NCBI GenBank assembly: GCA_903863885.1
Contig: CAIPEB010000597.1
Coordinates: 1-64,000 of the forward strand
Length of the DNA: 64,000 nt
Reading direction: 5' to 3'
DNA from: an uncultured Planctomycetaceae bacterium
GTDB taxonomy: Bacteria; Planctomycetota; Planctomycetia; Pirellulales; Pirellulaceae
Numbering within the stretch: position 1 is the first letter of the stretch; the number at the start of each line of letters is the position of its first letter. The position numbers and the translations under genes were made by a program. The notes under the pieces are model-generated. The model searched no databases and was not told the origin of the DNA. It was given only the letters and a program-made list of their open reading frames with translations. Below are positions 1 through 64,000 of the stretch, in pieces.

Positions 1-113
1 AGAGCGGCACGGTGCTGGTGCCCTTCTTCGTGCGAGATGTCCAGAAACAGATCGTCGCGTCGGAAACTGAGGACCTGCTGGAGTCTGTCTGTCTGGAGAA
101 AATCACGGAATGA
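1..113 (+). CDS. C-terminal end of an unidentified protein (5' truncated)
   Basis: An open frame enters from the left edge and ends with TGA at 111-113. Only the last ~36 residues are visible (they include VLVPFFVRDVQKQIV and end CLEKITE). The stop overlaps the next ATG (ATGA, 110-113), the same translational coupling used through the rest of this operon, so it is probably the upstream gene of the hydrogenase operon. The fragment is too short to assign a family, and no metal-binding or membrane motif is visible in it. Confidence 0.6.
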   Translation, partial: SGTVLVPFFVRDVQKQIVASETEDLLESVCLEKITE

Positions 114-1204
114 AGGCCCGTCTTGTCCATCGAGATGACGTGTTGAAGATTGTGGACCTGCTCCGCCAGAAGGGCTACGAAGTCGTCGCGCCTTTTTTTG
201 GGCGGGGGCGCGACACGCGTTTCGATAATGTAACCGACGAGAACCGCGACGAGATCCAGATTCACCTGCCGAATCCGTATCACCCGCCCAAGCGGTTCGT
301 CCTGCTCCAGATCGAGCGTTTGCTGCGCATCCACCAACGAGAGGGGCAGATTGAAATCGAGCCGACCTACCGCGAGCCGAAACGCGCCATCTTCGGCATC
401 CGATCGTGCGACATCGCGGGGATTTGGCACTTGGACCGGTTCTTCCTCGGCCGCGAATTCCGCGACATCTACTACGAGAAGCGGCGCGAGAATCTCTTCC
501 TCGTCAATGTCGTCTGCAGCGACCCCGAGCGCGATATCGGCGCGGAATGCTTCTGCGTCTGCTCCGACACGGGTCCCGCCGCGCGCGACCATTTCGACCT
601 TCAGTTGCTGGACCTGAACGACGGCGAATTCATGGTCGTGGCCGGTTCACCTGCCGGCGAGGCGATGTTCGCCGACCCGATCTTCCGGAAGGGCACCAGC
701 GTCCACAGTGCGAAACGGCGCGCGGTGCTCGAGTCGGCACGCAGGAGTTTCAAGCCGTCGACCACAAGCTGGTTCTCCGCCGCGATCCGCCACGTCTCGG
801 CGGGCAAGGTGGCGGAGCAGACGTGGGAGGAAATCGGCAACCGCTGCCTCGAATGCGGCGGCTGCAGCTACGTATGCCCGGCATGCACTTGCTTCACGGT
901 CACCGACCGCCGTGTCGGGCCGGACGAGGTCGAGCGGGTCCGGATATGGGATGCGTGCGCGCTGGGAGGTTTTACTCGCATGGCCGGTGGCCACAATCCG
1001 CGCAAAGCGGTGCACGACCGCCGCAACCGCCGGTTTTTCCGCAAACTGTCACACTACTTCATCCAGCGCGAGCTATCGATCGCCTGCGTGGGCTGCGGCC
1101 GCTGCGCCGCGGTCTGCCATGGCGATGTCGGCATGCCCAGCGTCGTGGAAATGATCCGACGCTCCGCGGCGGAGATGGAAACGCATGAACACGCCCAGCT
1201 CTGA
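110..1204 (+). CDS. 4Fe-4S electron-transfer protein, sulfhydrogenase beta / sulfite reductase subunit A (HydB/AsrA) family
   Basis: This 364-residue protein has a HydB/AsrA-type N-terminal region (GIRSCDIAGI, the equivalent of the family GxRxCD segment, and an AECFCVCSD segment). Two C-terminal clusters of cysteines follow: CLECGGCSYVCPACTC, and CVGCGRCAAVC before HGDVGMP. In the family these bind [4Fe-4S] clusters that pass electrons between an FAD/NAD(P) subunit and a partner enzyme. It overlaps the next gene, which encodes exactly that flavin subunit, by 20 bases. In characterised systems the pair accompanies group 3b hydrogenases or dissimilatory sulfite reductase; here it sits upstream of group 4 hydrogenase genes. 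No sulfite reductase catalytic subunit is present in the window. A cytoplasmic location is inferred because no signal peptide is visible. Confidence 0.85.
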   Translation: MKARLVHRDDVLKIVDLLRQKGYEVVAPFFGRGRDTRFDNVTDENRDEIQIHLPNPYHPPKRFVLLQIERLLRIHQREGQIEIEPTYREPKRAIFGIRSCDIAGIWHLDRFFLGREFRDIYYEKRRENLFLVNVVCSDPERDIGAECFCVCSDTGPAARDHFDLQLLDLNDGEFMVVAGSPAGEAMFADPIFRKGTSVHSAKRRAVLESARRSFKPSTTSWFSAAIRHVSAGKVAEQTWEEIGNRCLECGGCSYVCPACTCFTVTDRRVGPDEVERVRIWDACALGGFTRMAGGHNPRKAVHDRRNRRFFRKLSHYFIQRELSIACVGCGRCAAVCHGDVGMPSVVEMIRRSAAEMETHEHAQL

Positions 1205-2033
1205 CAATATTTACTTGCCGAAGATCGCGGTGCTCGACCGGTCGGTGGACGAGATCGCCGAGGTCAAGACATTCTATTGGCATTTCGACGATCCCGCCGA
1301 GCAGGCGGCCTTCAAGAAGTTCCGGCCCGGCCAGTTCGCGCAGGTCTCGTTGTTCGGCGCGGGCGAGTTCCCCGCGTCGCTGCCGCCCAGCCCAACCGAG
1401 GAGGAGACCTTCTTCACCATCCGCACCGTCGGCAGTTGCACCGCCGCCCTGCACTCGCTCGAGCCGGGCGACAAGTTCGGCGTCCGCGGGCCCTACGGCA
1501 ACGGTTTCCCGATGGAGGACTACTACGGCAAGAACTTGGTCTTTGTCGCTGGCGGCATCGGCTTGATCCCGCTGCGCTCCTGCATCATCTACGCGCTGGC
1601 CCACCGCGACAAATACGAGAAGATCCAGATCTACTACGGCGCCAAGTCGCCGAAGGACCTGATGTATCTCCAAAACCTGCGCGAGTGGGAGGAAGGTGCG
1701 GGCGTCGAGTTCAACCTGACCGTGGACCGCGCCGAGGCGACGTGGAAGGGCCACGTGGGCGTGGTGGGCAGCTTGTTCAAGAAACCGGGCGTGCGTGTGC
1801 CGGTGGAGAATACCGTCGCCTTCGTCTGCGGCCCGCCCATTATGTTCCGCTTCGTCATCAAGGATCTACAGGCGCTCGGTTTCCACGACGGGCAGATCGT
1901 CTCGACGATGGAGCGCTACATGAAATGCGGTGTCGGCAAGTGCGGCCATTGCTGCATCGGCATGGCCTACGTGTGCGTGGACGGTCCCGTCTTCACCTAC
2001 GAGCAGATCAAGAAGCTCGGCGAGGACATCTGA
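1185..2033 (+). CDS. FAD/NAD(P)-binding electron-transfer subunit, sulfhydrogenase gamma / AsrB (HydG, PyrK-like) family
   Basis: This 282-residue protein has the ferredoxin-reductase fold typical of HydG, AsrB and PyrK. The flavin domain contains FTIRTVGSCT and GVRGPYGNGFP (about 90-110). The nucleotide-binding domain has VAGGIGLIPLRS (about 122-133) and a CGPP segment (about 212). The C-terminus carries the [2Fe-2S] motif CGVGKCGHCCIG followed by YVCVDGPVF. Family members move electrons between NAD(P)H and Fe-S partners. The gene overlaps the preceding HydB/AsrA-like gene by 20 bases and the following protease gene as TGATG. With its partner it would give the hydrogenase a route to NAD(P)(H); which nucleotide is used cannot be told from the sequence. 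Confidence 0.87.
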   Translation: MNTPSSDNIYLPKIAVLDRSVDEIAEVKTFYWHFDDPAEQAAFKKFRPGQFAQVSLFGAGEFPASLPPSPTEEETFFTIRTVGSCTAALHSLEPGDKFGVRGPYGNGFPMEDYYGKNLVFVAGGIGLIPLRSCIIYALAHRDKYEKIQIYYGAKSPKDLMYLQNLREWEEGAGVEFNLTVDRAEATWKGHVGVVGSLFKKPGVRVPVENTVAFVCGPPIMFRFVIKDLQALGFHDGQIVSTMERYMKCGVGKCGHCCIGMAYVCVDGPVFTYEQIKKLGEDI

Positions 2034-2512
2034 TGCCCGACCTCCGCGAACAACTCGAGCACTGCTTCCGGGGCCGCGTCTGCCTGATGGGGATCGGCAA
2101 CGTGGACTACGGCGACGACGGGTTCGGCGTCAGGCTGGCGGAGCAACTCGCGGCGGAGGGCTTGGCGGACGTCGTCGTTGCCGGCACCGAGCCGGAGCGG
2201 TTCATCGGGCGGGTTGCCGGCGCGGGCCATGACCACGTGATTTTCCTCGACGCCCTGGAATTCGGCGGCGTCCCCGGCTCGGTGGTGTTCCTCGATTCGG
2301 AAACGATGACCGCGAGGTTTCCGCAGGTTTCCACCCACAAGATCTCACTGGGCCTGCTGGCCCGATGGATTGAAGAACAGGGAACCGCCAAAGCGTGGCT
2401 GCTGGGCGTCCAGCCGGAATCGCTCAACCCCGGCGCCACGCTGACCGCAAGCGCTCGGCGGACCCTTGATGTCCTCGCAAGCCTTTTGAACCCTGGATCC
2501 GCAATCACATGA
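2033..2512 (+). CDS. [NiFe] hydrogenase maturation endopeptidase (HycI/HyaD, family M52)
   Basis: This protein of about 159 residues starts at the ATG embedded in TGATG at 2031-2035, overlapping the previous stop. Near the N-terminus it has the M52 signature GIGNVDYGDDGFGV, with acidic residues that in the family sense the nickel, and further on the HKISLGLL segment with a conserved histidine. M52 enzymes remove a C-terminal peptide from the hydrogenase large subunit once nickel is inserted. The target is probably the large subunit encoded at 4455-6131, which keeps a C-terminal extension beyond its last metal-binding motif. The stop overlaps the next start (ATGA at 2509-2512). Confidence 0.9.
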   Translation: MPDLREQLEHCFRGRVCLMGIGNVDYGDDGFGVRLAEQLAAEGLADVVVAGTEPERFIGRVAGAGHDHVIFLDALEFGGVPGSVVFLDSETMTARFPQVSTHKISLGLLARWIEEQGTAKAWLLGVQPESLNPGATLTASARRTLDVLASLLNPGSAIT

Positions 2513-4458
2513 TGACACCCGAACAGGCCATTGCCGCTTCCATCTGTCTCTGTCTAGCGGGGGCGGCGCTGACGTTGCTCGTTGCTCGCAACAGGGTGGT
2601 TGCGGGGTGGGTTGCATTTGCGATCACGGCGGGTTCCGCAGCACTGATTTGCTGGGCGGTGGTTCACGTCTTCACCAATGGTCCCGGCCGCCCGGCGCAG
2701 TTTCTCACGATGCCGGCCGTGGGGTTTGCGCTGCGCATCCACGTGGACGGACTGACGTCGGTGTTTCTGCTGCTTGCCGCGTGTGTGGCGGTGTGGGCGG
2801 CGTTCTATTCGATCCGCTACATGGATCACTATGCGGACTACAGTGTGGCTCGCTACTACCCGAACTTCCTGCTGTTCCTCGCCGCGATGTACGGGCTGCT
2901 GAGCACCACGGACATGATGTGGTTCTTTTTCATCTTCTGGCAGATGATGACGCTGCCGGGTTACGCGCTCATCCGGTTCGAATACCGCAAGCCGGAGAAC
3001 ATCCGCGCGGCGAACAAATATCTGATCATGATGCAGATTGCCTGCCTGGCGACGATGGGGGGGGCCGAACTGATCTCCGCCACGGGTGGGATGGCCGGCG
3101 GCAGCGATGCGGCGAAGTACGATTTCGATACGGTGAGCGCACACCTGCCCGCCTTGCTGGCCCAGGAGCCGCTTGTGACTGGGCTGGCGTTTGCGCTGTT
3201 TCTGGTGGGTTTTGGCATCAAGATGGGCATGTGGCCGTTCGGGCAGGTGTGGCTGCCGGACGCGCATCCGGCCGCTCCGTCGCCGGTGAGTGCGATGTTA
3301 TCGGGGGTGATGCTCAAAACGGGGGTCTACGGTTTGATGCGTTACTTCCTCTGGCTCGTGCCGGCCGAGGCGCGCGGGGATTTCCCGCTGACGCAGTGGG
3401 GTCTGGCCGTCGTGGGACTGGGCGCGGTGACGATGCTCACAGGCACGTTCGCAGCGTTGCGACAGACTCTCACCAAGCGGCTGCTCGCTTTCTCCAGCAT
3501 CGGACAGATCGGCTACATCCTGCTCGGCCTCGGCGTGTGCATGATGTTGCTCGGCGCCACGGAGTTCGGTCCGGCGGCCGCGCTCGCGGCTGCGGCGTTC
3601 AGCGGCGCGCTGTTCCACACGCTCAATCACGGCCTGTTCAAGAGCCTGCTTTTCCTCAACGCCGGCTCGGTGCTGCAAGCCACAGACACACAGGAACTCG
3701 ACAAGCTGGGCGGCCTCATGCGATTCATGCCGTGGACGGCGGTGACGGCGCTCATTGCGAGCCTTTCCATCGCCGGCGCGCCGTTGTTGAATGGCTTCGC
3801 CAGCAAATGGAGCATCTATATCGCGGCGATCCGGGGCGCCCCCGTATGCGGCCTGCTGCCGTTGCTGGCAATGGTCGCGATCTTCACCAGTGCGTTGACG
3901 CTCGCGTTGTTCATCAAGTTCTTCGGCGGGGTCTTTCTGAGCCGCACCAGCGCAACCGTCGCGGCCCGCGCGGCAGGGCAACCGACGCTGGAGGTCGGTG
4001 GAAAGATGCTCGCGGCCCAAGCCGTGCTCGCGGCCGGTTGCGTGCTGTTCGGCCTGCTGCCGCTCCTGCCGTTGTCGCTGATCGACCGTGCGCTCGACTC
4101 GAGCCGCCACGGGTTTGGCTCGCTGCTGGCGGACGCCTCGGCGGTGAGGGGGCACGGATTGAGCGGTCTCATCGCCGGCGACAGCCAGTCGTTGTATGCG
4201 CCGCTGGCGGTGGCGGCCACGGTGGCGCTGATGTTCGCTCTGGCGCGGCTTCTGGCCCGACTGGGCAGCGCAAGCCGTCGCACCGCGGCGCCGTGGCTCT
4301 GTGGATACGTGAGCGAAGCGGACATTCACCGCTATCGGCCCAGTGGCTTTTATAGCGAACTGACGCGTCTGTTCGACGGGTTGGATTTCGCTCGCCGGCG
4401 GGCCGGGCCGCCTCCGGTCGCCGCCGTGACGGAGAAGACGAAGGAGCCTTGCGCATGA
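2509..4458 (+). CDS. Antiporter-like proton-translocating membrane subunit of group 4 hydrogenase (HyfB/HycC/NuoL family)
   Basis: This is a 649-residue, very hydrophobic protein with roughly 14 predicted membrane spans, of the family shared by Mrp antiporters, complex I NuoL/M/N and HycC/HyfB. The strongly conserved block WLPDAHPAAPSPVSAMLSG followed by VMLKTGVYGLMRY is present near residue 245, as is the RFEYRKPENIRAANKYL loop. In homologues charged residues in broken helices form the ion path. Start is ATG at 2509 (a second ATG follows at 2512); the end overlaps the next gene by ATGA. Only one antiporter-like subunit is encoded here, unlike Hyf or Mrp-linked hydrogenases with several, so the pump arm appears minimal. 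Confidence 0.9.
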   Translation: MMTPEQAIAASICLCLAGAALTLLVARNRVVAGWVAFAITAGSAALICWAVVHVFTNGPGRPAQFLTMPAVGFALRIHVDGLTSVFLLLAACVAVWAAFYSIRYMDHYADYSVARYYPNFLLFLAAMYGLLSTTDMMWFFFIFWQMMTLPGYALIRFEYRKPENIRAANKYLIMMQIACLATMGGAELISATGGMAGGSDAAKYDFDTVSAHLPALLAQEPLVTGLAFALFLVGFGIKMGMWPFGQVWLPDAHPAAPSPVSAMLSGVMLKTGVYGLMRYFLWLVPAEARGDFPLTQWGLAVVGLGAVTMLTGTFAALRQTLTKRLLAFSSIGQIGYILLGLGVCMMLLGATEFGPAAALAAAAFSGALFHTLNHGLFKSLLFLNAGSVLQATDTQELDKLGGLMRFMPWTAVTALIASLSIAGAPLLNGFASKWSIYIAAIRGAPVCGLLPLLAMVAIFTSALTLALFIKFFGGVFLSRTSATVAARAAGQPTLEVGGKMLAAQAVLAAGCVLFGLLPLLPLSLIDRALDSSRHGFGSLLADASAVRGHGLSGLIAGDSQSLYAPLAVAATVALMFALARLLARLGSASRRTAAPWLCGYVSEADIHRYRPSGFYSELTRLFDGLDFARRRAGPPPVAAVTEKTKEPCA

Positions 4459-6131
4459 TAGCTCGAGACAAACTGAACCTGCTGAAAGACAAGTTCGGCC
4501 CTGCCATCCTGCGGGCCGACCTGCCGGACGACGGGCGTCTGTTCGTCTCGGTCGAACCGTCCGCCATCCGCGACATTTGCCGGTATTTGTTCGGCGACCT
4601 CGACGCGCGATATATCATCAGCATCGGTGTGGACGACCGGCCATTCTCGGGGAAGTTCCTCGTCACGCACAACTTTGCTTTCGACGCGGAGAAGCTGCTT
4701 GTCTGCGTGATGGTTCATCTGCCTGCCGAGAACCCGAAACTCGACAGTATCACCCGCGATGTGCCTGCCGCGAACTGGGCGGAGCGCGAAATCCGCGACA
4801 TGGTCGGCGTGGAGTTTGAAGGCCACTGTTACCCGAAACGGCTCGTGCTGCCCGATGGATGGCCCGATGGCGTACATCCGCTCCGAAAGGACTTCGCTTG
4901 GAACGAAGTGCCGAAAGATTTCGAAGAGGAGCGCGAGTTCGAGTTCGACGAACCGCCGGCGGGTTGCACGGTCGTGCCGTTCGGGCCGTTCCATCCAACG
5001 CTTGACGAGCCGGCGCACTTCCGGCTCTACGTTGAGGGCGAGATGGTGCGCGGCTGCGAGTATCGCGGTTTCATGGTCCACCGCGGCATCGAGAAGCTCG
5101 CTGAGTCGGTGCTCAACTACAACGACATCCCGATGATGGCCGAGCGCATCTGCGGTATCTGCGGTTGCGTCCACAGCGTCGCCTATGTGCAGGCGGTCGA
5201 GAACGCCGCCGCCATCAAGCCGCCGCCGCGCGCCGAGTACATCCGCACCATCATGCTGGAGATTGAGCGGCTGCACAGTCACCTGTTGTGGGTCGGCCTG
5301 GCTTGCCACATCGTTGGCTTCGACACGCTCTTCATGCAGAGCTTCCGCATCCGCGAGCCGGTGATGTGGATCGCCGAAAAGATCAGCGGCAACCGCAAGA
5401 CCTACGGACTCTGCCTGATCGGGGGTGTGCGTTGGGACATCACGGCGGAATCGCGGGCCGAGTTGCGCGCCGTGCTCGATAAGCTCGAAGCCGAATGGCG
5501 GCCCTTGGTCGCCGCCGTGCTCAAGGACAGAAACATTCAAAAGCGAACTCGCGGCATCGGAATCGCCGACAAGACCGCGTGCAAACGCTCCGGCCTCATC
5601 GGTCCCGTGGCCCGCGCTGCGGGTGTGGACATCGACTGCCGCCGCGACCATCCCTACGCGGCCTACGACCGCGTCCGCTTCGACGTCATCACCAGCGACG
5701 GCGGCGACGTCTGGTCGCGCGTCGTGGTGCGTGCGAAGGAAGTCTTCGAGTCCATCGAGATCATCCGCCAGTGCCTCGACAAGATGGAGCCGGGCCCGCT
5801 CCAGCTCGGCATCGAGGATGAACTGCCCGTGGGACGGCTCGGCCTGTCATCGGTCGAGGCTCCGCGCGGCGAATCACACCATTTCGTCATCACCGGCGAG
5901 AACAACCGGCCGCGTCGCTGGCGGGTGCGCGCACCGACCTACCAGAATCTCCAGGGCGTGCCCGCCATGATCAAGGATCAGCAGATCGCCGACATGACGA
6001 TCTCGCTGGGCAGCATCGACCCGTGCTTCTCCTGCACCGACCGGCTGGAAACGATCGACCTCAAGTCCGGCGCGACGAAGATCTGGACGGAGGGGGAACT
6101 CTTGAAACTCGTGAGGACGAAGAAAGCATGA
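4455..6131 (+). CDS. Group 4 [NiFe] hydrogenase large subunit with N-terminal NuoC-like domain (HycE/HyfG type)
   Basis: This 558-residue catalytic subunit has a NuoC-like domain (about 1-165) followed by the NuoD/HycE-like domain. Both nickel-binding motifs are intact: RICGICGC with C233/C236, and DPCFSCTDR with C524/C527. That separates it from complex I NuoD, which lacks these cysteines. After R530 there is a 28-residue tail, matching HycE, where the M52 protease cuts after the Arg of the DPCxxCTDR motif. The start is ATG 4455: AAGGAG lies eight bases upstream and the ATG overlaps the previous stop. An upstream in-frame TTG at 4449 is less likely. Fusion of NuoC- and NuoD-like parts is typical of formate-hydrogenlyase-like enzymes. 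Confidence 0.93.
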   Translation: MIARDKLNLLKDKFGPAILRADLPDDGRLFVSVEPSAIRDICRYLFGDLDARYIISIGVDDRPFSGKFLVTHNFAFDAEKLLVCVMVHLPAENPKLDSITRDVPAANWAEREIRDMVGVEFEGHCYPKRLVLPDGWPDGVHPLRKDFAWNEVPKDFEEEREFEFDEPPAGCTVVPFGPFHPTLDEPAHFRLYVEGEMVRGCEYRGFMVHRGIEKLAESVLNYNDIPMMAERICGICGCVHSVAYVQAVENAAAIKPPPRAEYIRTIMLEIERLHSHLLWVGLACHIVGFDTLFMQSFRIREPVMWIAEKISGNRKTYGLCLIGGVRWDITAESRAELRAVLDKLEAEWRPLVAAVLKDRNIQKRTRGIGIADKTACKRSGLIGPVARAAGVDIDCRRDHPYAAYDRVRFDVITSDGGDVWSRVVVRAKEVFESIEIIRQCLDKMEPGPLQLGIEDELPVGRLGLSSVEAPRGESHHFVITGENNRPRRWRVRAPTYQNLQGVPAMIKDQQIADMTISLGSIDPCFSCTDRLETIDLKSGATKIWTEGELLKLVRTKKA

Positions 6132-7045
6132 AACCGCTCCTCCCCATTCTGGGCGGCATCGCCAACGTGCTTCTCTTGCTTCTCGTGGCGCCGTTCTTCC
6201 AAGGCGTCCTGCGCACGGTCACGGCGCGCATCCAGTCCCGGAAGGGTCCGCCCATCTGGCAGGCCTACTTCGACCTGCTGAAACTGCTCGGCAAGGAGGA
6301 CATCGAGTCCGGGGAGACGCCGCTCATGCAGCGGTTCGCGGTCTATCTGTCGCTGGCCACCGTGTTGACGTTAGCCTGTCTGGTACCGATGGGGTTTCCG
6401 GTGCCTATGAACGGCGTTGCCGATGCCATTCTGCTGATCTACGTCCTCACGTTGAGCGGTGTCTGCACGTTGCTGGCGGGGTTTGCGGCAGGTTCCACCT
6501 ACTCGCTGGTCGGCGCCAGCCGCGAGATGTTGACGATGATCGCGCTGGAGCCGTTGTTCGCCGTGGCCGTCGTCATCGGCGCGGTGCATACCGGCTCGTT
6601 CCGGCTCGATACGGTTCTGAACGGCTCGGTGTACGCCGCGGGCGTGCCGGTGTCCGGCATTCTCATGCTGGGGGTGATGCTCCTGTCGTTCCAGGCGTTC
6701 GTACAACGCGCGCCCTTCGACATCTCCGAGGCCGAGACGGAGATCATGGAAGGCCCGTTGATGGAGTACAGCGGCCCGAAGCTGGCGCTCCTCAAGTACG
6801 CCCAAATGGCCAAGCTGATCATCTACAGCGCCCTGTTCGTGGCGTTGTTCGCGCCGTGGGGCTCGGGCCTGCCTTTCTTTCTGGGGTGGCTGGTGTTCTG
6901 GGCGAAGGTGTGCCTGCTGGTGCTGCTGGTGACGCTGGTGGCGGCGACGCACGCGCGCTTTCGCATAGACCAGGCCCTCCGCTATTTTGCGGGCCTGCTT
7001 GGCGTGGCGTTGTTCGCGCTGGTGCTGGCTGGATACGGTTACTAA
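6128..7045 (+). CDS. Group 4 hydrogenase membrane anchor subunit (HycD/HyfC, NuoH-like)
   Basis: This 305-residue protein has about eight hydrophobic segments. Diagnostic NuoH/HycD sequences are RIQSRKGPPIWQAYFDLLK near residue 35, EMLTMIALEPLF, and the acidic loop APFDISEAETEIMEGP followed by LMEYSGPKLALLKY near residue 200. In the family this subunit docks the catalytic arm to the membrane and begins the ion channel. The ATG at 6128 overlaps the stop of the large-subunit gene (ATGA). An in-frame extension upstream would lie entirely inside the large-subunit gene and is rejected. Confidence 0.92.
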   Translation: MKPLLPILGGIANVLLLLLVAPFFQGVLRTVTARIQSRKGPPIWQAYFDLLKLLGKEDIESGETPLMQRFAVYLSLATVLTLACLVPMGFPVPMNGVADAILLIYVLTLSGVCTLLAGFAAGSTYSLVGASREMLTMIALEPLFAVAVVIGAVHTGSFRLDTVLNGSVYAAGVPVSGILMLGVMLLSFQAFVQRAPFDISEAETEIMEGPLMEYSGPKLALLKYAQMAKLIIYSALFVALFAPWGSGLPFFLGWLVFWAKVCLLVLLVTLVAATHARFRIDQALRYFAGLLGVALFALVLAGYGY

Positions 7046-7057
7046 CAAGGTGAACGC

Positions 7058-7582
7058 ATGTCCGTCCTGAGCAAGCTCAAAGAAACGCTCGCCTGCCTGA
7101 AAGCGGGACGCGTGACGCTGCCATATCCGGCGCAGCCTCTCCACGCGCCGGAGAGATTCCGCGGCCGGCCCATCTTCGACGCGACCAAGTGCACCGGCTG
7201 CGGCGGCTGCGCCAACGTCTGCCCTGCGCGCGAGATCCTCTTGTTCGACAAGAGCCAGGAGATCCGCGTCCTGGAATACCTCGGCCGCCGTTGCACCTAT
7301 TGCGGGCGTTGCGCGGACGTGTGTCCCGAGAAAGCCGTCACGATGAGCCATGAATTCGAGAACGCGACCAACTCCATCGGCGACATCAATCAGCGGATCG
7401 AACTGTTCATGAGCACATGCCAGCGGTGCGGGCGCTGTTTTAAGGAACCGGCGGCGCTGGACCAGTTGAAGATGAAGGGCTATCGTTTCGACGATGTGGA
7501 GCAGGAGCGCTGGGTGTTCCGCTCCGAGTCCTACTTCGAAAACGAGCCGGTCGTGGACGATATCAAGATCGAATGGGATTAG
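7058..7582 (+). CDS. Ferredoxin-like subunit of group 4 hydrogenase (HycF/HyfH/NuoI-like)
   Basis: This 174-residue protein has two [4Fe-4S] motifs, CTGCGGCANVCP (about 46-57) and CTYCGRCADVCP (about 76-87), plus an extra CQRCGRC near residue 123. It would carry electrons between the small subunit and the electron donor or acceptor. AAGG lies seven bases before the ATG, 13 bases after the NuoH-like gene. The third cysteine group beyond the usual two ferredoxin motifs is compatible with an additional metal or docking site, but this is inference. Confidence 0.88.
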   Translation: MSVLSKLKETLACLKAGRVTLPYPAQPLHAPERFRGRPIFDATKCTGCGGCANVCPAREILLFDKSQEIRVLEYLGRRCTYCGRCADVCPEKAVTMSHEFENATNSIGDINQRIELFMSTCQRCGRCFKEPAALDQLKMKGYRFDDVEQERWVFRSESYFENEPVVDDIKIEWD

Positions 7583-7588
7583 CCCGCC

Positions 7589-8125
7589 ATGCTGAAAAGC
7601 CTCTGCCAGAAAATGTTCGGCCGGTCGCTGTGGGTCTATCACGCCAACAGCGGCGGATGCAACGGGTGCGACATCGAGGTGCTCAACGTACTCACCCCCT
7701 ACTACGATGCCGAGCGATTCGGCATCAAGCTGGTTGGCTCACCCCGCCATGCCGATGTGATGCTCTGCCAGGGACCGGCGATGCGTTCCACGGCGAAAGC
7801 CCTCCAGCGCGCCTACGACGCCATGCCCGCGCCGAAAATCGTCTTCGCCATCGGCTCGTGCGCGTGCGGCGGCGGCATCTGGTTCGACAGCTACTCTGTC
7901 CTCGGCCCTGTCGAGAAACTCGTGCCGGTGAACTTCTACATCCCCGGTTGCCCGCCGCGCCCGGAGGCTATCATTTACGGCGTGGCCGTCGCGCTCGGCT
8001 TGGTGGACAAGAAGACCGCGCCCGTCCAATTCAAACAGATCGAGTTGCCCATCCCGCGTTACCATCCCGAACACCTGCTCGGCCGCGAGGAACTGGTCGT
8101 GTACGAGAAAGTCGAGAAGGTCTAG
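7589..8125 (+). CDS. [NiFe] hydrogenase small subunit, group 4 (HycG/HyfI/NuoB-like)
   Basis: This 178-residue subunit carries the ligands of the proximal [4Fe-4S] cluster: GGCNGCDIE (C30/C33 region), GSCACGGG near residue 90 and GCPPRPEAI near residue 120. It is short, with no signal peptide and no medial or distal cluster domain, as expected for group 4 enzymes facing the cytoplasm. It starts six bases after the ferredoxin-like gene and is the last gene of the operon. A short inverted repeat follows the stop at 8146-8167. Confidence 0.92.
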   Translation: MLKSLCQKMFGRSLWVYHANSGGCNGCDIEVLNVLTPYYDAERFGIKLVGSPRHADVMLCQGPAMRSTAKALQRAYDAMPAPKIVFAIGSCACGGGIWFDSYSVLGPVEKLVPVNFYIPGCPPRPEAIIYGVAVALGLVDKKTAPVQFKQIELPIPRYHPEHLLGREELVVYEKVEKV

Positions 8126-8145
8126 CCCGGGGAAAAGGAAAAGGG

Positions 8146-8167
8146 GACAGGCCCGAATGGCCCTGTC
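8146..8167 (+). terminator. Weak hairpin after the hydrogenase operon
   Basis: GACAGG (8146-8151) pairs with CCTGTC (8162-8167), and an inner CC/GG pair is possible with one bulge. It lies 21 bases after the last stop codon of the operon. There is no T-run, so it is at best a Rho-assisted or processing structure. Confidence 0.3.
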
Positions 8168-8288
8168 GATCCCAAGCCAACAGCAAGGACGAGAAGCACG
8201 ATTAAGAGCGGGGTGTTGTTCTTGCGTGCGTCCATTTCCCTGCCGCGGTTTATTCCCGGTGGATATCGACTGACGTCGGAACGGTAAT

Positions 8289-11087
8289 TCAACGTCCTGC
8301 GAGCGTCTCCCGCACGCCTTGCGCCTCCACGATCGGCCACGAAGCCCGCAGGTCGTCCTGGTATGGTCCGATCTTTTCGAACGGTATCGGCTCGAAGCCG
8401 AGTTGCAGCGCCGGCGACTGCGGTTGTAGCCGGTAATCGTCATGTGCGGGATCGACAAACAACGGATCGGCAACGATCGAGTGCAGGTCCATTCCCTGAG
8501 CTTGCCAGCTTTGCCATTCGTCGGCCAACTCCGCTTCGCTCAGCGCAATATCATCCAACCAGAAGCTCTCGGCTCCCCGCACGAAGCTGATCCGCCACAT
8601 CAGCGTATCCATCGTTGCGGCGTATTGCGGATCCCCGTCACCGGGGAGACGAAAGGCGAGTTCATACCGCCGCCATTGGCCGGTGAGTGCGGCTGTGGAC
8701 TGAATCTGCCAACTGTGCTGGTCCTTCTTCCAAGAAAAGACGCTCAGTTCCACGGGCGTGACTGCGCCGTCCGATTTCATCCACACGCTGAGGCGATAGG
8801 CCGTTCGAGGCCGGTAGGGAACCGCACCCAGAGTCAGGTACACCTTTTCCGCGTTTTCCATCTTGGCCGCTGCCCGCGCCGGTTCAATGAATGCCGCGCA
8901 TGCACCCTCGTGTGACTGGCCGGTCACCACACGAACCTTCGCTCCGCCATCCGGGAACACGCCAATGCCCCAACTGCTCGGCGATCCGCCGATTTCGCCC
9001 TCCTCCAGGCCGGGGTTTGGCACCAGGTTGCGACCGATGTCCTTCCGGGCAACAACGACTCCCGTGTGTAAAGGGTGCCCCGCATGATGAATGAGGTTGA
9101 AATCCGACTGATTATGCTCCCAGGGAACGCCCTCCATCTTGAACAATGCCGAGCTTGGGTCGGAGTATGAAAGGATGTTGCGCCGGAATACATTGCCCGT
9201 CATGACCCGGTGATCGGCGAGCGGCACCCGGCGAGGATCCCGCAACGTCGCGATCTTCCGCCAGGCGGGATGCTGTATGGCGAGCTCATAGTTCCTCGTC
9301 CAGCCGTCGACCATGGTGCTCCAAAACCCCTCTTCCGTTGTCCATCCCCGCCAGTACGTCTGCGACTGACCGCCGTCGACCAGGATGTTGTTTTCGATCA
9401 CATTGTCCCGGCCGCTGTGGATCAGAAGGCAAGTGCGCGGCGCACGGACCAGAACGTTGCCGACGATGGTAACCCCGCTGGCCGCCCAGTCCGGGTAGAG
9501 TGCAGCGGTGAAATACGGCGAAATCCACCGGCCGGTTTGCGAATTGTACCCGTAGCCGAGCGTGTCGTGGATGAAGTTATACCGGATCACTGTGTCCAAC
9601 CAGCCGAGCCAATCGATCGCTCCGCCGCCGATGGCACCGGTATCCTCGCTCTCGGTGCATGTGTGTCGAATGCGGTTGTATTCAACCGCATGCCCGCTCC
9701 CCCAGAGAAAGATCCCGCTCTGAGGCGTGTCGTGGATGAGGTTGTGTGTAATGTGCACCCCGGCGCAGGCACCGACCGAGCGGTCTCCGCCAGGCGCCAG
9801 CGCCAACCCAACACCCTTTGCGCTGCGATCAACGCGTCCCACGTGATGGATGTAATTGTTGTCAATCCGGACCTCGCTGCGCATCAGCCTGATCGAGTCC
9901 CCCGCGGCGACATGAACGCCGTCGGATCCGACGTGTGAAATGTCGTTTCCCACAACTCCGTTTTCGCGCCCCCCTTCGACTGTCACGCCGCAGCCGTCGT
10001 GATCGCCCGCATTGCGAATGGTGTTACCGGCGACGACGCAGCCTGTGCAGTCTCTCAGCAACACGGCCGTCCCGTTGCTGCATTCAAGCGTGAATCCGCG
10101 GACGGTGACATACTCACAGCCCTCCAATTTGACGAGATGGTCCAGTTCTGCCAGGTAGGTCGGCTTGCTATCGATCGGCGACGGGGGCCAGAAGTAGAGA
10201 ACGCCTGCCTGGCGATCCAAGTACCATTCACGCGGACTGTCAAGCTCTTCGAAGAGCCCGCGAACGAAGTAGCGGTCTCCCGGCCGAATTTCGTAAAAAC
10301 AGCCCGGCTCCAACTGCAGTTGCCGCGTAGCCGGGTGAACCGAGCGGACTTTGAGCAGGAAATGCTCCCAGTTGAAACGCGGGAAGATGGATACCTCGCC
10401 CAGTTCCGGTTGTTGCCACTGCCGGACGTCACCCGGCTTGGCGCACAGAGTATGCGTGAGCCGCGGGATGTTCCTCTGCCAGAAATCCAGGTTTCCGTGT
10501 TTTGCGAGGTAATCGTCCTCGTCGGGCGAATCCGCGTACATGCTGTACGGCGTGCCGTCCACGTACGCCCAGTCGCCTCCCCCCGGGGCATGTGGATTGT
10601 CGTTGGGGTATCGCGCCAGTTCCTGCCGCATGCCGTCGAATACCAGCACGCGGGCGCCCGCACCGGCGGTCCCCAGACTCGCAGCATCAGCCTTCAATAT
10701 CTCTCCGCGGAAAGGAGTGAACCCCTCGATCGAACGTCCGCCGCGCAATACGGGCCTCTCGTTCTCGTAGGCGCGATACACGATCGGGGCCGTTACCGTT
10801 CCGGAATCTTCTTTGCCGAACTGCAGAGTGTCCGGCAGTGTGTAAACCCCCTGCCGGACGTACACGGTCACAGGTTCGCCCTTGGCTCCGCTTGACCTCT
10901 TTGCGCGAATCACATCGCGAGCGCGAGTCAAGCTCGCGAGCGGTTTGGCTTCGGTGCCGGGATTCTCGTCTGAACCATTTGCGGAGACATAGAAGTCCTC
11001 CGCCCATGCTCCGGGAACGATCAGGCATGCGAGCAACAGAACGCACGATCGGGATGCATATCTGAACGTCGGCGGGTTGATGGTCAT
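8289..11087 (-). CDS. Secreted right-handed beta-helix protein with carbohydrate-binding-like C-terminal module
   Basis: This 932-residue protein has a signal peptide (SCVLLLACLIVPGAWA, mature N-terminus near EDFYVSANGSDENPGT). The region after it matches the start of many pectate-lyase-like beta-helix proteins (a DUF1565-like opening, YVRQGVYTLPDTLQF). The middle (about 320-620) is rich in short N/G/I-V repeats such as VVAGNTIRNAGDHDG, YIHHVG and NVIENNILVDGG, typical of parallel beta-helix coils. Residues about 690-850 look like a jelly-roll carbohydrate-binding module (NLVPNPGLEEGEIGG to SFWLDDIALSEA). A polysaccharide substrate is likely but cannot be named. AGGAA stands before the ATG at 11087. 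No neighbouring carbohydrate genes define the substrate. Confidence 0.82.
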   Translation of the reverse strand: MTINPPTFRYASRSCVLLLACLIVPGAWAEDFYVSANGSDENPGTEAKPLASLTRARDVIRAKRSSGAKGEPVTVYVRQGVYTLPDTLQFGKEDSGTVTAPIVYRAYENERPVLRGGRSIEGFTPFRGEILKADAASLGTAGAGARVLVFDGMRQELARYPNDNPHAPGGGDWAYVDGTPYSMYADSPDEDDYLAKHGNLDFWQRNIPRLTHTLCAKPGDVRQWQQPELGEVSIFPRFNWEHFLLKVRSVHPATRQLQLEPGCFYEIRPGDRYFVRGLFEELDSPREWYLDRQAGVLYFWPPSPIDSKPTYLAELDHLVKLEGCEYVTVRGFTLECSNGTAVLLRDCTGCVVAGNTIRNAGDHDGCGVTVEGGRENGVVGNDISHVGSDGVHVAAGDSIRLMRSEVRIDNNYIHHVGRVDRSAKGVGLALAPGGDRSVGACAGVHITHNLIHDTPQSGIFLWGSGHAVEYNRIRHTCTESEDTGAIGGGAIDWLGWLDTVIRYNFIHDTLGYGYNSQTGRWISPYFTAALYPDWAASGVTIVGNVLVRAPRTCLLIHSGRDNVIENNILVDGGQSQTYWRGWTTEEGFWSTMVDGWTRNYELAIQHPAWRKIATLRDPRRVPLADHRVMTGNVFRRNILSYSDPSSALFKMEGVPWEHNQSDFNLIHHAGHPLHTGVVVARKDIGRNLVPNPGLEEGEIGGSPSSWGIGVFPDGGAKVRVVTGQSHEGACAAFIEPARAAAKMENAEKVYLTLGAVPYRPRTAYRLSVWMKSDGAVTPVELSVFSWKKDQHSWQIQSTAALTGQWRRYELAFRLPGDGDPQYAATMDTLMWRISFVRGAESFWLDDIALSEAELADEWQSWQAQGMDLHSIVADPLFVDPAHDDYRLQPQSPALQLGFEPIPFEKIGPYQDDLRASWPIVEAQGVRETLAGR

Positions 11088-11477
11088 GCGTTTCCTCGAT
11101 GGACCCGGTTTCGGCCGCCAGTCGGCGGGCAGCTACTGTTCCCGCGGTCAGGGGCCATTTGACATGCGACCCCGAACGAAAATCCTAGAGTCTGGAGTCC
11201 CGAGCCGGAAGGGAAAAATCCGGAACGCGACTTCCGAAGTCGACCATCGAATTCTCATCCGGCAACCGGGTTTGCGTCCGGTCCGGTGAGCCCCTTGCCG
11301 TCAACTCCGGAGGGTGCCGTTCAGCACCGCGATGCTCCGCGTCGACCGCGGCACGGCCGCACGAAGCGGGTCGGAGTCGGCCAAGAAACAAAGAAGAGCG
11401 GAAGCGCCAGAGGGTGGTGGATGGCGCTTCCGCTTCTTTGGCGGTGTGCTGTGGTAAGGCGCGCTGCCGTCTGGGGA
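11088..11477. other. Intergenic region between the beta-helix gene and the first BBP7-like gene
   Basis: About 390 bases without a convincing gene. It would hold the promoter of the beta-helix gene (minus strand), although no clear -35/-10 pair can be read. It also contains the intrinsic terminator of the BBP7-like gene (11391-11439). Confidence 0.6.
11391..11439 (-). terminator. Intrinsic terminator of the BBP7-like gene
   Basis: On the minus strand GCGGAAGCGCCA and TGGCGCTTCCGC form a perfect 12-bp stem around a 12-base loop. The stem is extended by an AAGAAG/CTTCTT part with one bulge and runs into the T-rich CTCTTCTTTGTTTCTT. It lies about 40 bases past the stop at 11478, in the right orientation for that gene. 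Confidence 0.85.
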
Positions 11478-12440
11478 TCAGAAGTAGATCACCGCACCCG
11501 TGTAGGGAAGTTGGTACCAGACGCCGCTGGTCTGTACACCTGAGTCGGATCCTTCAATCAAGTTGAGGTTGGCCAGGCCGACGTCGGAGACGCCGATTAC
11601 CTGGTAACCCAGTCTCCAACTCAGCCAGTTGGTTGCATTGAATTGATATTCGATTCCAAGTTCGCCCATCAGCGAACCCTGGTCGCTGCCGTCGGCCACG
11701 AACGAGTCGATTTCGGCCGCCGAATTGTGCACCTCTCTCGATCGGTCGATGGAGTTGAACAGATAGCCGCCCTTCAGCGTGAGGTTGAACATGCCGCCGG
11801 GGGCCACGAGATGACCGGCTAATCCGAACTGCGGACCGATCATCTGATTCTCGGTGCTTACCCAGCGAACGTCGTCGCCGCCCGCGTTGATGGTCATGTA
11901 GTCGAGAGATTCTCCGATCTTCATGTACCGGACGCCGTAGAGCACGTCGAGTGTCGACACTTCATTGGCCGCAACTTCCTGCAAGCCGTTCAATTCCATG
12001 TTTGCCAGTTCGGTCTGATACCTGACGGAAACGAACGTGTTGTCATCGAACAGCGGGTCAGGCGTGGAGCCGGTCAGAGTGAAGGGTGATGCCATCAGTG
12101 CGTCGGGGTCGGATGCGCTTGCGGAACTCACCCAGTCTTTCGTGAGCAAATACGATCCTTCGACTCCGAACGTGCCGTGCCGGACGCCAACCGTGAACCT
12201 TCCTGCCGCTGTAAAGTCCGGCCTGACGTCGGAGGCGGTGAGGATCGGGGCCGAACTCACCGTCGTATCGGTTCCGCTCGTTGTCTCGTGATACTGAAAC
12301 GCAAGGTCGGTCCCGGCCGTTCGCGTGGGAATCAGGAAATCCGCGGAGCCGTACCATTGGCCGCATGCCTCGGCGGACCAGAAGTGCAGAGCACACAGAA
12401 GAAGAACCGCTAAAGTCCGTACACTTGTCATTCGGCACAT
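11478..12440 (-). CDS. BBP7-like outer-membrane beta-barrel protein (paralogue 1)
   Basis: This 320-residue protein (317 from the internal ATG at 12431) has a signal peptide (TLAVLLLCALHFWSAEACG) and then GQWYGSADFLIPTR, resembling the start of planctomycetal BBP7-type porins. Many alternating polar/aromatic strands follow, and the C-terminus ends in aromatic YTGAVIYF, as in barrel proteins. It is a clear paralogue of the gene at 15073-16053: GQWYGS, FTAAGRFTVGVRHGTFGVEGSYL, ASPFTLTG, LYGVRYMKIGESL and the terminal LPYTGAV.IYF all recur there. Comparison with that paralogue favours the start MTSVRTLAVLL at 12431 over the longer MCRM form. Its function as a pore is inferred from the family. 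Confidence 0.8.
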   Translation of the reverse strand: MCRMTSVRTLAVLLLCALHFWSAEACGQWYGSADFLIPTRTAGTDLAFQYHETTSGTDTTVSSAPILTASDVRPDFTAAGRFTVGVRHGTFGVEGSYLLTKDWVSSASASDPDALMASPFTLTGSTPDPLFDDNTFVSVRYQTELANMELNGLQEVAANEVSTLDVLYGVRYMKIGESLDYMTINAGGDDVRWVSTENQMIGPQFGLAGHLVAPGGMFNLTLKGGYLFNSIDRSREVHNSAAEIDSFVADGSDQGSLMGELGIEYQFNATNWLSWRLGYQVIGVSDVGLANLNLIEGSDSGVQTSGVWYQLPYTGAVIYF

Positions 12441-12801
12441 AAGTCATGCTCACGGTACGACTGGAAAATCCCGAACCGTAGTATCTTGGTCGGCGCCGCA
12501 CGCTCCGCAAACTCACTAAATGCATGACGCTCGGGAGATCTGATACAAGCGTTAACTCTTACGCAGATTGGCGTAGGTTTGGGTGGTATGGGAGGAGTCT
12601 GATGATGCGGAACTGCCTTGGCTGGCCGCTTGCTTGCATCGGGAAGGGAATGCATGGCGGAGGCGTTCGTGCGGAAGGCCGGCGCGCGGTCACGCAATTC
12701 GCATCCGAAAGGGGAGCCGTCGTCCAGTCGGACCCGTGCGAAGGTCGTTGTCTTGAAACGCCAAACCAAGCGCCTGCGAATTTCGTGTCAGGTGGACGCG
12801 G
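12441..12801. other. Intergenic region upstream of the BBP7-like gene
   Basis: About 360 bases without a supported gene; the open frames here have no family features. It should contain the promoter of the BBP7-like gene on the minus strand. A GG-N10-GC element resembling a sigma-54 site is present at 12623-12638 but faces no gene. Confidence 0.5.
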
Positions 12802-13359
12802 CTAGTTGGCGCCCATCCGTGATTCGGACTTGCGCAGCGGATGCTGGTCGGCGCAGTGGTCGACGTAGAACGACACCCACTCGCCCAGCCGCTGGCCGAG
12901 TTTTCTGCAGGCAGCCTGTATGTCCGGAGTGCGCGGTTCGCGAGCCGCGACGGCCCCGTAGTGGAGCGTCGTCAATTTGGCCGCGTAGTCGGTCACACCG
13001 AAGGTGAGAAAGCCGAAATTCATCAAGACTGTGAGGATCGATTGGCAGGCCAATTCGCTGCCTCCGCCCCATCCCCCTGACGACGAGAATGCGCACGCGA
13101 TCTTGCCGTCCACCTTCATCCAATGTTCCGCCATCACCTCGTCCCAGAACCGCTTCATTTTCCAGGAGAGAATTCCCATGTTCGTCGGGCTCCCGACTGC
13201 CAGCCCGTCGCACCAGTGCACGTCGTCCGCCGTTGCGGAATCGACGTCGCGCACGCGGACTTCGATGCCCGGGATGCTGACGGCTCCCTCGGAAACCAGC
13301 GCCGCCATCTTCTGGGTATTGCCCGTGGCGGAATGGTACAGAATCAGTACTTTTCCCAT
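12802..13359 (-). CDS. Flavodoxin-fold FMN protein, NAD(P)H:quinone oxidoreductase (WrbA)-like
   Basis: This 185-residue protein begins MGKVLILYHSATGNTQKMA, the flavodoxin phosphate-binding loop. AVGSPTNMGILSWKMKRFWDE and SSSGGWGGGSE provide the other FMN-contact loops seen in WrbA-like proteins. The family transfers electrons from NAD(P)H to quinones or acts as a flavodoxin; the exact partner is unknown. AAGGAGAG lies about a dozen bases before the ATG at 13359. It stands alone between envelope-protein genes, divergent from the GH172 gene. Confidence 0.82.
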   Translation of the reverse strand: MGKVLILYHSATGNTQKMAALVSEGAVSIPGIEVRVRDVDSATADDVHWCDGLAVGSPTNMGILSWKMKRFWDEVMAEHWMKVDGKIACAFSSSGGWGGGSELACQSILTVLMNFGFLTFGVTDYAAKLTTLHYGAVAAREPRTPDIQAACRKLGQRLGEWVSFYVDHCADQHPLRKSESRMGAN

Positions 13360-13541
13360 CGGTCCGGCCCTCTCCTTTTGCTTCGGTCGTCGCCCAATTG
13401 TATCCTGGGCTGCTCGAGTGCGAACCGGACCAACACGGTAAACTCGAAAAACCCGGTTCCAATCGCGCCGGTTTCAGTCGGCTGAGAACAGGGGCGCTCC
13501 GTTTTGTCTCAGGGACTTCAGCAGCAAAGGGCGATTCACAG

Positions 13542-14756
13542 ATGTCCAAGGATTTTCGCTTTGTTTGCGCAGCGATCGCCGTGATCTTCGCCGCAATTCT
13601 CTGGCAGTCGTCGCCATCGAGGGCAGGCGAGGCCGCGACCGCCGGCGCGCCTTCGAGACCCGTTGTCGCTCCGCCGGCTGGTTTGCACCAGGGTCTTGGT
13701 TCGCTTCCGTTCCTGAACGGTGCCCGGTCCCGATCGGTCTGCGCAGAGAACCCCACCGGCGAAAAAGGGAAGGGCGGAATGGCGGTGCCGAACCCGGCAG
13801 ACCCATCACCGGCCGCATCGGCGCGAGCCGCTGACGATCTCGGACAGGGCTGGAAAGTCCGACCGTTCCTCCGCGTCAACAAGGGCGAGACCGCGACTCT
13901 GATGGACGTGAACGGCCCCGGAGTGATCCAGCACATCTGGATGGTTGAGGGCTTGAGCCGCGCGAACATCCTCCGTTTCTACTGGGACGGAGAGGCCACG
14001 CCCTCGATCGAGGTTCCCGTGCCCGATTTCTTCGCGGTCGGCCATGGCAAGTTCGCCCCCGTTCAGTCGTTGGCCGTCGTCGTCAATCCGAGCAACGCCC
14101 TGAACTGCTACTGGCCGATGCCGTTTCGCAAGCACGTTCGAGTTACGCTGACCAACGAATCGCCGGATCAAGATCTGCAGTTGCTGGCATACCAGATTGA
14201 TTACGCAGAGATGGAAGTGCCCGACAATGCGGCGTATTTTCACGCCCAGTACCGCCGCTCACGCACCGACAGTCAGAATCCTTACGTGATCCTTGATGGG
14301 GTCCAGGGGCAAGGACGCTTTGTGGGCTGTTTCCTTGCGTGGACGCAACTGACGAAGGGGTGGTTCGGAGAAGGGGAAATCAAATTCTACATAGACGGTG
14401 ACCGGGACTTCCCGACGATTTGCGGTACAGGCACCGAGGACTACTTCTGCGGAAGCTACGGGTTCCCCAACGCGTTCAGTGGTCCCTACACGGGCACGAC
14501 CCTGCCCGCGAGCGACGGCGCAGAACCTCCGAGTTTCTGGAGTCTGTATCGCTGGCACATCATGGACCCCATTTGCTTTGACCGAGACCTGCGCGTCACC
14601 ATCCAGGCCTTGGGATGGGAGGGGCCCAAGTACAAGAAAATGGGGGACGATATTTCGTCCGTCGCGTTCTGGTATCAGACGCTTCCTCATGCTCCGTTCC
14701 CCAAGTTGCCGCCGCTGAAGGAACGGATGATCCCCGTCCTGCCCGCGCCGCAATGA
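13542..14756 (+). CDS. Secreted GH172 (DUF2961) family protein
   Basis: This 404-residue protein starts at ATG 13542 and has a hydrophobic signal segment (VCAAIAVIFAAILWQSS). Family features are SRSVCAENPTGEKGKGG, GPGVIQHIWM, FYWDGEATPSIEVPVPDFF, CGTGTEDYFCGSYGF and YRWHIMDPICF. GH172 members characterised elsewhere hydrolyse or form fructo- and arabinofuranosyl linkages; the glutamate in GTGTEDYF is in a conserved region of that family. A proline/alanine-rich linker (about 25-90) precedes the catalytic domain. The frame stays open upstream to a TTG at 13398, but that stretch has no signal-peptide character. The substrate is unknown. Confidence 0.82.
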   Translation: MSKDFRFVCAAIAVIFAAILWQSSPSRAGEAATAGAPSRPVVAPPAGLHQGLGSLPFLNGARSRSVCAENPTGEKGKGGMAVPNPADPSPAASARAADDLGQGWKVRPFLRVNKGETATLMDVNGPGVIQHIWMVEGLSRANILRFYWDGEATPSIEVPVPDFFAVGHGKFAPVQSLAVVVNPSNALNCYWPMPFRKHVRVTLTNESPDQDLQLLAYQIDYAEMEVPDNAAYFHAQYRRSRTDSQNPYVILDGVQGQGRFVGCFLAWTQLTKGWFGEGEIKFYIDGDRDFPTICGTGTEDYFCGSYGFPNAFSGPYTGTTLPASDGAEPPSFWSLYRWHIMDPICFDRDLRVTIQALGWEGPKYKKMGDDISSVAFWYQTLPHAPFPKLPPLKERMIPVLPAPQ

Positions 14757-15072
14757 CAAATGCTCGCCACTGCCTTCCGGCAACACCGATCGCAGCATGC
14801 CTCGGATTGCGCGCATCACGCGAAGGGGCGGACGGGGGATGCCGGATAGATCATATTCTCCAGGCTCCGGACGCCGCACTCGCCTCTCCCCGCCCATTCA
14901 GGGGTGAGTCGCCGCAGTTGTCGGGGTTTTCCAGCTTCCCTGTTTTGCCGCAAACAAGGCCCGCGTCGTCTCAAGGCTGCTTTTCTCGGAGAATCGACAC
15001 ACGCAAGGTGGCTGTGCGACCGACTTAATTAAGGTTGTACCGAGTATTCCTTCTGTAGCGATTCTACCGAGC
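14757..15072. other. Intergenic region before the second BBP7-like gene
   Basis: About 316 bases. I see no gene or convincing RNA. It ends with the leader of the BBP7-like gene; a TTAATTAA palindrome lies at about 15025-15033, within the likely promoter zone. No clear terminator follows the GH172 gene. Confidence 0.5.
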
Positions 15073-16053
15073 ATGACGCTTAAGACGAGAACTATCTGTC
15101 TTGCCGTATTGATCTGCACGGTTGCCGGGGGGCCGCGACCCGCATTCGGGCAGTGGTATGGTTCGGTGGATTGCGTCGCGCCGGCGCGGTTCACGACACA
15201 CAATACCGTGTTCCAGTGGAACGAAACCGAGGTCGTGCAGAGCAACGTACCGACTGGCGACTATGTGGTCGGCAGTACTGCGCTGCTCGACGTGGATTCC
15301 CTCGACATGGGATTTGTCGCGGCGGGTCGAGCGACGGTAGGGCGGCATTTCGGTGCGTACGGCATCGAGGGGTCGTACATGCGGAGCAACGAGTGGGATT
15401 GCGCTGCATCGGTTTTTGACCCGAGCGGACACATGGCATCGCCGTTTTCGCTGACGGGCAATCCAGTGACTCCGGAGTTCGACAACAACTATTCAGCATC
15501 GGTCGCTTACCAGGCGCAGTTGGAGTCGGCCGAACTGCATCTGATGAGTTCTGTGGCCCAGGACTATTACGACGCCGATGTGTGGCTGTTGTTCGGGGTG
15601 CGGTGGATGCAGATCGGCGAGTCGCTGCAGTTTCACCAGCAGAACGCGACCGCGATCTGCGACGTTACAACGGCCGCGGACAACCGGCTGATTGGTCCGC
15701 AGTGCGGCTTCAATACGGTGTCTCCGCTGCCGTACGGATTCTTGAATCTCACGCTGAAGGGGTTTGTGGGGTTCAATTCGATTCGAGAGAACATTGACTA
15801 CAACGGTGTCGCTCTCAGCGACAACGACGGTTCGGCCTGTTTGATGGGAGAGGCCGGGATCGCTTATCTGGTGACTCCCGCGCCGAACATTGCCGTGCGG
15901 GTCGGCTACAACATCATGGGTTTGAGCAACATCGCCCTGGCATCGGGCAATTTCGAGGGGATTCCCGCGACCGCGCAATCGGGCTCCGTCAATGTTCGGC
16001 GCGAAGGCGTCGGCTATCACCTTCCGTACATTGGCGTGATCCTGATGTATTGA
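15073..16053 (+). CDS. BBP7-like outer-membrane beta-barrel protein (paralogue 2)
   Basis: This 326-residue protein has a signal peptide (TICLAVLICTVAGGPRPAFG), then GQWYGSVD. Shared blocks with the minus-strand gene at 11478-12440 include FVAAGRATVGRHFGAYGIEGS, ASPFSLTG, LFGVRWMQIGESL, LNLTLKGFVGFNS and the C-terminal HLPYIGVILMY. The aromatic end suits insertion by the barrel assembly machinery. Relative to paralogue 1 it contains several extra cysteines (for example WDCAAS, ICDV, QCGFN, ACLMG). Pore function is inferred from the family only. The two copies point outward, with a flavodoxin and a GH172 gene between them. Confidence 0.8.
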   Translation: MTLKTRTICLAVLICTVAGGPRPAFGQWYGSVDCVAPARFTTHNTVFQWNETEVVQSNVPTGDYVVGSTALLDVDSLDMGFVAAGRATVGRHFGAYGIEGSYMRSNEWDCAASVFDPSGHMASPFSLTGNPVTPEFDNNYSASVAYQAQLESAELHLMSSVAQDYYDADVWLLFGVRWMQIGESLQFHQQNATAICDVTTAADNRLIGPQCGFNTVSPLPYGFLNLTLKGFVGFNSIRENIDYNGVALSDNDGSACLMGEAGIAYLVTPAPNIAVRVGYNIMGLSNIALASGNFEGIPATAQSGSVNVRREGVGYHLPYIGVILMY

Positions 16054-16211
16054 TTGCGGGCGGAGGGCGGTTGGTCGCTCGTCCGGTCAGCCCGTTTTGT
16101 GACGGGCCTGTGATGCGCCGGGTGCGGATGCGAAATGGACTCGAGTCGGGCTTGCCAGCGCCGCGGCGACGGATCGCCGGGGAGTGAACGCGACCTCATC
16201 TTTGCACGATC

Positions 16212-17843
16212 ATGCACGCACTTCTCCTTGCACTTCTGACCTGCGCCGCGGGGGACAGGACGATCGACACCGTTGTTGTCTGTCCGCCTTCGTTTGTTCC
16301 TACGATGAACCGCTGGGTGGCATATCGCGAGTCGCAGGGACACGGGATCCGCATTGTCCCGTCGACGTTGAACGCCGAGAGTCTGCGCGCTGCGATTCGC
16401 AGCACCGCGGCTTCCGGCAAACTGCGTTACGTTCTGCTGGTCGGCGATGCGGACCCGGCATCCCGCTCCGATGCGGAGGTGCGCCGGCGCTCGGTTCCCA
16501 CGCACTACGCCGCGGCGAAAGTCAACGTTCGGTGGGGATCCGAACCGGAAATTGCCACCGACAACTGGTATGCGGATCTGGACGACGATGAATTGCCCGA
16601 CGTGGCGGTGGGGCGTTTGACTGCGGACAATGCGGCCGAACTGTCGGGCATGCTGGACAAGGTGCTGGCCTACGAAAGGTCCGACAATCGGGGAGACTGG
16701 CAGCGCCGTGTGAACATCGTTGCCGGCGCGGGGGGCTTCGGCGCGGTGCTCGACTCGCTGTTGGAAACCGTCAGCAAGGAGTTCCTGACGGAGGGGATCC
16801 CGCCCGCCTACGAGACCACGATGACCTACGGCAGTTGGCGCAGCCCGTTTTGTCCCGATCCGAGGCAGTTTCAGGATATCGTGCGCGGGAGACTGAACGA
16901 AGGGTCTCTGTTCTGGGTCTACATCGGCCACAGCCGCATCACGGCGCTGGATCAGGTGCGGATCGGCGATCGCGAGTACCACGTGCTTGGCAATCAGGAC
17001 ATCGGTCTTCTGGAGAGGTCCGGAGGCGCGCCGATTGCCTTGTTTCTGTCCTGTTACACGGGCGCTTTTGACGCGACTCGCGATTCGCTCGCTGAGAACC
17101 TGCTGCGGTCGCCCGAAGGTCCGGTCGCCGTTTATTGCGGATCCCGGGTGACGATGCCGTATGCCATGGCATCCATGAGCGTCGCGTTGCTGGAAGAGTA
17201 CTTTGTGTCTGAACGAAAGACGCTCGGCGAACTCGTGCTGAATGCGAAGCGGAAGATGGCGGAGCCCTCGGTCGCGACGCCCGGTTCGCACGGCGGGAGG
17301 CCCTGGCTGGACACCGTGGCACAGGGCATTTATGCGAACCAGGAGCAGTTGCGGCAGGAACGGGTGGAACACGTGCTGCTGTTCAACCTGTTGGGCGATC
17401 CGCTGTTGACGTTGAGGCATCCCGGCGAACTTCAGATGAGTGTGCCGGACGACGCGGCGGCGGGCGAAAAGGTGACCGTCACCGGGCAGGCCGATGTGGA
17501 CGGGGAACTGACCGTGGAACTGGTAAATCCCCATGGACGCATGCGTCATCAGCTGCCTCGCCGCGAATCGCCGCCCGCTGAGGAATCCGAGATGGCCGGC
17601 TGCAACCGTGTCTATTTCGACGCGAATGAACAGCGATGGTCCGCCGAGACGGTGCACTGCAAGGCCGGGGCTTTTCGGGTCGATCTGGCAATTCCCGCCG
17701 ATGCCTCGGGAGCCTGTTTCGTGCGGGCCTATCTCGACAGTCCGAAGGGCAGTTTTCTCGCCTCAGCCCCGGTCGCGATTCGGGGAGCGAAAGACCCGGT
17801 GATTCGCATGGCCGACGCGCCGGCCGCGCCAAGGCGGAAGTAG
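16212..17843 (+). CDS. Secreted cysteine peptidase, family C25 (gingipain-like)
   Basis: This 543-residue protein has a very short N-terminal hydrophobic segment (HALLLALLTCAAG). The C25 fold is indicated by LRYVLLVGDAD, TDNWYADLDDDELPDVAVGRL, WVYIGHSR with the putative catalytic His at about residue 240, and FLSCYTGAFD with the putative catalytic Cys at about residue 281. The ending EHVLLFNLLGDPLLTL matches the family too. The last ~140 residues form a beta-rich domain as in gingipains. No C-terminal sorting domain of the type IX secretion kind is seen, so the export route is uncertain. Arg- or Lys-type specificity cannot be decided by eye. Confidence 0.82.
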   Translation: MHALLLALLTCAAGDRTIDTVVVCPPSFVPTMNRWVAYRESQGHGIRIVPSTLNAESLRAAIRSTAASGKLRYVLLVGDADPASRSDAEVRRRSVPTHYAAAKVNVRWGSEPEIATDNWYADLDDDELPDVAVGRLTADNAAELSGMLDKVLAYERSDNRGDWQRRVNIVAGAGGFGAVLDSLLETVSKEFLTEGIPPAYETTMTYGSWRSPFCPDPRQFQDIVRGRLNEGSLFWVYIGHSRITALDQVRIGDREYHVLGNQDIGLLERSGGAPIALFLSCYTGAFDATRDSLAENLLRSPEGPVAVYCGSRVTMPYAMASMSVALLEEYFVSERKTLGELVLNAKRKMAEPSVATPGSHGGRPWLDTVAQGIYANQEQLRQERVEHVLLFNLLGDPLLTLRHPGELQMSVPDDAAAGEKVTVTGQADVDGELTVELVNPHGRMRHQLPRRESPPAEESEMAGCNRVYFDANEQRWSAETVHCKAGAFRVDLAIPADASGACFVRAYLDSPKGSFLASAPVAIRGAKDPVIRMADAPAAPRRK

Positions 17844-17866
17844 ACGCTGCGCGACCGCTCTCGGTG

Positions 17867-19534
17867 TCACCGTTCGAGCTTTTCCGCTGCCCAGACGGCC
17901 AGTTGCTCGCGGAAGATCTTGGCGTTATGCCGGATATCGACGGGAAGCGACGGGTGGATGAGGAAGTTCCGGATGCGGGCCGTGATGTTGTGCAGCCTGG
18001 CGAGTTCCTGGAGCTGGGACAGGAGTTCCTCCCGCTCCTGTGCCGAGTGAATCCGCCGCTCGGGCCACAGTTCGACGACGATCACGGGACGCTGCTGTCC
18101 CCGCGGGCCGATGCCCACGAGCGCGGCGCGATACACGCGTTCGTGGCGCTGGATGATGGCCTCGCAGGGAATCGTGAACATGGGTCCGTTTGTGGTCAGA
18201 ATGCGCTGGGATTTGCGTCCGCAAAACCAGAAGCGATCCTGTTCATCGAGATAGCCCGCGTCACCCATGCGATGCCAGGACGATTCGCCGTCGCGGATCT
18301 TGTGCAGCGGGTTGGCTTCGCAGCGGGTTACGTATTGCGACGTGACGACCGGACCGCGGACGATCAGTTCTCCGATTTCCTTCGGCGGAAGAACGTGTGC
18401 CTGGGCCATGTCCTCGATCGGGTCGTCGCGGATCTCGATGACTCGCCATTCGATGCCGGGAAAACGGCGGCCGACGCAGGTTCCGGCTCCCTCGCGGCTG
18501 AGCGCCGAGGTCTCGCCGAGCACTTCCGTCGCGGATATCGAGGCCACGGGCAGCGCCTCCGTGGCGCCGTACGGAGTGTGGACGTCCCCCGATTCGCTGA
18601 TGGCATGCTTCATCCGCTTGAGCACGTGCGGCGGCACCGGAGCCCCCGCCGACAGAACGCACTTCAGGCTCGGCAGTCGGATCTGCTGCTGTTCACAGTA
18701 TCGCCCCACGGTGTTCCACAGTGCCGGCGAACCGAATGCCTGGGTCACCTGCCAGTCGCGCGCGGCCTCCACGATCTTCCGCGGATCGGCGGCCGCTGGT
18801 CGAGTGAAATCCATGTCCGGAATGACCGATGTGACTCCCATCGCGGAATTGAAGAGCGCGAACAACGGGAAGCCCGGAAGGTCGATGCCTCCGGGCTGAA
18901 TTCCGTAGAAGTCGCGGATCTCGTCGACCTGGCGGTCGAAATTGCCGTGCGAATAGAGCACGCCTTTGGGCGGACCCGTGCTGCCTGTGGTGAAGATTAT
19001 GGCCGCAGAATCGCCGGCCTCCGTTGCCGCGGAGAACGAGTCCGGCGAGCCGATTGCCCGGATTCTCTTGAGGGTCGCGCCGCCCCAGAACCATCGCCGG
19101 CCGACCGTGACGTTCCATCGGGCCCTGCGGAATCTGCGGCGCATCAGCATCCGCAAGGCATGGACTTGAGGAATCGCGACGAAACCTTCGGGTTCGACGT
19201 CCTCGAGACACTGGATCAGGTTGTTTCGTCCCATTCCCGGGTCGATCAGCACCGTCACCATGCCGGCCTTGAACAGTCCGAACACGAGCGAGATGAAGTC
19301 GATGCTCGGTCTGACCATCAGCACGAGCCGCGTGCGGGGCGGGATTCCGCGGGCCAGCAGGCCGGAGGCGATGCGATTGCTGTCTGCTTCGAGTTCGGCG
19401 AACGTGCAGTGCCGGTATCGGCGCGCGCCGTTCGAGTCGTAGTTCAGCGGTTCGACCACCGCAATGCCATCCGGGTTCGACGCCGCGGTCTGCGACAGTC
19501 TCGCTCCGACGTTGACCATCGTATTGCTCGTCAT
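17867..19534 (-). CDS. AMP-dependent ligase, OleC-like (olefin beta-lactone synthetase family)
   Basis: This 555-residue adenylating enzyme starts at ATG 19534, overlapping the stop of the ATP-grasp gene (ATGA). The nucleotide-binding loop is IIFTTGSTGPPKGVLYSHG, and YGATEALP, GELIVRGP and MGDAGYLDEQDRFWFCGRK are the later core motifs. The segment FPLFALFNSAMGVTSV followed by IPDMDFTRPA is characteristic of OleC, which turns beta-hydroxy acids into beta-lactones in long-chain olefin synthesis. No oleA, oleB or oleD lies in the window, so the true substrate here is open and a different acyl or peptide ligase role is possible. It is the last gene of the mch operon. Confidence 0.78.
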   Translation of the reverse strand: MTSNTMVNVGARLSQTAASNPDGIAVVEPLNYDSNGARRYRHCTFAELEADSNRIASGLLARGIPPRTRLVLMVRPSIDFISLVFGLFKAGMVTVLIDPGMGRNNLIQCLEDVEPEGFVAIPQVHALRMLMRRRFRRARWNVTVGRRWFWGGATLKRIRAIGSPDSFSAATEAGDSAAIIFTTGSTGPPKGVLYSHGNFDRQVDEIRDFYGIQPGGIDLPGFPLFALFNSAMGVTSVIPDMDFTRPAAADPRKIVEAARDWQVTQAFGSPALWNTVGRYCEQQQIRLPSLKCVLSAGAPVPPHVLKRMKHAISESGDVHTPYGATEALPVASISATEVLGETSALSREGAGTCVGRRFPGIEWRVIEIRDDPIEDMAQAHVLPPKEIGELIVRGPVVTSQYVTRCEANPLHKIRDGESSWHRMGDAGYLDEQDRFWFCGRKSQRILTTNGPMFTIPCEAIIQRHERVYRAALVGIGPRGQQRPVIVVELWPERRIHSAQEREELLSQLQELARLHNITARIRNFLIHPSLPVDIRHNAKIFREQLAVWAAEKLER

Positions 19535-20406
19535 TTGCGCACTCTCGCTTGGATTTCGTCGAGCAGCAGCGAGGCAATGTCCAGATTCAGAGTCCGCGCG
19601 AGTGCCTTCCAACCGGGCACGGCATTGACCTCGATGACATACAAGTGCCCGTCGCGGCCCGGCAGCACGTCAACTCCGGCCACGATCGCGCCGACTGCCT
19701 CGGAAGCCGACCTCGCCAGTCTTTCCAGGTGATCGTCCAGCGGAAAGGGCTCGGTATTCGCGCCGCGGCTGACGTTGGTCCGGAAATCCCGCGGGTTTGA
19801 GCGGCGCATGCCGAAGATCCGGTCGCCCAATAGGAACAGCCGCACATCGTATCCTTCGTGCGGAATGAACTCCTGCATGTAGACCACGGACTTGAGCTGC
19901 TGCAGTGTGTGGAAGGCTCGGCTCGCCAGATCTTCATCCTGAACTCGGAAAATGCCCCTTCCCTCGCCGCCGAACAGCGGTTTCACGACAACGTCGCCGC
20001 CAAGCTGCCGGTAGGCTTCCAGCGACTGGTCGGCGGTCTGGCAGACGAAGGTGCGTGGCGTTCTCAGGCCGGCGGCGGCAATCCGCGCCGTGCAGAGGTA
20101 CTTGTCGACCGCCGCCTCAACGCACCGCGGGGGATTCACAACCAGTGTGCCCTGCTGATGCAGTCCCTGGAGCAGATCCATCCGGTACACGACCTGCTCC
20201 AGCGAACCGGGAGGCATCGTGCGCACGAGTACCGCATCGAGGCCGTCGAGCCGATGCTCGCCGCAGGAAAATTTCGTGGCCTGACCGTCGTATTCTGACG
20301 CCAGTCCCGCGAAGTCCACCCGCACCAGTTGGTGCCGTCCGCGCGAAGCGCGCGTCAGATCCTCGAAGTACCAGCTATCCGGGGAACACAGCACCGCCAA
20401 CCGCAT
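19531..20406 (-). CDS. ATP-grasp ligase, RimK/glutathione synthetase-like
   Basis: This 291-residue protein starts at ATG 20406, 16 bases after the mch stop. ATP-grasp features include VVVKPLFGGEGRGIF (phosphate-binding loop), YMQEFIPHEGYDVRLFLLG, MRRSN and the metal-binding VIEVNAVPGW near the end. Such RimK-like enzymes add an amino acid, often glutamate, to a carboxyl group. In methylotrophs a RimK-like gene belongs to the tetrahydromethanopterin gene set, and next to mch it is a good candidate for a coenzyme side-chain ligase (inference). It is translationally coupled to the OleC-like gene downstream. Confidence 0.8.
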   Translation of the reverse strand: MRLAVLCSPDSWYFEDLTRASRGRHQLVRVDFAGLASEYDGQATKFSCGEHRLDGLDAVLVRTMPPGSLEQVVYRMDLLQGLHQQGTLVVNPPRCVEAAVDKYLCTARIAAAGLRTPRTFVCQTADQSLEAYRQLGGDVVVKPLFGGEGRGIFRVQDEDLASRAFHTLQQLKSVVYMQEFIPHEGYDVRLFLLGDRIFGMRRSNPRDFRTNVSRGANTEPFPLDDHLERLARSASEAVGAIVAGVDVLPGRDGHLYVIEVNAVPGWKALARTLNLDIASLLLDEIQARVRK

Positions 20407-20422
20407 GGGAGCACCGCGATGC

Positions 20423-21367
20423 CTACGGTCCGAACGATCGCCGCAACACATCCGGTGATGTGGTGCCGAAGCGATACGTCCGACCACTGTTCAAATTGAA
20501 GAGATTCACGACGGCCGGGCTGAAGAGATGCGGGTCGATCTTGTAGAAGTCCCGGCCGTAACGATCGAAAATCGCCGCGAACGGTTGCCCGTGATCTTTC
20601 GAAGCGCTGCTGGGAATCTGCGGTCCGATCCGTTCCAACTCCGCGTCGTCCCCCAGCAGCCACAGCGTCGTCTCCGCGCCGTAGAGCACTGAGTCATTCG
20701 TGCGGCCGATTGCCGCCACATCGTCCGCTGAGGGCGGGGGCAGCGGCGCGGTGCCGAATCCGCTCACGATCGTCCGCAGATCAAATCCCAGTTCGTGCAT
20801 TTTGTGCAGCGCTGTCTCGACGGAACGGGCAACAACCTGCAGTGTGCCTGCCAGGCTTCTGGTAGGTGCCACCAGCAGCGTCAGATTTTCTGAGTCGACG
20901 CTGCATTGCTCGGCAATCTGCCGGCAAACGGCAGAGGTTGGCAGACGCCCGCTCTCGAGCACGCCTACTGCGGCATCTCCCGAGTCGTGCAGTTCAAGTG
21001 CTTCGAGCATCTTCTCGCGGCCTCGCATGGCCCGCATCGGGCCGGAACCCATCGCGAAATAGCGGTCGCCGACGATCTGCCATCCGGCGTACTGCGACGC
21101 CATGCAGGCCGCCACCGGCTGGTCCGTGCGGACCGTGATCCACGGACCGGGCCAGACCGCCGGGTCTCCGGGCGTCACGGATACGTGGCCGAGCCCGGAC
21201 ATGCAAACCTCGGCAAGCGCCACTCCGGCGTCGAGCCCCCCAAGCACGTGGATGCCGCAGTCGATCAAGCGCGCGCCGGACTCGTCGCGCGATACGGCAA
21301 CACGCATCGCCCGGGCCCGCGTTACCAGTTCCGCACATCGGTTTAAAGCAGATTGATTGAGTTGCAC
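20423..21367 (-). CDS. mch: Methenyltetrahydromethanopterin cyclohydrolase
   Basis: This protein of about 314 residues starts at GTG 21367 (VQLNQSALNRCAEL), which matches the usual Mch N-terminus and length. The open frame continues upstream, but that stretch has no family similarity. Recognisable blocks are GIHVLGGLDAGVALAEVCMSGLG, PVAACMASQYAGWQI, YFAMGSGPMRA, and the C-terminal FYKIDPHLFSPAVVNLFNL. The enzyme interconverts methenyl- and formyl-tetrahydromethanopterin in cytoplasmic C1 metabolism. It is an archaeal-type enzyme also known from methylotrophic proteobacteria and Planctomycetota. The downstream genes are an ATP-grasp ligase and an OleC-like ligase. No other C1 gene (fae, fhc, mtd) is in the window. 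Confidence 0.9.
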   Translation of the reverse strand: MQLNQSALNRCAELVTRARAMRVAVSRDESGARLIDCGIHVLGGLDAGVALAEVCMSGLGHVSVTPGDPAVWPGPWITVRTDQPVAACMASQYAGWQIVGDRYFAMGSGPMRAMRGREKMLEALELHDSGDAAVGVLESGRLPTSAVCRQIAEQCSVDSENLTLLVAPTRSLAGTLQVVARSVETALHKMHELGFDLRTIVSGFGTAPLPPPSADDVAAIGRTNDSVLYGAETTLWLLGDDAELERIGPQIPSSASKDHGQPFAAIFDRYGRDFYKIDPHLFSPAVVNLFNLNSGRTYRFGTTSPDVLRRSFGP

Positions 21368-21596
21368 GACGACATGATGGCGGAATGCACGGTGCTCTGC
21401 AAGGAGCACAACCGTTCGACGCGAGGTCCGCGGATCAACTCGGACGGGTATCACAGAATCGGGTACGCATCGCGGAAAGCGTGTGTCGGATGAAGTGGGT
21501 GTCCGGCCACGGATTGGTCCCGGGCCATTCATTCGCGCCGTGCCCTTTACGCCGGTGAGCCCAGACCGTACAAAGGGACGGAAGAAGTTCAAGTTT

Positions 21597-21700
21597 CTGC
21601 CAACTAGTGGCCCTCGCGAGGGGGAGCCGTGAACCGGGTCAGGCCTTAACCGGAGCAGCCCTAAGCGGGGTACTCTTGTGCGGGGGCCGCTTGTTGGCAG
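21597..21700 (+). ncRNA. ffs: Signal recognition particle RNA, small bacterial (4.5S) type
   Basis: The core GGGTCAGG ... AGCAGCCCTAAGC (about 21635-21665) matches the conserved SRP RNA domain IV with its symmetric and asymmetric loops. The flanks fold back: CTGCCAAC (21597-21604) pairs with GTTGGCAG (21693-21700), then GTGGCCCTCGCG pairs with TGCGGGGGCCGC. This gives a ~104-nt hairpin, the usual length. The position directly before dnaX is also found in other bacteria. The apical ten bases are CCTTAACCGG rather than the common form with a GGAA tetraloop. The 3' end is followed by an AATTTT stretch just before the dnaX start. Confidence 0.87.
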
Positions 21701-21720
21701 CAGCCCACGGAATTTTCCGC

Positions 21721-23499
21721 ATGCCGACGGACAAGGCCCAAACTGGTGGTGCCGCCGATGCGCGGCAGGGCCGCGGTTCTTACGTCGTGATCGCGCGGCG
21801 TTATCGACCACAATCGTTTCAGGAACTGGTCGGCCAAGACCAGGTGACGCGTGCGCTCAGCAACGCGATTCAAACCAACCGCGTCGGGCACGCATACCTC
21901 TTCACCGGCGCACGCGGAATCGGCAAGACCTCTACGGCTCGCATATTCGCCAAGGCGTTGAATTGCGAAAAAGGGCCCACTCCCGCGCCGTGCAATGTCT
22001 GCGATATCTGCCGGGGCATCGCCACTGGCGAAGATGTGGATGTGCTTGAAATCGACGGCGCCAGCAACCGGGGTATCGACGAGATCCGTCAGTTGCGGTC
22101 GAACGTCAATATTCGCCCCAGTCGCGCTCGCTACAAGATCTACATCATCGACGAAGTCCATATGCTGACGGTGCCGGCGTTCAACGCACTGCTGAAGACG
22201 CTGGAAGAACCGCCCGAACACGTCAAGTTCCTGTTTTGCACGACAGACCCCGAGAAAGTGCCCATTACGGTGCTTTCACGGTGTCAGCGATTCGATTTTC
22301 CTCCCGTGGAATCGTCATCGATCGCGGAACGGCTTGCTCAGATCGTCAGCGCGGAGGGTGTCACGGCCAGCGACGAGGCTCTGCATCTGCTGGCCCGTCG
22401 CGCCGGTGGCTCACTTCGCGACAGCCAGTCGTTGCTCGAGCAATTGCTCGCGTTCTGCGGCAGCACGATATCGGCGGCCGACGTGCACAGGCTTCTCGGT
22501 TCCGCCTCCTCTGGCCGCTTGACCGAAATGGTGTCCCATATCATCGGGCGGCAGGCAGCGGCCGCGTTGCAGGCGGTGGACCGCGCCGTGAACGAAGGCG
22601 TCGACCCCGGACAATTGGCCGAACAGCTGCTCGGACATTTCCGAGACATGATGGCGGCAGTTGTCGGCTGTTCACCTGAGTTGCTGCTTCACAACGAACC
22701 GGGCGAATTCGATGCGCTGCAACAGGCAGGCCGCCAGCTTGGCCTGGAGACCATCCTGGCCGTCGTCCAGATTCTCGATCAGGCAGTGATGCGGATGCGG
22801 CAGAGCAGTCACGTCCGCACCCTGCTGGAAATTGCGGTTGTGCGGATCTGCAGCCTGGAAAACCTGGACGAACTGTCCCAGGTGATTGCCTGCCTGCGCG
22901 AAGGCACGCTGCCCGAATTGCCGTCCGCGCCCGTTGTCGTGCGACCGACAGTGCCCGTTGGCCAGTCGGCAGCGACTGGACCGCCGGCAGCGTCAACAGC
23001 TGTCCAAGCAACGCCTGCCCCGGTTTCTGAACCGCAAAAAAAAAACGCGGTGAGCGTGGAGTTGCCGGATGAGCCGCCGGCTGCACGACCCTCGGGGCAA
23101 CCTTTGACTGCGGAAAATGCGGAACAAGTCTGGAAGCAAGCTCTCGGAACGCTTGAGGATATGACGGCCGACCATGGCTCGCGCTACGACCGTGTAGCAA
23201 GTTCTGCGCCGAATCAACTGGTCGTGTTCTTCCGAGAGCGATATACTCTCGATAAGGAGCGGTGCGAACGACCTGAGCGGAAGACTCGGATCGAAAAGGC
23301 ACTGCAGCAGGTTACGGGTCAAACGGTCCGTGTGACGTTTGAGTTGATTCGAGAGGCAGCACAGCCGATTGCTCCAGCCTCAACGCCCTCCAGGTGGCAG
23401 AAGCTGAAGCAGAAGGAAAGCAACCAGCTTGTTCGACACGCGATGGAGCTTTTTCAAGCGGAAATCACGGAAGTCGAAGAGCCTCGTGGTTCGCGGTAA
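21721..23499 (+). CDS. dnaX: DNA polymerase III subunits tau/gamma
   Basis: This 592-residue clamp-loader ATPase has Walker A GARGIGKTS at 63-71, a zinc module CEKGPTPAPCNVCDIC, DEVH in IIDEVHMLTVPAFNALLKTLEEPPEHV, and sensor FLFCTTDPEKVPITVLSRCQRF. The collar domain III follows, then a Pro/Ala-rich linker (about 405-460) and a C-terminal tau-specific domain. A run of ten A (23036-23045) lies in the linker: reading stays in frame as Gln-Lys-Lys-Asn, but both alternative frames hit stops within 30 bases, giving forms of about 443-450 residues. The start is ATG 21721; longer in-frame starts fall inside the SRP RNA. It is followed by ybaB and recR, a conserved order. Confidence 0.95.
   Translation: MPTDKAQTGGAADARQGRGSYVVIARRYRPQSFQELVGQDQVTRALSNAIQTNRVGHAYLFTGARGIGKTSTARIFAKALNCEKGPTPAPCNVCDICRGIATGEDVDVLEIDGASNRGIDEIRQLRSNVNIRPSRARYKIYIIDEVHMLTVPAFNALLKTLEEPPEHVKFLFCTTDPEKVPITVLSRCQRFDFPPVESSSIAERLAQIVSAEGVTASDEALHLLARRAGGSLRDSQSLLEQLLAFCGSTISAADVHRLLGSASSGRLTEMVSHIIGRQAAAALQAVDRAVNEGVDPGQLAEQLLGHFRDMMAAVVGCSPELLLHNEPGEFDALQQAGRQLGLETILAVVQILDQAVMRMRQSSHVRTLLEIAVVRICSLENLDELSQVIACLREGTLPELPSAPVVVRPTVPVGQSAATGPPAASTAVQATPAPVSEPQKKNAVSVELPDEPPAARPSGQPLTAENAEQVWKQALGTLEDMTADHGSRYDRVASSAPNQLVVFFRERYTLDKERCERPERKTRIEKALQQVTGQTVRVTFELIREAAQPIAPASTPSRWQKLKQKESNQLVRHAMELFQAEITEVEEPRGSR
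23036..23072 (+). promoter_or_regulatory. A10 slippage/frameshift site in dnaX, with nearby stops
   Basis: Ten consecutive A occupy 23036-23045. In the +1 frame TGA follows at 23051-23053; in the -1 frame TGA is at 23070-23072. Either event would end the product right after clamp-loader domain III, as in known gamma subunits. A short GCCGG/CCGGC stem can form at 23064-23081. A Thermus dnaX uses a run of nine A in this way by transcriptional slippage (established knowledge). Confidence 0.75.
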
Positions 23500-23612
23500 T
23501 TGCGGGGTGCGGGGTTGCGGCGTTGATCGTGACGAACCGTCGCGTCTGGCGGGCCGGTGCTTCCAAATCAAGTCGCGATCGGGAACGTGCGCCATTTGGG
23601 GACGGGGCATTC

Positions 23613-23987
23613 ATGTTCAAAGGCATAGCTAACATGGCTTCAATGCTGCGCCAAGCGCAGCAGATGGGCGGAAAGATCAAGGAAGCAACCGAGCAGCTGA
23701 AAACCAAACGAGCGGTCGGTTCGGCAGGCGGCGGCATGGTCGAGGTCGAGGTCAATGGTCTGGGGGACGTGTTGCGGGTTACGATCGATCCCAAGCTGGT
23801 TTCTGCGGGTGAGCGGGAGATGATCGAGGATCTGCTGGCGCCGGCCATCAACCAGGCGATCGCCAAGTCGCGCGAATTGCATGTGGAGCTGATGCAGTCG
23901 ATGACCCAGGGGATCGACTTGTCCGGGTTGGGCGAAGCGCTGTCGCGGTTTACCGGGCCCGGTTCGGACGGTTCGGATACGACCTGA
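23613..23987 (+). CDS. ybaB: YbaB/EbfC family nucleoid-associated protein
   Basis: This 124-residue protein starts at MFKGIANMASMLRQAQQMGGKI, the typical helical N-terminus of YbaB. GMVEVEVNGLGDVLRVTIDPKL follows as the central beta-sheet and EDLLAPAINQAIAKSRELH as the C-terminal helix. Family members are small dimeric DNA-binding proteins of uncertain role. The gene lies between dnaX and recR in the conserved dnaX-ybaB-recR cluster. A G-rich sequence precedes the ATG at 23613; the frame is open further upstream, but that part has no family similarity. Confidence 0.92.
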   Translation: MFKGIANMASMLRQAQQMGGKIKEATEQLKTKRAVGSAGGGMVEVEVNGLGDVLRVTIDPKLVSAGEREMIEDLLAPAINQAIAKSRELHVELMQSMTQGIDLSGLGEALSRFTGPGSDGSDTT

Positions 23988-24024
23988 GTCGAGCACGTTG
24001 TTGCCGATGGCGGATGGGATTCCA

Positions 24025-24624
24025 ATGGCCGTATTGACGGATTCCGTAGCGAGGATGATCGACCAACTGGCGAAGTTGCCGGGCATTGGCCGCAAGTCGG
24101 CTGAACGGATTGCCTACCATTTGCTCCGGGTCAACAAGGCGGAAGCGCTGGCGCTATCGGACGCCATCCGTGACGTGCGGGAAAACGTGCGTTACTGCAG
24201 CGTCTGCTTCAATCTGGCCGAGAGCGAAATCTGCGCGATCTGCAGCGATCCTAAGCGTGATGCCGCGACGCTGTGCGTGGTTGAGCAGCCTCGAGACGTA
24301 ATGGCGCTGGAGCAGGCCGGGGTGTATCGCGGTCTTTACCACGTGCTTCTGGGCCGAATTGCGCCATTGGAAGGGGTCCTTCCGGAGCAGTTGACAATCG
24401 ATCAACTGGTGGAACGAGTAAGACTGGGGGACGTCAAAGAAGTGATTATGGCGACCAATCCGACGGTGGAAGGCGACGGTACGGCGCTGCATATCTCCAA
24501 TCTGCTGGCCGAGTTTCCGATTTCCATGACGCGGCTTGCGCGCGGCATTACTACGGGTAGTATCCTTGAGTACACGAACAAAGAGATTCTGGCGGATGCA
24601 ATGACCGGGCGTCAGAAGTTCTAG
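24025..24624 (+). CDS. recR: Recombination protein RecR
   Basis: This 199-residue protein has the N-terminal helix-hairpin-helix LAKLPGIGRKSAERIAYHLL, the zinc finger CSVCFNLAESEICAICSD, the Toprim domain (LCVVEQPRDVMALEQAGVYRGLYHVL to MATNPTVEGDGTALH) and the C-terminal LARGITTGSILEYTN. It acts with RecF/RecO in gap repair. The start at ATG 24025 (MAVLTDSV) gives the family length; an in-frame ATG at 24007 would add six residues. Last gene of the dnaX cluster. Confidence 0.94.
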   Translation: MAVLTDSVARMIDQLAKLPGIGRKSAERIAYHLLRVNKAEALALSDAIRDVRENVRYCSVCFNLAESEICAICSDPKRDAATLCVVEQPRDVMALEQAGVYRGLYHVLLGRIAPLEGVLPEQLTIDQLVERVRLGDVKEVIMATNPTVEGDGTALHISNLLAEFPISMTRLARGITTGSILEYTNKEILADAMTGRQKF

Positions 24625-24798
24625 CCTGCGAATGCGGTCTCATTGTCACAGACAGCGAAACCGCGTCGAAGATAAACAGACGAGCAACTGAATTCCGATC
24701 GATCTGTCGGGGACGAACCGGCGGAAGCGAGCGGCAGTCACGGGATGGAAGTTCCGTCACTGTGAATAACCATCAACCTAAATCGTGAAGCGATAATC

Positions 24799-26316
24799 AT
24801 GCGTTTGTCCTTAGGCCTCGAAGCGAAGCAGGTGCAGATCCAGAAGATGGCGCCGCGGATGATCCAGTCGATGGAGATTCTGCAGCTGCCGATCATGGCG
24901 CTGCAGGAACGCATTGAGCAGGAAATGAACGAGAATCCGGTCCTCGAAATGAACGAGGAGGACCCTCAGATTCCCGAAGAGGCCGTTGAACGCGAAAACC
25001 CGGATGCTCCGGAGGATACGGAACGCGAGATGGTCGTCGGGGAGAATACGGACAATACGGCCGATTTCGAGCGGTTGCTCGATCTGGACCGGGAGGTTCC
25101 CGACTATTTTGACGAGCGTCCGCGGGCTTCGGCCAATCGTATGGAGGAGGAGTCGGACCGCAAGCACGACGCGATCTCCAACATTGCGTCGCGTCCCGAG
25201 TCCCTGAACGATTACCTGTTGAATCAACTGGGCGAGTTGGAACTGGAAGACGACTTGCGCCGGATGTGCGAGCGGATCATTTCCAGCCTTGACGCTGCGG
25301 ACGGCGGCTATCTGCGATCGAACCTGGTCGATCTGCTGCCTCCCGATTCGGCGCCTGATGCCCTGGAGCTGGCCGAAGAGGCATTGGAGGTCGTCCAGCA
25401 CCTCGATCCGCCGGGCGTTGCCGCCCGCGATTTGCGCGAATGCCTGCTGCTTCAGCTTTCGCCCGATATGCCATGCTACGAGGAAATGCACGCTCTGATC
25501 TCCTCGCATCTGGAGGATCTGCGCGACAACCGACTGCCTTCGGTGCAGAAGGCGACCGGCTACAGCATCGAGCAGATCCAGCGGGCCTGGCAGGAACTGC
25601 GCAAGTTGAATCCGAAGCCGGGCGCTCGGTTCGTCGACTCGCATGTGCCTACCGTCACGCCCGACGTCCGCGTCGAGCAGCAGGAAGACGGCACCTACCG
25701 CGTGCTGGTCGATGATGACCGCATGCCGCAGCTTTACATCAGCGAATACTATCGGCGTCGTCTGGCAACTGGCACAGCCACGCCGCAGGAGCGCGAGTTC
25801 ATCAAGCGGAAGATCAATTCCGCGCAGTGGCTCATCGACTCGATCCAGCAGCGTCGCAGCACGTTGACCAAAGTGTCGCAGGCCATCGTCGACTATCAGC
25901 GGCGCTTTCTCGACGAAGGACCGGAATTCATCGAGCCGTTGAAAATGCAGCAGATCGCCGATCAGGTGGGAGTCCACGTTACGACGGTCAGCCGTGCGGT
26001 GGACGACAAGTGGATCCAGACTCCCCGCGGCATCTTTGCGCTGCGACGATTCTTCGTCGGGGGGACGCGAACCGAGGACGGCGAGGACGTGGCCTGGGAT
26101 GCGATTCGGATCAAGTTGCAGGAGGTCGTCGACAAGGAAGACAAGACGAATCCGTTCAGCGATGACGACCTGATGGCCGAATTGAAGAAGCACGGCCTGA
26201 ATGTGGCCCGACGCACCATCACCAAGTACCGCCAGAAGATGGGAATTCCCAGCTCGCGGCAGCGACGCGACTGGTCGCAAAAGGGACATCCGCAGCAGCA
26301 CGAATCCGAGGGCTGA
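24799..26316 (+). CDS. rpoN: RNA polymerase sigma-54 factor
   Basis: This 505-residue protein has the glutamine-rich activator-interacting region I (KQVQIQKMAPRMIQSMEILQ...LQERIEQEMNENPVLEM), an acidic region II (about 50-115), the core-binding domain, the helix-turn-helix IADQVGVHVTTVSRAVDDKW and the RpoN box ARRTITKYRQKMGIPSSRQRR at the end. It directs polymerase to -24/-12 promoters with enhancer-binding proteins; none of those is encoded in this window. The usual hpf/ptsN neighbours are absent. A 174-base gap separates it from recR. Confidence 0.96.
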   Translation: MRLSLGLEAKQVQIQKMAPRMIQSMEILQLPIMALQERIEQEMNENPVLEMNEEDPQIPEEAVERENPDAPEDTEREMVVGENTDNTADFERLLDLDREVPDYFDERPRASANRMEEESDRKHDAISNIASRPESLNDYLLNQLGELELEDDLRRMCERIISSLDAADGGYLRSNLVDLLPPDSAPDALELAEEALEVVQHLDPPGVAARDLRECLLLQLSPDMPCYEEMHALISSHLEDLRDNRLPSVQKATGYSIEQIQRAWQELRKLNPKPGARFVDSHVPTVTPDVRVEQQEDGTYRVLVDDDRMPQLYISEYYRRRLATGTATPQEREFIKRKINSAQWLIDSIQQRRSTLTKVSQAIVDYQRRFLDEGPEFIEPLKMQQIADQVGVHVTTVSRAVDDKWIQTPRGIFALRRFFVGGTRTEDGEDVAWDAIRIKLQEVVDKEDKTNPFSDDDLMAELKKHGLNVARRTITKYRQKMGIPSSRQRRDWSQKGHPQQHESEG

Positions 26317-26412
26317 GCAACCGTCGGGAGTCTGGAGCAAGGGAAGTCTCCATCCGACTACCGGCCACTGCCCACCGTCTGCCGCACCAGGTGCTGAGTA
26401 TCGCTCAGTTGT

Positions 26413-26440
26413 CGGCCCCGTTTTCTTCGGGCCCCTTTGC
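26413..26440 (+). terminator. Possible terminator after rpoN
   Basis: GGCCC (26413-26417) can pair with GGGCC (26429-26433) around a T-rich loop, followed by CCCTTTGCTCTGGTTT. The stem is short and the T content moderate, so this is a weak candidate. Confidence 0.3.
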
Positions 26441-26513
26441 TCTGGTTTCGCCCGAGTGGTATACCAGTCGGGCGTTGTCCCGTGTTTCACTTCCAAGGCG
26501 AGGCCAGCCGTCC

Positions 26514-27809
26514 ATGTCTCAATCACTGCGACAGGCGATATTCGACGAACTGCAGCAGCTTCCTTTGATTGATCCACACACTCACATCAACCCTTTGCAG
26601 CCCGCGTCGACGTCGCTGGCCGACATTCTGGGCTACCACTACTACACGGAACTGGCTCATTCCGCGGGGATGCCGAAGTCGGTGGTCGAGGAAACGGGAA
26701 TTGACGCTCGGGAGCGAGTTGTCCGGCTGCTGGCCAACATGGGGCCGCTGGAAAACACGGTTCAATACAGCTGGTTTCTGGAGATCGCACGCACGTTTTT
26801 CGGTTTTGAAGGTGACCGAGTCGAGCAACGTGACGCGGATCGTCTGTTCGACGCAGCGGCCGATCGCATGGCATCGGCGGACTGGGCCGGGCAGGTGCTG
26901 CGAACCACCAAGCTGGACTGTGTATTTCTCACCAATGAATTCGATGATCCTCTGACCGGTTTTGATTCGCGGGTCTACGTGCCGTGCCTGCGCACCGACG
27001 ATCTGGTCTTCAATTTCGCGCAATCGTCGGTTCGAGAGCGGCTTGAAAGGGTGACCGGGATCTCGGCGGCGGATGCGAGGTCCTTCCGGACGGCTGTGGG
27101 GAAGGTGTTCGAGCACTTTCGGGATCACAATGTGCGAGCCTGCGCAATTTCCCTGCCACCGGATTTCGCACCGACGAAAGTCTCTGATGCGCGGGCCGAC
27201 ACGGCGTTCCAGGCGGTTTTGTCTCAGGGCTTGGATGCCAGGGACACGGATCGCCGCTCAGTCGCCTGCTTCGTTTTCTGGACGCTGGCGGAATTCTGTG
27301 CGGAGTTTGGGCTGCCGTTTGATCTGATGATCGGCGTTAATCGCGGCGTCTACGAAGACGGCGTGTACCAGGGACGCGATCTGTACGACAGTCGCGTGTC
27401 ACTGCTGCAGTACCGCGAACTGTTCAACGCGTTTCCTCGCGTCGTGTTCCCCGTGTCGGTCTTGGCCAGCGTCACCAACCAGGAACTCGTCAGCTATGCG
27501 TGGATTTTTCCGAACGTCGTGACAAGCGGCCATTGGTGGTACTCCAACACGCCGGCCTTCATCGAGCGCGACCTTTCGGCGCGGTTGGAGGCCGTACCGC
27601 AGACCAAACAGATCGGTTACTACAGCGATATGTACAAGCTCGAGTTCGCACTGCCCAAGTTCAACATGTACAAACGCGTGCTGGCCAAAGTGCTGGCAGA
27701 GAAGTTTGTCGTCGAACGGGGGTGGACGGAGCAGCGGGCGATCGATCTTGGCAAGCTTGTGTTGCGGGGCAATGTCGAGACGCTTTTCGACATGAGGCCG
27801 GGACGCTGA
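26514..27809 (+). CDS. Amidohydrolase-superfamily protein related to glucuronate isomerase (UxaC-like)
   Basis: This 431-residue protein starts at ATG 26514 with AAGGCGAGG upstream. The early IDPHTHINPLQP holds the HxH metal ligands of the superfamily. Later SGHWWYSNTPAFIERDLSARLEAVP and KQIGYYSDMYKLEFALPKFNMYKRVLA resemble the uronate isomerase fold. True UxaC interconverts glucuronate and fructuronate; this sequence is diverged and the substrate should be treated as unknown. It has no sugar-acid genes around it. The nearest gene upstream is rpoN, about 200 bases away, so it probably has its own promoter. Confidence 0.75.
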   Translation: MSQSLRQAIFDELQQLPLIDPHTHINPLQPASTSLADILGYHYYTELAHSAGMPKSVVEETGIDARERVVRLLANMGPLENTVQYSWFLEIARTFFGFEGDRVEQRDADRLFDAAADRMASADWAGQVLRTTKLDCVFLTNEFDDPLTGFDSRVYVPCLRTDDLVFNFAQSSVRERLERVTGISAADARSFRTAVGKVFEHFRDHNVRACAISLPPDFAPTKVSDARADTAFQAVLSQGLDARDTDRRSVACFVFWTLAEFCAEFGLPFDLMIGVNRGVYEDGVYQGRDLYDSRVSLLQYRELFNAFPRVVFPVSVLASVTNQELVSYAWIFPNVVTSGHWWYSNTPAFIERDLSARLEAVPQTKQIGYYSDMYKLEFALPKFNMYKRVLAKVLAEKFVVERGWTEQRAIDLGKLVLRGNVETLFDMRPGR

Positions 27810-27993
27810 TTCACCCTCGGCGAGTATGCACGAGCTGCCTACGCCTCCCTGTCGGGGGGGGGGCGGCGACTCGCGCAATCCGAGCGGTTCCTTTCCGGCA
27901 GTCTTTCCATCCCCGGAATTCCAAGTTTTTTTTCAGCTGTCGTGAACCTTTTTTGCACTGGGGCGTCATGTAGTCGTCCCCTCGTTCGTATCT

Positions 27994-28014
27994 GTAATCG
28001 CTCAGGCGAATTAC
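27994..28014 (+). other. Hairpin in the gene-poor region
   Basis: GTAATCGC (27994-28001) pairs with GCG-ATTAC (28006-28014, one bulged A) around a TCAG loop. No T-run follows. It could be part of an untranslated RNA or a protein-binding site. Confidence 0.4.
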
Positions 28015-28171
28015 CGAGTCGGAACGGGGTTGTATCGGAGACGGTGCTGACTTGGAGTCGGAGCCGTATCGGAGCCGAGGATATATGGACGGACACAGGT
28101 TTTCTGGAGAGGCTGGGCCTTTCTTGAAGACCGATCCCCGTCTTGAAAGCTGGTTTGTCTTGATTGGCAAT

Positions 28172-28207
28172 CCTTGACTCGGGTGATAGGCTTGACTCGG
28201 GTGATAT
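28172..28207 (+). repeat. Two-copy 18-base tandem direct repeat
   Basis: CTTGACTCGGGTGATA occurs at 28173-28188 and again at 28191-28206, a period of 18 bases. Each copy begins with TTGACT, similar to a -35 box. It lies about 540 bases before the ECF sigma gene and about 90 bases before the small frame at 28299. Confidence 0.85.
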
Positions 28208-28298
28208 GATGGTGCGGACTGGGAGGCACGTCCGTTTCCCTCAGATTCTCAGGTGTTCTCTCTCACACGGCGCATGCAGAGTGCCAGGGAGGATTGAG

Positions 28299-28595
28299 AT
28301 GCGTGGTTTATTGAATGTCATGAGCAGCGAACTGGTCGGAATGGCTCGCCACACGGTAGTGAACGTGGCTAGCACGCTGCGACTGCGCGTCCAAGTCCTT
28401 GCGCCGTTGTTTCTTCAGGCATCGTGGTATCTGGACAAACGGTCCGGATCAGATGGCGGAAAAACACGGATTCCGTCATGGATCGGGGCCGGGCGTATCG
28501 CCGCGCCATGCGCGGCATGCACGTCCGGGACCACGTATGCGCGCAGTTCGTTGCGGCCCATACATCTGGGCCATGCATGGGGGGAACGCTGTTAG
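28299..28595 (+). CDS. Doubtful small protein of unknown function
   Basis: A 98-residue frame starts at ATG 28299, preceded by GGGAGGATTGAG, a good ribosome-binding site. The first ~45 residues are amphipathic and moderately hydrophobic (LVGMARHTVVNVASTLRLRVQVLAPLFLQ). The rest is rich in Arg, Gly and Ala with four cysteines and looks like non-coding translation. I recognise no family. The case rests on the ribosome-binding site alone. Confidence 0.2.
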   Translation: MRGLLNVMSSELVGMARHTVVNVASTLRLRVQVLAPLFLQASWYLDKRSGSDGGKTRIPSWIGAGRIAAPCAACTSGTTYARSSLRPIHLGHAWGERC

Positions 28596-28743
28596 CCAAA
28601 TGGCGTACAGCTTCCCTGAAAACTAACGAACTTGCGTCCGTAGGCCCACCGGTCCGATGTGCATGCGCGTTGCCGTGCACCGGATCGGGAGCGACTGCGG
28701 GTCGGCTGAGGAAGCACTTTCTCATTGGTGGGAGACGTCGACG

Positions 28744-29313
28744 ATGGCAGCTTTGCGAGATGAATTGAGCCAGTTGAGCACCGAGGACTTGGTGCGCGCC
28801 GCGCAGAACGGGGACCGGGCTGCGTTCGGCGAATTGTGTGAGCGTTTCAGCGCGCTGGTGCTGTCGAATGCACTGCGCTTCCTGAGCGACCACAACGCTG
28901 CCGAGGAACTCCGGCAGGACGTGTTGCTGCAGGCCATGTTGAGGATCGGGCAACTCCGCAATCCTCAGGCCTTCGGGCCCTGGCTGCGGTCGATCACTCG
29001 TCGCTTGGCGCTGAACCGGCTCGTTCGCCGGCCGCCGGCCAAGTCGCTCGAGCCGGAGGAACTCGAGAACTGGTGTGAGGATTTCATGACTCCGTTGAAT
29101 TGCGCAATCAAAGGCGAGGAGGCGCTGGGCGTGCGGGCCGCGCTCGATCGCTTGAGGGCGCTCGACCGGGATACGCTCAAGGCGTTCTACTTCGACGGGC
29201 TGTCTCTGCGGGAGATGAGCGACGAGTTCAAGGTTCCGCAGGGGACCGTGAAACGCCGGTTGCACGTTGCGCGCAAGCGGCTGGCTAGTGAGATCGATCC
29301 TCTGGCCGTTTAA
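28744..29313 (+). CDS. ECF-type RNA polymerase sigma factor
   Basis: This 189-residue protein starts at ATG 28744 with GGGAGA upstream. Region 2 is seen in DRAAFGELCERFSALVLSNALRFL, EELRQDVLLQAMLRI and FGPWLRSITRRLALNRLVRR. Region 4 is LDRDTLKAFYFDGLSLREMSDEF followed by KVPQGTVKRRLHVARKRL, the -35-binding helix-turn-helix. No anti-sigma gene is adjacent on either side and no C-terminal extension is seen, so the controlling signal is unknown. Confidence 0.88.
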   Translation: MAALRDELSQLSTEDLVRAAQNGDRAAFGELCERFSALVLSNALRFLSDHNAAEELRQDVLLQAMLRIGQLRNPQAFGPWLRSITRRLALNRLVRRPPAKSLEPEELENWCEDFMTPLNCAIKGEEALGVRAALDRLRALDRDTLKAFYFDGLSLREMSDEFKVPQGTVKRRLHVARKRLASEIDPLAV

Positions 29314-29478
29314 GCGGCCGGATTCCCGCATCCGCGCGGGGGCAAGGCTGTGGATGATGTGCGGCAGACCACTCGCTGGTTCGCCGCGCCTTCCGCAGCT
29401 TTGTCTCGGCGCGGGATCTCAACGGCTCGACTGTGACTCCGCGGTCACTCTTCACCATCAGGCTGGGCCCGTTCGATA

Positions 29479-30132
29479 TTACCTTTCGTACTTTCCCACC
29501 AACTGGCCTTCCGCCAGTATGTGTCCCGAAGCGGCTTGCAGCACCGCGTCCTTGGTGGCCTGATCGGGCGCCACGTTCAGCTGTGTGTCCAGTGCGTAGA
29601 TTCGGAAGAAATACCGGTGGGCGCCGCTGCCGGGCGGCGGCATTGGACCGCGATAGCCGACATTATCCCGGTCCCAGGAGTTCCTGCCCTGAGTGGCGCC
29701 GGGCATTTCCTGCGGCTGAGCATCGCGGGGCAGTCCCTCGGGCAAGGAAGTCGATTGCGGCGGGATGTTGTATATCACCCAATGGACCCAGGGCGTCTTG
29801 GCCGGCCGCCTCGGGCTTGGTGCGTCCGGATCGTCGCAGATGACGAGAAACGACTGGGTGCCCGCCGGAGCCCCCGACCACTTGAGTGCCGGTGATCGAT
29901 CGGGACCTTCTCCGGAATACTGCTTGTCGATGACGGCGCCGTCGGAAAATGGACCGATGAGTTGCATGGTCTTCTCCTTGGTCTGAGTCGCCGGGGGCGT
30001 GCCCTCCGCCTGGGCCTGGGGGGGCGGAGCAGTTGCCGGGCGGCCGGGATCTGCCTTCGGGTCGCAACCGCAGGCCAGAATCTGAAACAGGGCCAGGAGC
30101 GAAGCGGCGAACCGGCAGTAAAATCTGTGCAT
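29479..30132 (-). CDS. PEBP-family (YbhB/YbcL, Raf-kinase-inhibitor-like) lipoprotein
   Basis: This 217-residue protein starts at ATG 30132, with GGGAG nine bases upstream (a longer start at 30150 lacks a site). The N-terminus is a lipoprotein signal (LLALFQILACGC), so it is probably anchored in a membrane, with a Pro/Ala/Gln-rich linker up to about residue 55. The PEBP domain contains LKWSGAPAGTQSFLVICDDPDAP, WVHWVIYNIPP, and GYRGPMPPPGSGAHRYFFRIYAL with the ligand-binding histidine region. Bacterial members are of unclear function. Divergent from the BMC-domain gene. Confidence 0.88.
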   Translation of the reverse strand: MHRFYCRFAASLLALFQILACGCDPKADPGRPATAPPPQAQAEGTPPATQTKEKTMQLIGPFSDGAVIDKQYSGEGPDRSPALKWSGAPAGTQSFLVICDDPDAPSPRRPAKTPWVHWVIYNIPPQSTSLPEGLPRDAQPQEMPGATQGRNSWDRDNVGYRGPMPPPGSGAHRYFFRIYALDTQLNVAPDQATKDAVLQAASGHILAEGQLVGKYER

Positions 30133-30284
30133 GATCGGCTCCCGCGGCATTTCCGCCGCGATCGGCTTCCGATGTTGTTTCCGTGCTGTATAGTTTAGGC
30201 TAACTGACTGGCCGCGGAAACGCGGACGGTGCCGACAATCGCGACGGCTTCAGGTTGTCGCAAAAACTTCAGGCGGTCATTGTG

Positions 30285-30932
30285 ATGACGTTCGATGCCC
30301 TTGGACTGCTGGAAACGACTGGGCTGACCCCGGCCATGGTCGCCCTCGATGCCTTGGAAAAGGCGGGGGATGTGCGCGTACTTCAGGTCGAAGTGAACGA
30401 CATGCTGGGCGTCTGCATCAAGGTGGTCGGGGACACAGCCGCCGTGGCCGCCGCGATGGTTGCGGGACGCGCAATGGCCGAATCGCTCGGCGGACAACCG
30501 GTGTCCCATATCATCAATCGGCCCGATGAGCGGGCGTGGCGCGCGGTGGAAAGCCCGCGCGAGTACAATCCACTGATTCAGCAAGACGTTGTGTTTTTTC
30601 CCGCCTACGATCCGGCCGTGTCGGGTGCGGAAAAGAAGGAGAGAGCTGTGAGCGACGTGTCGCAATTCGCATTGGGCTTCATCGAAACGCAGGGTTTCAC
30701 TGCTGTTTTTGAGGCAATCGACAGCGCCTGCAAGGCCGCGAACGTCGAGGTGCTCGGCAAGGAGAAACTGGGCGGCGGATATGTGACGGTGGTGATCCGG
30801 GGCGACGTGGCTGCCGTGAAAGCGGCGATTGAGGCCGGACGCGAGCGAGTTGACGGACTGGGCAAGCTCATCGCCGCACACGTGATTCCGCGCCCAACCG
30901 CGTCCGTGATGGCGCTGCTGCCGAAAGCCTGA
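30285..30932 (+). CDS. Tandem BMC-domain protein (BMC-T-like microcompartment shell protein), isolated
   Basis: This 215-residue protein contains two BMC domains. Domain 1 (about 4-80) has DALGLLETTGLTPAMVALDALEKAG and ends HIINRP. Domain 2 (about 128-204) has ALGFIETQGFTAVFEAIDSACKAANVEV, KLGGGYVTVVIRGDVAAVKAAIEAG and HVIPRP. An acidic/aromatic linker of about 45 residues joins them. Fused BMC domains form trimeric shell tiles (BMC-T) in carboxysomes and metabolosomes. Domain 1 lacks the glycine-rich pore loop and has Cys44 nearby. No other shell, aldolase, aldehyde dehydrogenase or diol dehydratase genes are in the window, so the role is unknown. Start ATG 30285 is preceded by AGGCGG; an upstream GTG or TTG is possible. 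Confidence 0.88.
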   Translation: MTFDALGLLETTGLTPAMVALDALEKAGDVRVLQVEVNDMLGVCIKVVGDTAAVAAAMVAGRAMAESLGGQPVSHIINRPDERAWRAVESPREYNPLIQQDVVFFPAYDPAVSGAEKKERAVSDVSQFALGFIETQGFTAVFEAIDSACKAANVEVLGKEKLGGGYVTVVIRGDVAAVKAAIEAGRERVDGLGKLIAAHVIPRPTASVMALLPKA

Positions 30933-31004
30933 TCTGTGCCGAGAGTCTGATCAGTCGTTGCGGCAGGCGGTGCGTCGCTTTGGCCGGCGCGTTGCTGCAG
31001 GCAG

Positions 31005-31724
31005 TTACCAGGGCCAGGCTTTGCCCAGCGTATCTTTCTGTATCTTCGTGAGCTTTGCGATTCCCTCGCGGGCGAGCTTCAGCAGCGAGTTCAGTTCAGC
31101 CTCGTCGAAAGTCGCTTCTTCGCCGGTTCCCTGGATCTCGACGAAGCGGCCCTGACCGGTCATTACCACGTTCATATCGACATCGGCTGCCGCATCCCGC
31201 TCGTAGTCCAGGTCCAGATGCGGTTTGCCCGAGATCATGCCGACGCTGATGGCGGCCACGCTGTCCCTCAGCGGAAATCGCTGCGGATCAGGAAGCTCGG
31301 CACGAATGGTTCGGATGGCCTCCACCAGCGCGATGAACCCGCCGGTGATGCTCGCCGTGCGAGTTCCGCCGTCGGCTTCAAGCACGTCGCAGTCCACGGT
31401 GATGGTGCGCTCGCCGAGAGCCTCGAGGTCGGCGACGGCTCGCAGGCTGCGGCCGATCAATCGCTGGATCTCCGTGGTGCGGCCGTCGGTCTTGTTGCCG
31501 CGTTCCCTTTGTTTGCGGGGTTCCGTGCTGCCGGGAAGCATGCTGTACTCGGCCGTGATCCAGCCTTTCCCCTTTCCCTTCAGCCACGGCGGCATGTCGG
31601 TCTGTATCGTAGCCGTGCACAACACGAGAGTACGGCCGGCCTGATACAGTACACTGCCTGGAGCGGACCGCGTGAACCGCCTACGGATCTTGATCGGACG
31701 CAGTTGGCTCATCGGATTCTTCAC
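31005..31724 (-). CDS. rph: Ribonuclease PH
   Basis: This 239-residue phosphorolytic 3' exoribonuclease would trim tRNA 3' ends. Family blocks are [101 protein letters not shown] and [25 protein letters not shown]. The start is GTG 31724 or ATG 31712. Either leaves out the usual RxDGR segment found before LRPV in most homologues, so the N-terminus is slightly short. It is the last gene of the arg operon, 38 bases after argF. Confidence 0.92.
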
Positions 31725-31762
31725 GTCGGGTAAAGGAGGCTGTATTTCGGATCAGAGGGTAA

Positions 31763-32692
31763 TTACTTGGCGTCCATCGCTCCCAGCAGCCAGGCGAGCA
31801 GTCCCTTCTGGACGTGCATGCGGTTGCCGGCCTGTTGAATCACCGCGCTCTGCGGCCCATCCATGACTTCGTCCGTGACTTCCTGGCCGCGCCGCGCCGG
31901 CAGGCAGTGCAGGAAGCAGGCATCGGGGTCGGCGCATTTCATCAGTGCCGAGTTGACCTGATAATCCGCGAATGCCTTGGCCCTCTCGGCCTGTTCCGCT
32001 TCCTGGCCCATGCTGGCCCAGACATCCGTGTAGACTCCGACGGCCCCGCGGACTGCCTCGCGCGGGTCGGCGGTAGACAGGAAGTTGAAATCCGGTGCTT
32101 CAACACGGAGTTTGTCCACGAACTCCGCGTCGAATTGATAGCGAGGCGGAGCCGCGATGGCGAAACGGACGCCCAGTCGGGCGCTCGCTTCGGCCAGGCT
32201 GCGCGCGACGTTATTCGCATCGCCGACATAGGCCAACTTGAGTCCGCGGAGCTTGCCGTGTTTTTCGCGAAGCGTGTACAGGTCGGCCAGCGCCTGGCAC
32301 GGGTGCGCCAGGTCGGTCAGGCCGTTGATGATCGGGCACTGGCTGTATTGTGCCAGTTCCTCCACCCGGCGATGGCACTTGGCCCTGCACACCAGCGCGT
32401 CGATGTACTGTCCGAGGACCTGGGCAAAGTCGGCAGTGGATTCGCGTTCACCCCAGCCAACGTCCTTGCCCAGAAACAGGCTTCCGCCCCCCAGGTGCAT
32501 GATCGCCGTCTCGAAGCTCACCCGCGTGCGCAGCGAGGGCTTCTCGAATAGCAGCGCAATCGACCGTCCGGGCAGGAGCTGCTCGCGAACGCCTTTCAGA
32601 AACTTGGTCTTGAGATCCTCGGTGATGGAGAAGATCTGTTCGATTTCTTCGGTCGTGAGGTCAAAAATCGTGAGCACGTGCCGCATGGTCAT
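31763..32692 (-). CDS. argF: Ornithine carbamoyltransferase
   Basis: This 309-residue enzyme forms citrulline from ornithine and carbamoyl phosphate. The carbamoyl-phosphate loop SLRTRVSFE, HPCQALADLYTL and the ornithine-binding HCLPARRGQEV are present, together with SMGQEAE near residue 230. AAGGACC stands directly upstream of ATG 32692. It follows argD by 45 bases and precedes rph. The carbamoyl phosphate source would involve CarA, encoded at 56586-57722. Confidence 0.95.
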   Translation of the reverse strand: MTMRHVLTIFDLTTEEIEQIFSITEDLKTKFLKGVREQLLPGRSIALLFEKPSLRTRVSFETAIMHLGGGSLFLGKDVGWGERESTADFAQVLGQYIDALVCRAKCHRRVEELAQYSQCPIINGLTDLAHPCQALADLYTLREKHGKLRGLKLAYVGDANNVARSLAEASARLGVRFAIAAPPRYQFDAEFVDKLRVEAPDFNFLSTADPREAVRGAVGVYTDVWASMGQEAEQAERAKAFADYQVNSALMKCADPDACFLHCLPARRGQEVTDEVMDGPQSAVIQQAGNRMHVQKGLLAWLLGAMDAK

Positions 32693-32737
32693 CGGTCCTT
32701 ACCGTACCTGGCATCCGGTCGTTCTGCCATTAAAAGT

Positions 32738-33940
32738 TCACGCCGTCGCTTGCTGCAGCGCGGCGGCCAGAATATCGCAGCCCTCGTCCACCTGTTCGTC
32801 GGTCAGCGTCATGGCCGGGAGCAGCCGAATCACAGTCCCGTGCGTGCAGTTGATCAGCAGTCGCCGGTCGAGACACGCCTGGACGACCGGACTGCCATCG
32901 ACGGCCAGTTCGATTCCGATCATCACGCCAAGCACTCGGACTTCGCGTATCAATTCACACTGCTGCTGAATTCGGCCAAGTCGCTCCTGGAACCGTTCCG
33001 CCAGTTGTCGGGTTCGCTCCAGCAGGCCTTGCTCTTCAATCATCTGAATCGTGGCGATTCCGGCGCTGGCCGCGATCGGGTTGCCGCCGAACGTGGAAGC
33101 GTGCATGCCGGGGCGGAGGCTGGGGGCGATTTCGGGGCGAGTGAGCATAGCGCCGCCGGCGAGGCCGCCGCACAGAGCCTTGGCCAGTGTTATCACATCG
33201 GGCGTAACGCCGAAGTGCTGATAAGCGAACCAGCTGCCCGTGCGCCCGCAGCCGGTCTGCACCTCGTCGAACATGAGCAGCAGGCCATGCTCATCGGCCA
33301 GTTTCCGCAGGCCCTGGAGGAACTCCCGGGAAGCAATGCGGACACCGCCCTCGCCCTGGACCGGCTCGATCATGATGGCACATGTCTCGTTGTCGATCAG
33401 TTGGGCGAGCGCTTCGAGGTCTCCCCACGGTGCATAGACGAAGCCGCCCACGAGCGGCCCGAGCCCTTCGTGGTATTTCGGTTGCGCCGTCGCCGTCAGG
33501 GCGCCGAGCGTCCGGCCGTGAAACCCTCCCTCGAACGTGATGATCTTATAGCGGTCTTTCGGGGCGTGCAGCCGCGCCAGTTTGATGGCCGCTTCGTTGG
33601 CTTCGGCTCCCGAATTGCAGAAGAACGCTTTGCCGCCGAAGCTGCGGTCCGAGAGCATCTTGGCCCACTGGCCCTGAACTTCGAGGTGCCACGTGTTGGG
33701 CACATGAATCAGCGTTGCAAGCTGCTGCTGGACGGCTTTGACCACGGGCTCCGGGCAGTGTCCCAGCAGGTTGCACCCCCAGCCGGGAAAGAAGTCGAGG
33801 TATCGATTGCCTTCGCTGTCCCAGACAAACGAATCCTGGCCTCGCACCAGATTGATCGGATACCGCCGATAATTGCCAACGACGTATTTCTCGAAAAGAC
33901 CCACCGTATCGCTGGAACTCAAATGCTCTTTCGGCGCCAC
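32738..33940 (-). CDS. argD: Acetylornithine aminotransferase
   Basis: This 400-residue class III PLP aminotransferase starts at GTG 33940 with AAAGGAC nine bases upstream; the longer open frame runs into argB sequence and is not used. Family blocks are FFCNSGAEANEAAIKLAR, FHGRTLGALTATAQ, EPVQGEGGV, LLMFDEVQTGCGRTG and DVITLAKALCGGL, where the lysine binds PLP. The enzyme makes N-acetylornithine in arginine synthesis, and ArgD proteins often also serve in lysine synthesis. It lies 110 bases after argB. Confidence 0.94.
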   Translation of the reverse strand: MAPKEHLSSSDTVGLFEKYVVGNYRRYPINLVRGQDSFVWDSEGNRYLDFFPGWGCNLLGHCPEPVVKAVQQQLATLIHVPNTWHLEVQGQWAKMLSDRSFGGKAFFCNSGAEANEAAIKLARLHAPKDRYKIITFEGGFHGRTLGALTATAQPKYHEGLGPLVGGFVYAPWGDLEALAQLIDNETCAIMIEPVQGEGGVRIASREFLQGLRKLADEHGLLLMFDEVQTGCGRTGSWFAYQHFGVTPDVITLAKALCGGLAGGAMLTRPEIAPSLRPGMHASTFGGNPIAASAGIATIQMIEEQGLLERTRQLAERFQERLGRIQQQCELIREVRVLGVMIGIELAVDGSPVVQACLDRRLLINCTHGTVIRLLPAMTLTDEQVDEGCDILAAALQQATA

Positions 33941-34050
33941 TGTGATTGTCCTTTCCCGGATCCCGCCGCCGGTTGCGATCGCTGGCCTGAAGCAGGGGCG
34001 ATGCAGCGCGGCTGTTCGCAGTTGGTGGTTGCCGCGGGGCTCCACCGCTT

Positions 34051-34962
34051 CTAGGTTGCTGATGCTGTTCCGCTGGGTTCGTCCTGTACGATTTGCGTGC
34101 CGACGCCTTTGGTCGTGTAGATCTCGAGCAGCAGTGAGTGTCGCAGTCGGCCGTCGATAATGTGGATCTTGCGCACACCCCGGTTCAGAGTTTCGAGGCA
34201 CGCTTCGACTTTGGGGATCATGCCGGCCTCGATCGCGCCGCTGGTGATCAGCTGGCGGGCCTGTGACGCGGTGAGTGTGTTGAGCAGCGTATCGGGGTCG
34301 TCTTTGCGAGCCCGCACGCCGTTGACATCGCTCATGAAGATCAGTTTCTCCGCCCCGAGCGACTGGGCCACCGCGGTTGCCGCAGTGTCCGCGTTCACGT
34401 TGAACTTCTGGCCCGAAGCGTCGCAGCACATCGAGGGAATCACCGGCACCTGTCCCGCGTAGCACAGATTCTCGATGACGGACCGATTGACGTCGGTGAC
34501 GTGACCCACGTAACCGAGATCGAGCGGTTCGCCGTTGTCGCCGGCCAGTTTCAGTCGTTCGCCCCGCAGTACGTTCGTCGTGCGGAAATTCAGGTTCATC
34601 GCGCGGCCGCCCAGTTCTTCGATCTGGGCCGCCAGTCGTTCGTTCGTTTCCGTCGCCAATACCCGCTCGACGATGTCGAGGGTCGCCTCGTCGGTGTATC
34701 GCCTGCCCTGAATGAAACGGGATGTGATCCCCGCCGCCTCCATGGCGCGATTGATCGCCTTGCCGCCGCCGTGAACTACGACGGGCCGCATCCCGACCGT
34801 CTCCATGAAGACGATATCGATCAGGACGTGGCGCAGGGCCGACTCGTCATCCATGAAGCTCCCGCCAAGCTTGATGACGGTGATCTTGCCGCGAAATTGC
34901 CGAATCCAGCCCAGTGCCTCGATCAGCGTATCGGCTTTGTTGATAGCTTCCTGCAGGGGCAT
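34051..34962 (-). CDS. argB: Acetylglutamate kinase
   Basis: This 303-residue amino-acid kinase starts at ATG 34962. It has [74 protein letters not shown] and [11 protein letters not shown]. It phosphorylates N-acetylglutamate, usually the regulated step of arginine synthesis. It is first in the operon argB-argD-argF-rph and has a good sigma-70 promoter about 100 bases upstream (35067-35096). No argC, argJ, argG or argH is nearby. Confidence 0.95.
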
Positions 34963-35066
34963 GGCGTCTCGCTCGACATAATGGCTACAGCTCCATCGGC
35001 TCGGGTGGAATGCACTTCTGCCGCGCACGGCAATTACGCTGATGGGGCCGGACGGAAAAACCGCAC

Positions 35067-35096
35067 ATTTTAGATTTCTGCGGCGAATACTGTCAA
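35067..35096 (-). promoter_or_regulatory. Sigma-70-type promoter of argB-argD-argF-rph
   Basis: On the minus strand TTGACA (35096-35091), 18 bases, then TAAAAT (35072-35067). This is close to consensus and points at argB, giving a leader of about 100 bases. Confidence 0.8.
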
Positions 35097-35130
35097 TCAG
35101 TCGGGGGGTTGAAAAGCCGATGAATGACGA

Positions 35131-35159
35131 TTGACCCGTCGGAAAACGACGGGTACACT
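35131..35159 (+). promoter_or_regulatory. Sigma-70-type promoter of rpsB with an inverted repeat in the spacer
   Basis: TTGACC (35131-35136), 17 bases, TACACT (35154-35159). The spacer is almost entirely a perfect inverted repeat, ACCCGTCG (35134-35141) and CGACGGGT (35147-35154) around GAAAA, overlapping the inner ends of both boxes. A repressor or other dyad-binding protein could occupy it. Confidence 0.8.
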
Positions 35160-35396
35160 GCTGGATTCTTTACGTGCCGCAAACTGAAGCAAGTGTGTGG
35201 CTTGCGTTTGGGCACCCGTGTTTTCCAGGGCCCTGATGGCGAAGGTTGTGGCGAATCGCTCAGTTGTCGCTCAGGCGTTAACTGCTTTGGTGGCGATGGT
35301 TTGGGCGAGGCGTGAACCTGTGACGCGGCCGCGGAGACGACTTCAGGCTGCCGTCATGGCCGGGGTTCCTCAAGCATCTAGAGGGAGTGAAGCAAC

Positions 35397-36149
<753 letters not shown>

Positions 36150-36314
36150 TGAGGCCGCTTGCGGCCCTGGGCGATAATGTGGTCCCGGCGCGCGGCGAGA
36201 CGCAGATCTCTGCCCCGCAAGTGGACTGGCTGTTTGTTTCGCGGGTCTGCGCGCGGTTTCTCGTTGCGTGCGGGCATCGAATCCTTGAATCAATCTTAGA
36301 GGAGAATGGATAGC

Positions 36315-37148
36315 ATGGCGGAGATTTCAGCCGCGGTAGTGAAGCAGTTGCGAGAAGAGACCGGTCTGCCCCTGATGGACTGCAAGAAAGCGCTCACCGA
36401 ATCCAATGGCGACAAAGACGCCGCGATCCGCTGGCTGCGCGAACGCGGCGCCAAAGTGATGGGCGGACGTTTGAACCGCGAGACGGCCTTCGGGCGTTTC
36501 GGTATCTATTCGGGGTTGGATCGCGCGTCTGGGGCGATCGTCGAGTTGAAGTGCGAGAGCGATCCGGTTGCCAAGAACGATGAATTCGTGCAGTTGGCCA
36601 ATGATCTCGCCCAGCAGTTGGCGACGGGACCAGCCGTCACCACGGCGGACGAACTGCTTGCTCAGCCGTCCCCCAGCAAGCCCGGCAAGACGCTCGCCGA
36701 ACAACGCGACGAACTGATGAACAAGATCCGCGAGGTTTTCAACGTCGGCCGGTTCGCCCGGGTGGACGGTCCCTGCGGCGGCTACAGCCACAATTCGGGT
36801 ACCGTGTCGGGTGTGTTGCTTTCGGTGACGGGCGGCAACGAAGCGGCAGCCAAGGACGTGTGCATGCACATCGCCGCGATGCGGCCGCTGGCCCTGACCC
36901 GAGCCGAAGTTCCTGCCGACGAAGTCGAGCGAGAACGGCAGATTCTTCGCGAACAGGCCCTCAAGGAAGGAAAACCGGCCAGTATCGTCGACAAGATGGT
37001 CGAAGGCCGCCTGCAGAACTTCTTCTCGGAAAAAGTGCTGCTTGATCAGGCGTTCGTCAAAGAGCAGAAGATAACCGTGGGCAAGTACGCCGAAGACCAC
37101 GGCATGAAGGTCAACAAATACATCCACTGGGAATTGGGACGCGAATGA
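36315..37148 (+). CDS. tsf: Elongation factor Ts
   Basis: This 277-residue nucleotide-exchange factor for EF-Tu starts MAEISAAVVKQLREETGLPLMDCKKAL, with the ubiquitin-associated-like N-terminal domain and the TGLPLMDCKKAL motif. VELKCESDPVAKNDEFVQL, KDVCMHIAAMRPLAL and the C-terminal VGKYAEDHGMKVNKYIHWELGRE follow. AGAGGAG at about 36297 favours ATG 36315; the ATG at 36306 lies too close to it. Confidence 0.95.
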   Translation: MAEISAAVVKQLREETGLPLMDCKKALTESNGDKDAAIRWLRERGAKVMGGRLNRETAFGRFGIYSGLDRASGAIVELKCESDPVAKNDEFVQLANDLAQQLATGPAVTTADELLAQPSPSKPGKTLAEQRDELMNKIREVFNVGRFARVDGPCGGYSHNSGTVSGVLLSVTGGNEAAAKDVCMHIAAMRPLALTRAEVPADEVERERQILREQALKEGKPASIVDKMVEGRLQNFFSEKVLLDQAFVKEQKITVGKYAEDHGMKVNKYIHWELGRE

Positions 37149-37164
37149 GCTAGTTCACGAAGCG

Positions 37165-37192
37165 GCGGCCTGCCCGAAGCAGGGCGGGCCGC
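37165..37192 (+). other. Strong hairpin between tsf and pyrH
   Basis: GCGGCCTGCCC (37165-37175) and GGGCGGGCCGC (37182-37192) form an 11-bp stem with one G-U pair around a GAAGCA loop. No T-run follows, so it is more likely an attenuating or processing structure than an intrinsic terminator. Confidence 0.6.
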
Positions 37193-37232
37193 AACTTCCG
37201 CATCGCTATCGCCAAATGGGGAGGAAAAGGCC

Positions 37233-38024
37233 ATGAGCACTTCGTCCTTCGGATCGAACGATGCAGGTTCCAAAGAGGCCGGAGCAAAGGGCACTCGCTT
37301 CCGCCGTGTCATCCTGAAGCTGTCGGGCGAAAGCCTGACGCACGCGGGTGAACGCGGGATCTCCATGGAAGAGGTGGTGCATGTCGCTCGCGAGATCCAG
37401 CAGGCGCACGAGCTTGGTTGCGAAATCGCCGTGATGATCGGCGGCGGCAATATCCTGCGGGGGTCCCAGTTCAAGAGCCAGAGTTCGGCCATCCATGAAG
37501 CGACGGCGCACTACATGGGTATGCTCGCCACAGTGATCAACGGCCTGGCCGTCCAGGATGCGCTGGAGTCACTGGGGTGTCAGACTCGCCTGATGACCGC
37601 GATCCGCATGGATGGCGTGGCCGAGCCGTACATTCGCCGACGGGCCCGGCGCCACCTCGAAAAGGGCCGCATCGTACTGCTCGCGGGCGGGACGGGAGGG
37701 CCTTTCGTGACCACGGATACCGCGGCAGCGCTGCGGGCATTGGAGCTGGAAGCCAATGCCGTCTTGAAAGCCACCCGCGTTGACGGCGTGTACAGCGACG
37801 ATCCGGAGAAGAATCCGCATGCCGTGTTCTACCGCGAACTGACCTACCATGCGGTTATCGAACAAAAACTGCGTGTAATGGACCACACTGCGATTGCGCA
37901 CTGCATGGAACGCAACATGCCGATCATGGTGTTCAATTACAAGGTCGCGGGAAATATCCAGCGGGCGATTCGAGGCGACCGCCTCGGCACGCTGATCACC
38001 GCCGGTTCGGGCGACGACGCCTGA
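37233..38024 (+). CDS. pyrH: UMP kinase
   Basis: This 263-residue amino-acid-kinase-fold enzyme phosphorylates UMP to UDP. GGGGAGG precedes ATG 37233. It has [36 protein letters not shown]-type [56 protein letters not shown] and [20 protein letters not shown]. The N-terminus has about 20 extra Ser/Gly/Lys residues before the kinase fold compared with the usual length. Confidence 0.96.
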
Positions 38025-38181
38025 TTTGTCGGCGAGATTGACCTCGTCCGCCGTGATCCGGTGCAAGTTCAGGCATTTCATTCGCTGCGAGTCGTTACGG
38101 CGTCTGGCACCGAGCTAGCACAGGTCGTATCATATTCGCTCGGATCGGTGTCAATGTTCCGGTTTCGATCGAGGTCCTGAC

Positions 38182-38742
38182 ATGTCTGCTGAAGATATCC
38201 TGCTCAATGCTGAAGATCGCATGGACAAGGCGATCACTGTTCTGAAACAGAGTCTCGCGGGTATTCGGACCGGACGTGCGAACCCCGGCCTGGTCGATTC
38301 GCTGCGTGTGGAAGTCTACGGTTCGATGACGCCGATCAAGCAGCTTGCATCCGTCGGCGCTCCGGAACCGACGCAGATTGTCATTCGCCCCTATGATCCG
38401 GGAACTTCAAAGGACATCGAGAAGGCAATCATTGCCAGCGACCTGGGGTTCAATCCTCAGAGTGACGGCCGCATCATTCGGATCAACATTCCGCCGCTTT
38501 CGGGCGAAGTACGCCGCAAGATGGTCTCGCGCATCAAGGAACTGGCGGAAGAGACGAAGATTTCCATCCGCAATATCCGCCGCGACGCGAACAAGGCCGC
38601 GGATCAGGAAGAAAAAGACAAGACCATCAGCGAAGACGAGCGCGACTCGACCAAGGACGAAATCCAGGAGTTGACGAAGAAATACGAGTCGAAAGTCAAC
38701 GACATGGCCAAGGCGCGCGAAACCGAGGTGATGGAAGACTGA
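38182..38742 (+). CDS. frr: Ribosome recycling factor
   Basis: This 186-residue protein splits post-termination ribosomes together with EF-G. Typical sequence includes LAGIRTGRANPGLVDSLRVEVYG, TPIKQLASVGAPEPTQIVIRPYD, KAIIASDLGFNPQSDG, IRINIPPLSGEVRRKMV and EETKISIRNIRRDANK. GAGG precedes ATG 38182. It ends the rpsB cluster; a 157-base gap from pyrH has no visible promoter. Confidence 0.97.
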   Translation: MSAEDILLNAEDRMDKAITVLKQSLAGIRTGRANPGLVDSLRVEVYGSMTPIKQLASVGAPEPTQIVIRPYDPGTSKDIEKAIIASDLGFNPQSDGRIIRINIPPLSGEVRRKMVSRIKELAEETKISIRNIRRDANKAADQEEKDKTISEDERDSTKDEIQELTKKYESKVNDMAKARETEVMED

Positions 38743-38872
38743 GTTGGAGCTGAGGTGTCCTGACGAATGCAAATCTCCGGCGCCTGGCATCCGCGTTTTC
38801 ATCCTGGAGGGTGCAGTTCCTTCGTCTCAGTCCCACGCTAGCAGGACGCATCGATATCGCTCGGTGTTTCTC

Positions 38873-38901
38873 TTGACCCATTTTTCCGCCCTGCCTATAC
38901 T
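38873..38901 (+). promoter_or_regulatory. Sigma-70-type promoter before the SurA-like gene
   Basis: TTGACC (38873-38878), 17 bases, TATACT (38896-38901), giving a leader of about 75 bases before the ATG at 38980. The -35 box is identical to the rpsB one. Confidence 0.8.
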
Positions 38902-38979
38902 CCCGCTCCCGTTGCGCCGGCTTCCAATTGTCGGCGGTGAAAGACCCGTTGGGAATTTTCGGTTGAGGGAGTCACCGAG

Positions 38980-40962
38980 ATGGCAGGCAAGGATGCTGTG
39001 GGTACGTTGCTTCGACGCATAGTCTCGTCCCGGTTGTTGTCGGCGACAGGAACTCTATTGGCCGTTGCGTCGATTGTGGCGGTTTCGCGGTTTGCGGGAC
39101 GCCCGGAGGCGGCTCAGGCACAAACCGCTCGGCCGGCGGCTCAGGCAAGAGCGCCGCAGGGGAACGCGCCGGTGGCGGCCCCGCAGGCCAAGGCGGGTGC
39201 AGCGACTGCTCAACCGGCAAAGGCCGGGCCTCAGCAGCCCGGGGTTGTGGCGTCAGTCAATGGCGAGCAGATCACGCGGGATGCGTTGTCTCGCGAGTGT
39301 CTTGCGCGTTTCGGCAAGGACATTCTCGAGAGCATCGTCAACAAGCACTTGATCTGGCAGGCCTGCCAGAAGCGTCAGATCACCATCACGGCGCAGGACG
39401 TCGAAAACGAAGTCAACGGCATGGCCAAGAAGTTCGGACTCTCCACCGACCGCTGGCTCACGTTGCTGCAGCAGGAACGGGATATTACTCCGGACCAGTA
39501 TCGGCGCGAGATCATCTGGCCGACGTTGGCGTTGCGGCGTCTGGCGGCAGATCAGACAACGGTGACGAAGGACGAACTGAAACGCGCTTTCGAGACCGAA
39601 TACGGCCCGAAGGTGAAGGTGCGTTTGATTTCGGTCAGCAGCCGCCAGAAGGCCGACGAAGTGGCCAAAAAGGCCGTTGCGGCTCCCGACACATTCGGGG
39701 AATTGGCTAAGCAATACTCCGAGGACGCGAACAGCGCCGCCGCGCGGGGCATGGTCCCGCCGATCTGCAAACATGCCGGTCCGCCCGAAATCGAAGCCGC
39801 GGCCTTCGGGCTGAAAGAGGGCGAGGTTTCCGCCGTGGTTGCCGTAGCCAACCAGTACATCGTGCTGAAATGCGAAAAGCATCTTGAGGGAACCTACGTA
39901 TCCAGCGAGCAGCTGCCGCAGATTCAGGCGCAGCTCGAGGACCAGATCCGGGATCAGAAGCTGCGGACCGCCGCGGGCGAATTGTTCCAGAAGCTCCAGA
40001 AGGAGTCTCAGGTCGTCAACGTGTACAACGACGCGAAGCTTCGCGAGAAAATGCCGGGGGTCGCGGCAACGATCAACGGTCAGCAGATTACGCTCCAGCA
40101 GTTGTCTGACGAGTGTGTGCTGCGGCACGGCAAGGACGTTGTGGACGGCGAAGTCAACCGACTGCTGCTCGAGCAGGAACTGAAGAAACGCGGCAAGACG
40201 GTGGCTCAGCCGGATATCGATGCCGAGATCGCTCGAGCCGCCGATGCCTATGGCTATCTGAGGCCCGATGGCAAGCCCGACGTCGAAGCGTGGCTGAAGG
40301 CCGTGACCGAAACGGACCATGTGTCACCGGATCTGTACGTTCGCGACGCGGTCTGGCCGAGTGTCGCCCTCAAGCAGCTGGTTGGCGAGAAGGTCGAAGT
40401 CACGAAAGAGGACCTGGATAAGGGCTTCGCCGCGAACTATGGCGAACGAGTTGAAGTGTTGGCGATCGTTCTGGGCAATCAGCGGCAGGCCAACACCGTC
40501 TGGGATATGGCACGCAACAATCCCACGGATCAGTTCTTCGGCCAGCTGGCAAGCCAGTACTCGGTGGAACCGGTGTCGCGCGGGAACCTGGGAAAGGTGC
40601 CACCCATTCGCCGCTTCGGCGGCCAGCCTCTCGTCGAAGAAGAAGCTTTTCGGCTGAAGGCGGGCGAACTGTCCGGGATTATCGCCGTTGGAGACAAGTA
40701 CATCCTGTTGCGATGTCTGGGTCGCACTGAGCCGGTCGTGCAGGACTTCGCTTCGGTGGAGCCCGAGTTGCGCAAGGACATCCAGGAAAAGAAACTGCGA
40801 GTCGCGATGGCGCAGGAATTTGATCGGCTGAAGCAGACGGCTCGGATCGATAACTTCCTGGCGGGAACGTCGTCGCTCGGCGAGCAGGCGAAGCCCTCCC
40901 CCAACGTCAACAATTCGGCGACGCTGCCGCCGGCTGCGGGCACGGCGCCGGCGCGGCGTTAA
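38980..40962 (+). CDS. Duplicated SurA/parvulin-like peptidyl-prolyl isomerase-type chaperone
   Basis: This 660-residue exported protein has a membrane or signal segment (SATGTLLAVASIVAVSRFAG, about 21-40) and an Ala/Gln/Pro-rich linker to about residue 87. It then carries two similar modules of about 260 residues, starting at about 88 (VVASVNGEQITRDALSRECL) and 360 (VAATINGQQITLQQLSDECV). Each has a SurA-type N-terminal part, a YRREIIWPTLALRRL / YVRDAVWPSVALKQL segment and a parvulin-like part (FGELAKQYSEDANSAAARG / FGQLASQYSVEPVSRGNLG). Periplasmic folding of envelope proteins is the probable role. Whether either parvulin domain keeps isomerase activity is unclear. Confidence 0.85.
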   Translation: MAGKDAVGTLLRRIVSSRLLSATGTLLAVASIVAVSRFAGRPEAAQAQTARPAAQARAPQGNAPVAAPQAKAGAATAQPAKAGPQQPGVVASVNGEQITRDALSRECLARFGKDILESIVNKHLIWQACQKRQITITAQDVENEVNGMAKKFGLSTDRWLTLLQQERDITPDQYRREIIWPTLALRRLAADQTTVTKDELKRAFETEYGPKVKVRLISVSSRQKADEVAKKAVAAPDTFGELAKQYSEDANSAAARGMVPPICKHAGPPEIEAAAFGLKEGEVSAVVAVANQYIVLKCEKHLEGTYVSSEQLPQIQAQLEDQIRDQKLRTAAGELFQKLQKESQVVNVYNDAKLREKMPGVAATINGQQITLQQLSDECVLRHGKDVVDGEVNRLLLEQELKKRGKTVAQPDIDAEIARAADAYGYLRPDGKPDVEAWLKAVTETDHVSPDLYVRDAVWPSVALKQLVGEKVEVTKEDLDKGFAANYGERVEVLAIVLGNQRQANTVWDMARNNPTDQFFGQLASQYSVEPVSRGNLGKVPPIRRFGGQPLVEEEAFRLKAGELSGIIAVGDKYILLRCLGRTEPVVQDFASVEPELRKDIQEKKLRVAMAQEFDRLKQTARIDNFLAGTSSLGEQAKPSPNVNNSATLPPAAGTAPARR

Positions 40963-40991
40963 GAACATCGCGCCTTCTCTCGATTTCCTCC

Positions 40992-41024
40992 AACGGCCGG
41001 TGGCGTTCTGCTACCGGCCGTTTT
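40992..41024 (+). terminator. Intrinsic terminator of the SurA-like gene, overlapping the opposite gene's stop
   Basis: AACGGCCGGT (40992-41001) and ACCGGCCGTT (41013-41022) form a perfect 10-bp stem around an 11-base loop and run into TTTT. The right arm also encodes the last residues (NGR) and stop of the minus-strand lipoprotein gene. Confidence 0.88.
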
Positions 41025-44000
41025 GGTATCGCGTGTTGTATTTCTCGTGCAACGACTTGGCGCGTGGGCTGATCGGCCCGCGGTGCGGCAGAGGTTCGAC
41101 CGTCGCGCCGTGCTCGGTGTAAAGATCCGCGTCCTTGCACCAGCCGACAGCGGAAAATACGAAGCGGCGACTCCAGTCTCGCGGGCACGGCGGCGCGGAC
41201 TCGAACTCAAGGCTCACCTGTTCGCCCGGCCCGATGATCGCCAGCGCATTGTCGGCTTCGCGGATCAATTCGTCGGCCGCGCCGAATCGCGTGTAATACC
41301 CGGCCGGATCGCGGGTCCCCGCAAACGGCACTCTTTGTTCGTATTCGAATGCGGGGCGCTGCTGGCCGAGGATCTGCCTCGTGATAAACCCGCATTCGCC
41401 GATCTCTGAAGCGAGCAGCGGCAATTGGTGCACGCGTGCCTGCGGGCACGGCTCGGCCTGCGCGACCGCCAGACGATCCCAGTAGATTTCGAGGTTGCCG
41501 CGGATGCGCAGCGCCGTGGTCTGCGGCGGGAGTCTGGTCAGCGGTACCGAAAACGCGCGCGGCATTCCGCCCGGATATCCGAATTCCTCGCACACGGTGA
41601 CCCATTCGCCGCCTTGGCCGCGGGCCTCGAGCGACGGCGCAGTAAAGTGTTCGCCGGCCTGCCACGCGGCAAACACGGTCTGCGAATACGGGAACTCCAC
41701 CCATCCGTCTCCGACGAGGATCCCATCGGTCGCCGGCAGGGGGGCGTTGAACTCCAGAGTCAGCACCTGCTCTTCGGCCAGTCGGCCCACAAAACGCGCA
41801 TCTAACTCGCCAACGGGGCCGGCGATATGGTCGGCCCGGGAGATGGCGGAGGTGATATCCGCGCCGCGCTGATCGATCGCGCGGGTCGGCGTGATCAACC
41901 GCCGATAGAACCGCGGGGCACCCGTCGGCTCCGAGCCCTTGACCGCCAGGCGTTCGTCGAGCGTCATGTGCCAACCGGGCGGAAGGTCGTATGCCGTCAT
42001 ACGCACTTCGTCCAGGTAGGTTGACTCCTGCATGGGCTCGGTGAGTTTCAGGCAATAACGCTGATTCAAATCGGTTACTGAACCGTCCGGCAGCAACAGG
42101 CTCTCGGTGGGATCGGGCGGAGCGTATTGTCCCGGGCTTGTCATGTACCCAAGCCCGCCAACGCCCAGCATGTCACTGGTGAATTCGAACTTCCGGCCGT
42201 TCCAGGCGAAAAGCACCGGGCAGGATGTTGGCAGTCGATCTTCTTCACCGATCTTGTGGAAACCGGGAGCCAGGTCCATTTCGATCTGCGCAACGCCATC
42301 CGGCCACTGAATCGAGACGAAGTCGGCCTTCTGCGAAGTGCCGATTCCGCATGCCAGCGGCTCGAGGCTCTGGCCGGGCCCCGAGTCCCCCGCCAGCGGA
42401 GCGACAACCGTCCAGCGCGATCCGACGCGCAGTTCGATCTTCGAGCCGATGCCGAAGAAGTTGCTCCGGCATCGTGCGCCGCCGGTGCGCTGGTTTGCCA
42501 GCGACAGTGCGAGGAAGCTCTGACGGTTGCCGCCGGGTGGCCAGCAAAGCAGGCCTTTCTCCGCGGAAATCCCGACAAGCGACGGGCCCTTGGCCGCATC
42601 GAGGACAGTCAATGCCCACGCGGAAAGCGGCTGATTTCCGGCTTCAGCCGGGGTTGTTGATCCGGCGGGCACTACCTGCCACGACCCGCGGCCCGCGACG
42701 ATCTCCTGAATGCCGTCTCCATTGATGTCTGCGATCGTCAATCGGGGCGGGTGTTTGTCGCCGGTCAACTGGGCGCCGATGACGTCGGATTGCCACGCTC
42801 CCTGCGCGTCCAAAGTCCAGCGAGTGAGGCCTTTGGGAGTGAGTCCGAAAATCTCGGCCCGGCCGTTTCCATCCAGGTCGCCCGCAGCCAATGCGGCGAT
42901 TTCGCTTTGAAGCAGATCGCCGAGGGCTGCTACGGGCGTGTACTTCCACTGAAGGTCGTTTCGATAGATTTCGTGAGGCGGAGTCTTCTTTAAGACAATC
43001 AAGTCGAGGTCGAGGTCCTGGTCGAGATCAACGGCGAGCACCGACTGCGAAGGCGTGCCGTTTCCTCCGACCTTCGCCTGTTCGGAAATGGACGAAAACG
43101 TCCCTTTGCCGTCGCGATTGTTGTTCAGCAGTTCATTCGGGCCGTTCTCGCGCACGAGGAACAGGTCGAGGTCGCCGTCGTGGTCCGCGTCGAATGCGGC
43201 CGCCGCATTGGTGACCAGGTCGCCGCCCGCCGTGCCGGTGGCCTGTGTCACGTCCTCCCATTTCCCGGCCGAAATCTGGCGCCACATCTGGTTGGGACCG
43301 CGCCGACACAGATAAACGTCCGGCAAACCGTCGCCGTTGAAGTCGCCCCAGACCGCAGCGGTCACTTGCGTCGGCTGTGCCACCGGGTGCGAAGTATCCG
43401 CGCGGAACGAGCCATCCGCCTGCTGCAGAAGTATCACGCCTGCCATGCCGGCATCTGTCTTTCTCGCGCCGGTCACAAAAAGATCGACTCGCCCGTCCCC
43501 GTCCAGATCGCAACTCGTGATGGTCGGCAAGTTCGCCGGATCGTTGTCCAGTTGCAGCGCATCGCCGGATATCACGAGCGGTTTGGGGTCGGCGAAGGCC
43601 GGTCCCGCCGGTTGGGCTGCGGGAGGGGCGGTTTCGCCCATGACAATGGCCATGGCCTTGGACCCCATTCGCGTGTATTTGAACTCGAAAGTCCTGGCCG
43701 TCGGACAGCTGTTCAGCACATCGAACTGTTTCTTGTTTTCCAGTGCTTCTTTCATCCGCCCCGCAAGCCGTTCAAAGTCGAACCGCCGATAGTATGCCGT
43801 GCGGAACAGCGGATCCAGTTCGATCGTCTTGTTGTACCACCCCATCGCCTTGTCCTTGGATTCCTCTTCGGCGACGGTGCCCAGCAGGTAGGTTACGTAG
43901 GCATCCTTCGGATCTGCGCCGTACACCTTTTCGAGGTGCGGCAGAGCGGCTTTGTTCTGTCCGCCGTGGATCAGTACCAGGGCCATGCAGTAATTGGCCG

Positions 44001-44394
44001 CGATGTGTTCGGGTGCCATCTGAAGGACAGTGGTCAGCGTCGCTTCGGCCCGCTTGCCAAGTTGGTCGGCATTGAGCTGCGCGATGGCCAGATTCACTCC
44101 GGCCTCGATCCACTGCGGATTCTGCTTTACCAGTTCCGTGAACAGGTCCACGGCATCGTCGTACTTGAACTGGCCGAGAAAAGCTGCTCCCCGATTGTTC
44201 TTTGCGATCATCTCGGAGGTCAGTGTGGTTGCGCGGGCAAGCGGCCGTTTTGTCTGGGTTTCTTGGTCCGGGGCAGGCGGAGTTGCCGGTGCCGTTGTCG
44301 GTTTACATCCCGTCGTCAGGAGCAATCCGGAGGCAAGAACCAGAGCAGCGAGGCAGGCATACCGCAGCCGGCAAGATCGGATGAGATGCATCAT
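41011..44394 (-). CDS. Large lipoprotein with TPR and FG-GAP/VCBS repeats and an ASPIC/UnbV-like domain
   Basis: This protein of about 1127 residues starts at ATG 44394 or the adjacent 44391. A lipoprotein signal (LVLASGLLLTTGC) is followed by a short linker and TPR-like helices to about residue 200. The middle has calcium-type FG-GAP/VCBS repeats: CDLDGDGRVDLFVTG, WGDFNGDGLPDVYL, FDADHDGDLDLFLV, VDLDQDLDLDLIVL, GDLDGNGRAEIFGL and ADINGDGIQEIVAG. These suggest a beta-propeller. Then comes GIGSKIELRVG...VSIQWPDGVAQIE, like the ASPIC/UnbV domain of CRTAC1-type proteins. The ~400-residue C-terminal part is not recognised. Role unknown; probably surface or periplasmic. Confidence 0.85.
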   Translation of the reverse strand: MMHLIRSCRLRYACLAALVLASGLLLTTGCKPTTAPATPPAPDQETQTKRPLARATTLTSEMIAKNNRGAAFLGQFKYDDAVDLFTELVKQNPQWIEAGVNLAIAQLNADQLGKRAEATLTTVLQMAPEHIAANYCMALVLIHGGQNKAALPHLEKVYGADPKDAYVTYLLGTVAEEESKDKAMGWYNKTIELDPLFRTAYYRRFDFERLAGRMKEALENKKQFDVLNSCPTARTFEFKYTRMGSKAMAIVMGETAPPAAQPAGPAFADPKPLVISGDALQLDNDPANLPTITSCDLDGDGRVDLFVTGARKTDAGMAGVILLQQADGSFRADTSHPVAQPTQVTAAVWGDFNGDGLPDVYLCRRGPNQMWRQISAGKWEDVTQATGTAGGDLVTNAAAAFDADHDGDLDLFLVRENGPNELLNNNRDGKGTFSSISEQAKVGGNGTPSQSVLAVDLDQDLDLDLIVLKKTPPHEIYRNDLQWKYTPVAALGDLLQSEIAALAAGDLDGNGRAEIFGLTPKGLTRWTLDAQGAWQSDVIGAQLTGDKHPPRLTIADINGDGIQEIVAGRGSWQVVPAGSTTPAEAGNQPLSAWALTVLDAAKGPSLVGISAEKGLLCWPPGGNRQSFLALSLANQRTGGARCRSNFFGIGSKIELRVGSRWTVVAPLAGDSGPGQSLEPLACGIGTSQKADFVSIQWPDGVAQIEMDLAPGFHKIGEEDRLPTSCPVLFAWNGRKFEFTSDMLGVGGLGYMTSPGQYAPPDPTESLLLPDGSVTDLNQRYCLKLTEPMQESTYLDEVRMTAYDLPPGWHMTLDERLAVKGSEPTGAPRFYRRLITPTRAIDQRGADITSAISRADHIAGPVGELDARFVGRLAEEQVLTLEFNAPLPATDGILVGDGWVEFPYSQTVFAAWQAGEHFTAPSLEARGQGGEWVTVCEEFGYPGGMPRAFSVPLTRLPPQTTALRIRGNLEIYWDRLAVAQAEPCPQARVHQLPLLASEIGECGFITRQILGQQRPAFEYEQRVPFAGTRDPAGYYTRFGAADELIREADNALAIIGPGEQVSLEFESAPPCPRDWSRRFVFSAVGWCKDADLYTEHGATVEPLPHRGPISPRAKSLHEKYNTRYQNGR

Positions 44395-44653
44395 GGGCCA
44401 TGTCGAGAGTGCGGAACGGAAATGACGAGACCCTCCCGCCACGGGAGGCTCTCAACCCATTCTACTGACCTTCAGCCCCGTTGTGGCCCGAGGGCCGGCA
44501 CGGTCCAACGGAATTTCACGCAACGAGCAGCAGGGCGGCCTGCCGCTGCCGTGCTATGTGTTCAAGTTCGTTTGGGGCGTGACGGTCGACGAAAGAAAGA
44601 GACCGGTCCCGCCGCAGCGGGTCTTCAGCCACCGGGCTTGCCGTCCCTTGCGA

Positions 44654-46759
44654 TCAGAGGAAGAACCGTCCGATATCCAGCGCGAAAACGAAGATCATCA
44701 GGCCGAGCAGGCAGGCCACGCCGGCCAGCGTGAGTGCGACCTGCATGCGCTCATCAACCGGTTTGCCGCGGATGCCTTCGGCCAGCAGGAAGACCATATG
44801 TCCGCCGTCGAGAGCCGGAATCGGCAGGAAATTAAGCACTGCAAGATTCGCGCTCAGGAAGGTCAGGAACATCAGCAGTCGCGAGATGCCCTGCGACGCT
44901 TCGGCTCCGGCCACAGCCGCGATCGAGATCGGTCCGCCGAGATTCTTGGGAGAGATACTCCCGGACACGAGTTTCTTGAGAAAGCCGAATACGCGCGACG
45001 CATCTTCGGTCGTCTGACGCAGGCCAAGCACGACCGCCTCGGACCAGCTTTCCGCAGTGCGAGTCTCGGTCAGGGGGGCGAATACAAATCCCCGGTCGGC
45101 GTACGTTTCCGTCGTCACCGCGGGCTTCAGACGGACGGTTGCCAGTTGGTTGGCTCGCCGGTACTCGAGCACGAGCGTGTCGTCGCTCCCGAAGGACTGT
45201 ATGCGGTCGAAGACGAACGGCCAAGTGAGAGCTTCATTCAACGCGAACGGCTTGCCCTGGTTGATCAGTGCATCGGGCTTGCGCTTCGGGTCATCCGAGG
45301 CGAACGCCACGGTTGCAATTTCATCGCCGGCCTGCAAACCGGCCTTCGCCGCGGGCGAATCCTTCAGGACTTCGGCAACGCGAGGAATCAAAGGAAACAC
45401 GATGCCCAGCGAGCGGATCGCCATTGGCGATCCGACAGTGAATGTGTTCTCGTAGCTGTCGGGTGTGGCAGGCGTGATACGAAGCGACTGTTCAGCCTTC
45501 GCGCCACCTTCGTTGCGCATCACCTTGATTTCGATTTCTTTGCCGTAGTGCGCGCTGATCCGGTTGGTCAGCGTCATAGGGTCGCCGATGGGTTCGCCCG
45601 CGATCGATATCAGCTGGTCGCCCTCGCGAAGTCCCGCTTGGCTCGCCGGGGAATCCGGCTGGATACCGCTGATTGGAGCCACGGCGAGCGCCAGTCCGAT
45701 GCGCTTGGCATAATTGGGAGGAACGGTTGTCGTCACCTGCTGCGGCTGGGCCGGCGACTTGGAGTCGGTCGCACGTTCCAAAAGCAGGGTCACCGGCTCT
45801 TTGGCGCGAGCCGCGAGGATGTGCAGCAGGTGCGTCGGATTCTTGATCGGCTCGCCATCGACTGCCATGATGCGATCTCCGCCTTTCAGAGCAGGCGTGG
45901 CCTTGCTTGCCGAGTATCCGGGAATCACGGGAGTCTTGGCTGCGAGTTGCGTAGTCGTGGCGGGTTCGATGCCGAGCATCGGCAGTTCGTCGCCGTCGAG
46001 CCGCGTGACCATCGGGCGGACTGACACGGATTCTTCCTTCCCGTTCGCCTTCTTCACCACGAGTTGCAGGTCCTCGCGGTCACCCGCCATGCCGACTGCG
46101 TTGCGCAGATCCCAGTCGAAACGCAGATGGTCGCTCTTGCGGCTCGAGGTTCCCAGCTGCACGATGCGGTCGCCGGGCGTGAGCCCATTGCGCCATGCCG
46201 GCGATCCCGGTATGGTTCCACCGACTTCGCACGGGGTATAGGGCACGCCCGCGCTGAATGCGAATGCGGCGAAAATCACCGCGAAAATCAGGTTCATCAC
46301 GACGCCCGCCGAGATGATGGCCATGCGCAGCGGTACTCGCTTGGCCGGATAACTGCGCGGGTCCAGCACGGTTTCGATGGGTTGCTCGGAACTTTCCGAG
46401 GTTGCCGCGTCGCCGTCGGCGGACGCCTTCGGCACACGGATCCGATCGGCTTCGCGCTGGGCATTGGCCGGGTTGTCGTCCTGGCCCAGCATCTTCACGT
46501 ATCCGCCCAGCGGGAGAATACCGATGCCGTATTCGGTCTCGCCCCATTGCACGTGATAGAGCCGTGAAGGCAGTCGCAACGGGCCGATCGACAGCGGAAA
46601 ATCGAAGCCGATGTAGAACTTCTCGCACTTCACGCCGCATAATTTGGCGACGACGAAATGGCCCAGTTCGTGCACAAAAATGACGAATCCCAGACCGATA
46701 GCGGCCGTGGAGATCATCCAGGCAACGCTTCCCACATGGTGCCAGTCGATTCCGGCCAT
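44654..46759 (-). CDS. rseP: Site-2 intramembrane zinc protease (RseP/RIP family) with extra PDZ domains
   Basis: This 701-residue protein starts at ATG 46759: TAATG overlaps the dxr stop and GGTGGAG lies nine bases upstream. The zinc motif HELGH is at residues 30-34 in the first membrane span and the second active-site motif is LNFLPIPALDGGHMVFLL near the end. Between them are about four PDZ-like segments (GSPAWRNGLTPGDRIVQLG; GGDRIMAVDGEPIKNP; DSPASQAGLREGDQLISIAGEP; DSPAAKAGLQAGDEIATV). E. coli RseP has about 450 residues and two PDZ domains. The target is probably an anti-sigma factor or signal-peptide remnant. Adjacency to dxr is common. Confidence 0.93.
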   Translation of the reverse strand: MAGIDWHHVGSVAWMISTAAIGLGFVIFVHELGHFVVAKLCGVKCEKFYIGFDFPLSIGPLRLPSRLYHVQWGETEYGIGILPLGGYVKMLGQDDNPANAQREADRIRVPKASADGDAATSESSEQPIETVLDPRSYPAKRVPLRMAIISAGVVMNLIFAVIFAAFAFSAGVPYTPCEVGGTIPGSPAWRNGLTPGDRIVQLGTSSRKSDHLRFDWDLRNAVGMAGDREDLQLVVKKANGKEESVSVRPMVTRLDGDELPMLGIEPATTTQLAAKTPVIPGYSASKATPALKGGDRIMAVDGEPIKNPTHLLHILAARAKEPVTLLLERATDSKSPAQPQQVTTTVPPNYAKRIGLALAVAPISGIQPDSPASQAGLREGDQLISIAGEPIGDPMTLTNRISAHYGKEIEIKVMRNEGGAKAEQSLRITPATPDSYENTFTVGSPMAIRSLGIVFPLIPRVAEVLKDSPAAKAGLQAGDEIATVAFASDDPKRKPDALINQGKPFALNEALTWPFVFDRIQSFGSDDTLVLEYRRANQLATVRLKPAVTTETYADRGFVFAPLTETRTAESWSEAVVLGLRQTTEDASRVFGFLKKLVSGSISPKNLGGPISIAAVAGAEASQGISRLLMFLTFLSANLAVLNFLPIPALDGGHMVFLLAEGIRGKPVDERMQVALTLAGVACLLGLMIFVFALDIGRFFL

Positions 46760-47925
46760 TAAGAGCAACTCCACCGCGTTACCTCCCGCCTCGCCCAGTT
46801 GTCGAGCTGTATGAGTTGCTCGAGATCTGGATTCGCATCGAATTCATGATGTTGAAGTACAGACCGGCAGACCGGCACGATTTGATTGAAGGCCAGTCTG
46901 CCGTCCAGAAATCCCGCCACAGCGGCCTCGTTGGCCGCGTTCAAGACCGCGCCGGCTGTTCCCCCCGATCTGGCCACCTCGAAGCCCAGGCCGAGAGCGG
47001 GAAATCGTCCAAGATCGGGGGGCTCAAAATCCAAATGGAAGCAGCCGCGGAAATCCAGCTTCTCTGCCGGACCGGGCCATCGTTCAGGATACGAGAGTGC
47101 ATATTGTATCGGCAGCTTCATGTCCGGCGGGCTGAGTTGTGCCACTACGGAACCATCGAGGAATTCGACCATGGAGTGCACGATCGACTGCGGGTGCACC
47201 ACCACGTCGATCTGGTCGGCCGGCAAGTCAAACAGCCAGCGAGCCTCGACGATTTCCAGTGCCTTGTTCATCATCGTAGCGGAATCGACCGTAATCTTCG
47301 GGCCCATGTCCCACGTGGGGTGGGCAAGTGCCTGCTCCACCGTGACTTGGGCCATCTGCTGGCTGGTATATCGACGGAAGGGACCACCGCTGGCAGTCAG
47401 GATGATCCGTTTGACGTCGTTTCGTCGCCCCGCCTGCATTGCTTGAAATACCGCGCTGTGCTCACTGTCAATCGGCAGGACGGCCGTTCCTCGCTCGGCG
47501 GCCAGTCGCATTACCAGCGGTCCGGCCATGACGAGCGTTTCCTTGTTGGCCAGTGCCACGGTCTTTCCGGCTTCCAACGCCGCCCACGTCCCGCGCAGTC
47601 CCACGCTCCCCACGACCGCCGAAACAACCACATCGATCTCGGGCTGAGTGACGAGTCTTTCAATGCCTTCCTGGCCGACCGATACCTCGACGCCCTCCGG
47701 CAGGACCGACCAGTCAAAGCTCGCCGATTCCTGCGGACTGGTCGCCACGACCCACTTTGGTGCGAAGCGGGCAGCCTGTTCGCAGAGTTGCTTCAGACTT
47801 GAATTCGCGGTTAAGCCGGCGGCCTTGAATCTCCCTTGGGAAGCCTCGACAACTTCCAGCGTACTGCGTCCAATGCTGCCGGTTGCGCCGAGAATGGCGA
47901 TGGATCGGGCGCGGCTGCTCGTCAT
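46759..47925 (-). CDS. dxr: 1-deoxy-D-xylulose 5-phosphate reductoisomerase
   Basis: This 388-residue MEP-pathway enzyme starts at ATG 47925 (MTSSRARSIAILGATGSIGRSTLEV), where GATGSIG is the NADPH-binding loop. Other blocks are LANKETLVMAGPLV, PIDSEHSAVFQAM, ILTASGGPFRR, ALAHPTWDMGPKITVDSATMMNKALE and VVHPQSIVHSMVEFLDGSVVAQLSPPDMK. An upstream in-frame extension has no family match. It makes MEP for isoprenoids and is translationally coupled to rseP. Confidence 0.96.
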   Translation of the reverse strand: MTSSRARSIAILGATGSIGRSTLEVVEASQGRFKAAGLTANSSLKQLCEQAARFAPKWVVATSPQESASFDWSVLPEGVEVSVGQEGIERLVTQPEIDVVVSAVVGSVGLRGTWAALEAGKTVALANKETLVMAGPLVMRLAAERGTAVLPIDSEHSAVFQAMQAGRRNDVKRIILTASGGPFRRYTSQQMAQVTVEQALAHPTWDMGPKITVDSATMMNKALEIVEARWLFDLPADQIDVVVHPQSIVHSMVEFLDGSVVAQLSPPDMKLPIQYALSYPERWPGPAEKLDFRGCFHLDFEPPDLGRFPALGLGFEVARSGGTAGAVLNAANEAAVAGFLDGRLAFNQIVPVCRSVLQHHEFDANPDLEQLIQLDNWARREVTRWSCS

Positions 47926-48344
47926 CCGTTTTGCACCACACTCGAACGGGATTTGCTGGCAGGAAACCGGCGTCAACGACTCCCTCCCCGTGTGACGGAT
48001 AATCGTTGCGCCTTACAATGTCGTAATTCTCGCCCTGGCAGGGACTTCCGCTGATGATTGGAATTCTAGGATTGTGCGGTTCAATCGACAAGACGGTCTA
48101 GACGCAGGATACGTTGTATAATTGCTCGGTCTTTGTTCTGGCCAAAGCCGAGCGATGTCGCGAATAATTCGCTCGTGCCGGGGATTCAGTCGCAGGTACG
48201 TATTGCCGACGGCCATGCAACGATGCCAGTCACCAAAGCCTGTCGAGCCCTGTCGGTATGTCTGCCGTGCCGGCATGAAGTTTTTCGATTAGGCAAGGCG
48301 TGCCGCTAGTTTTTTGAACAGCAATTCCGGGGGAGCCGTTTCTG
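47926..48344. other. Divergent intergenic region between dxr and ftsH
   Basis: About 420 bases without a gene. It contains a perfect TATAAT (48117-48122) immediately followed by a long hairpin (48124-48153). It should hold promoters for both dxr (minus) and ftsH (plus), but a matching -35 box is not clear in either direction. Confidence 0.5.
48124..48153. other. Hairpin next to a TATAAT box upstream of ftsH
   Basis: GCTCGG-T-CTTTG (48124-48135) pairs with CAAAG-CCGAGC (48143-48153), 11 pairs with one bulged T and a seven-base loop. It begins two bases after TATAAT. It could be an operator dyad or a leader structure. Confidence 0.55.
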
Positions 48345-50420
48345 ATGAGTCAGGATAGCGGACAGGGTCCGAAGCGATCGGAATCCAAGGGATCGTCGAC
48401 CGCACAGAATTTTTTGTGGTACATGCTGATTGCCGCGCTGGGCGTCATGCTTGTCGCCATGTACGTGGCGAACCTGTCGACGCACGAGATCGCCTATCCG
48501 GAGTTCATCAAACTTATCGACGCAAACCGCCGGGGGGAGACGGTCGACCGCGGGTCGTCCCCTCGCGGTTCGATAACTGTTGCGCGCAAAGGACGCAACG
48601 GCGCGGTCACCCGCATCCGGTACTCGAACCCCCGCAAGATCCGAGTCGCCGACCGCACGATCACCGGCGAGGTGGACGTGGAACTGCTTTCGCCTGTCGC
48701 TCAGAAATCCGAGCCCAAGACGTTCCGGACGAATTTCCTGCCGACGGATGCGACGGCTACCTCGATTGCCGACCGTTTGCAGCGCACCGATCTCGATTGG
48801 GGCTTTGACGCTGAGCCGAGCGTATGGAAAACACACGCGCCGTTTCTTGTCATTACCGCGATGCTGGTCGTCTTCTTTATCGTGATGATGCGCCGGTTGG
48901 GGGGCGCGGGGTCCCCGATGTCGTTCGGACGCAGTCGGGGCCGGCTCTATGCCCAGGAGGATCTGGGCGTGAGTTTCGACGACGTGGCGGGCATCGACGA
49001 AGCCGTGGACGAGGTCCGCGAAATCGTCGACTTCCTGCGTTCACCGGACAAATATCAGCGGCTCGGCGGCCGGATTCCGAAGGGCGTACTGTTGGTCGGC
49101 CCTCCCGGCACCGGCAAGACGCTGCTGGCCAAAGCAATCGCCGGCGAGGCGGGCGTGCCGTTTTTCAGTCTCTCCGGCAGTGACTTTGTCGAGATGTTCG
49201 TGGGCGTCGGTGCGGCTCGTGTCAGGGATATGTTCCAGCAGGCCGAAGCGAAGGCTCCGTGCATTATCTTCATCGATGAACTCGACGCGCTGGGGAAGAG
49301 TCGCGGCACGAGCATCATCGGAGGCCACGATGAACGCGAGCAGACGCTCAATGCGCTGCTTGTGGAAATGGATGGTTTCGACTCGAACAACGGCGTCATC
49401 GTGATGGGGGCGAGCAATCGTCCCGAGACGCTCGACCCGGCTCTGCTCCGGCCAGGGCGTTTTGATCGGAATATCCTCGTGGATAGGCCGGACGTCCGCG
49501 GGCGCGAGGCCATTCTCAAGGTCCACGTCAAGAGCGTGAAACTCGACGGCACGGTGGACCTGTCGCAGATTGCCGCGATCACGCCCGGGTTCGTCGGCGC
49601 TGACCTGGCGAATCTGGTCAATGAAGCAACGCTGTTGGCGGCTCGTCGCGAGCAGTCCGCCGTCGGCATGAAGGAGTTCAACGAAGGCGTGGAGCGGGTC
49701 ACGGCGGGCCTTGAAAAGAAGCAGCGCGTGATGAACGAGGACGAAAAACAGCGGATTGCCTATCACGAAAGCGGCCATGCTCTCGTGGCCTACTGCCTGC
49801 CGAACACCGACCCGGTTCACAAAGTGTCGATCATTCCGCGCGGACTGGCTGCACTGGGCTACACAATGCAGCGGCCGGAAGGGGACCGATTCCTGCTGAC
49901 GCAGGCCGAACTGGAGAGCCGCATCCAGGTGCTGCTGGCCGGCACGGTCACCGAAGAGATCATCTATCGCGATGTTTCGACCGGTGCTCAGAACGATCTC
50001 GACCGCGCCACCGAAATCGCCCGCAGCATGGTCATGGATTTCGGCATGAGCCGGCTGGGACGCGTAACGTACCGCGAATCAGGGCGGTCCCCGTTCCTGG
50101 GCGCCGGCGGAATGGACGAACGCATCCGGACTCACAGCGAGCAGACGGCTCGCGAGATCGACGAAGAGGTGCGCCGTATCATCGACGAGTCGCTCGAAAA
50201 AGTGCGTCAGATTCTCGAGGTGCGCCGGGAATCGCTCGTCGCGCTGACGCAGCGGCTGTTTCAGGTCGAATCGATCGATTCGGCGGAACTCAAGCGGATT
50301 ATCGACGAAAGTTCGCCCGGACCGCTCGTCGTGCCCGGCACGACGCCATCGTCGCTCCGCCCCGCTCCGCCTGAGACGGTTGAGGCAAAATCCGCACCGC
50401 GGATTGAACAGCGCGGTTGA
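48345..50420 (+). CDS. ftsH: ATP-dependent zinc metalloprotease FtsH
   Basis: This 691-residue membrane protease has two membrane spans (about 23-45 and 165-184) flanking a periplasmic part of about 120 residues. The AAA+ domain has Walker A GPPGTGKT at 252-259, [15 protein letters not shown] and the SRH region [18 protein letters not shown]. The zinc motif HESGH starts at H474. The C-terminal tail is Pro/Ser-rich. GGGGAG precedes ATG 48345. It degrades misfolded and short-lived membrane proteins. Confidence 0.97.
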
Positions 50421-50444
50421 GGATCGGGCAGCGGGACCGATTGT

Positions 50445-51299
50445 TCAGCGGTCGAAGATCTTTCTGAGCATCCGGAATGTCGTGGCTCGCCCGGCCCTCG
50501 CGATGGATGCGGTGAGCGGAATCTCTTTCGGGCAGACCCGGACGCAGTTCTGGGCGTTGCCGCACACCTGCAGTCCGCCTTCGTCCATGATCGCGTCCCA
50601 ACGCTCGTGGGCGTTGAGTTTTCCGGTGGGATGCGTATTGAACAGCACCGCCTGATTAATCGCGTGCGGCCCGATGTATGCGTGTTCGTAGGCGGCCTCT
50701 TTGCGTTGCTCGAATTCCGCGTCGGTTTCCCCTTCGGTCTTCAGCAACTCAACTTTGGTGAACTGAGGGCACGCTTCCAGGCAGCACCCGCAGGACATGC
50801 AGAGGCTGAGCGGATAGCACTCCTCCTGATCGGTCTGCGACTGCCTGGGACCCGAGCCGATATCGTAGTAGCCGTCCACCGGAATCCAGGCCTTGACCCG
50901 CTTCAGGGCCTGAAATATCCGGGCCCGATCGACCTGCAGGTCGCGGATGACCGGGAATTTCGTCATCGGCCGAAGTTCGATTTCCTTCGGCTGGTCGATC
51001 AGAAGCTGGTCCACCAGCGCCGTGCAGGCTTGACGCACGCGGCCGTTAATCAGCATCGTGCAGGCCCCGCAGACTTCTTCGAGGCAACTGCAGTCCCACA
51101 CCACTGGAGCGACTTTCTTTCCTTCGACCGTCGTGCTGCTGGCGGCAATCCGCTGCAGCACGCTGATCACGTTCATGTCGGCTTCGCGCTGCACGCGATA
51201 CCGCTCCCAGTAGCTCGGTTGTCCCGGGCCGTCCTGACGCAGAACTCGAACCTCGAAATAGCTGGGCCGATTTGTGCTGCTTGCAGTTTGTTCGCTCAT
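50445..51299 (-). CDS. sdhB: Succinate dehydrogenase/fumarate reductase iron-sulfur subunit
   Basis: This 284-residue protein has the [2Fe-2S] motif CSCLEEVCGACTMLINGRVRQAC and the two C-terminal cluster motifs CMSCGCCLEACP and CGNAQNCVRVCPKEIPLT. The middle motif CMSCGCC and its spacing fit subunits of the type found with a single cytochrome b558-like anchor. It passes electrons from SdhA to the membrane subunit. It is the last gene of sdhC-sdhA-sdhB, 161 bases after sdhA; that gap has a short GGGGA/TCCCC hairpin only. Confidence 0.95.
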   Translation of the reverse strand: MSEQTASSTNRPSYFEVRVLRQDGPGQPSYWERYRVQREADMNVISVLQRIAASSTTVEGKKVAPVVWDCSCLEEVCGACTMLINGRVRQACTALVDQLLIDQPKEIELRPMTKFPVIRDLQVDRARIFQALKRVKAWIPVDGYYDIGSGPRQSQTDQEECYPLSLCMSCGCCLEACPQFTKVELLKTEGETDAEFEQRKEAAYEHAYIGPHAINQAVLFNTHPTGKLNAHERWDAIMDEGGLQVCGNAQNCVRVCPKEIPLTASIARAGRATTFRMLRKIFDR

Positions 51300-51460
51300 G
51301 ATCTGCTCATTTGTGTTATCAGCGCAATTGCGATTTCATCGGATCCGGGATTACGGCGCGACTGCGTTGCGTCGGGGAGCCCGTTTCGGTCCCCTGCTTC
51401 GGTCTGTTTCAACGGTAACCTTGTCGGAGCCGCCTTTCAGCGTCCCGTTTTTCACTTGAT

Positions 51461-53476
51461 TCAGGTGGAAAAAGCGGAGCGGCGCGGAGCCTGGTTTCCG
51501 GCGGCCGCCGGAGCGGCTGGCGACGCGGTCCGGTGTTTCTGCCGCTCCTTCCAGACCTCTTCAATCACCTTGGCTCCCGCGAGACCGTACAGTCGCGGGC
51601 GCGGCGGAATCAGCGAAGTGTCCACGTCCTCGTAGGAGATTTCCGGATCGCTGCCCGTATGTTTAGCGATGGTCGATTTCAGCCACTTGCGGTTGTTTTC
51701 CTCGAACCGGTCGCACCACGCTTCGGCCTGCGCCCGCCGTTCGGCCGGCTCTTCGGCCGTAAGACTCGGCATGGCGAAATCGGGCTTGAAGTGAGCGCCC
51801 CGGCACTCGTCGCGCAGCAGCGCGCCTTTGAGAATCGTCTTTGCGAGCGGGAACATGTCGACCAGCGCCCGCGTAAACACGGCGTTCTGGTTCGTCCAGT
51901 TCGACGTGTCGGACAGCGAGCAGCGGTTCGCCCTCTGTTCCAGTTCGCAGACCGTGTCGTAGGCGGCGGCCAGCTGGTCGTTGCGGCGAACCACGGTTGC
52001 GGCCTTGGTCATGACCTCGCCAAGTTCCAGGTGGATCGCGTACGGGTTGTCGCCTCCCGGTGCCCGACGAAGAAGTCGCTGGTAGTTCTGTTCCTGACGG
52101 CGCTGTTCGCGATTGAACAACTCAGCACCTTCCTCCGCGGCCGTCCTGCCGCGTTGGGCGGCGAAGAGACTCTGGATCGTTCCCCCGATGATGAGCCCGC
52201 CGAAAATGCAGCTCAGCAGCGAGTTGGCTCCGAGCCGGTTTGCGCCATGGTACTGGTAGTCGCACTCACCGATGGCATACAGGCCGGGGATTCGCGTGAC
52301 CTGGTTCCGGATCGCGCCGAGATTCAGCGTTCCCTCTGCCGTGCGTTCGTAGTCCACCCACAGGCCGCCCATCGAATAGTGGACGGCGGGGAAGATCTTC
52401 ATCGGCACGTCGCGGGGATCGACGCCCTGGAACTTCTCGTAGATTTCGAGAATGCCGCCCAGCTTGCGGTCCAGTTCGCGGCGCGAGATATGGGTCAGGT
52501 CAAGGTAAACGCACTGCCGTTCCTTCTCGACGCTCAGGCCCTCGTTGACGCAGATGTCGAAGATCTCGCGGGTGGCGATGTCGCGCGGCACAAGGTTGCC
52601 GTACTCGGGATATCGTTCCTCAAGGAAATAATACCGCTCCGCTTCCGGGATATCGCGCGGATCCCGCGGGTCCTGCTGCTTTCGCGGAACCCAGACTCGC
52701 CCGCCTTCGCCGCGGGCCGATTCGCTCATCAGTCGCAGCTTGTCGGCGCCGGGGATCGCCGTCGGATGTACCTGGACGAACTCGCCGTTCGCGTAGGCCG
52801 CGCCCGCCTGAAAACAGCGGCTCACGGCCGAACCGTTGCAGGACATCGACATGGTCGAGCGACCAAACAGCAGTCCGCAGCCGCCCGTCGCCACAATTAC
52901 CGCGTCGGCCGGGAAGGCACGTATTTCCATCGACACGAGATCCTGGCCAACGCAGCCGCGGCAGACGCCGTGATCGTCGAGAATCGGGGCGAGAAAGTCC
53001 CAGAACTCATGCTTCACGATCCGCCCTTCCGCCTCCCATCGGCGGACTTGCTCGTCCAGCGCATAGAGCAGCTGCTGACCGGTCGTCGCACCGGAGAAAG
53101 CCGTGCGCCGATAGAGCGTACCGCCGAATCGCCGGCGATCCAGAAAGCCTTCCTGCGTGCGGTTGAACGGCACACCGAGCCGGTCCATCAGGTCGATGAT
53201 CTTGGGCGCCCACATCGACATTTCCAGCACAGGCGGTTGCTGCTGCAGGAAATCGCCGCCGTACACCGTGTCATCGAAGTGCTTCCACTCATGGTCGCCC
53301 AGGTGCCGCGTCTGCTCGTTGACCGAATTGATGCCCCCCTGGGCGCAGACGCTGTGCGATCGTTTGACGGGAACGAGACTCATCAGGTCCACGTTCATGC
53401 CGAGTTCGGCCAACTTCATCGAAGCGGCCAAACCTGCCAGTCCGCCGCCGACAACCAGTACCCGTTGTTGTGCCAT
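51461..53476 (-). CDS. sdhA: Succinate dehydrogenase/fumarate reductase flavoprotein subunit
   Basis: This 671-residue protein starts at ATG 53476 with AAGGAAA upstream. The N-terminal dinucleotide fold is VLVVGGGLAGLAASMKLAELG, followed by SHSVCAQGGIN, where the histidine is the usual site of covalent FAD. Further blocks are VIVATGGCGLLFGRSTMS, QVHPTAIPG, FPAVHYSMGGLWVDYE, and GECDYQYHGANRLGANSLLSC. It oxidises succinate to fumarate, or the reverse. Sequence form and operon order match the Bacillus/epsilonproteobacterial-like sdhCAB type without an SdhD. Confidence 0.96.
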   Translation of the reverse strand: MAQQRVLVVGGGLAGLAASMKLAELGMNVDLMSLVPVKRSHSVCAQGGINSVNEQTRHLGDHEWKHFDDTVYGGDFLQQQPPVLEMSMWAPKIIDLMDRLGVPFNRTQEGFLDRRRFGGTLYRRTAFSGATTGQQLLYALDEQVRRWEAEGRIVKHEFWDFLAPILDDHGVCRGCVGQDLVSMEIRAFPADAVIVATGGCGLLFGRSTMSMSCNGSAVSRCFQAGAAYANGEFVQVHPTAIPGADKLRLMSESARGEGGRVWVPRKQQDPRDPRDIPEAERYYFLEERYPEYGNLVPRDIATREIFDICVNEGLSVEKERQCVYLDLTHISRRELDRKLGGILEIYEKFQGVDPRDVPMKIFPAVHYSMGGLWVDYERTAEGTLNLGAIRNQVTRIPGLYAIGECDYQYHGANRLGANSLLSCIFGGLIIGGTIQSLFAAQRGRTAAEEGAELFNREQRRQEQNYQRLLRRAPGGDNPYAIHLELGEVMTKAATVVRRNDQLAAAYDTVCELEQRANRCSLSDTSNWTNQNAVFTRALVDMFPLAKTILKGALLRDECRGAHFKPDFAMPSLTAEEPAERRAQAEAWCDRFEENNRKWLKSTIAKHTGSDPEISYEDVDTSLIPPRPRLYGLAGAKVIEEVWKERQKHRTASPAAPAAAGNQAPRRSAFST

Positions 53477-53576
53477 TGTGTTTCCTTCGACCTGCTCAAA
53501 TCGGATGCAGATGCGGTGAGTTGCGGCGGAAAAGCGATCGATCCGACCGCCGTCGAACCGCCGGGGCCACGGAAGG

Positions 53577-54428
53577 TTATTCTCCGACTCGCCCGACTGC
53601 GGAGACCTGTTTGCCGTGAGGGCCTTCCGTCCCGTCAGACCGCTTGTGCAGCGATTCTCTTTCGGGGAGTTCTCCGGATGTGATTTTGTGCTGGAACATC
53701 CGGTCCTCAGCAATTTTCGCTTCCTGCGGGTTGACGCTCAGCGAGCCGACCAGCGCGCCGATGGCGACCACGCCCACCACGACGCCGACCAGACCGCACA
53801 CGTTCGCAGCGCCTTCCTGCGCCTTGGGCGACGTCCATACCCCCCACGTGATGCCCATGGTCCAAAGGCCGTTGATCAGGTGGAAAGTGCAGGCCGCAAG
53901 GCCGACAGCATAGACTGCAGGCACCCAGAAACCGGCCATCGCCTGCCCGAGGCTCGACGCGGCGCTGTAGGGCTTGAATTGCGCGCCGGCGAGAGGATCG
54001 AGAACGCCCACCCGCCATGCCTCGAAATGAAACCAGCCGTGCATGTGAAACACGTGATACAGAATGAATACGAACGCAACGATCCCGGTGATCCGCTGCA
54101 GCGAATAACGGATGTTCGCCGGATAGGGATATGAGCCGGTGTTGGACAGCCCGCTGCGAACGATCCACAGGCCGATGATTCCGTGGAACAAAATCGGGCC
54201 GAAAATGAAGCCCCATTCCACAAACGGCAGCAATCCGCCCAGACCGTGAATCTGGTACACCAGCTTCTGGTACATGCCCGGACCGCCAATCACGGGGAGC
54301 ACCGAGAGATTCACAATCAAGTGAACCATCATGTATGCGCCGACAGGCAGCAAGCCGGTCAACGAATGGATGCGGCGGATCAGGAATTCGTGCCGCGCCA
54401 GGAACGAACGATCGTCAGCCGTGTCCAC
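53577..54428 (-). CDS. sdhC: Succinate dehydrogenase cytochrome b558-type membrane subunit
   Basis: This protein of about 283 residues starts at GTG 54428 with AAGGGG upstream. About five to six membrane spans are visible. Probable heme-binding histidines lie in RRIHSLTGLLPVGAYMMVHL, LFHGIIGLWI, FILYHVFHMHGWF and ACTFHLINGLWT, as in TIGR02046-like b558 subunits with two hemes. It anchors SdhAB and reduces quinone. The last ~40 residues are charged and cytoplasmic. First gene of the operon. Confidence 0.93.
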   Translation of the reverse strand: MDTADDRSFLARHEFLIRRIHSLTGLLPVGAYMMVHLIVNLSVLPVIGGPGMYQKLVYQIHGLGGLLPFVEWGFIFGPILFHGIIGLWIVRSGLSNTGSYPYPANIRYSLQRITGIVAFVFILYHVFHMHGWFHFEAWRVGVLDPLAGAQFKPYSAASSLGQAMAGFWVPAVYAVGLAACTFHLINGLWTMGITWGVWTSPKAQEGAANVCGLVGVVVGVVAIGALVGSLSVNPQEAKIAEDRMFQHKITSGELPERESLHKRSDGTEGPHGKQVSAVGRVGE

Positions 54429-54947
54429 GAGAACCCCTTTGTGCACGTAAGAACCAGTGATTGGGAACCCATCGTGAGGTGAATCGACAAGTCGAGCCCG
54501 TAGTATTACGAGCCCAATGGCCGGTGGCAACCCTCCGGCAGCGTTGGAACTACCGGTGCAATCGGCATGATCTGAACTGCCCCGCAGGCAACTCGTACGA
54601 AGGAGTCTGGAGTCGCCCGGTACTATCCGGCATCCGCTTCCTCAACCCGCGCAGCGAAAGCCGCTCATGGCAGTGCCATGGTCGACGCAAGTCTGCCGGT
54701 TTGACAGTCGAATGCCCGTTGTTTGGCCACGAGAAGAAAGTGTTTCCGGAGGTTGACTTTCTGTGGAATGTGGGCTTTGGTATAAGTGTTGGAACTTTAA
54801 CGATTTATCGCGAGGCGGCTTTTTCGTCCTCCTGTTGGTCGGCAGGGCACGCCAATTGCTGCCTCCCCATAGAATCAGGGATTAGGTTGCTGAGACGGGT
54901 TGCAGAACCCGAGCAATTCGTAGGTTGCGATAGTCGAGATTCGTTCG
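54429..54947. other. Divergent intergenic region between sdhC and the response regulator
   Basis: About 520 bases without a supported gene. TTGACT (54753-54758) and TATAAG (54781-54786) occur on the plus strand, but 22 bases apart, too far for a standard promoter. No structured RNA or repeat stands out. Confidence 0.5.
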
Positions 54948-55334
54948 ATGTTACTCAAGTCTCCAAGCCTGCTGATCACGGATGATGATCGGGATTTCCG
55001 AGAGACACTGCGAGACGTCTTCGAGCCTCGCGGGTTCCGGACTTTGCTGGCGTCTGACGGCGAGCAGGCTCTTGAAATCGCCGTCCGACAGCCGATCCAT
55101 CTGTTTCTGACGGACATGCACATGCCTCGGCTCACGGGGCTGGAAACGATTCGGCGTATCCGACAGTTGCGGTCGCCTCTGCCGTGCATTCTGCTGTCCG
55201 CGAAACTGGACGATTCCATTGCGGAAGAGGCCAGACGCGAGTCCGTGTTTCGCTTTCTCTCCAAGCCGATCACGTGTCGGGAAATCACCGACGCGGTCAC
55301 CCAGGCGATGCGCAGCGCCTACGATTGGCCCTGA
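54948..55334 (+). CDS. Single-domain response regulator (CheY-like receiver)
   Basis: This 128-residue protein is only a receiver domain. The acidic pocket is LLITDDDRDF, the phospho-acceptor Asp is in LFLTDMHMPRLTG, the conserved Ser is in ILLSAKLDDS and the Lys in FRFLSKPI. There is no DNA-binding or enzymatic output domain. No histidine kinase or chemotaxis gene is close by, so its partner is unknown. It may relay phosphate or act by protein contact. Confidence 0.9.
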   Translation: MLLKSPSLLITDDDRDFRETLRDVFEPRGFRTLLASDGEQALEIAVRQPIHLFLTDMHMPRLTGLETIRRIRQLRSPLPCILLSAKLDDSIAEEARRESVFRFLSKPITCREITDAVTQAMRSAYDWP

Positions 55335-55367
55335 AGCGAACGAGAGCCGTCATCGGCGTCCCGGAGT

Positions 55368-56564
55368 TCATGCGGCGGGCTTATTCGACAGCACCAGCAG
55401 AACGAGAAAGGCAGCGTAGGTCGCCAACGTTATGGCGAGCACGATTGCGCGGGGAGTCTCGCTTCGGGCTTTCGCCCCGACTTCCGCCGGCGGCGTTTCG
55501 GTCGTCGAATAGCCGGGCGACCAGTCTGATCCGTCGGGCATAAGCCAACGGGTTCGCATCTGGAACAGCACGCCCCCAAGGGCGACCACGGCAAGTATCG
55601 CCGCGGCAAGCAGCATTGGCGGAGTGTGAACGGTCGTCTCGTCGGGTGACAGCGACAGTCCCGGAATGTAGATGCGGTTGCCCAGACGCATCACGAGAAA
55701 CGCGCCGAAATTGTTCAAGAGATGCAGGGTAATGGCCGCGGGCAGCGAACGCGTGACCATGAAGAGATACTGAAGGGCGAGTCCGAGAACAAAGGCCGAG
55801 GTGGCCTGGATAGGTTCCAGGTGCATGATGCCAAACAGCAGCGATGCAAAGATCGACCCGAACCAGATACCATATCGGGCCACCAGTCCGCGGCTGATGA
55901 ATCCGCGGCAATAAAGTTCCTCGCTGAGTCCCGGCAGCAAGCAGGCTCCCACGAACACGAGAATCCAAGATTCGTTCGCGAAGTCAGCGAACATCTTGCC
56001 GTTCGAGTCGCTGAAATCCGTGAGCCAGGCAGGTTCGAACCGGCTGAGCACGTCGCTTGCGCAGTTGCTGACTTCGCTTGCGATCACGGCCAGCGGTATT
56101 ACGCACAGCAGGGTGGCAATCCACTGCGGCAGAGTGCAGTTTCGCCAAGCGACTCGCCGCGGCGCCTGCCTCCCAAACGCAATCGCCACGACCACGACGG
56201 CAACCATCAGATTCGAAAAGGTGGCCATCGGCAGCAGAAAGGCGTTTATCGAATCGGCCGCCTGTTTCATCGAATCGATGCTTGTCTGATCCGCCGATGT
56301 GACGGCTAAGGCCGCCACATACAGGGCAATGCTCATTACCGCCTGGACAACGATCGGCAGCGCCGCCAGGACCATTGCAAATAGCAGACTCGGTTGCGGG
56401 AGCTTCGGACGCTGCGGGATCGCCGCAGCGCTGGCAGTACCCGAAATGACCTGGGCCGGGTCGCCGATGTCCGGCTCGGCCGCCAGGGGCGGCTGCTCAA
56501 GCTGGAGGCGATCATCCGCATCGCCCGACGAGGAGTTTCCGTGTGGCATCGGTTCACTTGGCAT
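55368..56564 (-). CDS. CPBP-family intramembrane metalloprotease (Abi/CAAX protease-like)
   Basis: This protein of about 398 residues starts at ATG 56564; a GTG at 56573 is also possible. A soluble N-terminal part (about 1-55, acidic and Pro/Ala-rich) precedes about eight membrane spans. The active-site motifs of the CPBP family are present: GLSEELYCRGFI (EExxxR), ASLLFGIMHLEP (FxxxH) and ITLHLLNNFGA (HxxxN/D). Bacterial members are proteases or bacteriocin-immunity-like proteins; the substrate is unknown. It begins 21 bases after carA and may be cotranscribed with it. Confidence 0.9.
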   Translation of the reverse strand: MPSEPMPHGNSSSGDADDRLQLEQPPLAAEPDIGDPAQVISGTASAAAIPQRPKLPQPSLLFAMVLAALPIVVQAVMSIALYVAALAVTSADQTSIDSMKQAADSINAFLLPMATFSNLMVAVVVVAIAFGRQAPRRVAWRNCTLPQWIATLLCVIPLAVIASEVSNCASDVLSRFEPAWLTDFSDSNGKMFADFANESWILVFVGACLLPGLSEELYCRGFISRGLVARYGIWFGSIFASLLFGIMHLEPIQATSAFVLGLALQYLFMVTRSLPAAITLHLLNNFGAFLVMRLGNRIYIPGLSLSPDETTVHTPPMLLAAAILAVVALGGVLFQMRTRWLMPDGSDWSPGYSTTETPPAEVGAKARSETPRAIVLAITLATYAAFLVLLVLSNKPAA

Positions 56565-56585
56565 GGACCGCACCCGACTGGATGT

Positions 56586-57722
56586 TCAAGTACGACAGCT
56601 CAGCATGAGTTCGCGAAAATCGGCAAATAGATAATGGCTGTCGTGCGGGCCGGCCGACGCTTCGGGGTGATACTGCACGCTGAACGCCGGCAGACGACGA
56701 TGTCGGACGCCGGCAATCGTATCGTCGTTCAGATTGAGGTGAGTGACCTCGAGGTCGCTGGGCAGCGTGTCTTCGGCAACGCAGAACCCGTGGTTCTGGG
56801 CCGTGATTTCCACCCGCCCCGTTCGCACGTTCAGGACCGGTTGATTGGCACCTCGATGTCCGAACTTGAGTTTGTAAGTCTTGGCGCCGCAAGCCAGCGA
56901 TAGCAACTGGTGGCCAAGGCAGATGCCGAATACGGGAACTTTGCCCAGGACTCCCTGGATCGCGCGGATTGCGTAGTCCAGTGGCTCCGGATCACCGGGG
57001 CCGTTCGACAGGAAAACGCCGTCCGGTTTCTGCGTCAGAATCTCTTCGGCCGATGCTGTGCCCGGCAGCACGGTGACCCGGCAACCCGAGTGGAACAAAT
57101 GGCGGGCTATGTTCCATTTCATGCCGTAATCGAGCGCCACCACGTGCAGGTCGAGCGGTCTGGGGCTGGCGGCTTCGCTCTTCTCCAGGTGTGTCCACTC
57201 GTTCAGACCTTCCGTCCACTGACGGTAGGTGTCGGGCAGCACCTCGCGAACCAGGTCGCGACCGACCAGGCCGGGGCTTGCTTGCGCCTTGGCGACCAAG
57301 CTCGCATCGTCGACGTCCAGTGTGGACAGCACGCCCTTCATCGCTCCGCGAACGCGAATGTGGCGGACGAGTCGCCGCGTGTCGATTCCCTGCAGTCCGA
57401 CGATGCCGTGTTCGGCAAGGTAATCCTGCAGCATCGCATTGGAGCGGAAGTTGCTGGAGATGCGGCTGGGCTCGCGGGCAATGAACCCCGCCAGATGCGG
57501 CTTGAAGCTCTCGACGTCCTCGGAATTGACGCCGTAATTACCGATCTCCGTGTACGTCATCGTGACTATCTGTCCACGATAGCTGGGATCGGTCAGGATT
57601 TCCTGGTAGCCGGTCATCGAGGTGTTAAACACAACCTCACCGTCCACTTCGCCGGGAGCTCCCCAGGATTTTCCAGTAAATACGGTTCCGTCCTCAAGTG
57701 CCAGTTTGCAAACACCATTCAT
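56586..57722 (-). CDS. carA: Carbamoyl-phosphate synthase small (glutaminase) subunit
   Basis: This 378-residue subunit starts at ATG 57722 (MNGVCKLALEDGTVFTG) with AGGAG 13 bases upstream. The N-terminal domain includes GEVVFNTSMTGYQEILTDPSYRGQIV. The class I glutaminase part has GVFLSNGPGDPE, FGICLGHQLLSLA with the catalytic Cys, and FSVQYHPEASAGP with the catalytic His/Glu. It releases ammonia from glutamine for CarB, feeding arginine (argF) and pyrimidine synthesis. carB is not in the window. Confidence 0.96.
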   Translation of the reverse strand: MNGVCKLALEDGTVFTGKSWGAPGEVDGEVVFNTSMTGYQEILTDPSYRGQIVTMTYTEIGNYGVNSEDVESFKPHLAGFIAREPSRISSNFRSNAMLQDYLAEHGIVGLQGIDTRRLVRHIRVRGAMKGVLSTLDVDDASLVAKAQASPGLVGRDLVREVLPDTYRQWTEGLNEWTHLEKSEAASPRPLDLHVVALDYGMKWNIARHLFHSGCRVTVLPGTASAEEILTQKPDGVFLSNGPGDPEPLDYAIRAIQGVLGKVPVFGICLGHQLLSLACGAKTYKLKFGHRGANQPVLNVRTGRVEITAQNHGFCVAEDTLPSDLEVTHLNLNDDTIAGVRHRRLPAFSVQYHPEASAGPHDSHYLFADFRELMLSCRT

Positions 57723-58183
57723 GACTCGGCGGAAACTCCTGAGAAACGGTGCGTGCCTCTGTGTGAGGCGTTGAGTCGCTAAAGTTGCGGCGCAAGTCGT
57801 CCCGATAACCAGTATACGGCTGTGGGTCTCCGGGCATGGGAAACCTCTCATCGTTCGGACAGCCTGGAAGGGGTCGTGTTGCGGCGAACACGACCCCTTC
57901 CTTTTTTTTTGCGCCAACCGCGAGGATTATATCGTGGCCCGCCGACCTAGGACAGGAGCGACCTCGGATCCCGCCGAGCCGGGCAACTATTCCCCTCAGG
58001 GGTGAATCTCGGAAAGTCGGGAGGGAGCAGGGCGGTTTCTTCGATTCGGGAGAGCGAGTAAGCCAGGAGAAATACACCGGCAGCCATTGGGGGGCGTAGT
58101 ACCCCACGGGGGTGGTTTCCCGGGCCGGCGCGGTGCCTCGATTGTCTCCCGCGCAGGGGTCGCTGAGAAGAACCTGATTGGAA
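57723..58183. other. Intergenic region between sufS and carA, with an orphan plus-strand terminator
   Basis: About 460 bases between two minus-strand genes. It should hold the carA promoter, which I cannot place. The striking element is the perfect terminator at 57866-57910, oriented on the plus strand where no gene is annotated. No clear end signal for sufS is seen. Confidence 0.55.
57866..57910 (+). terminator. Perfect intrinsic terminator on the plus strand (orphan)
   Basis: GGAAGGGGTCGTGTT (57866-57880) and AACACGACCCCTTCC (57887-57901) pair over all 15 positions around GCGGCG and are followed by nine T (57902-57910). In the minus direction no T-run follows, so it cannot be a normal terminator for sufS or an attenuator for carA. 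Confidence 0.9.
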
Positions 58184-59473
58184 CTACTCCGGGAGTCGCA
58201 ATTTCTGGCGGGCGAACTGGATCGCTGACACCAGCGAGTCCACCTCGGCCGGTGTATTGTAGATTCCAAAACTGGCACGCACTGTGGCGGACACGCCGAG
58301 CCATTCATGAAGCGGCATCGTGCAGTGATGTCCGTGACGCACGAAAACCCCACGCCGATCCATTAACTGGGCAAGATCTTCGGGATGGGCATCTTGTATC
58401 GTGAAACTGACGATACCGCCTTTGTGTTCGGGCGAAGGACCGTGAATACGCAAACCGCGTATTTTGGACAGTTCCGCATGGGCGTAACGCAGCAGCAGCT
58501 GTTCGTGTCGCTCGATGGCGTCGAACCCAATCCCCTGGACAAAATCGATCGCGGTCCCCAGAGCAATTGCCTGCGCAATGGGCAATGTGCCCGCCTCAAA
58601 TTTCGCCGGCGGCTGAGCCCACGTCGAACCTTCCAGAGTGACGCGGTCGATCATATGCCCGCCGCCGAGGAACGGATCCATGGCCTCAAGCAGATCGCGC
58701 CGGCCGTAAAGAACACCGACACCGCTCGGTCCGTAGATCTTGTGTCCCGAGAACGCGAGAAAATCGACGTTCCACTCGCGCACGTTCGTGGGAGAGTGCG
58801 GGATGCTCTGTGCTCCGTCAAGCAGTAGCACTGCGCCGCCCGCATGGGCCCGCTGGGCGATTTCGCGAATCGGGTTGATCGTTCCCAATACGTTCGACAT
58901 GCCCGTCACTGCAACCATCCGCGTGCGCGGCGAGAAGTACTCGTCCCAGCGCGACAGGTCGAGGCGGCCGTCGGCCGTCAAAGGCAGGTAGCGGCATGCG
59001 GCCCCGCAGTCCCCCGCGACCCGCTGCCAGGGGACGAGGTTCGCGTGGTGTTCCATCGGATTGAGCAGGATTTCATCACCGGTTTTCAGGAATCGGCGGC
59101 CCCAGGCTGTCGCCACCAGGTTGATCGACATGGTGGTTCCCGACGTGAAAATGACTTCGTCCGGTTCCTCGGCGCCGATCAATTGCTGGACTCTCGCTCG
59201 CGTTCCCTCCAGTTCTTCATCAACCCTCGCCCCGAATTGATAAACGCCGCGATAAGCGTTGGCGTAGAAGTTCTCGTAGACTTCCCGTTCGCGATCGATC
59301 ACCGAGTGAGGCTTCTGGGCGGATGCAGCGCTGTCGAGAAACACCAGCGGGAGGCCCTTGGGCAACGGGCGGTGCAGGATCGGGAATTCCCTGCGGATTC
59401 GCTCAACGTCCAATTGGCCCGGATCGAAAGTGCCCGGCTTGATATTCTGATCCATCGGTGGTTGACCGTTCAT
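58184..59473 (-). CDS. sufS: Cysteine desulfurase, SufS type
   Basis: This 429-residue PLP enzyme removes sulfur from cysteine for Fe-S cluster assembly. FLDSAASAQKP, YRGVYQFGARVDEELEGTR, EVIFTSGTTMSINLVA, MEHHANLVPWQ, LLDGAQSIPH, AFSGHKIYGPSGVGVLYG (PLP lysine) and FVRHGHHCTMPLHEWLG with the active-site Cys region are all typical of group II desulfurases. Its ATG overlaps the sufE stop (ATGA). The scaffold genes sufBCD are not in the window. Confidence 0.95.
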   Translation of the reverse strand: MNGQPPMDQNIKPGTFDPGQLDVERIRREFPILHRPLPKGLPLVFLDSAASAQKPHSVIDREREVYENFYANAYRGVYQFGARVDEELEGTRARVQQLIGAEEPDEVIFTSGTTMSINLVATAWGRRFLKTGDEILLNPMEHHANLVPWQRVAGDCGAACRYLPLTADGRLDLSRWDEYFSPRTRMVAVTGMSNVLGTINPIREIAQRAHAGGAVLLLDGAQSIPHSPTNVREWNVDFLAFSGHKIYGPSGVGVLYGRRDLLEAMDPFLGGGHMIDRVTLEGSTWAQPPAKFEAGTLPIAQAIALGTAIDFVQGIGFDAIERHEQLLLRYAHAELSKIRGLRIHGPSPEHKGGIVSFTIQDAHPEDLAQLMDRRGVFVRHGHHCTMPLHEWLGVSATVRASFGIYNTPAEVDSLVSAIQFARQKLRLPE

Positions 59474-59919
59474 TTCGCCGTGGAGTTTGCGGCCGCTTCA
59501 TTGGCCAGATGCCGAATACGTTCCACCATTCCGAACAACCCGTTGCGGCGCTGAGAACTCAAGTGGCGCTCCAGGCCCAACCGAGCGAAGACCTGCCGCG
59601 GGTCAATTTCGAGAATCTCCTGCGGGGTACGCCCCGAATAGAGTATCGTGACCACGGCGATCAGGCCGTTGACGATAATGGCATCGCTGTTGGCGATGAA
59701 CTCCAGGCGGGGAGGGCTTCCTGCCTTGACCTCCGAAACCAGCCACACATTGCTCTGGCAACCCCGCACGCGATGTTCTTCCGTCTTTGCGTGATCGGGC
59801 AGTTTCGGCAATTCGCGTCCCAGATCGATAAGGTAGTCACACTGGTCGTCCCAGTCGCCCAGATCCTCGAACTCTTGAATCAGCTGCTCGATGTTCATCG
59901 ATTCGGACAAGGACACCAT
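59470..59919 (-). CDS. sufE: Cysteine desulfuration protein SufE
   Basis: This 149-residue sulfur acceptor for SufS starts at ATG 59919 (GAGGCG just upstream); ATG 59898 (MNIEQLIQEFEDLGDW) is an alternative. Typical blocks are DWDDQCDYLIDLGRELPKLP, RVRGCQSNVWL with the sulfur-accepting Cys, ANSDAIIVNGLIAVVTILYSG and LGLERHLSSQRRNGL. It is coupled to sufS. Confidence 0.94.
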   Translation of the reverse strand: MVSLSESMNIEQLIQEFEDLGDWDDQCDYLIDLGRELPKLPDHAKTEEHRVRGCQSNVWLVSEVKAGSPPRLEFIANSDAIIVNGLIAVVTILYSGRTPQEILEIDPRQVFARLGLERHLSSQRRNGLFGMVERIRHLANEAAANSTAK

Positions 59920-60033
59920 ACGCCTCATCGGTTCATTCGAATTTCGGTGGAACAAACTGTCTGCGACAATTCTAGAGGGATGCTCGAACGAATCCAAGGA
60001 CGGCTCGGACCGGCGGTTCAGGCCAAGGTCCGC

Positions 60034-60996
60034 TCAGCGAACCCGCCAAATCAAGCGATCCTCGATGCCCAGCGCCCGCTGGGCCGATTCGATGTCTCGC
60101 TTGAACCGGCGTGCATCCACGGGATAGCCTGCCGTGGCTTTCAAGCCGGGCACTCGCTCGCGCCAGAAATGATTGAAGGCCCGCATGGCCAGTTCTCGAA
60201 GGTATTTCGAGGTCATGGATGCGAGGGCCGTGGGCAGAAAGTTCTCGCCGTTGGCAGCAAAGCGGCACTCGACTCGCCGGTTCTTCGGTCCCCACCGATA
60301 GATGCTCAGCGAACGCGCTTCGCGGACGATCTCGATAAGGTATTCCGGGAAAACCTGCTGCAGGAGTCGGCCGTATTGATTTCTTCCGCCGAATTTATCG
60401 CACTGGATGATGATCTGTGAATCTCCGAGCGAATTCACCACGGCGTGCAGCAGCTGCAGGGTCTCGTCCGCCAGCGCGTCCGCCGTGTTTGCGTCGATTT
60501 CGAGCAGGTCGTTCCAGTGATCGGGAAAGATGGCGGCCGAGCGGATGGTATGCAACGAGACACCCGTGGCACGGAACTCCGACGCCAGGCGGCGGCTCGC
60601 CGCGTCGATCTCCGCGACTCGAGTGTCGCAGGGGAGAGCCGTGTCGAACTCCCGGTTCCAAGGAGTGTTTTCCAGAAACGCGGCGTCGCTGCCTGTGACG
60701 GACGCCCAAAGTGACTTCCAGCGTGATTCGCTGTGCCCGAGGCTCCGCAGGCAGGCCAGCACGGGGCGTTCCAGCGGCGCGAGCCCGCCTCCCTGTTTGT
60801 AGACCTGTTTTGAATCGGCGATGACCAGTTCGTCGGCTTGCGATGTAGAGGCCGTTTTATTTACAACTCGCTGCAATACCGTGTACAGATCGGCCGCTCG
60901 CAGTTCGTCAGGCACTTTCCAGGCTGTGACGGAAATGACCAGCGGGCCGAGGTTTGGCCCGTATCCGGCCTCGTCGGTACCAATCAAATAAGCCAT
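60034..60996 (-). CDS. Enlarged RNase HII-like (RNase H-fold) protein
   Basis: This 320-residue protein starts at ATG 60996. It opens AYLIGTDEAGYGPNLGPLV, matching the RNase HII active-site start (DEAGRGPLAGPVV in typical enzymes), followed by VIADSKQVYKQ like the DSKKL segment. A further conserved-looking acidic site is IIIQCDKFGGRNQY. Typical RNase HII has about 200 residues; the extra length is an insertion in the middle (about 75-190). The usual Arg of the DEAGRG motif is Tyr. It may cut RNA in RNA-DNA hybrids or have a changed substrate. Confidence 0.72.
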   Translation of the reverse strand: MAYLIGTDEAGYGPNLGPLVISVTAWKVPDELRAADLYTVLQRVVNKTASTSQADELVIADSKQVYKQGGGLAPLERPVLACLRSLGHSESRWKSLWASVTGSDAAFLENTPWNREFDTALPCDTRVAEIDAASRRLASEFRATGVSLHTIRSAAIFPDHWNDLLEIDANTADALADETLQLLHAVVNSLGDSQIIIQCDKFGGRNQYGRLLQQVFPEYLIEIVREARSLSIYRWGPKNRRVECRFAANGENFLPTALASMTSKYLRELAMRAFNHFWRERVPGLKATAGYPVDARRFKRDIESAQRALGIEDRLIWRVR

Positions 60997-61085
60997 GACG
61001 CAGTAGTTTCCTTGTGCGGGCCTTCCGGGAGGCGGTGTTCCGAAGCGATGTGCTGCGCCGTGTTCGGTGCCATTCGCGGTCGTTG

Positions 61086-61111
61086 TCGGATCAACCGCGG
61101 TTTTGATCCGA
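61086..61111. other. Inverted repeat downstream of the YCF48-like gene
   Basis: TCGGATCAA (61086-61094) and TTGATCCGA (61103-61111) form a perfect 9-bp stem around an eight-base loop, 22 bases past the stop of the minus-strand gene. No T-run follows, so it is a possible but weak terminator. Confidence 0.5.
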
Positions 61112-61133
61112 CGTAATCCCCAAGCCGCTCGGT

Positions 61134-64000
61134 TCAGCGAAACAGCAGATATCCGAATTCCCCCGGCTCGATTTCCTGTACCGACGGGTTGGGGGCCCAT
61201 CCCTGGATCCCAACCCCCGGTAAAATGCGCTGAATCCCGATGGCCCAGGCGTCGCGCGATGCGGGGATGGCCGGTGACAATTCAGTGAGCGGAATCGCGG
61301 CTTCGATCGACCACGAGTTTTCGTCCTGGTCGGATGCGACGAACCAGTTCGGGTCCCAATGGCTGTCGCCCTGGCATGCTTCGGCCGCCCAACCCCGGGA
61401 ATCGACGGTCAGACGGTAGCAGGTCGAATAGTCGCGATCAACGTCCAGCAGGAAGTCGATCCGATCCATGGCGCGGAGGTCTGAGTCTCGCACCCGCGAT
61501 CCCGGGTTAGCCGCGTACTGTCGCCCCGGCACCTTGCCGCACCGCGCGGCCAGGTACAGGAATTGGCCGTCTCGCGCGAGCTTCGCTTCGGCTGGCCAGG
61601 CTGCGTCGTCTCCCTGAGGGCTGGACAGTTTCGCCGCGTCCGCGTTCTTCCAGATTTCATCGTCCAGCTTGCCATCAAGGCGAGGTCGCTGTTTGCCCAT
61701 CACGCAATTGAGAGTCGGTTTCGGGCTGGCACCTCGGCCATCGGCCAGCCACTGCTCTCCCTTCGCGCACGCAATCCAGGCGGCGGACAGCGAACTCCGC
61801 AAGATCCCTTCGTAGACGGAACCCGGGTTGCCGCCGGAACGTCGACGCTCGATTGCCGCGAGCGAAAACTGTACGGACGGTTCCGCGGAAAGCGTTGGCC
61901 GGTTCTGGCCGAGATACTGTCCGAGTGCCACGGCCCTATCGGCCCGCGTACCGGCAAGACGCACAATGGGTTTCGCCGCAGGCGCTCTGTTGACCGAGGG
62001 CGCGACGTTGGCGAGGTACTGCGCCGGGCTGGGTGTTTCGCCGTGCAGATAGATTTCCATTTCGCCGCTGGAGTAGAAGAGCACCAGCCAGAGAAGGGCT
62101 TTGTCGGCGAATGGATGATCGGGCATTCTTCCCACCAGAAGATCCATCGCATCCGCGGCCAGACTCGGACGCCCGGCCGATCGGTACATCTCCGCCAACT
62201 GGAAAAGCAGGTCGCCGCCAGCGATCGGTCCAAGTTCACGGGTAAGGTCATCGACTTGCGCCAGCCACGCGACATTGCCTCCTTCGCTGGCGTTTCCGCG
62301 CGCGATCATCGCCTGAAGATTGCGCCGTTTCTGCGCCATGCGGCTGAGAGTATCCAATCCGGTCGCCGCCTGATGGCACGGTTCGCGGCGCGAGTCACTC
62401 GGCGAAGGAAGCACCATGCCGCTGAAGATGTCCTGCGATGCCGTGCCCAGCGGAAGTTCACTTGAGACGACTTGATACGTCAGTCCCGCAGGGGATGCCT
62501 CCCACGACCTTTGCAGCAGCCCCCGCGGAATTGCCGAGTAATCGGCCAGGCAACTTCCCAGATGCGTTGCCAGCCTGGACGTCTCGACAGTTATCTTTCC
62601 TGCTTCGCTGCCGTCGCAGGCCGCCAGAACCTTCGATGTCTTCCAGGGATCAAGGCCGAGCGCCGTTGTCAGTTCAGGGCCGTATTCGGAGTCGGCGGCC
62701 TTGGTGACTGCACCGACGGAAATCTGGCGGAAGAGCGATCCGGCCTTGTCAGCCGTCAGGGGTTTGGCGTCGCAGATGACCACGACGTCGGGCCGCCACT
62801 GCCGCACGCAACGCACGATGTGAGATTCGAGATGCGCGGTCGACTGTCCGCCCTGAAGGATGTCCCAACCTTCAACGACGCTGGTCTGAGGCAGTTCGAG
62901 CCCGGCTTGCCGCAGGGGAAATTTCCAAGTCGATCCGGCGCCGGAGCCGCCGACCGCGACCACCGCTGCCTGGGCCCGATCTTCCCAACTCGCCTCGCAC
63001 GCAACCGGCGCCTCGAGCTCGCGATGGCTGATTATTTCTGCGACCCCAACATAACCTTCGTCGCCCGAACACCGAGTGAACAATTCCAGGGGCAAGCGAT
63101 TCAGTTCGTCGCAGATCGCCAGGATGGCCGCGCGAGTGCGCTGGCCCTTCTGCCGCTGCCAGGTGAGTCCGCCATCTCGAGTTGCCAGAATCGTTCCGAG
63201 CGCGCCCGCGACCCACCCCCGCCGCTCGTCCAGAAATTGAATGTGGTGCAGCGGAAGGCTCTGGTTCGTGGCCTGCAACTCCCATGTCTGTCCGCCATCC
63301 GCCGAGTGCAGAATTCGGGTGCCAGGCGCTCCGGCGATCCAGCAGTGGGGACCGACTGCCGACACGCACTTCCAGTCGAACTTGTCAGCAATTCCATCGG
63401 GAAGCGAAAGGGAAACGGGTTGCCAGCCGCCGCCCGCGCTCATCATTCGCAGAACCGTGCCCCCATCGCCGGCGGCCCAGCCCGTTCCACTGCGGAGATT
63501 CACTGCTCGCAGCGGCTGCCACAGCGTTAAAGGTATGGGCTCCGGGTTGATTACCCGGGCACAGATCCGGCCCGCTTCCCCTGCATAACTGACCGCGAAT
63601 CCGTTCTCGGGATCTGAAAAGTCCGCAGAGAGCCATCCTCGGGGGTGAACACCGCTGACCGATGTCCAACTACGTCCGCCATCGTCGGTGCGAAAGACGC
63701 CGGACGGATACATCGGAGAAGCGTTGCCGACTGCCCACCCTCGCTTGCCGTCAAAGAAGTGGACGTACTTCAATGCGGGCAGCGTCGGTTGCGGGAGAGC
63801 AATCCAACGTCTGCCGCCATTTTCCGTGCGCATCACGACGCCCGAACTCTTGTGCGTATACGGACGGCTCCACCCCCCGACCGCCCACCCGTGGTTCTCA
63901 TCCACGAAGTGGATTGATTCGAGTCGGCAATTCACCGGCGAATCGGCCAGACGCCATTGCCGCCCGCCGTCCTCCGTGCACCAGACCACCCCACGATCCC
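61134..64000 (-). CDS. YCF48/BNR-like repeat protein with C-terminal CBM9-like domain (5' truncated by window end)
   Basis: The frame stays open to the right edge, so the N-terminus is missing; about 955 residues are visible. The first ~300 residues are YCF48/sortilin-like propeller repeats: WCTEDGGRQW, IHFVDENHGWAVGG, RTENGGRRW, FRTDDGGRSW, LHSADGGQTWE, IQFLDERRGWVAGALGTI and ATRDGGLTWQ. A middle region (about 330-760) is not recognised and contains a TPR-like part (LFQLAEMYRSAGRPSLAADAM). The last ~190 residues resemble a CBM9/DOMON-type domain (RPRLDGKLDDEIWKNAD, LYLAARCG, IDFLLDVDRDY, WSIEAAIPL). Probably exported; function unknown. Confidence 0.8.
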   Translation of the reverse strand, partial: DRGVVWCTEDGGRQWRLADSPVNCRLESIHFVDENHGWAVGGWSRPYTHKSSGVVMRTENGGRRWIALPQPTLPALKYVHFFDGKRGWAVGNASPMYPSGVFRTDDGGRSWTSVSGVHPRGWLSADFSDPENGFAVSYAGEAGRICARVINPEPIPLTLWQPLRAVNLRSGTGWAAGDGGTVLRMMSAGGGWQPVSLSLPDGIADKFDWKCVSAVGPHCWIAGAPGTRILHSADGGQTWELQATNQSLPLHHIQFLDERRGWVAGALGTILATRDGGLTWQRQKGQRTRAAILAICDELNRLPLELFTRCSGDEGYVGVAEIISHRELEAPVACEASWEDRAQAAVVAVGGSGAGSTWKFPLRQAGLELPQTSVVEGWDILQGGQSTAHLESHIVRCVRQWRPDVVVICDAKPLTADKAGSLFRQISVGAVTKAADSEYGPELTTALGLDPWKTSKVLAACDGSEAGKITVETSRLATHLGSCLADYSAIPRGLLQRSWEASPAGLTYQVVSSELPLGTASQDIFSGMVLPSPSDSRREPCHQAATGLDTLSRMAQKRRNLQAMIARGNASEGGNVAWLAQVDDLTRELGPIAGGDLLFQLAEMYRSAGRPSLAADAMDLLVGRMPDHPFADKALLWLVLFYSSGEMEIYLHGETPSPAQYLANVAPSVNRAPAAKPIVRLAGTRADRAVALGQYLGQNRPTLSAEPSVQFSLAAIERRRSGGNPGSVYEGILRSSLSAAWIACAKGEQWLADGRGASPKPTLNCVMGKQRPRLDGKLDDEIWKNADAAKLSSPQGDDAAWPAEAKLARDGQFLYLAARCGKVPGRQYAANPGSRVRDSDLRAMDRIDFLLDVDRDYSTCYRLTVDSRGWAAEACQGDSHWDPNWFVASDQDENSWSIEAAIPLTELSPAIPASRDAWAIGIQRILPGVGIQGWAPNPSVQEIEPGEFGYLLFR

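Follow-up and report, generated by a model that had tools for sequence, protein, structure and literature searches.

Results

Gene content and order of the operon

The left end of the window, by which we mean the whole stretch of 64,000 nucleotides analysed, carries nine genes in the order X-hydB-hydG-hycI-hycC-hycE-hycD-hycF-hycG (Table 1). Eight of them had been named in a sequence-only reading of this DNA; all eight were recovered at 110-8125 (+ strand), as were the overlaps between them that it reports. The same reading had HydB and HydG lead the operon, which is wrong, as a further gene, here termed X, precedes hydB in the same operon. Position 1 of the window is the contig end. The frames of X and HydB overlap by ATGA in the window, and their start and stop overlap in 19 of the 24 related loci checked (L028 left out).

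Table 1. Genes of the hydrogenase operon and the evidence for their assignment
Gene product	Position	Strand	Evidence or remark
Gene X, 3' end (36 codons plus stop), FdhF-like, very probably inactive as formate dehydrogenase	3-113	+	Remainder beyond contig end
HydB/AsrA-like iron-sulfur protein, 364 aa, probable electron carrier from flavoprotein to hydrogenase	110-1204	+	Profile matches
HydG/AsrB-like flavoprotein with NAD(P)-binding and [2Fe-2S] domains, 282 aa	1185-2033	+	Profiles, PF00175, PF10418
HycI-type M52 hydrogenase maturation protease	2033-2512	+	TIGR00072 95.8 bits (cut-off 47.45), PF01750
NuoL/HyfB/HycC-like antiporter-type membrane subunit, 649 aa	2509-4458	+	Best match in E. coli: HyfB, 35% identity
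[NiFe] large subunit with fused NuoC domain (NuoCD/HycE/HyfG-like)	4455-6131	+	HyfG 42%, HycE 40%
NuoH/HycD-like membrane anchor	6128-7045	+	PF00146
NuoI/HycF-like 2[4Fe-4S] subunit, extra CxxCxxC near C-terminus	7058-7582	+	HyfH 38%, HycF 32%
NuoB/HycG-like small subunit	7589-8125	+	HyfI 47%; NF005012 over cut-off

The gene order is real and not a product of chance, since it recurs in 25 of 25 related loci reaching HydB, as far as their contigs extend. The loci with this order, referred to as type I, span several phyla. The order is broken only by NuoL, which is absent in two of the 25 loci (L017 and L024, with operons otherwise nearly identical) and doubled in two (L012, L028), giving a range of 0 to 2 copies. 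Conserved flanking genes were not found, no outside neighbour being common to more than 3 of the 29 loci.

The hydrogenase core

The earlier assignment to the group 4 [NiFe] hydrogenases holds, as the NuoD-like large subunit carries both CxxC motifs (CGICGCVH and DPCFSCTDR) and has NuoB-, NuoH-, NuoI- and NuoL-type partners. The complex-I-like make-up, with one NuoL-like and one NuoH-like subunit, was likewise confirmed. Among PDB entries the large subunit is matched best by subunit 5 of E. coli formate hydrogenlyase (426 bits). Both Ni motifs are well conserved in the large subunits of the relatives (L1 in 28/29, L2 in 28/29), the misses coming from L032, where the locus is truncated, and L028, where the frame is broken. 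The NuoI-like subunit keeps eight cluster cysteines and additionally C121, C124 and C127 in 28 of 28 rows, the NuoB-like subunit C24, C27, C91 and C121 in 26 of 26, and the NuoH-like subunit has E-channel glutamates in common with HycD. In a large-subunit tree comprising 14 of the 29 type I loci, built without named 4b-4i references and showing some long branches and weak deep forks, a clade of 22 rows (100/99) unites type I with HycE, HyfG and relatives that lack the second Ni motif, and the type I large subunits form a clade of their own (100/99). By the identities of the large subunit to HycE and HyfG (40% and 42%), the nearest known enzyme is formate hydrogenlyase. A HycB/HyfA-like gene was not detected by tblastn at 1e-5, neither in window positions 1-8300 nor in the 29 type I loci.

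Ion translocation, suggested in the sequence-only reading, is no more than a possibility: the residues of the ion path give a mixed picture, with the E-channel kept and the TM5 Glu lost, and NuoL is missing from two loci. In the NuoL-like subunit the Lys residues of TM7, TM8 and TM12 are present, and all 22 type I rows counted have Gln in place of the TM5 Glu (L010, a short match, and L028 were left out of this count; the two NuoL copies each of L012 and L028 were viewed separately). Of the TM5/TM7 Glu/Lys pair, E. coli HycC has lost the Lys (PMC9474812), whereas NuoL of the operon has lost the Glu. According to that article, exchange of the HycC TM5 Glu for Ala causes no significant drop in H2 production (PMC9474812), so that loss of this Glu alone does not exclude coupling.

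HydB and HydG

HydB and HydG had been taken for a HydB/AsrA- and HydG/AsrB-type pair, which is supported by their cluster cysteines and by the kept NAD(P)/FAD and [2Fe-2S] motifs. Against NCBIfam all scores remain below cut-off, with ShyB at 151 bits (cut-off 690), HydB at 137 and AsrA at 132 for HydB, and PRK08345 at 239 bits, ShyC at 211 and AsrB at 195 (cut-off 289) for HydG. Both proteins are therefore homologues of sulfhydrogenase beta/gamma and of AsrA/AsrB, not those equivalogs themselves. The single PDB match of HydB is the beta subunit of Pyrococcus furiosus sulfhydrogenase (9nez_B). HydB has 15 cysteines in common with its type II (see below), group 3b and formate dehydrogenase-linked counterparts; 3 of the 14 group 3b rows lack one of these. 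HydG carries GGIGLIPLRS in 24 of 24 type I rows. Type I proteins contain an extra cysteine each, Cys151 in HydB and Cys257 in HydG, both present in 24 of 24 type I rows and absent from 30 other rows.

That the pair belongs with the hydrogenase, as suspected before, is borne out by its strand and position, identical in 25 of 25 loci without any widely shared outside neighbour. The alternative that HydBG serves an unrelated enzyme encoded left of the window was rejected, as the relatives show X at this place in the same operon. Elsewhere HydBG pairs stand by themselves or accompany a selenocysteine-containing formate dehydrogenase (Sec-FDH; L130, L132), and the genome of the window contains a separate group 3b hydrogenase cluster with HydBG (L131).

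Gene X, a probable decayed formate dehydrogenase

All 25 relatives encode a full-length FdhF-like X upstream of HydB. Its length is 673-685 aa in 24 of them; in L028 the frame of X continues into HydB, and this X was truncated at 690 residues for analysis. The X tail in the window is 67% identical to residues 639-674 of X of L025. A search for the rest of X in the window's own genome found the 36-residue tail alone in the assembly, the other two matches being at 29-31%.

The catalytic triad of formate dehydrogenase (FDH) is replaced in 25 of 25 X, none of which keeps any of the three residues (X of the window is incomplete). The position of Sec/Cys140 is occupied by Tyr in 24 and by Phe in one, that of His141 varies freely among six residue types (C/S/R/V/T/G), and that of Arg333 is T, S or A in all 25. 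The alignment at these positions is anchored by L132, a real Sec-FDH with HydB/HydG from the same phylum, whose TGA falls at the Tyr position of X. The four N-terminal [4Fe-4S] cysteines are found in 25 of 25 X, and many landmarks of the cofactor pocket are kept in type I, including an invariant NN.QG.CD.G-type block. Three X scored 568, 561 and 598 bits with the Fdh-alpha model TIGR01591, all under the cut-off of 666.25. X is far nearer to FDH than to NuoG of complex I, with 31% identity to FdhF over 661 residues and 22% to NuoG over 188. A structure model of X (alignment A1 with 20 of the 25 X; mean pLDDT 76.7, residues 1-50 under 50) has an FDH-family fold, with Z 34.9 over 595 residues against FDH-H (1aa6). 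This fold cannot single out FDH, because another FDH (Z 34.4) and periplasmic nitrate reductase (Z 34.0) are equally near.

FdhD and Moco genes in the host genomes

FdhD was found in none of the 26 genomes with the operon, compared to 8 of 14 controls, and it is present in G089, the genome of the L132 Sec-FDH. MoaA, MoeA and MoaC were detected in 14, 16 and 15 of the 26 genomes (controls 11/14 each), the window's own genome included. All three are missing in 10 of the 26, 8 of which hold HypD, and X of these Moco-negative genomes shows the same kinds of residues as other X. The genomes are MAGs of completeness not given, and in some of the positive genomes the Moco genes are clustered (e.g. 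G412:C211); their joint absence can hence not be counted as three independent misses. Taken together, the lost triad, the missing FdhD and the Moco gene absences in 10 of 26 genomes argue that X very probably does not act as a formate dehydrogenase and, provided that these absences are real, is very probably not a molybdoenzyme either. X as an active FDH was accordingly rejected on the replaced residues (25/25) and on FdhD (0/26).

A second lineage with a similar gene set

A second planctomycete lineage, type II (12 loci among L073-L086), combines HydG and HydB with a group 4 hydrogenase in a similar set. In 10 of the 12 loci X has decayed further than in type I, and the other 2 lack it; a HycB-like gene is present in 12 of 12. 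Of the 14 genomes that carry type II-like group 4 loci, 5 contain FdhD and 7 MoaC, which presumably serve other enzymes. Large subunit, HydB and HydG of type II sit in other clades than those of type I, whose HydB and HydG form clades of their own (L020, with HydB in two pieces, and L028, with broken frames, were left out of these trees). One common origin of both types was rejected, since the HydB and HydG trees separate them and the large-subunit tree places type I with HycE/HyfG, some rows being long branches and the deep forks weak. HydB of the L132 Sec-FDH locus joins type I at 99/98 on a long branch (2.14), and its HydG falls among group 3b. The idea that type I arose from an FDH-HydBG cassette is therefore a lead at most.

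Discussion

Comparison with known systems

The operon shares the HycC-, HycD-, HycE-, HycF- and HycG-like core, a HycI-like protease and a subunit of FdhF fold with E. coli formate hydrogenlyase-1 (hycBCDEFGI and fdhF; HydDB group 4a). The E. coli enzyme contains HycB, in place of which the operon has HydB and HydG, and FdhF keeps Sec140, His141 and Arg333, all three lost from its counterpart X. HydB and HydG are homologous to those of group 3b NAD(P)-linked hydrogenases such as P. furiosus sulfhydrogenase I (HydBGDA) and agree with them in cysteine pattern. In those enzymes the partner of the pair is HydDA, a soluble hydrogenase, unlike the membrane operon described here. An NAD(P)H flavoprotein, an FDH-derived subunit and a NuoB/CD/H/I/L-type core are also the ingredients of complex I, which in contrast has NuoE and NuoF, both absent from the operon, where the [NiFe] motifs are kept.

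The association of group 4 hydrogenases with asrAB is not new, because it was noted in 2019 for Saganbacteria RX5A, with asrA and asrB beside the hydrogenase (Matheus Carnevali et al. 2019; PMC6349859). According to that article, the locus also contains a molybdopterin oxidoreductase, classed as FDH by HMMs but not by phylogeny and left unclassifiable, as well as cooF and Mrp-like subunits, as opposed to type I and the window with no HycB-like gene and 0 to 2 NuoL. Compared by description only, its gene set fits our type II loci. For the compact type I arrangement a literature search, with most subscription journals outside its scope, found no paper.

Proposed function and alternatives

Gene content and order, the intact metal and nucleotide motifs, the lost FDH triad and the FdhD and Moco gene results make it reasonably probable that the product of the operon is a membrane-bound NAD(P)H/H2 oxidoreductase that evolved from a formate hydrogenlyase (FHL)-type group 4 [NiFe] hydrogenase, with X as a decayed FDH. 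The subunits, including X, HydB and HydG, would form one complex. Electrons would pass from NAD(P)H to the FAD and then the [2Fe-2S] cluster of HydG, to the [4Fe-4S] clusters of HydB, perhaps to the one cluster kept by X, and on through NuoI and NuoB to the [NiFe] site. X would be retained as a scaffold and/or one-cluster relay, like NuoG in complex I, and the exchange between NAD(P)H and H2 may be likened to that of complex I with quinone. The reaction would probably run near equilibrium, and H2 evolution from NAD(P)H would depend on a low H2 level or on an ion gradient. Several observations count against this reading: the kept pocket of X and its 561-598 bits may exceed the needs of a mere scaffold, 14 to 16 of the 26 genomes, that of the window included, have Moco genes, HydB, which would have to dock on NuoI, is unlike HycB, and two loci are without NuoL in the operon.

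Alternatively, X could be a functional molybdo- or tungstoenzyme with a novel chemistry, with Tyr or no protein ligand at the metal, coupling its substrate to NAD(P) and H2. The FDH-family fold with much of the cofactor region kept, the Tyr at the ligand position in 24 of 25 X and MoaA, MoeA and MoaC in the window's own genome speak for this, but the position next to the Tyr varies among six residue types and X looks alike in the 10 genomes without the three genes (8 with HypD), which makes it unlikely. It is quite unlikely, too, that the flavoprotein confurcates, so that NAD(P)H and reduced ferredoxin, docked by the NuoI-like subunit or HydB, jointly drive H2 evolution. Judged by the potentials given in the abstract of PMC9304861, NAD(P)H on its own is a poor electron donor for H2 formation. 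The extra HydB Cys151 and HydG Cys257 of type I would fit such an arrangement; the operon, however, encodes no second flavin domain. Nor is bifurcation known for the HydBG pair of group 3b hydrogenases.

X, HydB and HydG might also make up a soluble NAD(P)H oxidoreductase of their own that only shares a transcript with the hydrogenase, as HydBG pairs found alone or with Sec-FDH might suggest; we regard this as very unlikely, given overlapping genes in the window, an order kept in 25 of 25 loci across phyla, and a hydrogenase that would be left without any visible donor module since HycB is missing. An ordinary formate hydrogenlyase in which X oxidises formate and NAD(P) is a side acceptor, resembling hyc/fdhF in gene set and with an X nearest to FDHs in sequence, is highly improbable with all catalytic residues replaced in 25 of 25 X, FdhD in 0 of 26 genomes and HycB detected neither in window positions 1-8300 nor in any of the 29 loci.

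Implications

Returning to the NAD(P)H/H2 oxidoreductase, we tentatively propose, at somewhat less than even confidence, that FHL-type hydrogenases were rebuilt at least twice independently into NAD(P)H-linked energy-converting hydrogenases, whereby the FDH decayed to a Moco-free, NuoG-like subunit in parallel to complex I. If so, the stages would stand side by side: an active Sec-FDH with HydBG, a dead FDH in type I, an eroded FDH in type II and its loss in some type II loci. If the NAD(P)H/H2 reading is right, NAD(P)H joins the direct partners of group 4 hydrogenases in the membrane, and does so in bacteria sampled chiefly as MAGs of soil, wetland and groundwater. It would also serve as a warning, as gene callers may label such operons 'formate hydrogenlyase' or 'sulfite reductase'. 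The varying NuoL copy number offers a natural experiment on ion coupling, and the genomes without a detectable Moco pathway provide material for a direct test. Moreover, these operons would be a present-day parallel to the step that gave complex I its FDH-derived subunit, and the old question of how an FDH subunit became NuoG would become testable.

Operon structure and relatives

The window begins at the left end of its contig. The eight genes of the operon, with overlapping or closely spaced ends, encode in order HydB-like, HydG-like, HycI-type protease, NuoL/HycC-like, fused NuoCD/HycE-like large subunit, NuoH-like, NuoI-like and NuoB-like proteins. Family searches were concordant and both Ni motifs are present in the large subunit, confirming the group 4 [NiFe] hydrogenase operon described by the sequence-only reading. 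Among E. coli proteins, the large subunit shares 42% identity with HyfG, 40% with HycE and 27% with NuoCD, and the small subunit 47% with HyfI. The best solved-structure match of the large subunit is that of E. coli formate hydrogenlyase (FHL; 426 bits; Pyrococcus MBH, 237).

HydB and HydG, previously thought to lead the operon, are preceded by a further gene. One pattern-based scan of 84,980 species genomes yielded 31 loci: two 28% matches and 29 close relatives (best segment, 71-90%). The relatives come from MAGs labelled Verrucomicrobiota, Acidobacteriota, Planctomycetota, Methylomirabilota or unclassified. In all 25 loci that reach HydB the gene upstream is FdhF-like (here X), its end overlapping the start of HydB in 19 of 24 loci checked; this points to X as the gene left of position 1, the remainder of which was not found in a search of its own assembly. 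The order X-HydB-HydG-protease-NuoL-large-NuoH-NuoI-NuoB (type I) recurs in 25/25, to each contig's limit, except for NuoL number: none in L017 and L024, whose operons are 99.8% identical and not independent cases, and two copies in L012 and L028. Neither the window nor any of the 29 relatives' loci yielded a HycB/HyfA-like gene, and no flanking gene outside the operon is common to more than three of the 29.

Coordinates of features in the window, its genome and related loci
Locus	Position (strand)	Feature
Window	3-113	3' end of X, in frame
Window	110-8125 (+)	Eight-gene hydrogenase operon
Window	7058-7582	NuoI-like subunit; third cysteine triad C121, C124, C127 in 28/28 rows (four-Cys metal site there in HycF)
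Window	11478-12440 (-)	Secreted-looking protein, 320 aa, GQWYGS-type start; perhaps outer-membrane barrel
Window	15073-16053 (+)	Similar protein, 326 aa, same type of start; perhaps outer-membrane barrel
L131 (own genome, G000:C433)		Separate group 3b-like HydBGDA cluster
L130 (own genome, G000:C481)		Lone HydB-HydG pair
L012	15421-17428	NuoE/NuoF-like pair, few kb downstream of type I operon
L013	15929-21520	More complex-I-like/group 4 genes, few kb downstream of type I operon
L014	18039-21055	As L013
L020	640-2928	Second [NiFe] small/large pair immediately upstream of X; HoxYH-like by its motifs
L021	762-3029	As L020
L025	6984-7517	177-aa NuoL remnant beside one NuoL
L132 (G089:C490; same phylum)	7411-9432 (-)	Sec-containing FdhF-like gene (in-frame TGA) between HydG and HydB

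X is very probably no formate dehydrogenase

X shares 31% identity with E. coli FdhF across its length, and formate dehydrogenases (FDHs) rank first in sequence searches. Its predicted model aligns with FDH-H over 595 residues (Z 34.9, rmsd 3.9), on a par with a second FDH and with periplasmic nitrate reductase. Every X (25/25) retains the four cysteines of the N-terminal cluster. The catalytic positions of FDH are replaced: Sec140 by Tyr (24) or Phe (1), His141 by Cys (14), Ser (5), Arg (3), Val, Thr or Gly (1 each), and Arg333 by Thr (18), Ala (5) or Ser (2). At L132 a TGA stands exactly at the Tyr position of X and the Arg is intact; this is apparently a genuine NAD(P)-linked selenocysteine FDH, and its genome encodes FdhD, the maturation factor of such enzymes.

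FdhD was found in 0/26 operon-carrying genomes and in 8/14 controls. The molybdenum cofactor (Moco) genes MoaA, MoeA and MoaC were present in 14, 16 and 15 of the 26 (controls, 11/14 each), and HypD in 23. All three Moco genes were missing from ten, eight of which have HypD; two of these eight (L017, L024) carry nearly identical operons. Since some of the positive genomes have their Moco genes near one another and MAG completeness is not given, these absences do not amount to three independent misses. Were a single cluster overlooked at HypD's rate (3/26), the chance of at least 10/26 misses would be ~0.0004, and of at least 8/23, 0.003. In the ten Moco-negative genomes X is full length, with substitutions of the same kinds as elsewhere. 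X thus looks very probably like a dead FDH; the many invariant residues kept in its former cofactor region count against a mere scaffold.

Electron input and ion coupling

Fifteen cysteines typical of sulfhydrogenase beta proteins are retained in HydB (3/14 group 3b rows lack one of them), and its sole PDB relative at E 0.001 is P. furiosus sulfhydrogenase beta. HydG keeps FAD, NAD(P) and [2Fe-2S] motifs. Each has one additional Cys in type I (24/24). Electrons could pass from NAD(P)H through HydG, HydB, possibly X, NuoI and NuoB to [NiFe], by analogy with the FHL relay (PMC9474812). The NuoH-like subunit keeps the E-channel residues. In the NuoL-like subunit the TM5 Glu is Gln in 22/22 rows and the TM7 Lys is kept. 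The defect in E. coli HycC is the reverse one, and replacing the TM5 Glu there caused no significant fall in H2 production (PMC9474812); the complex may thus be ion-coupled or not.

A second planctomycete lineage

The large subunit has matches at E <= 1e-60 in 35 of 392 own-phylum genomes; type I occurs there in its own genome only (next best, 46% identity). Among 20 of these loci extended for gene content, 12 carry HydG, 11 of them with HydB also in view (type II). A HycB-like gene accompanies HydG in 12/12 and two NuoL in six; in the others a contig end lies nearby. X is more eroded still in ten, without Sec loop or Arg block, and absent from L076 and L081, in whose genomes MoaC and FdhD were not found; across all 14 genomes tested that have type II-like loci, MoaC occurs in seven and FdhD in five. 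In L076, L081 and L136, type II operons with HydB-HydG-HycB, HydG and HycB are not separated by any FDH-like gene. The Saganbacteria RX5A locus agrees with type II in gene set, and its molybdopterin oxidoreductase 'could not be identified as a formate dehydrogenase' (PMC6349859). Because HydB and HydG trees separate type I from type II and the type I large subunit groups with HycE/HyfG, the pairing of HydBG with a group 4 hydrogenase probably arose twice.

Origin and meaning of the operon

The type I operon is rare: in the phylum of the relative L005 (288 genomes), type I HydB occurs in L005 itself only, and the operon is in 0/8 sampled same-family genomes of the present bacterium. Its nearest relatives (89-90%) lie in MAGs labelled Verrucomicrobiota, and tetranucleotide deviation, each block against the rest of the window, is greatest in the first 8 kb (0.179; next block 0.154; others 0.109-0.121). 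Acquisition by transfer is likely; a chimeric contig is possible instead.

We lean towards a group 4 hydrogenase that descends from FHL, is linked to HydBG and carries a dead FDH subunit, a function that we infer from its genes. It would be a variant of the known FHL/group 4 theme.
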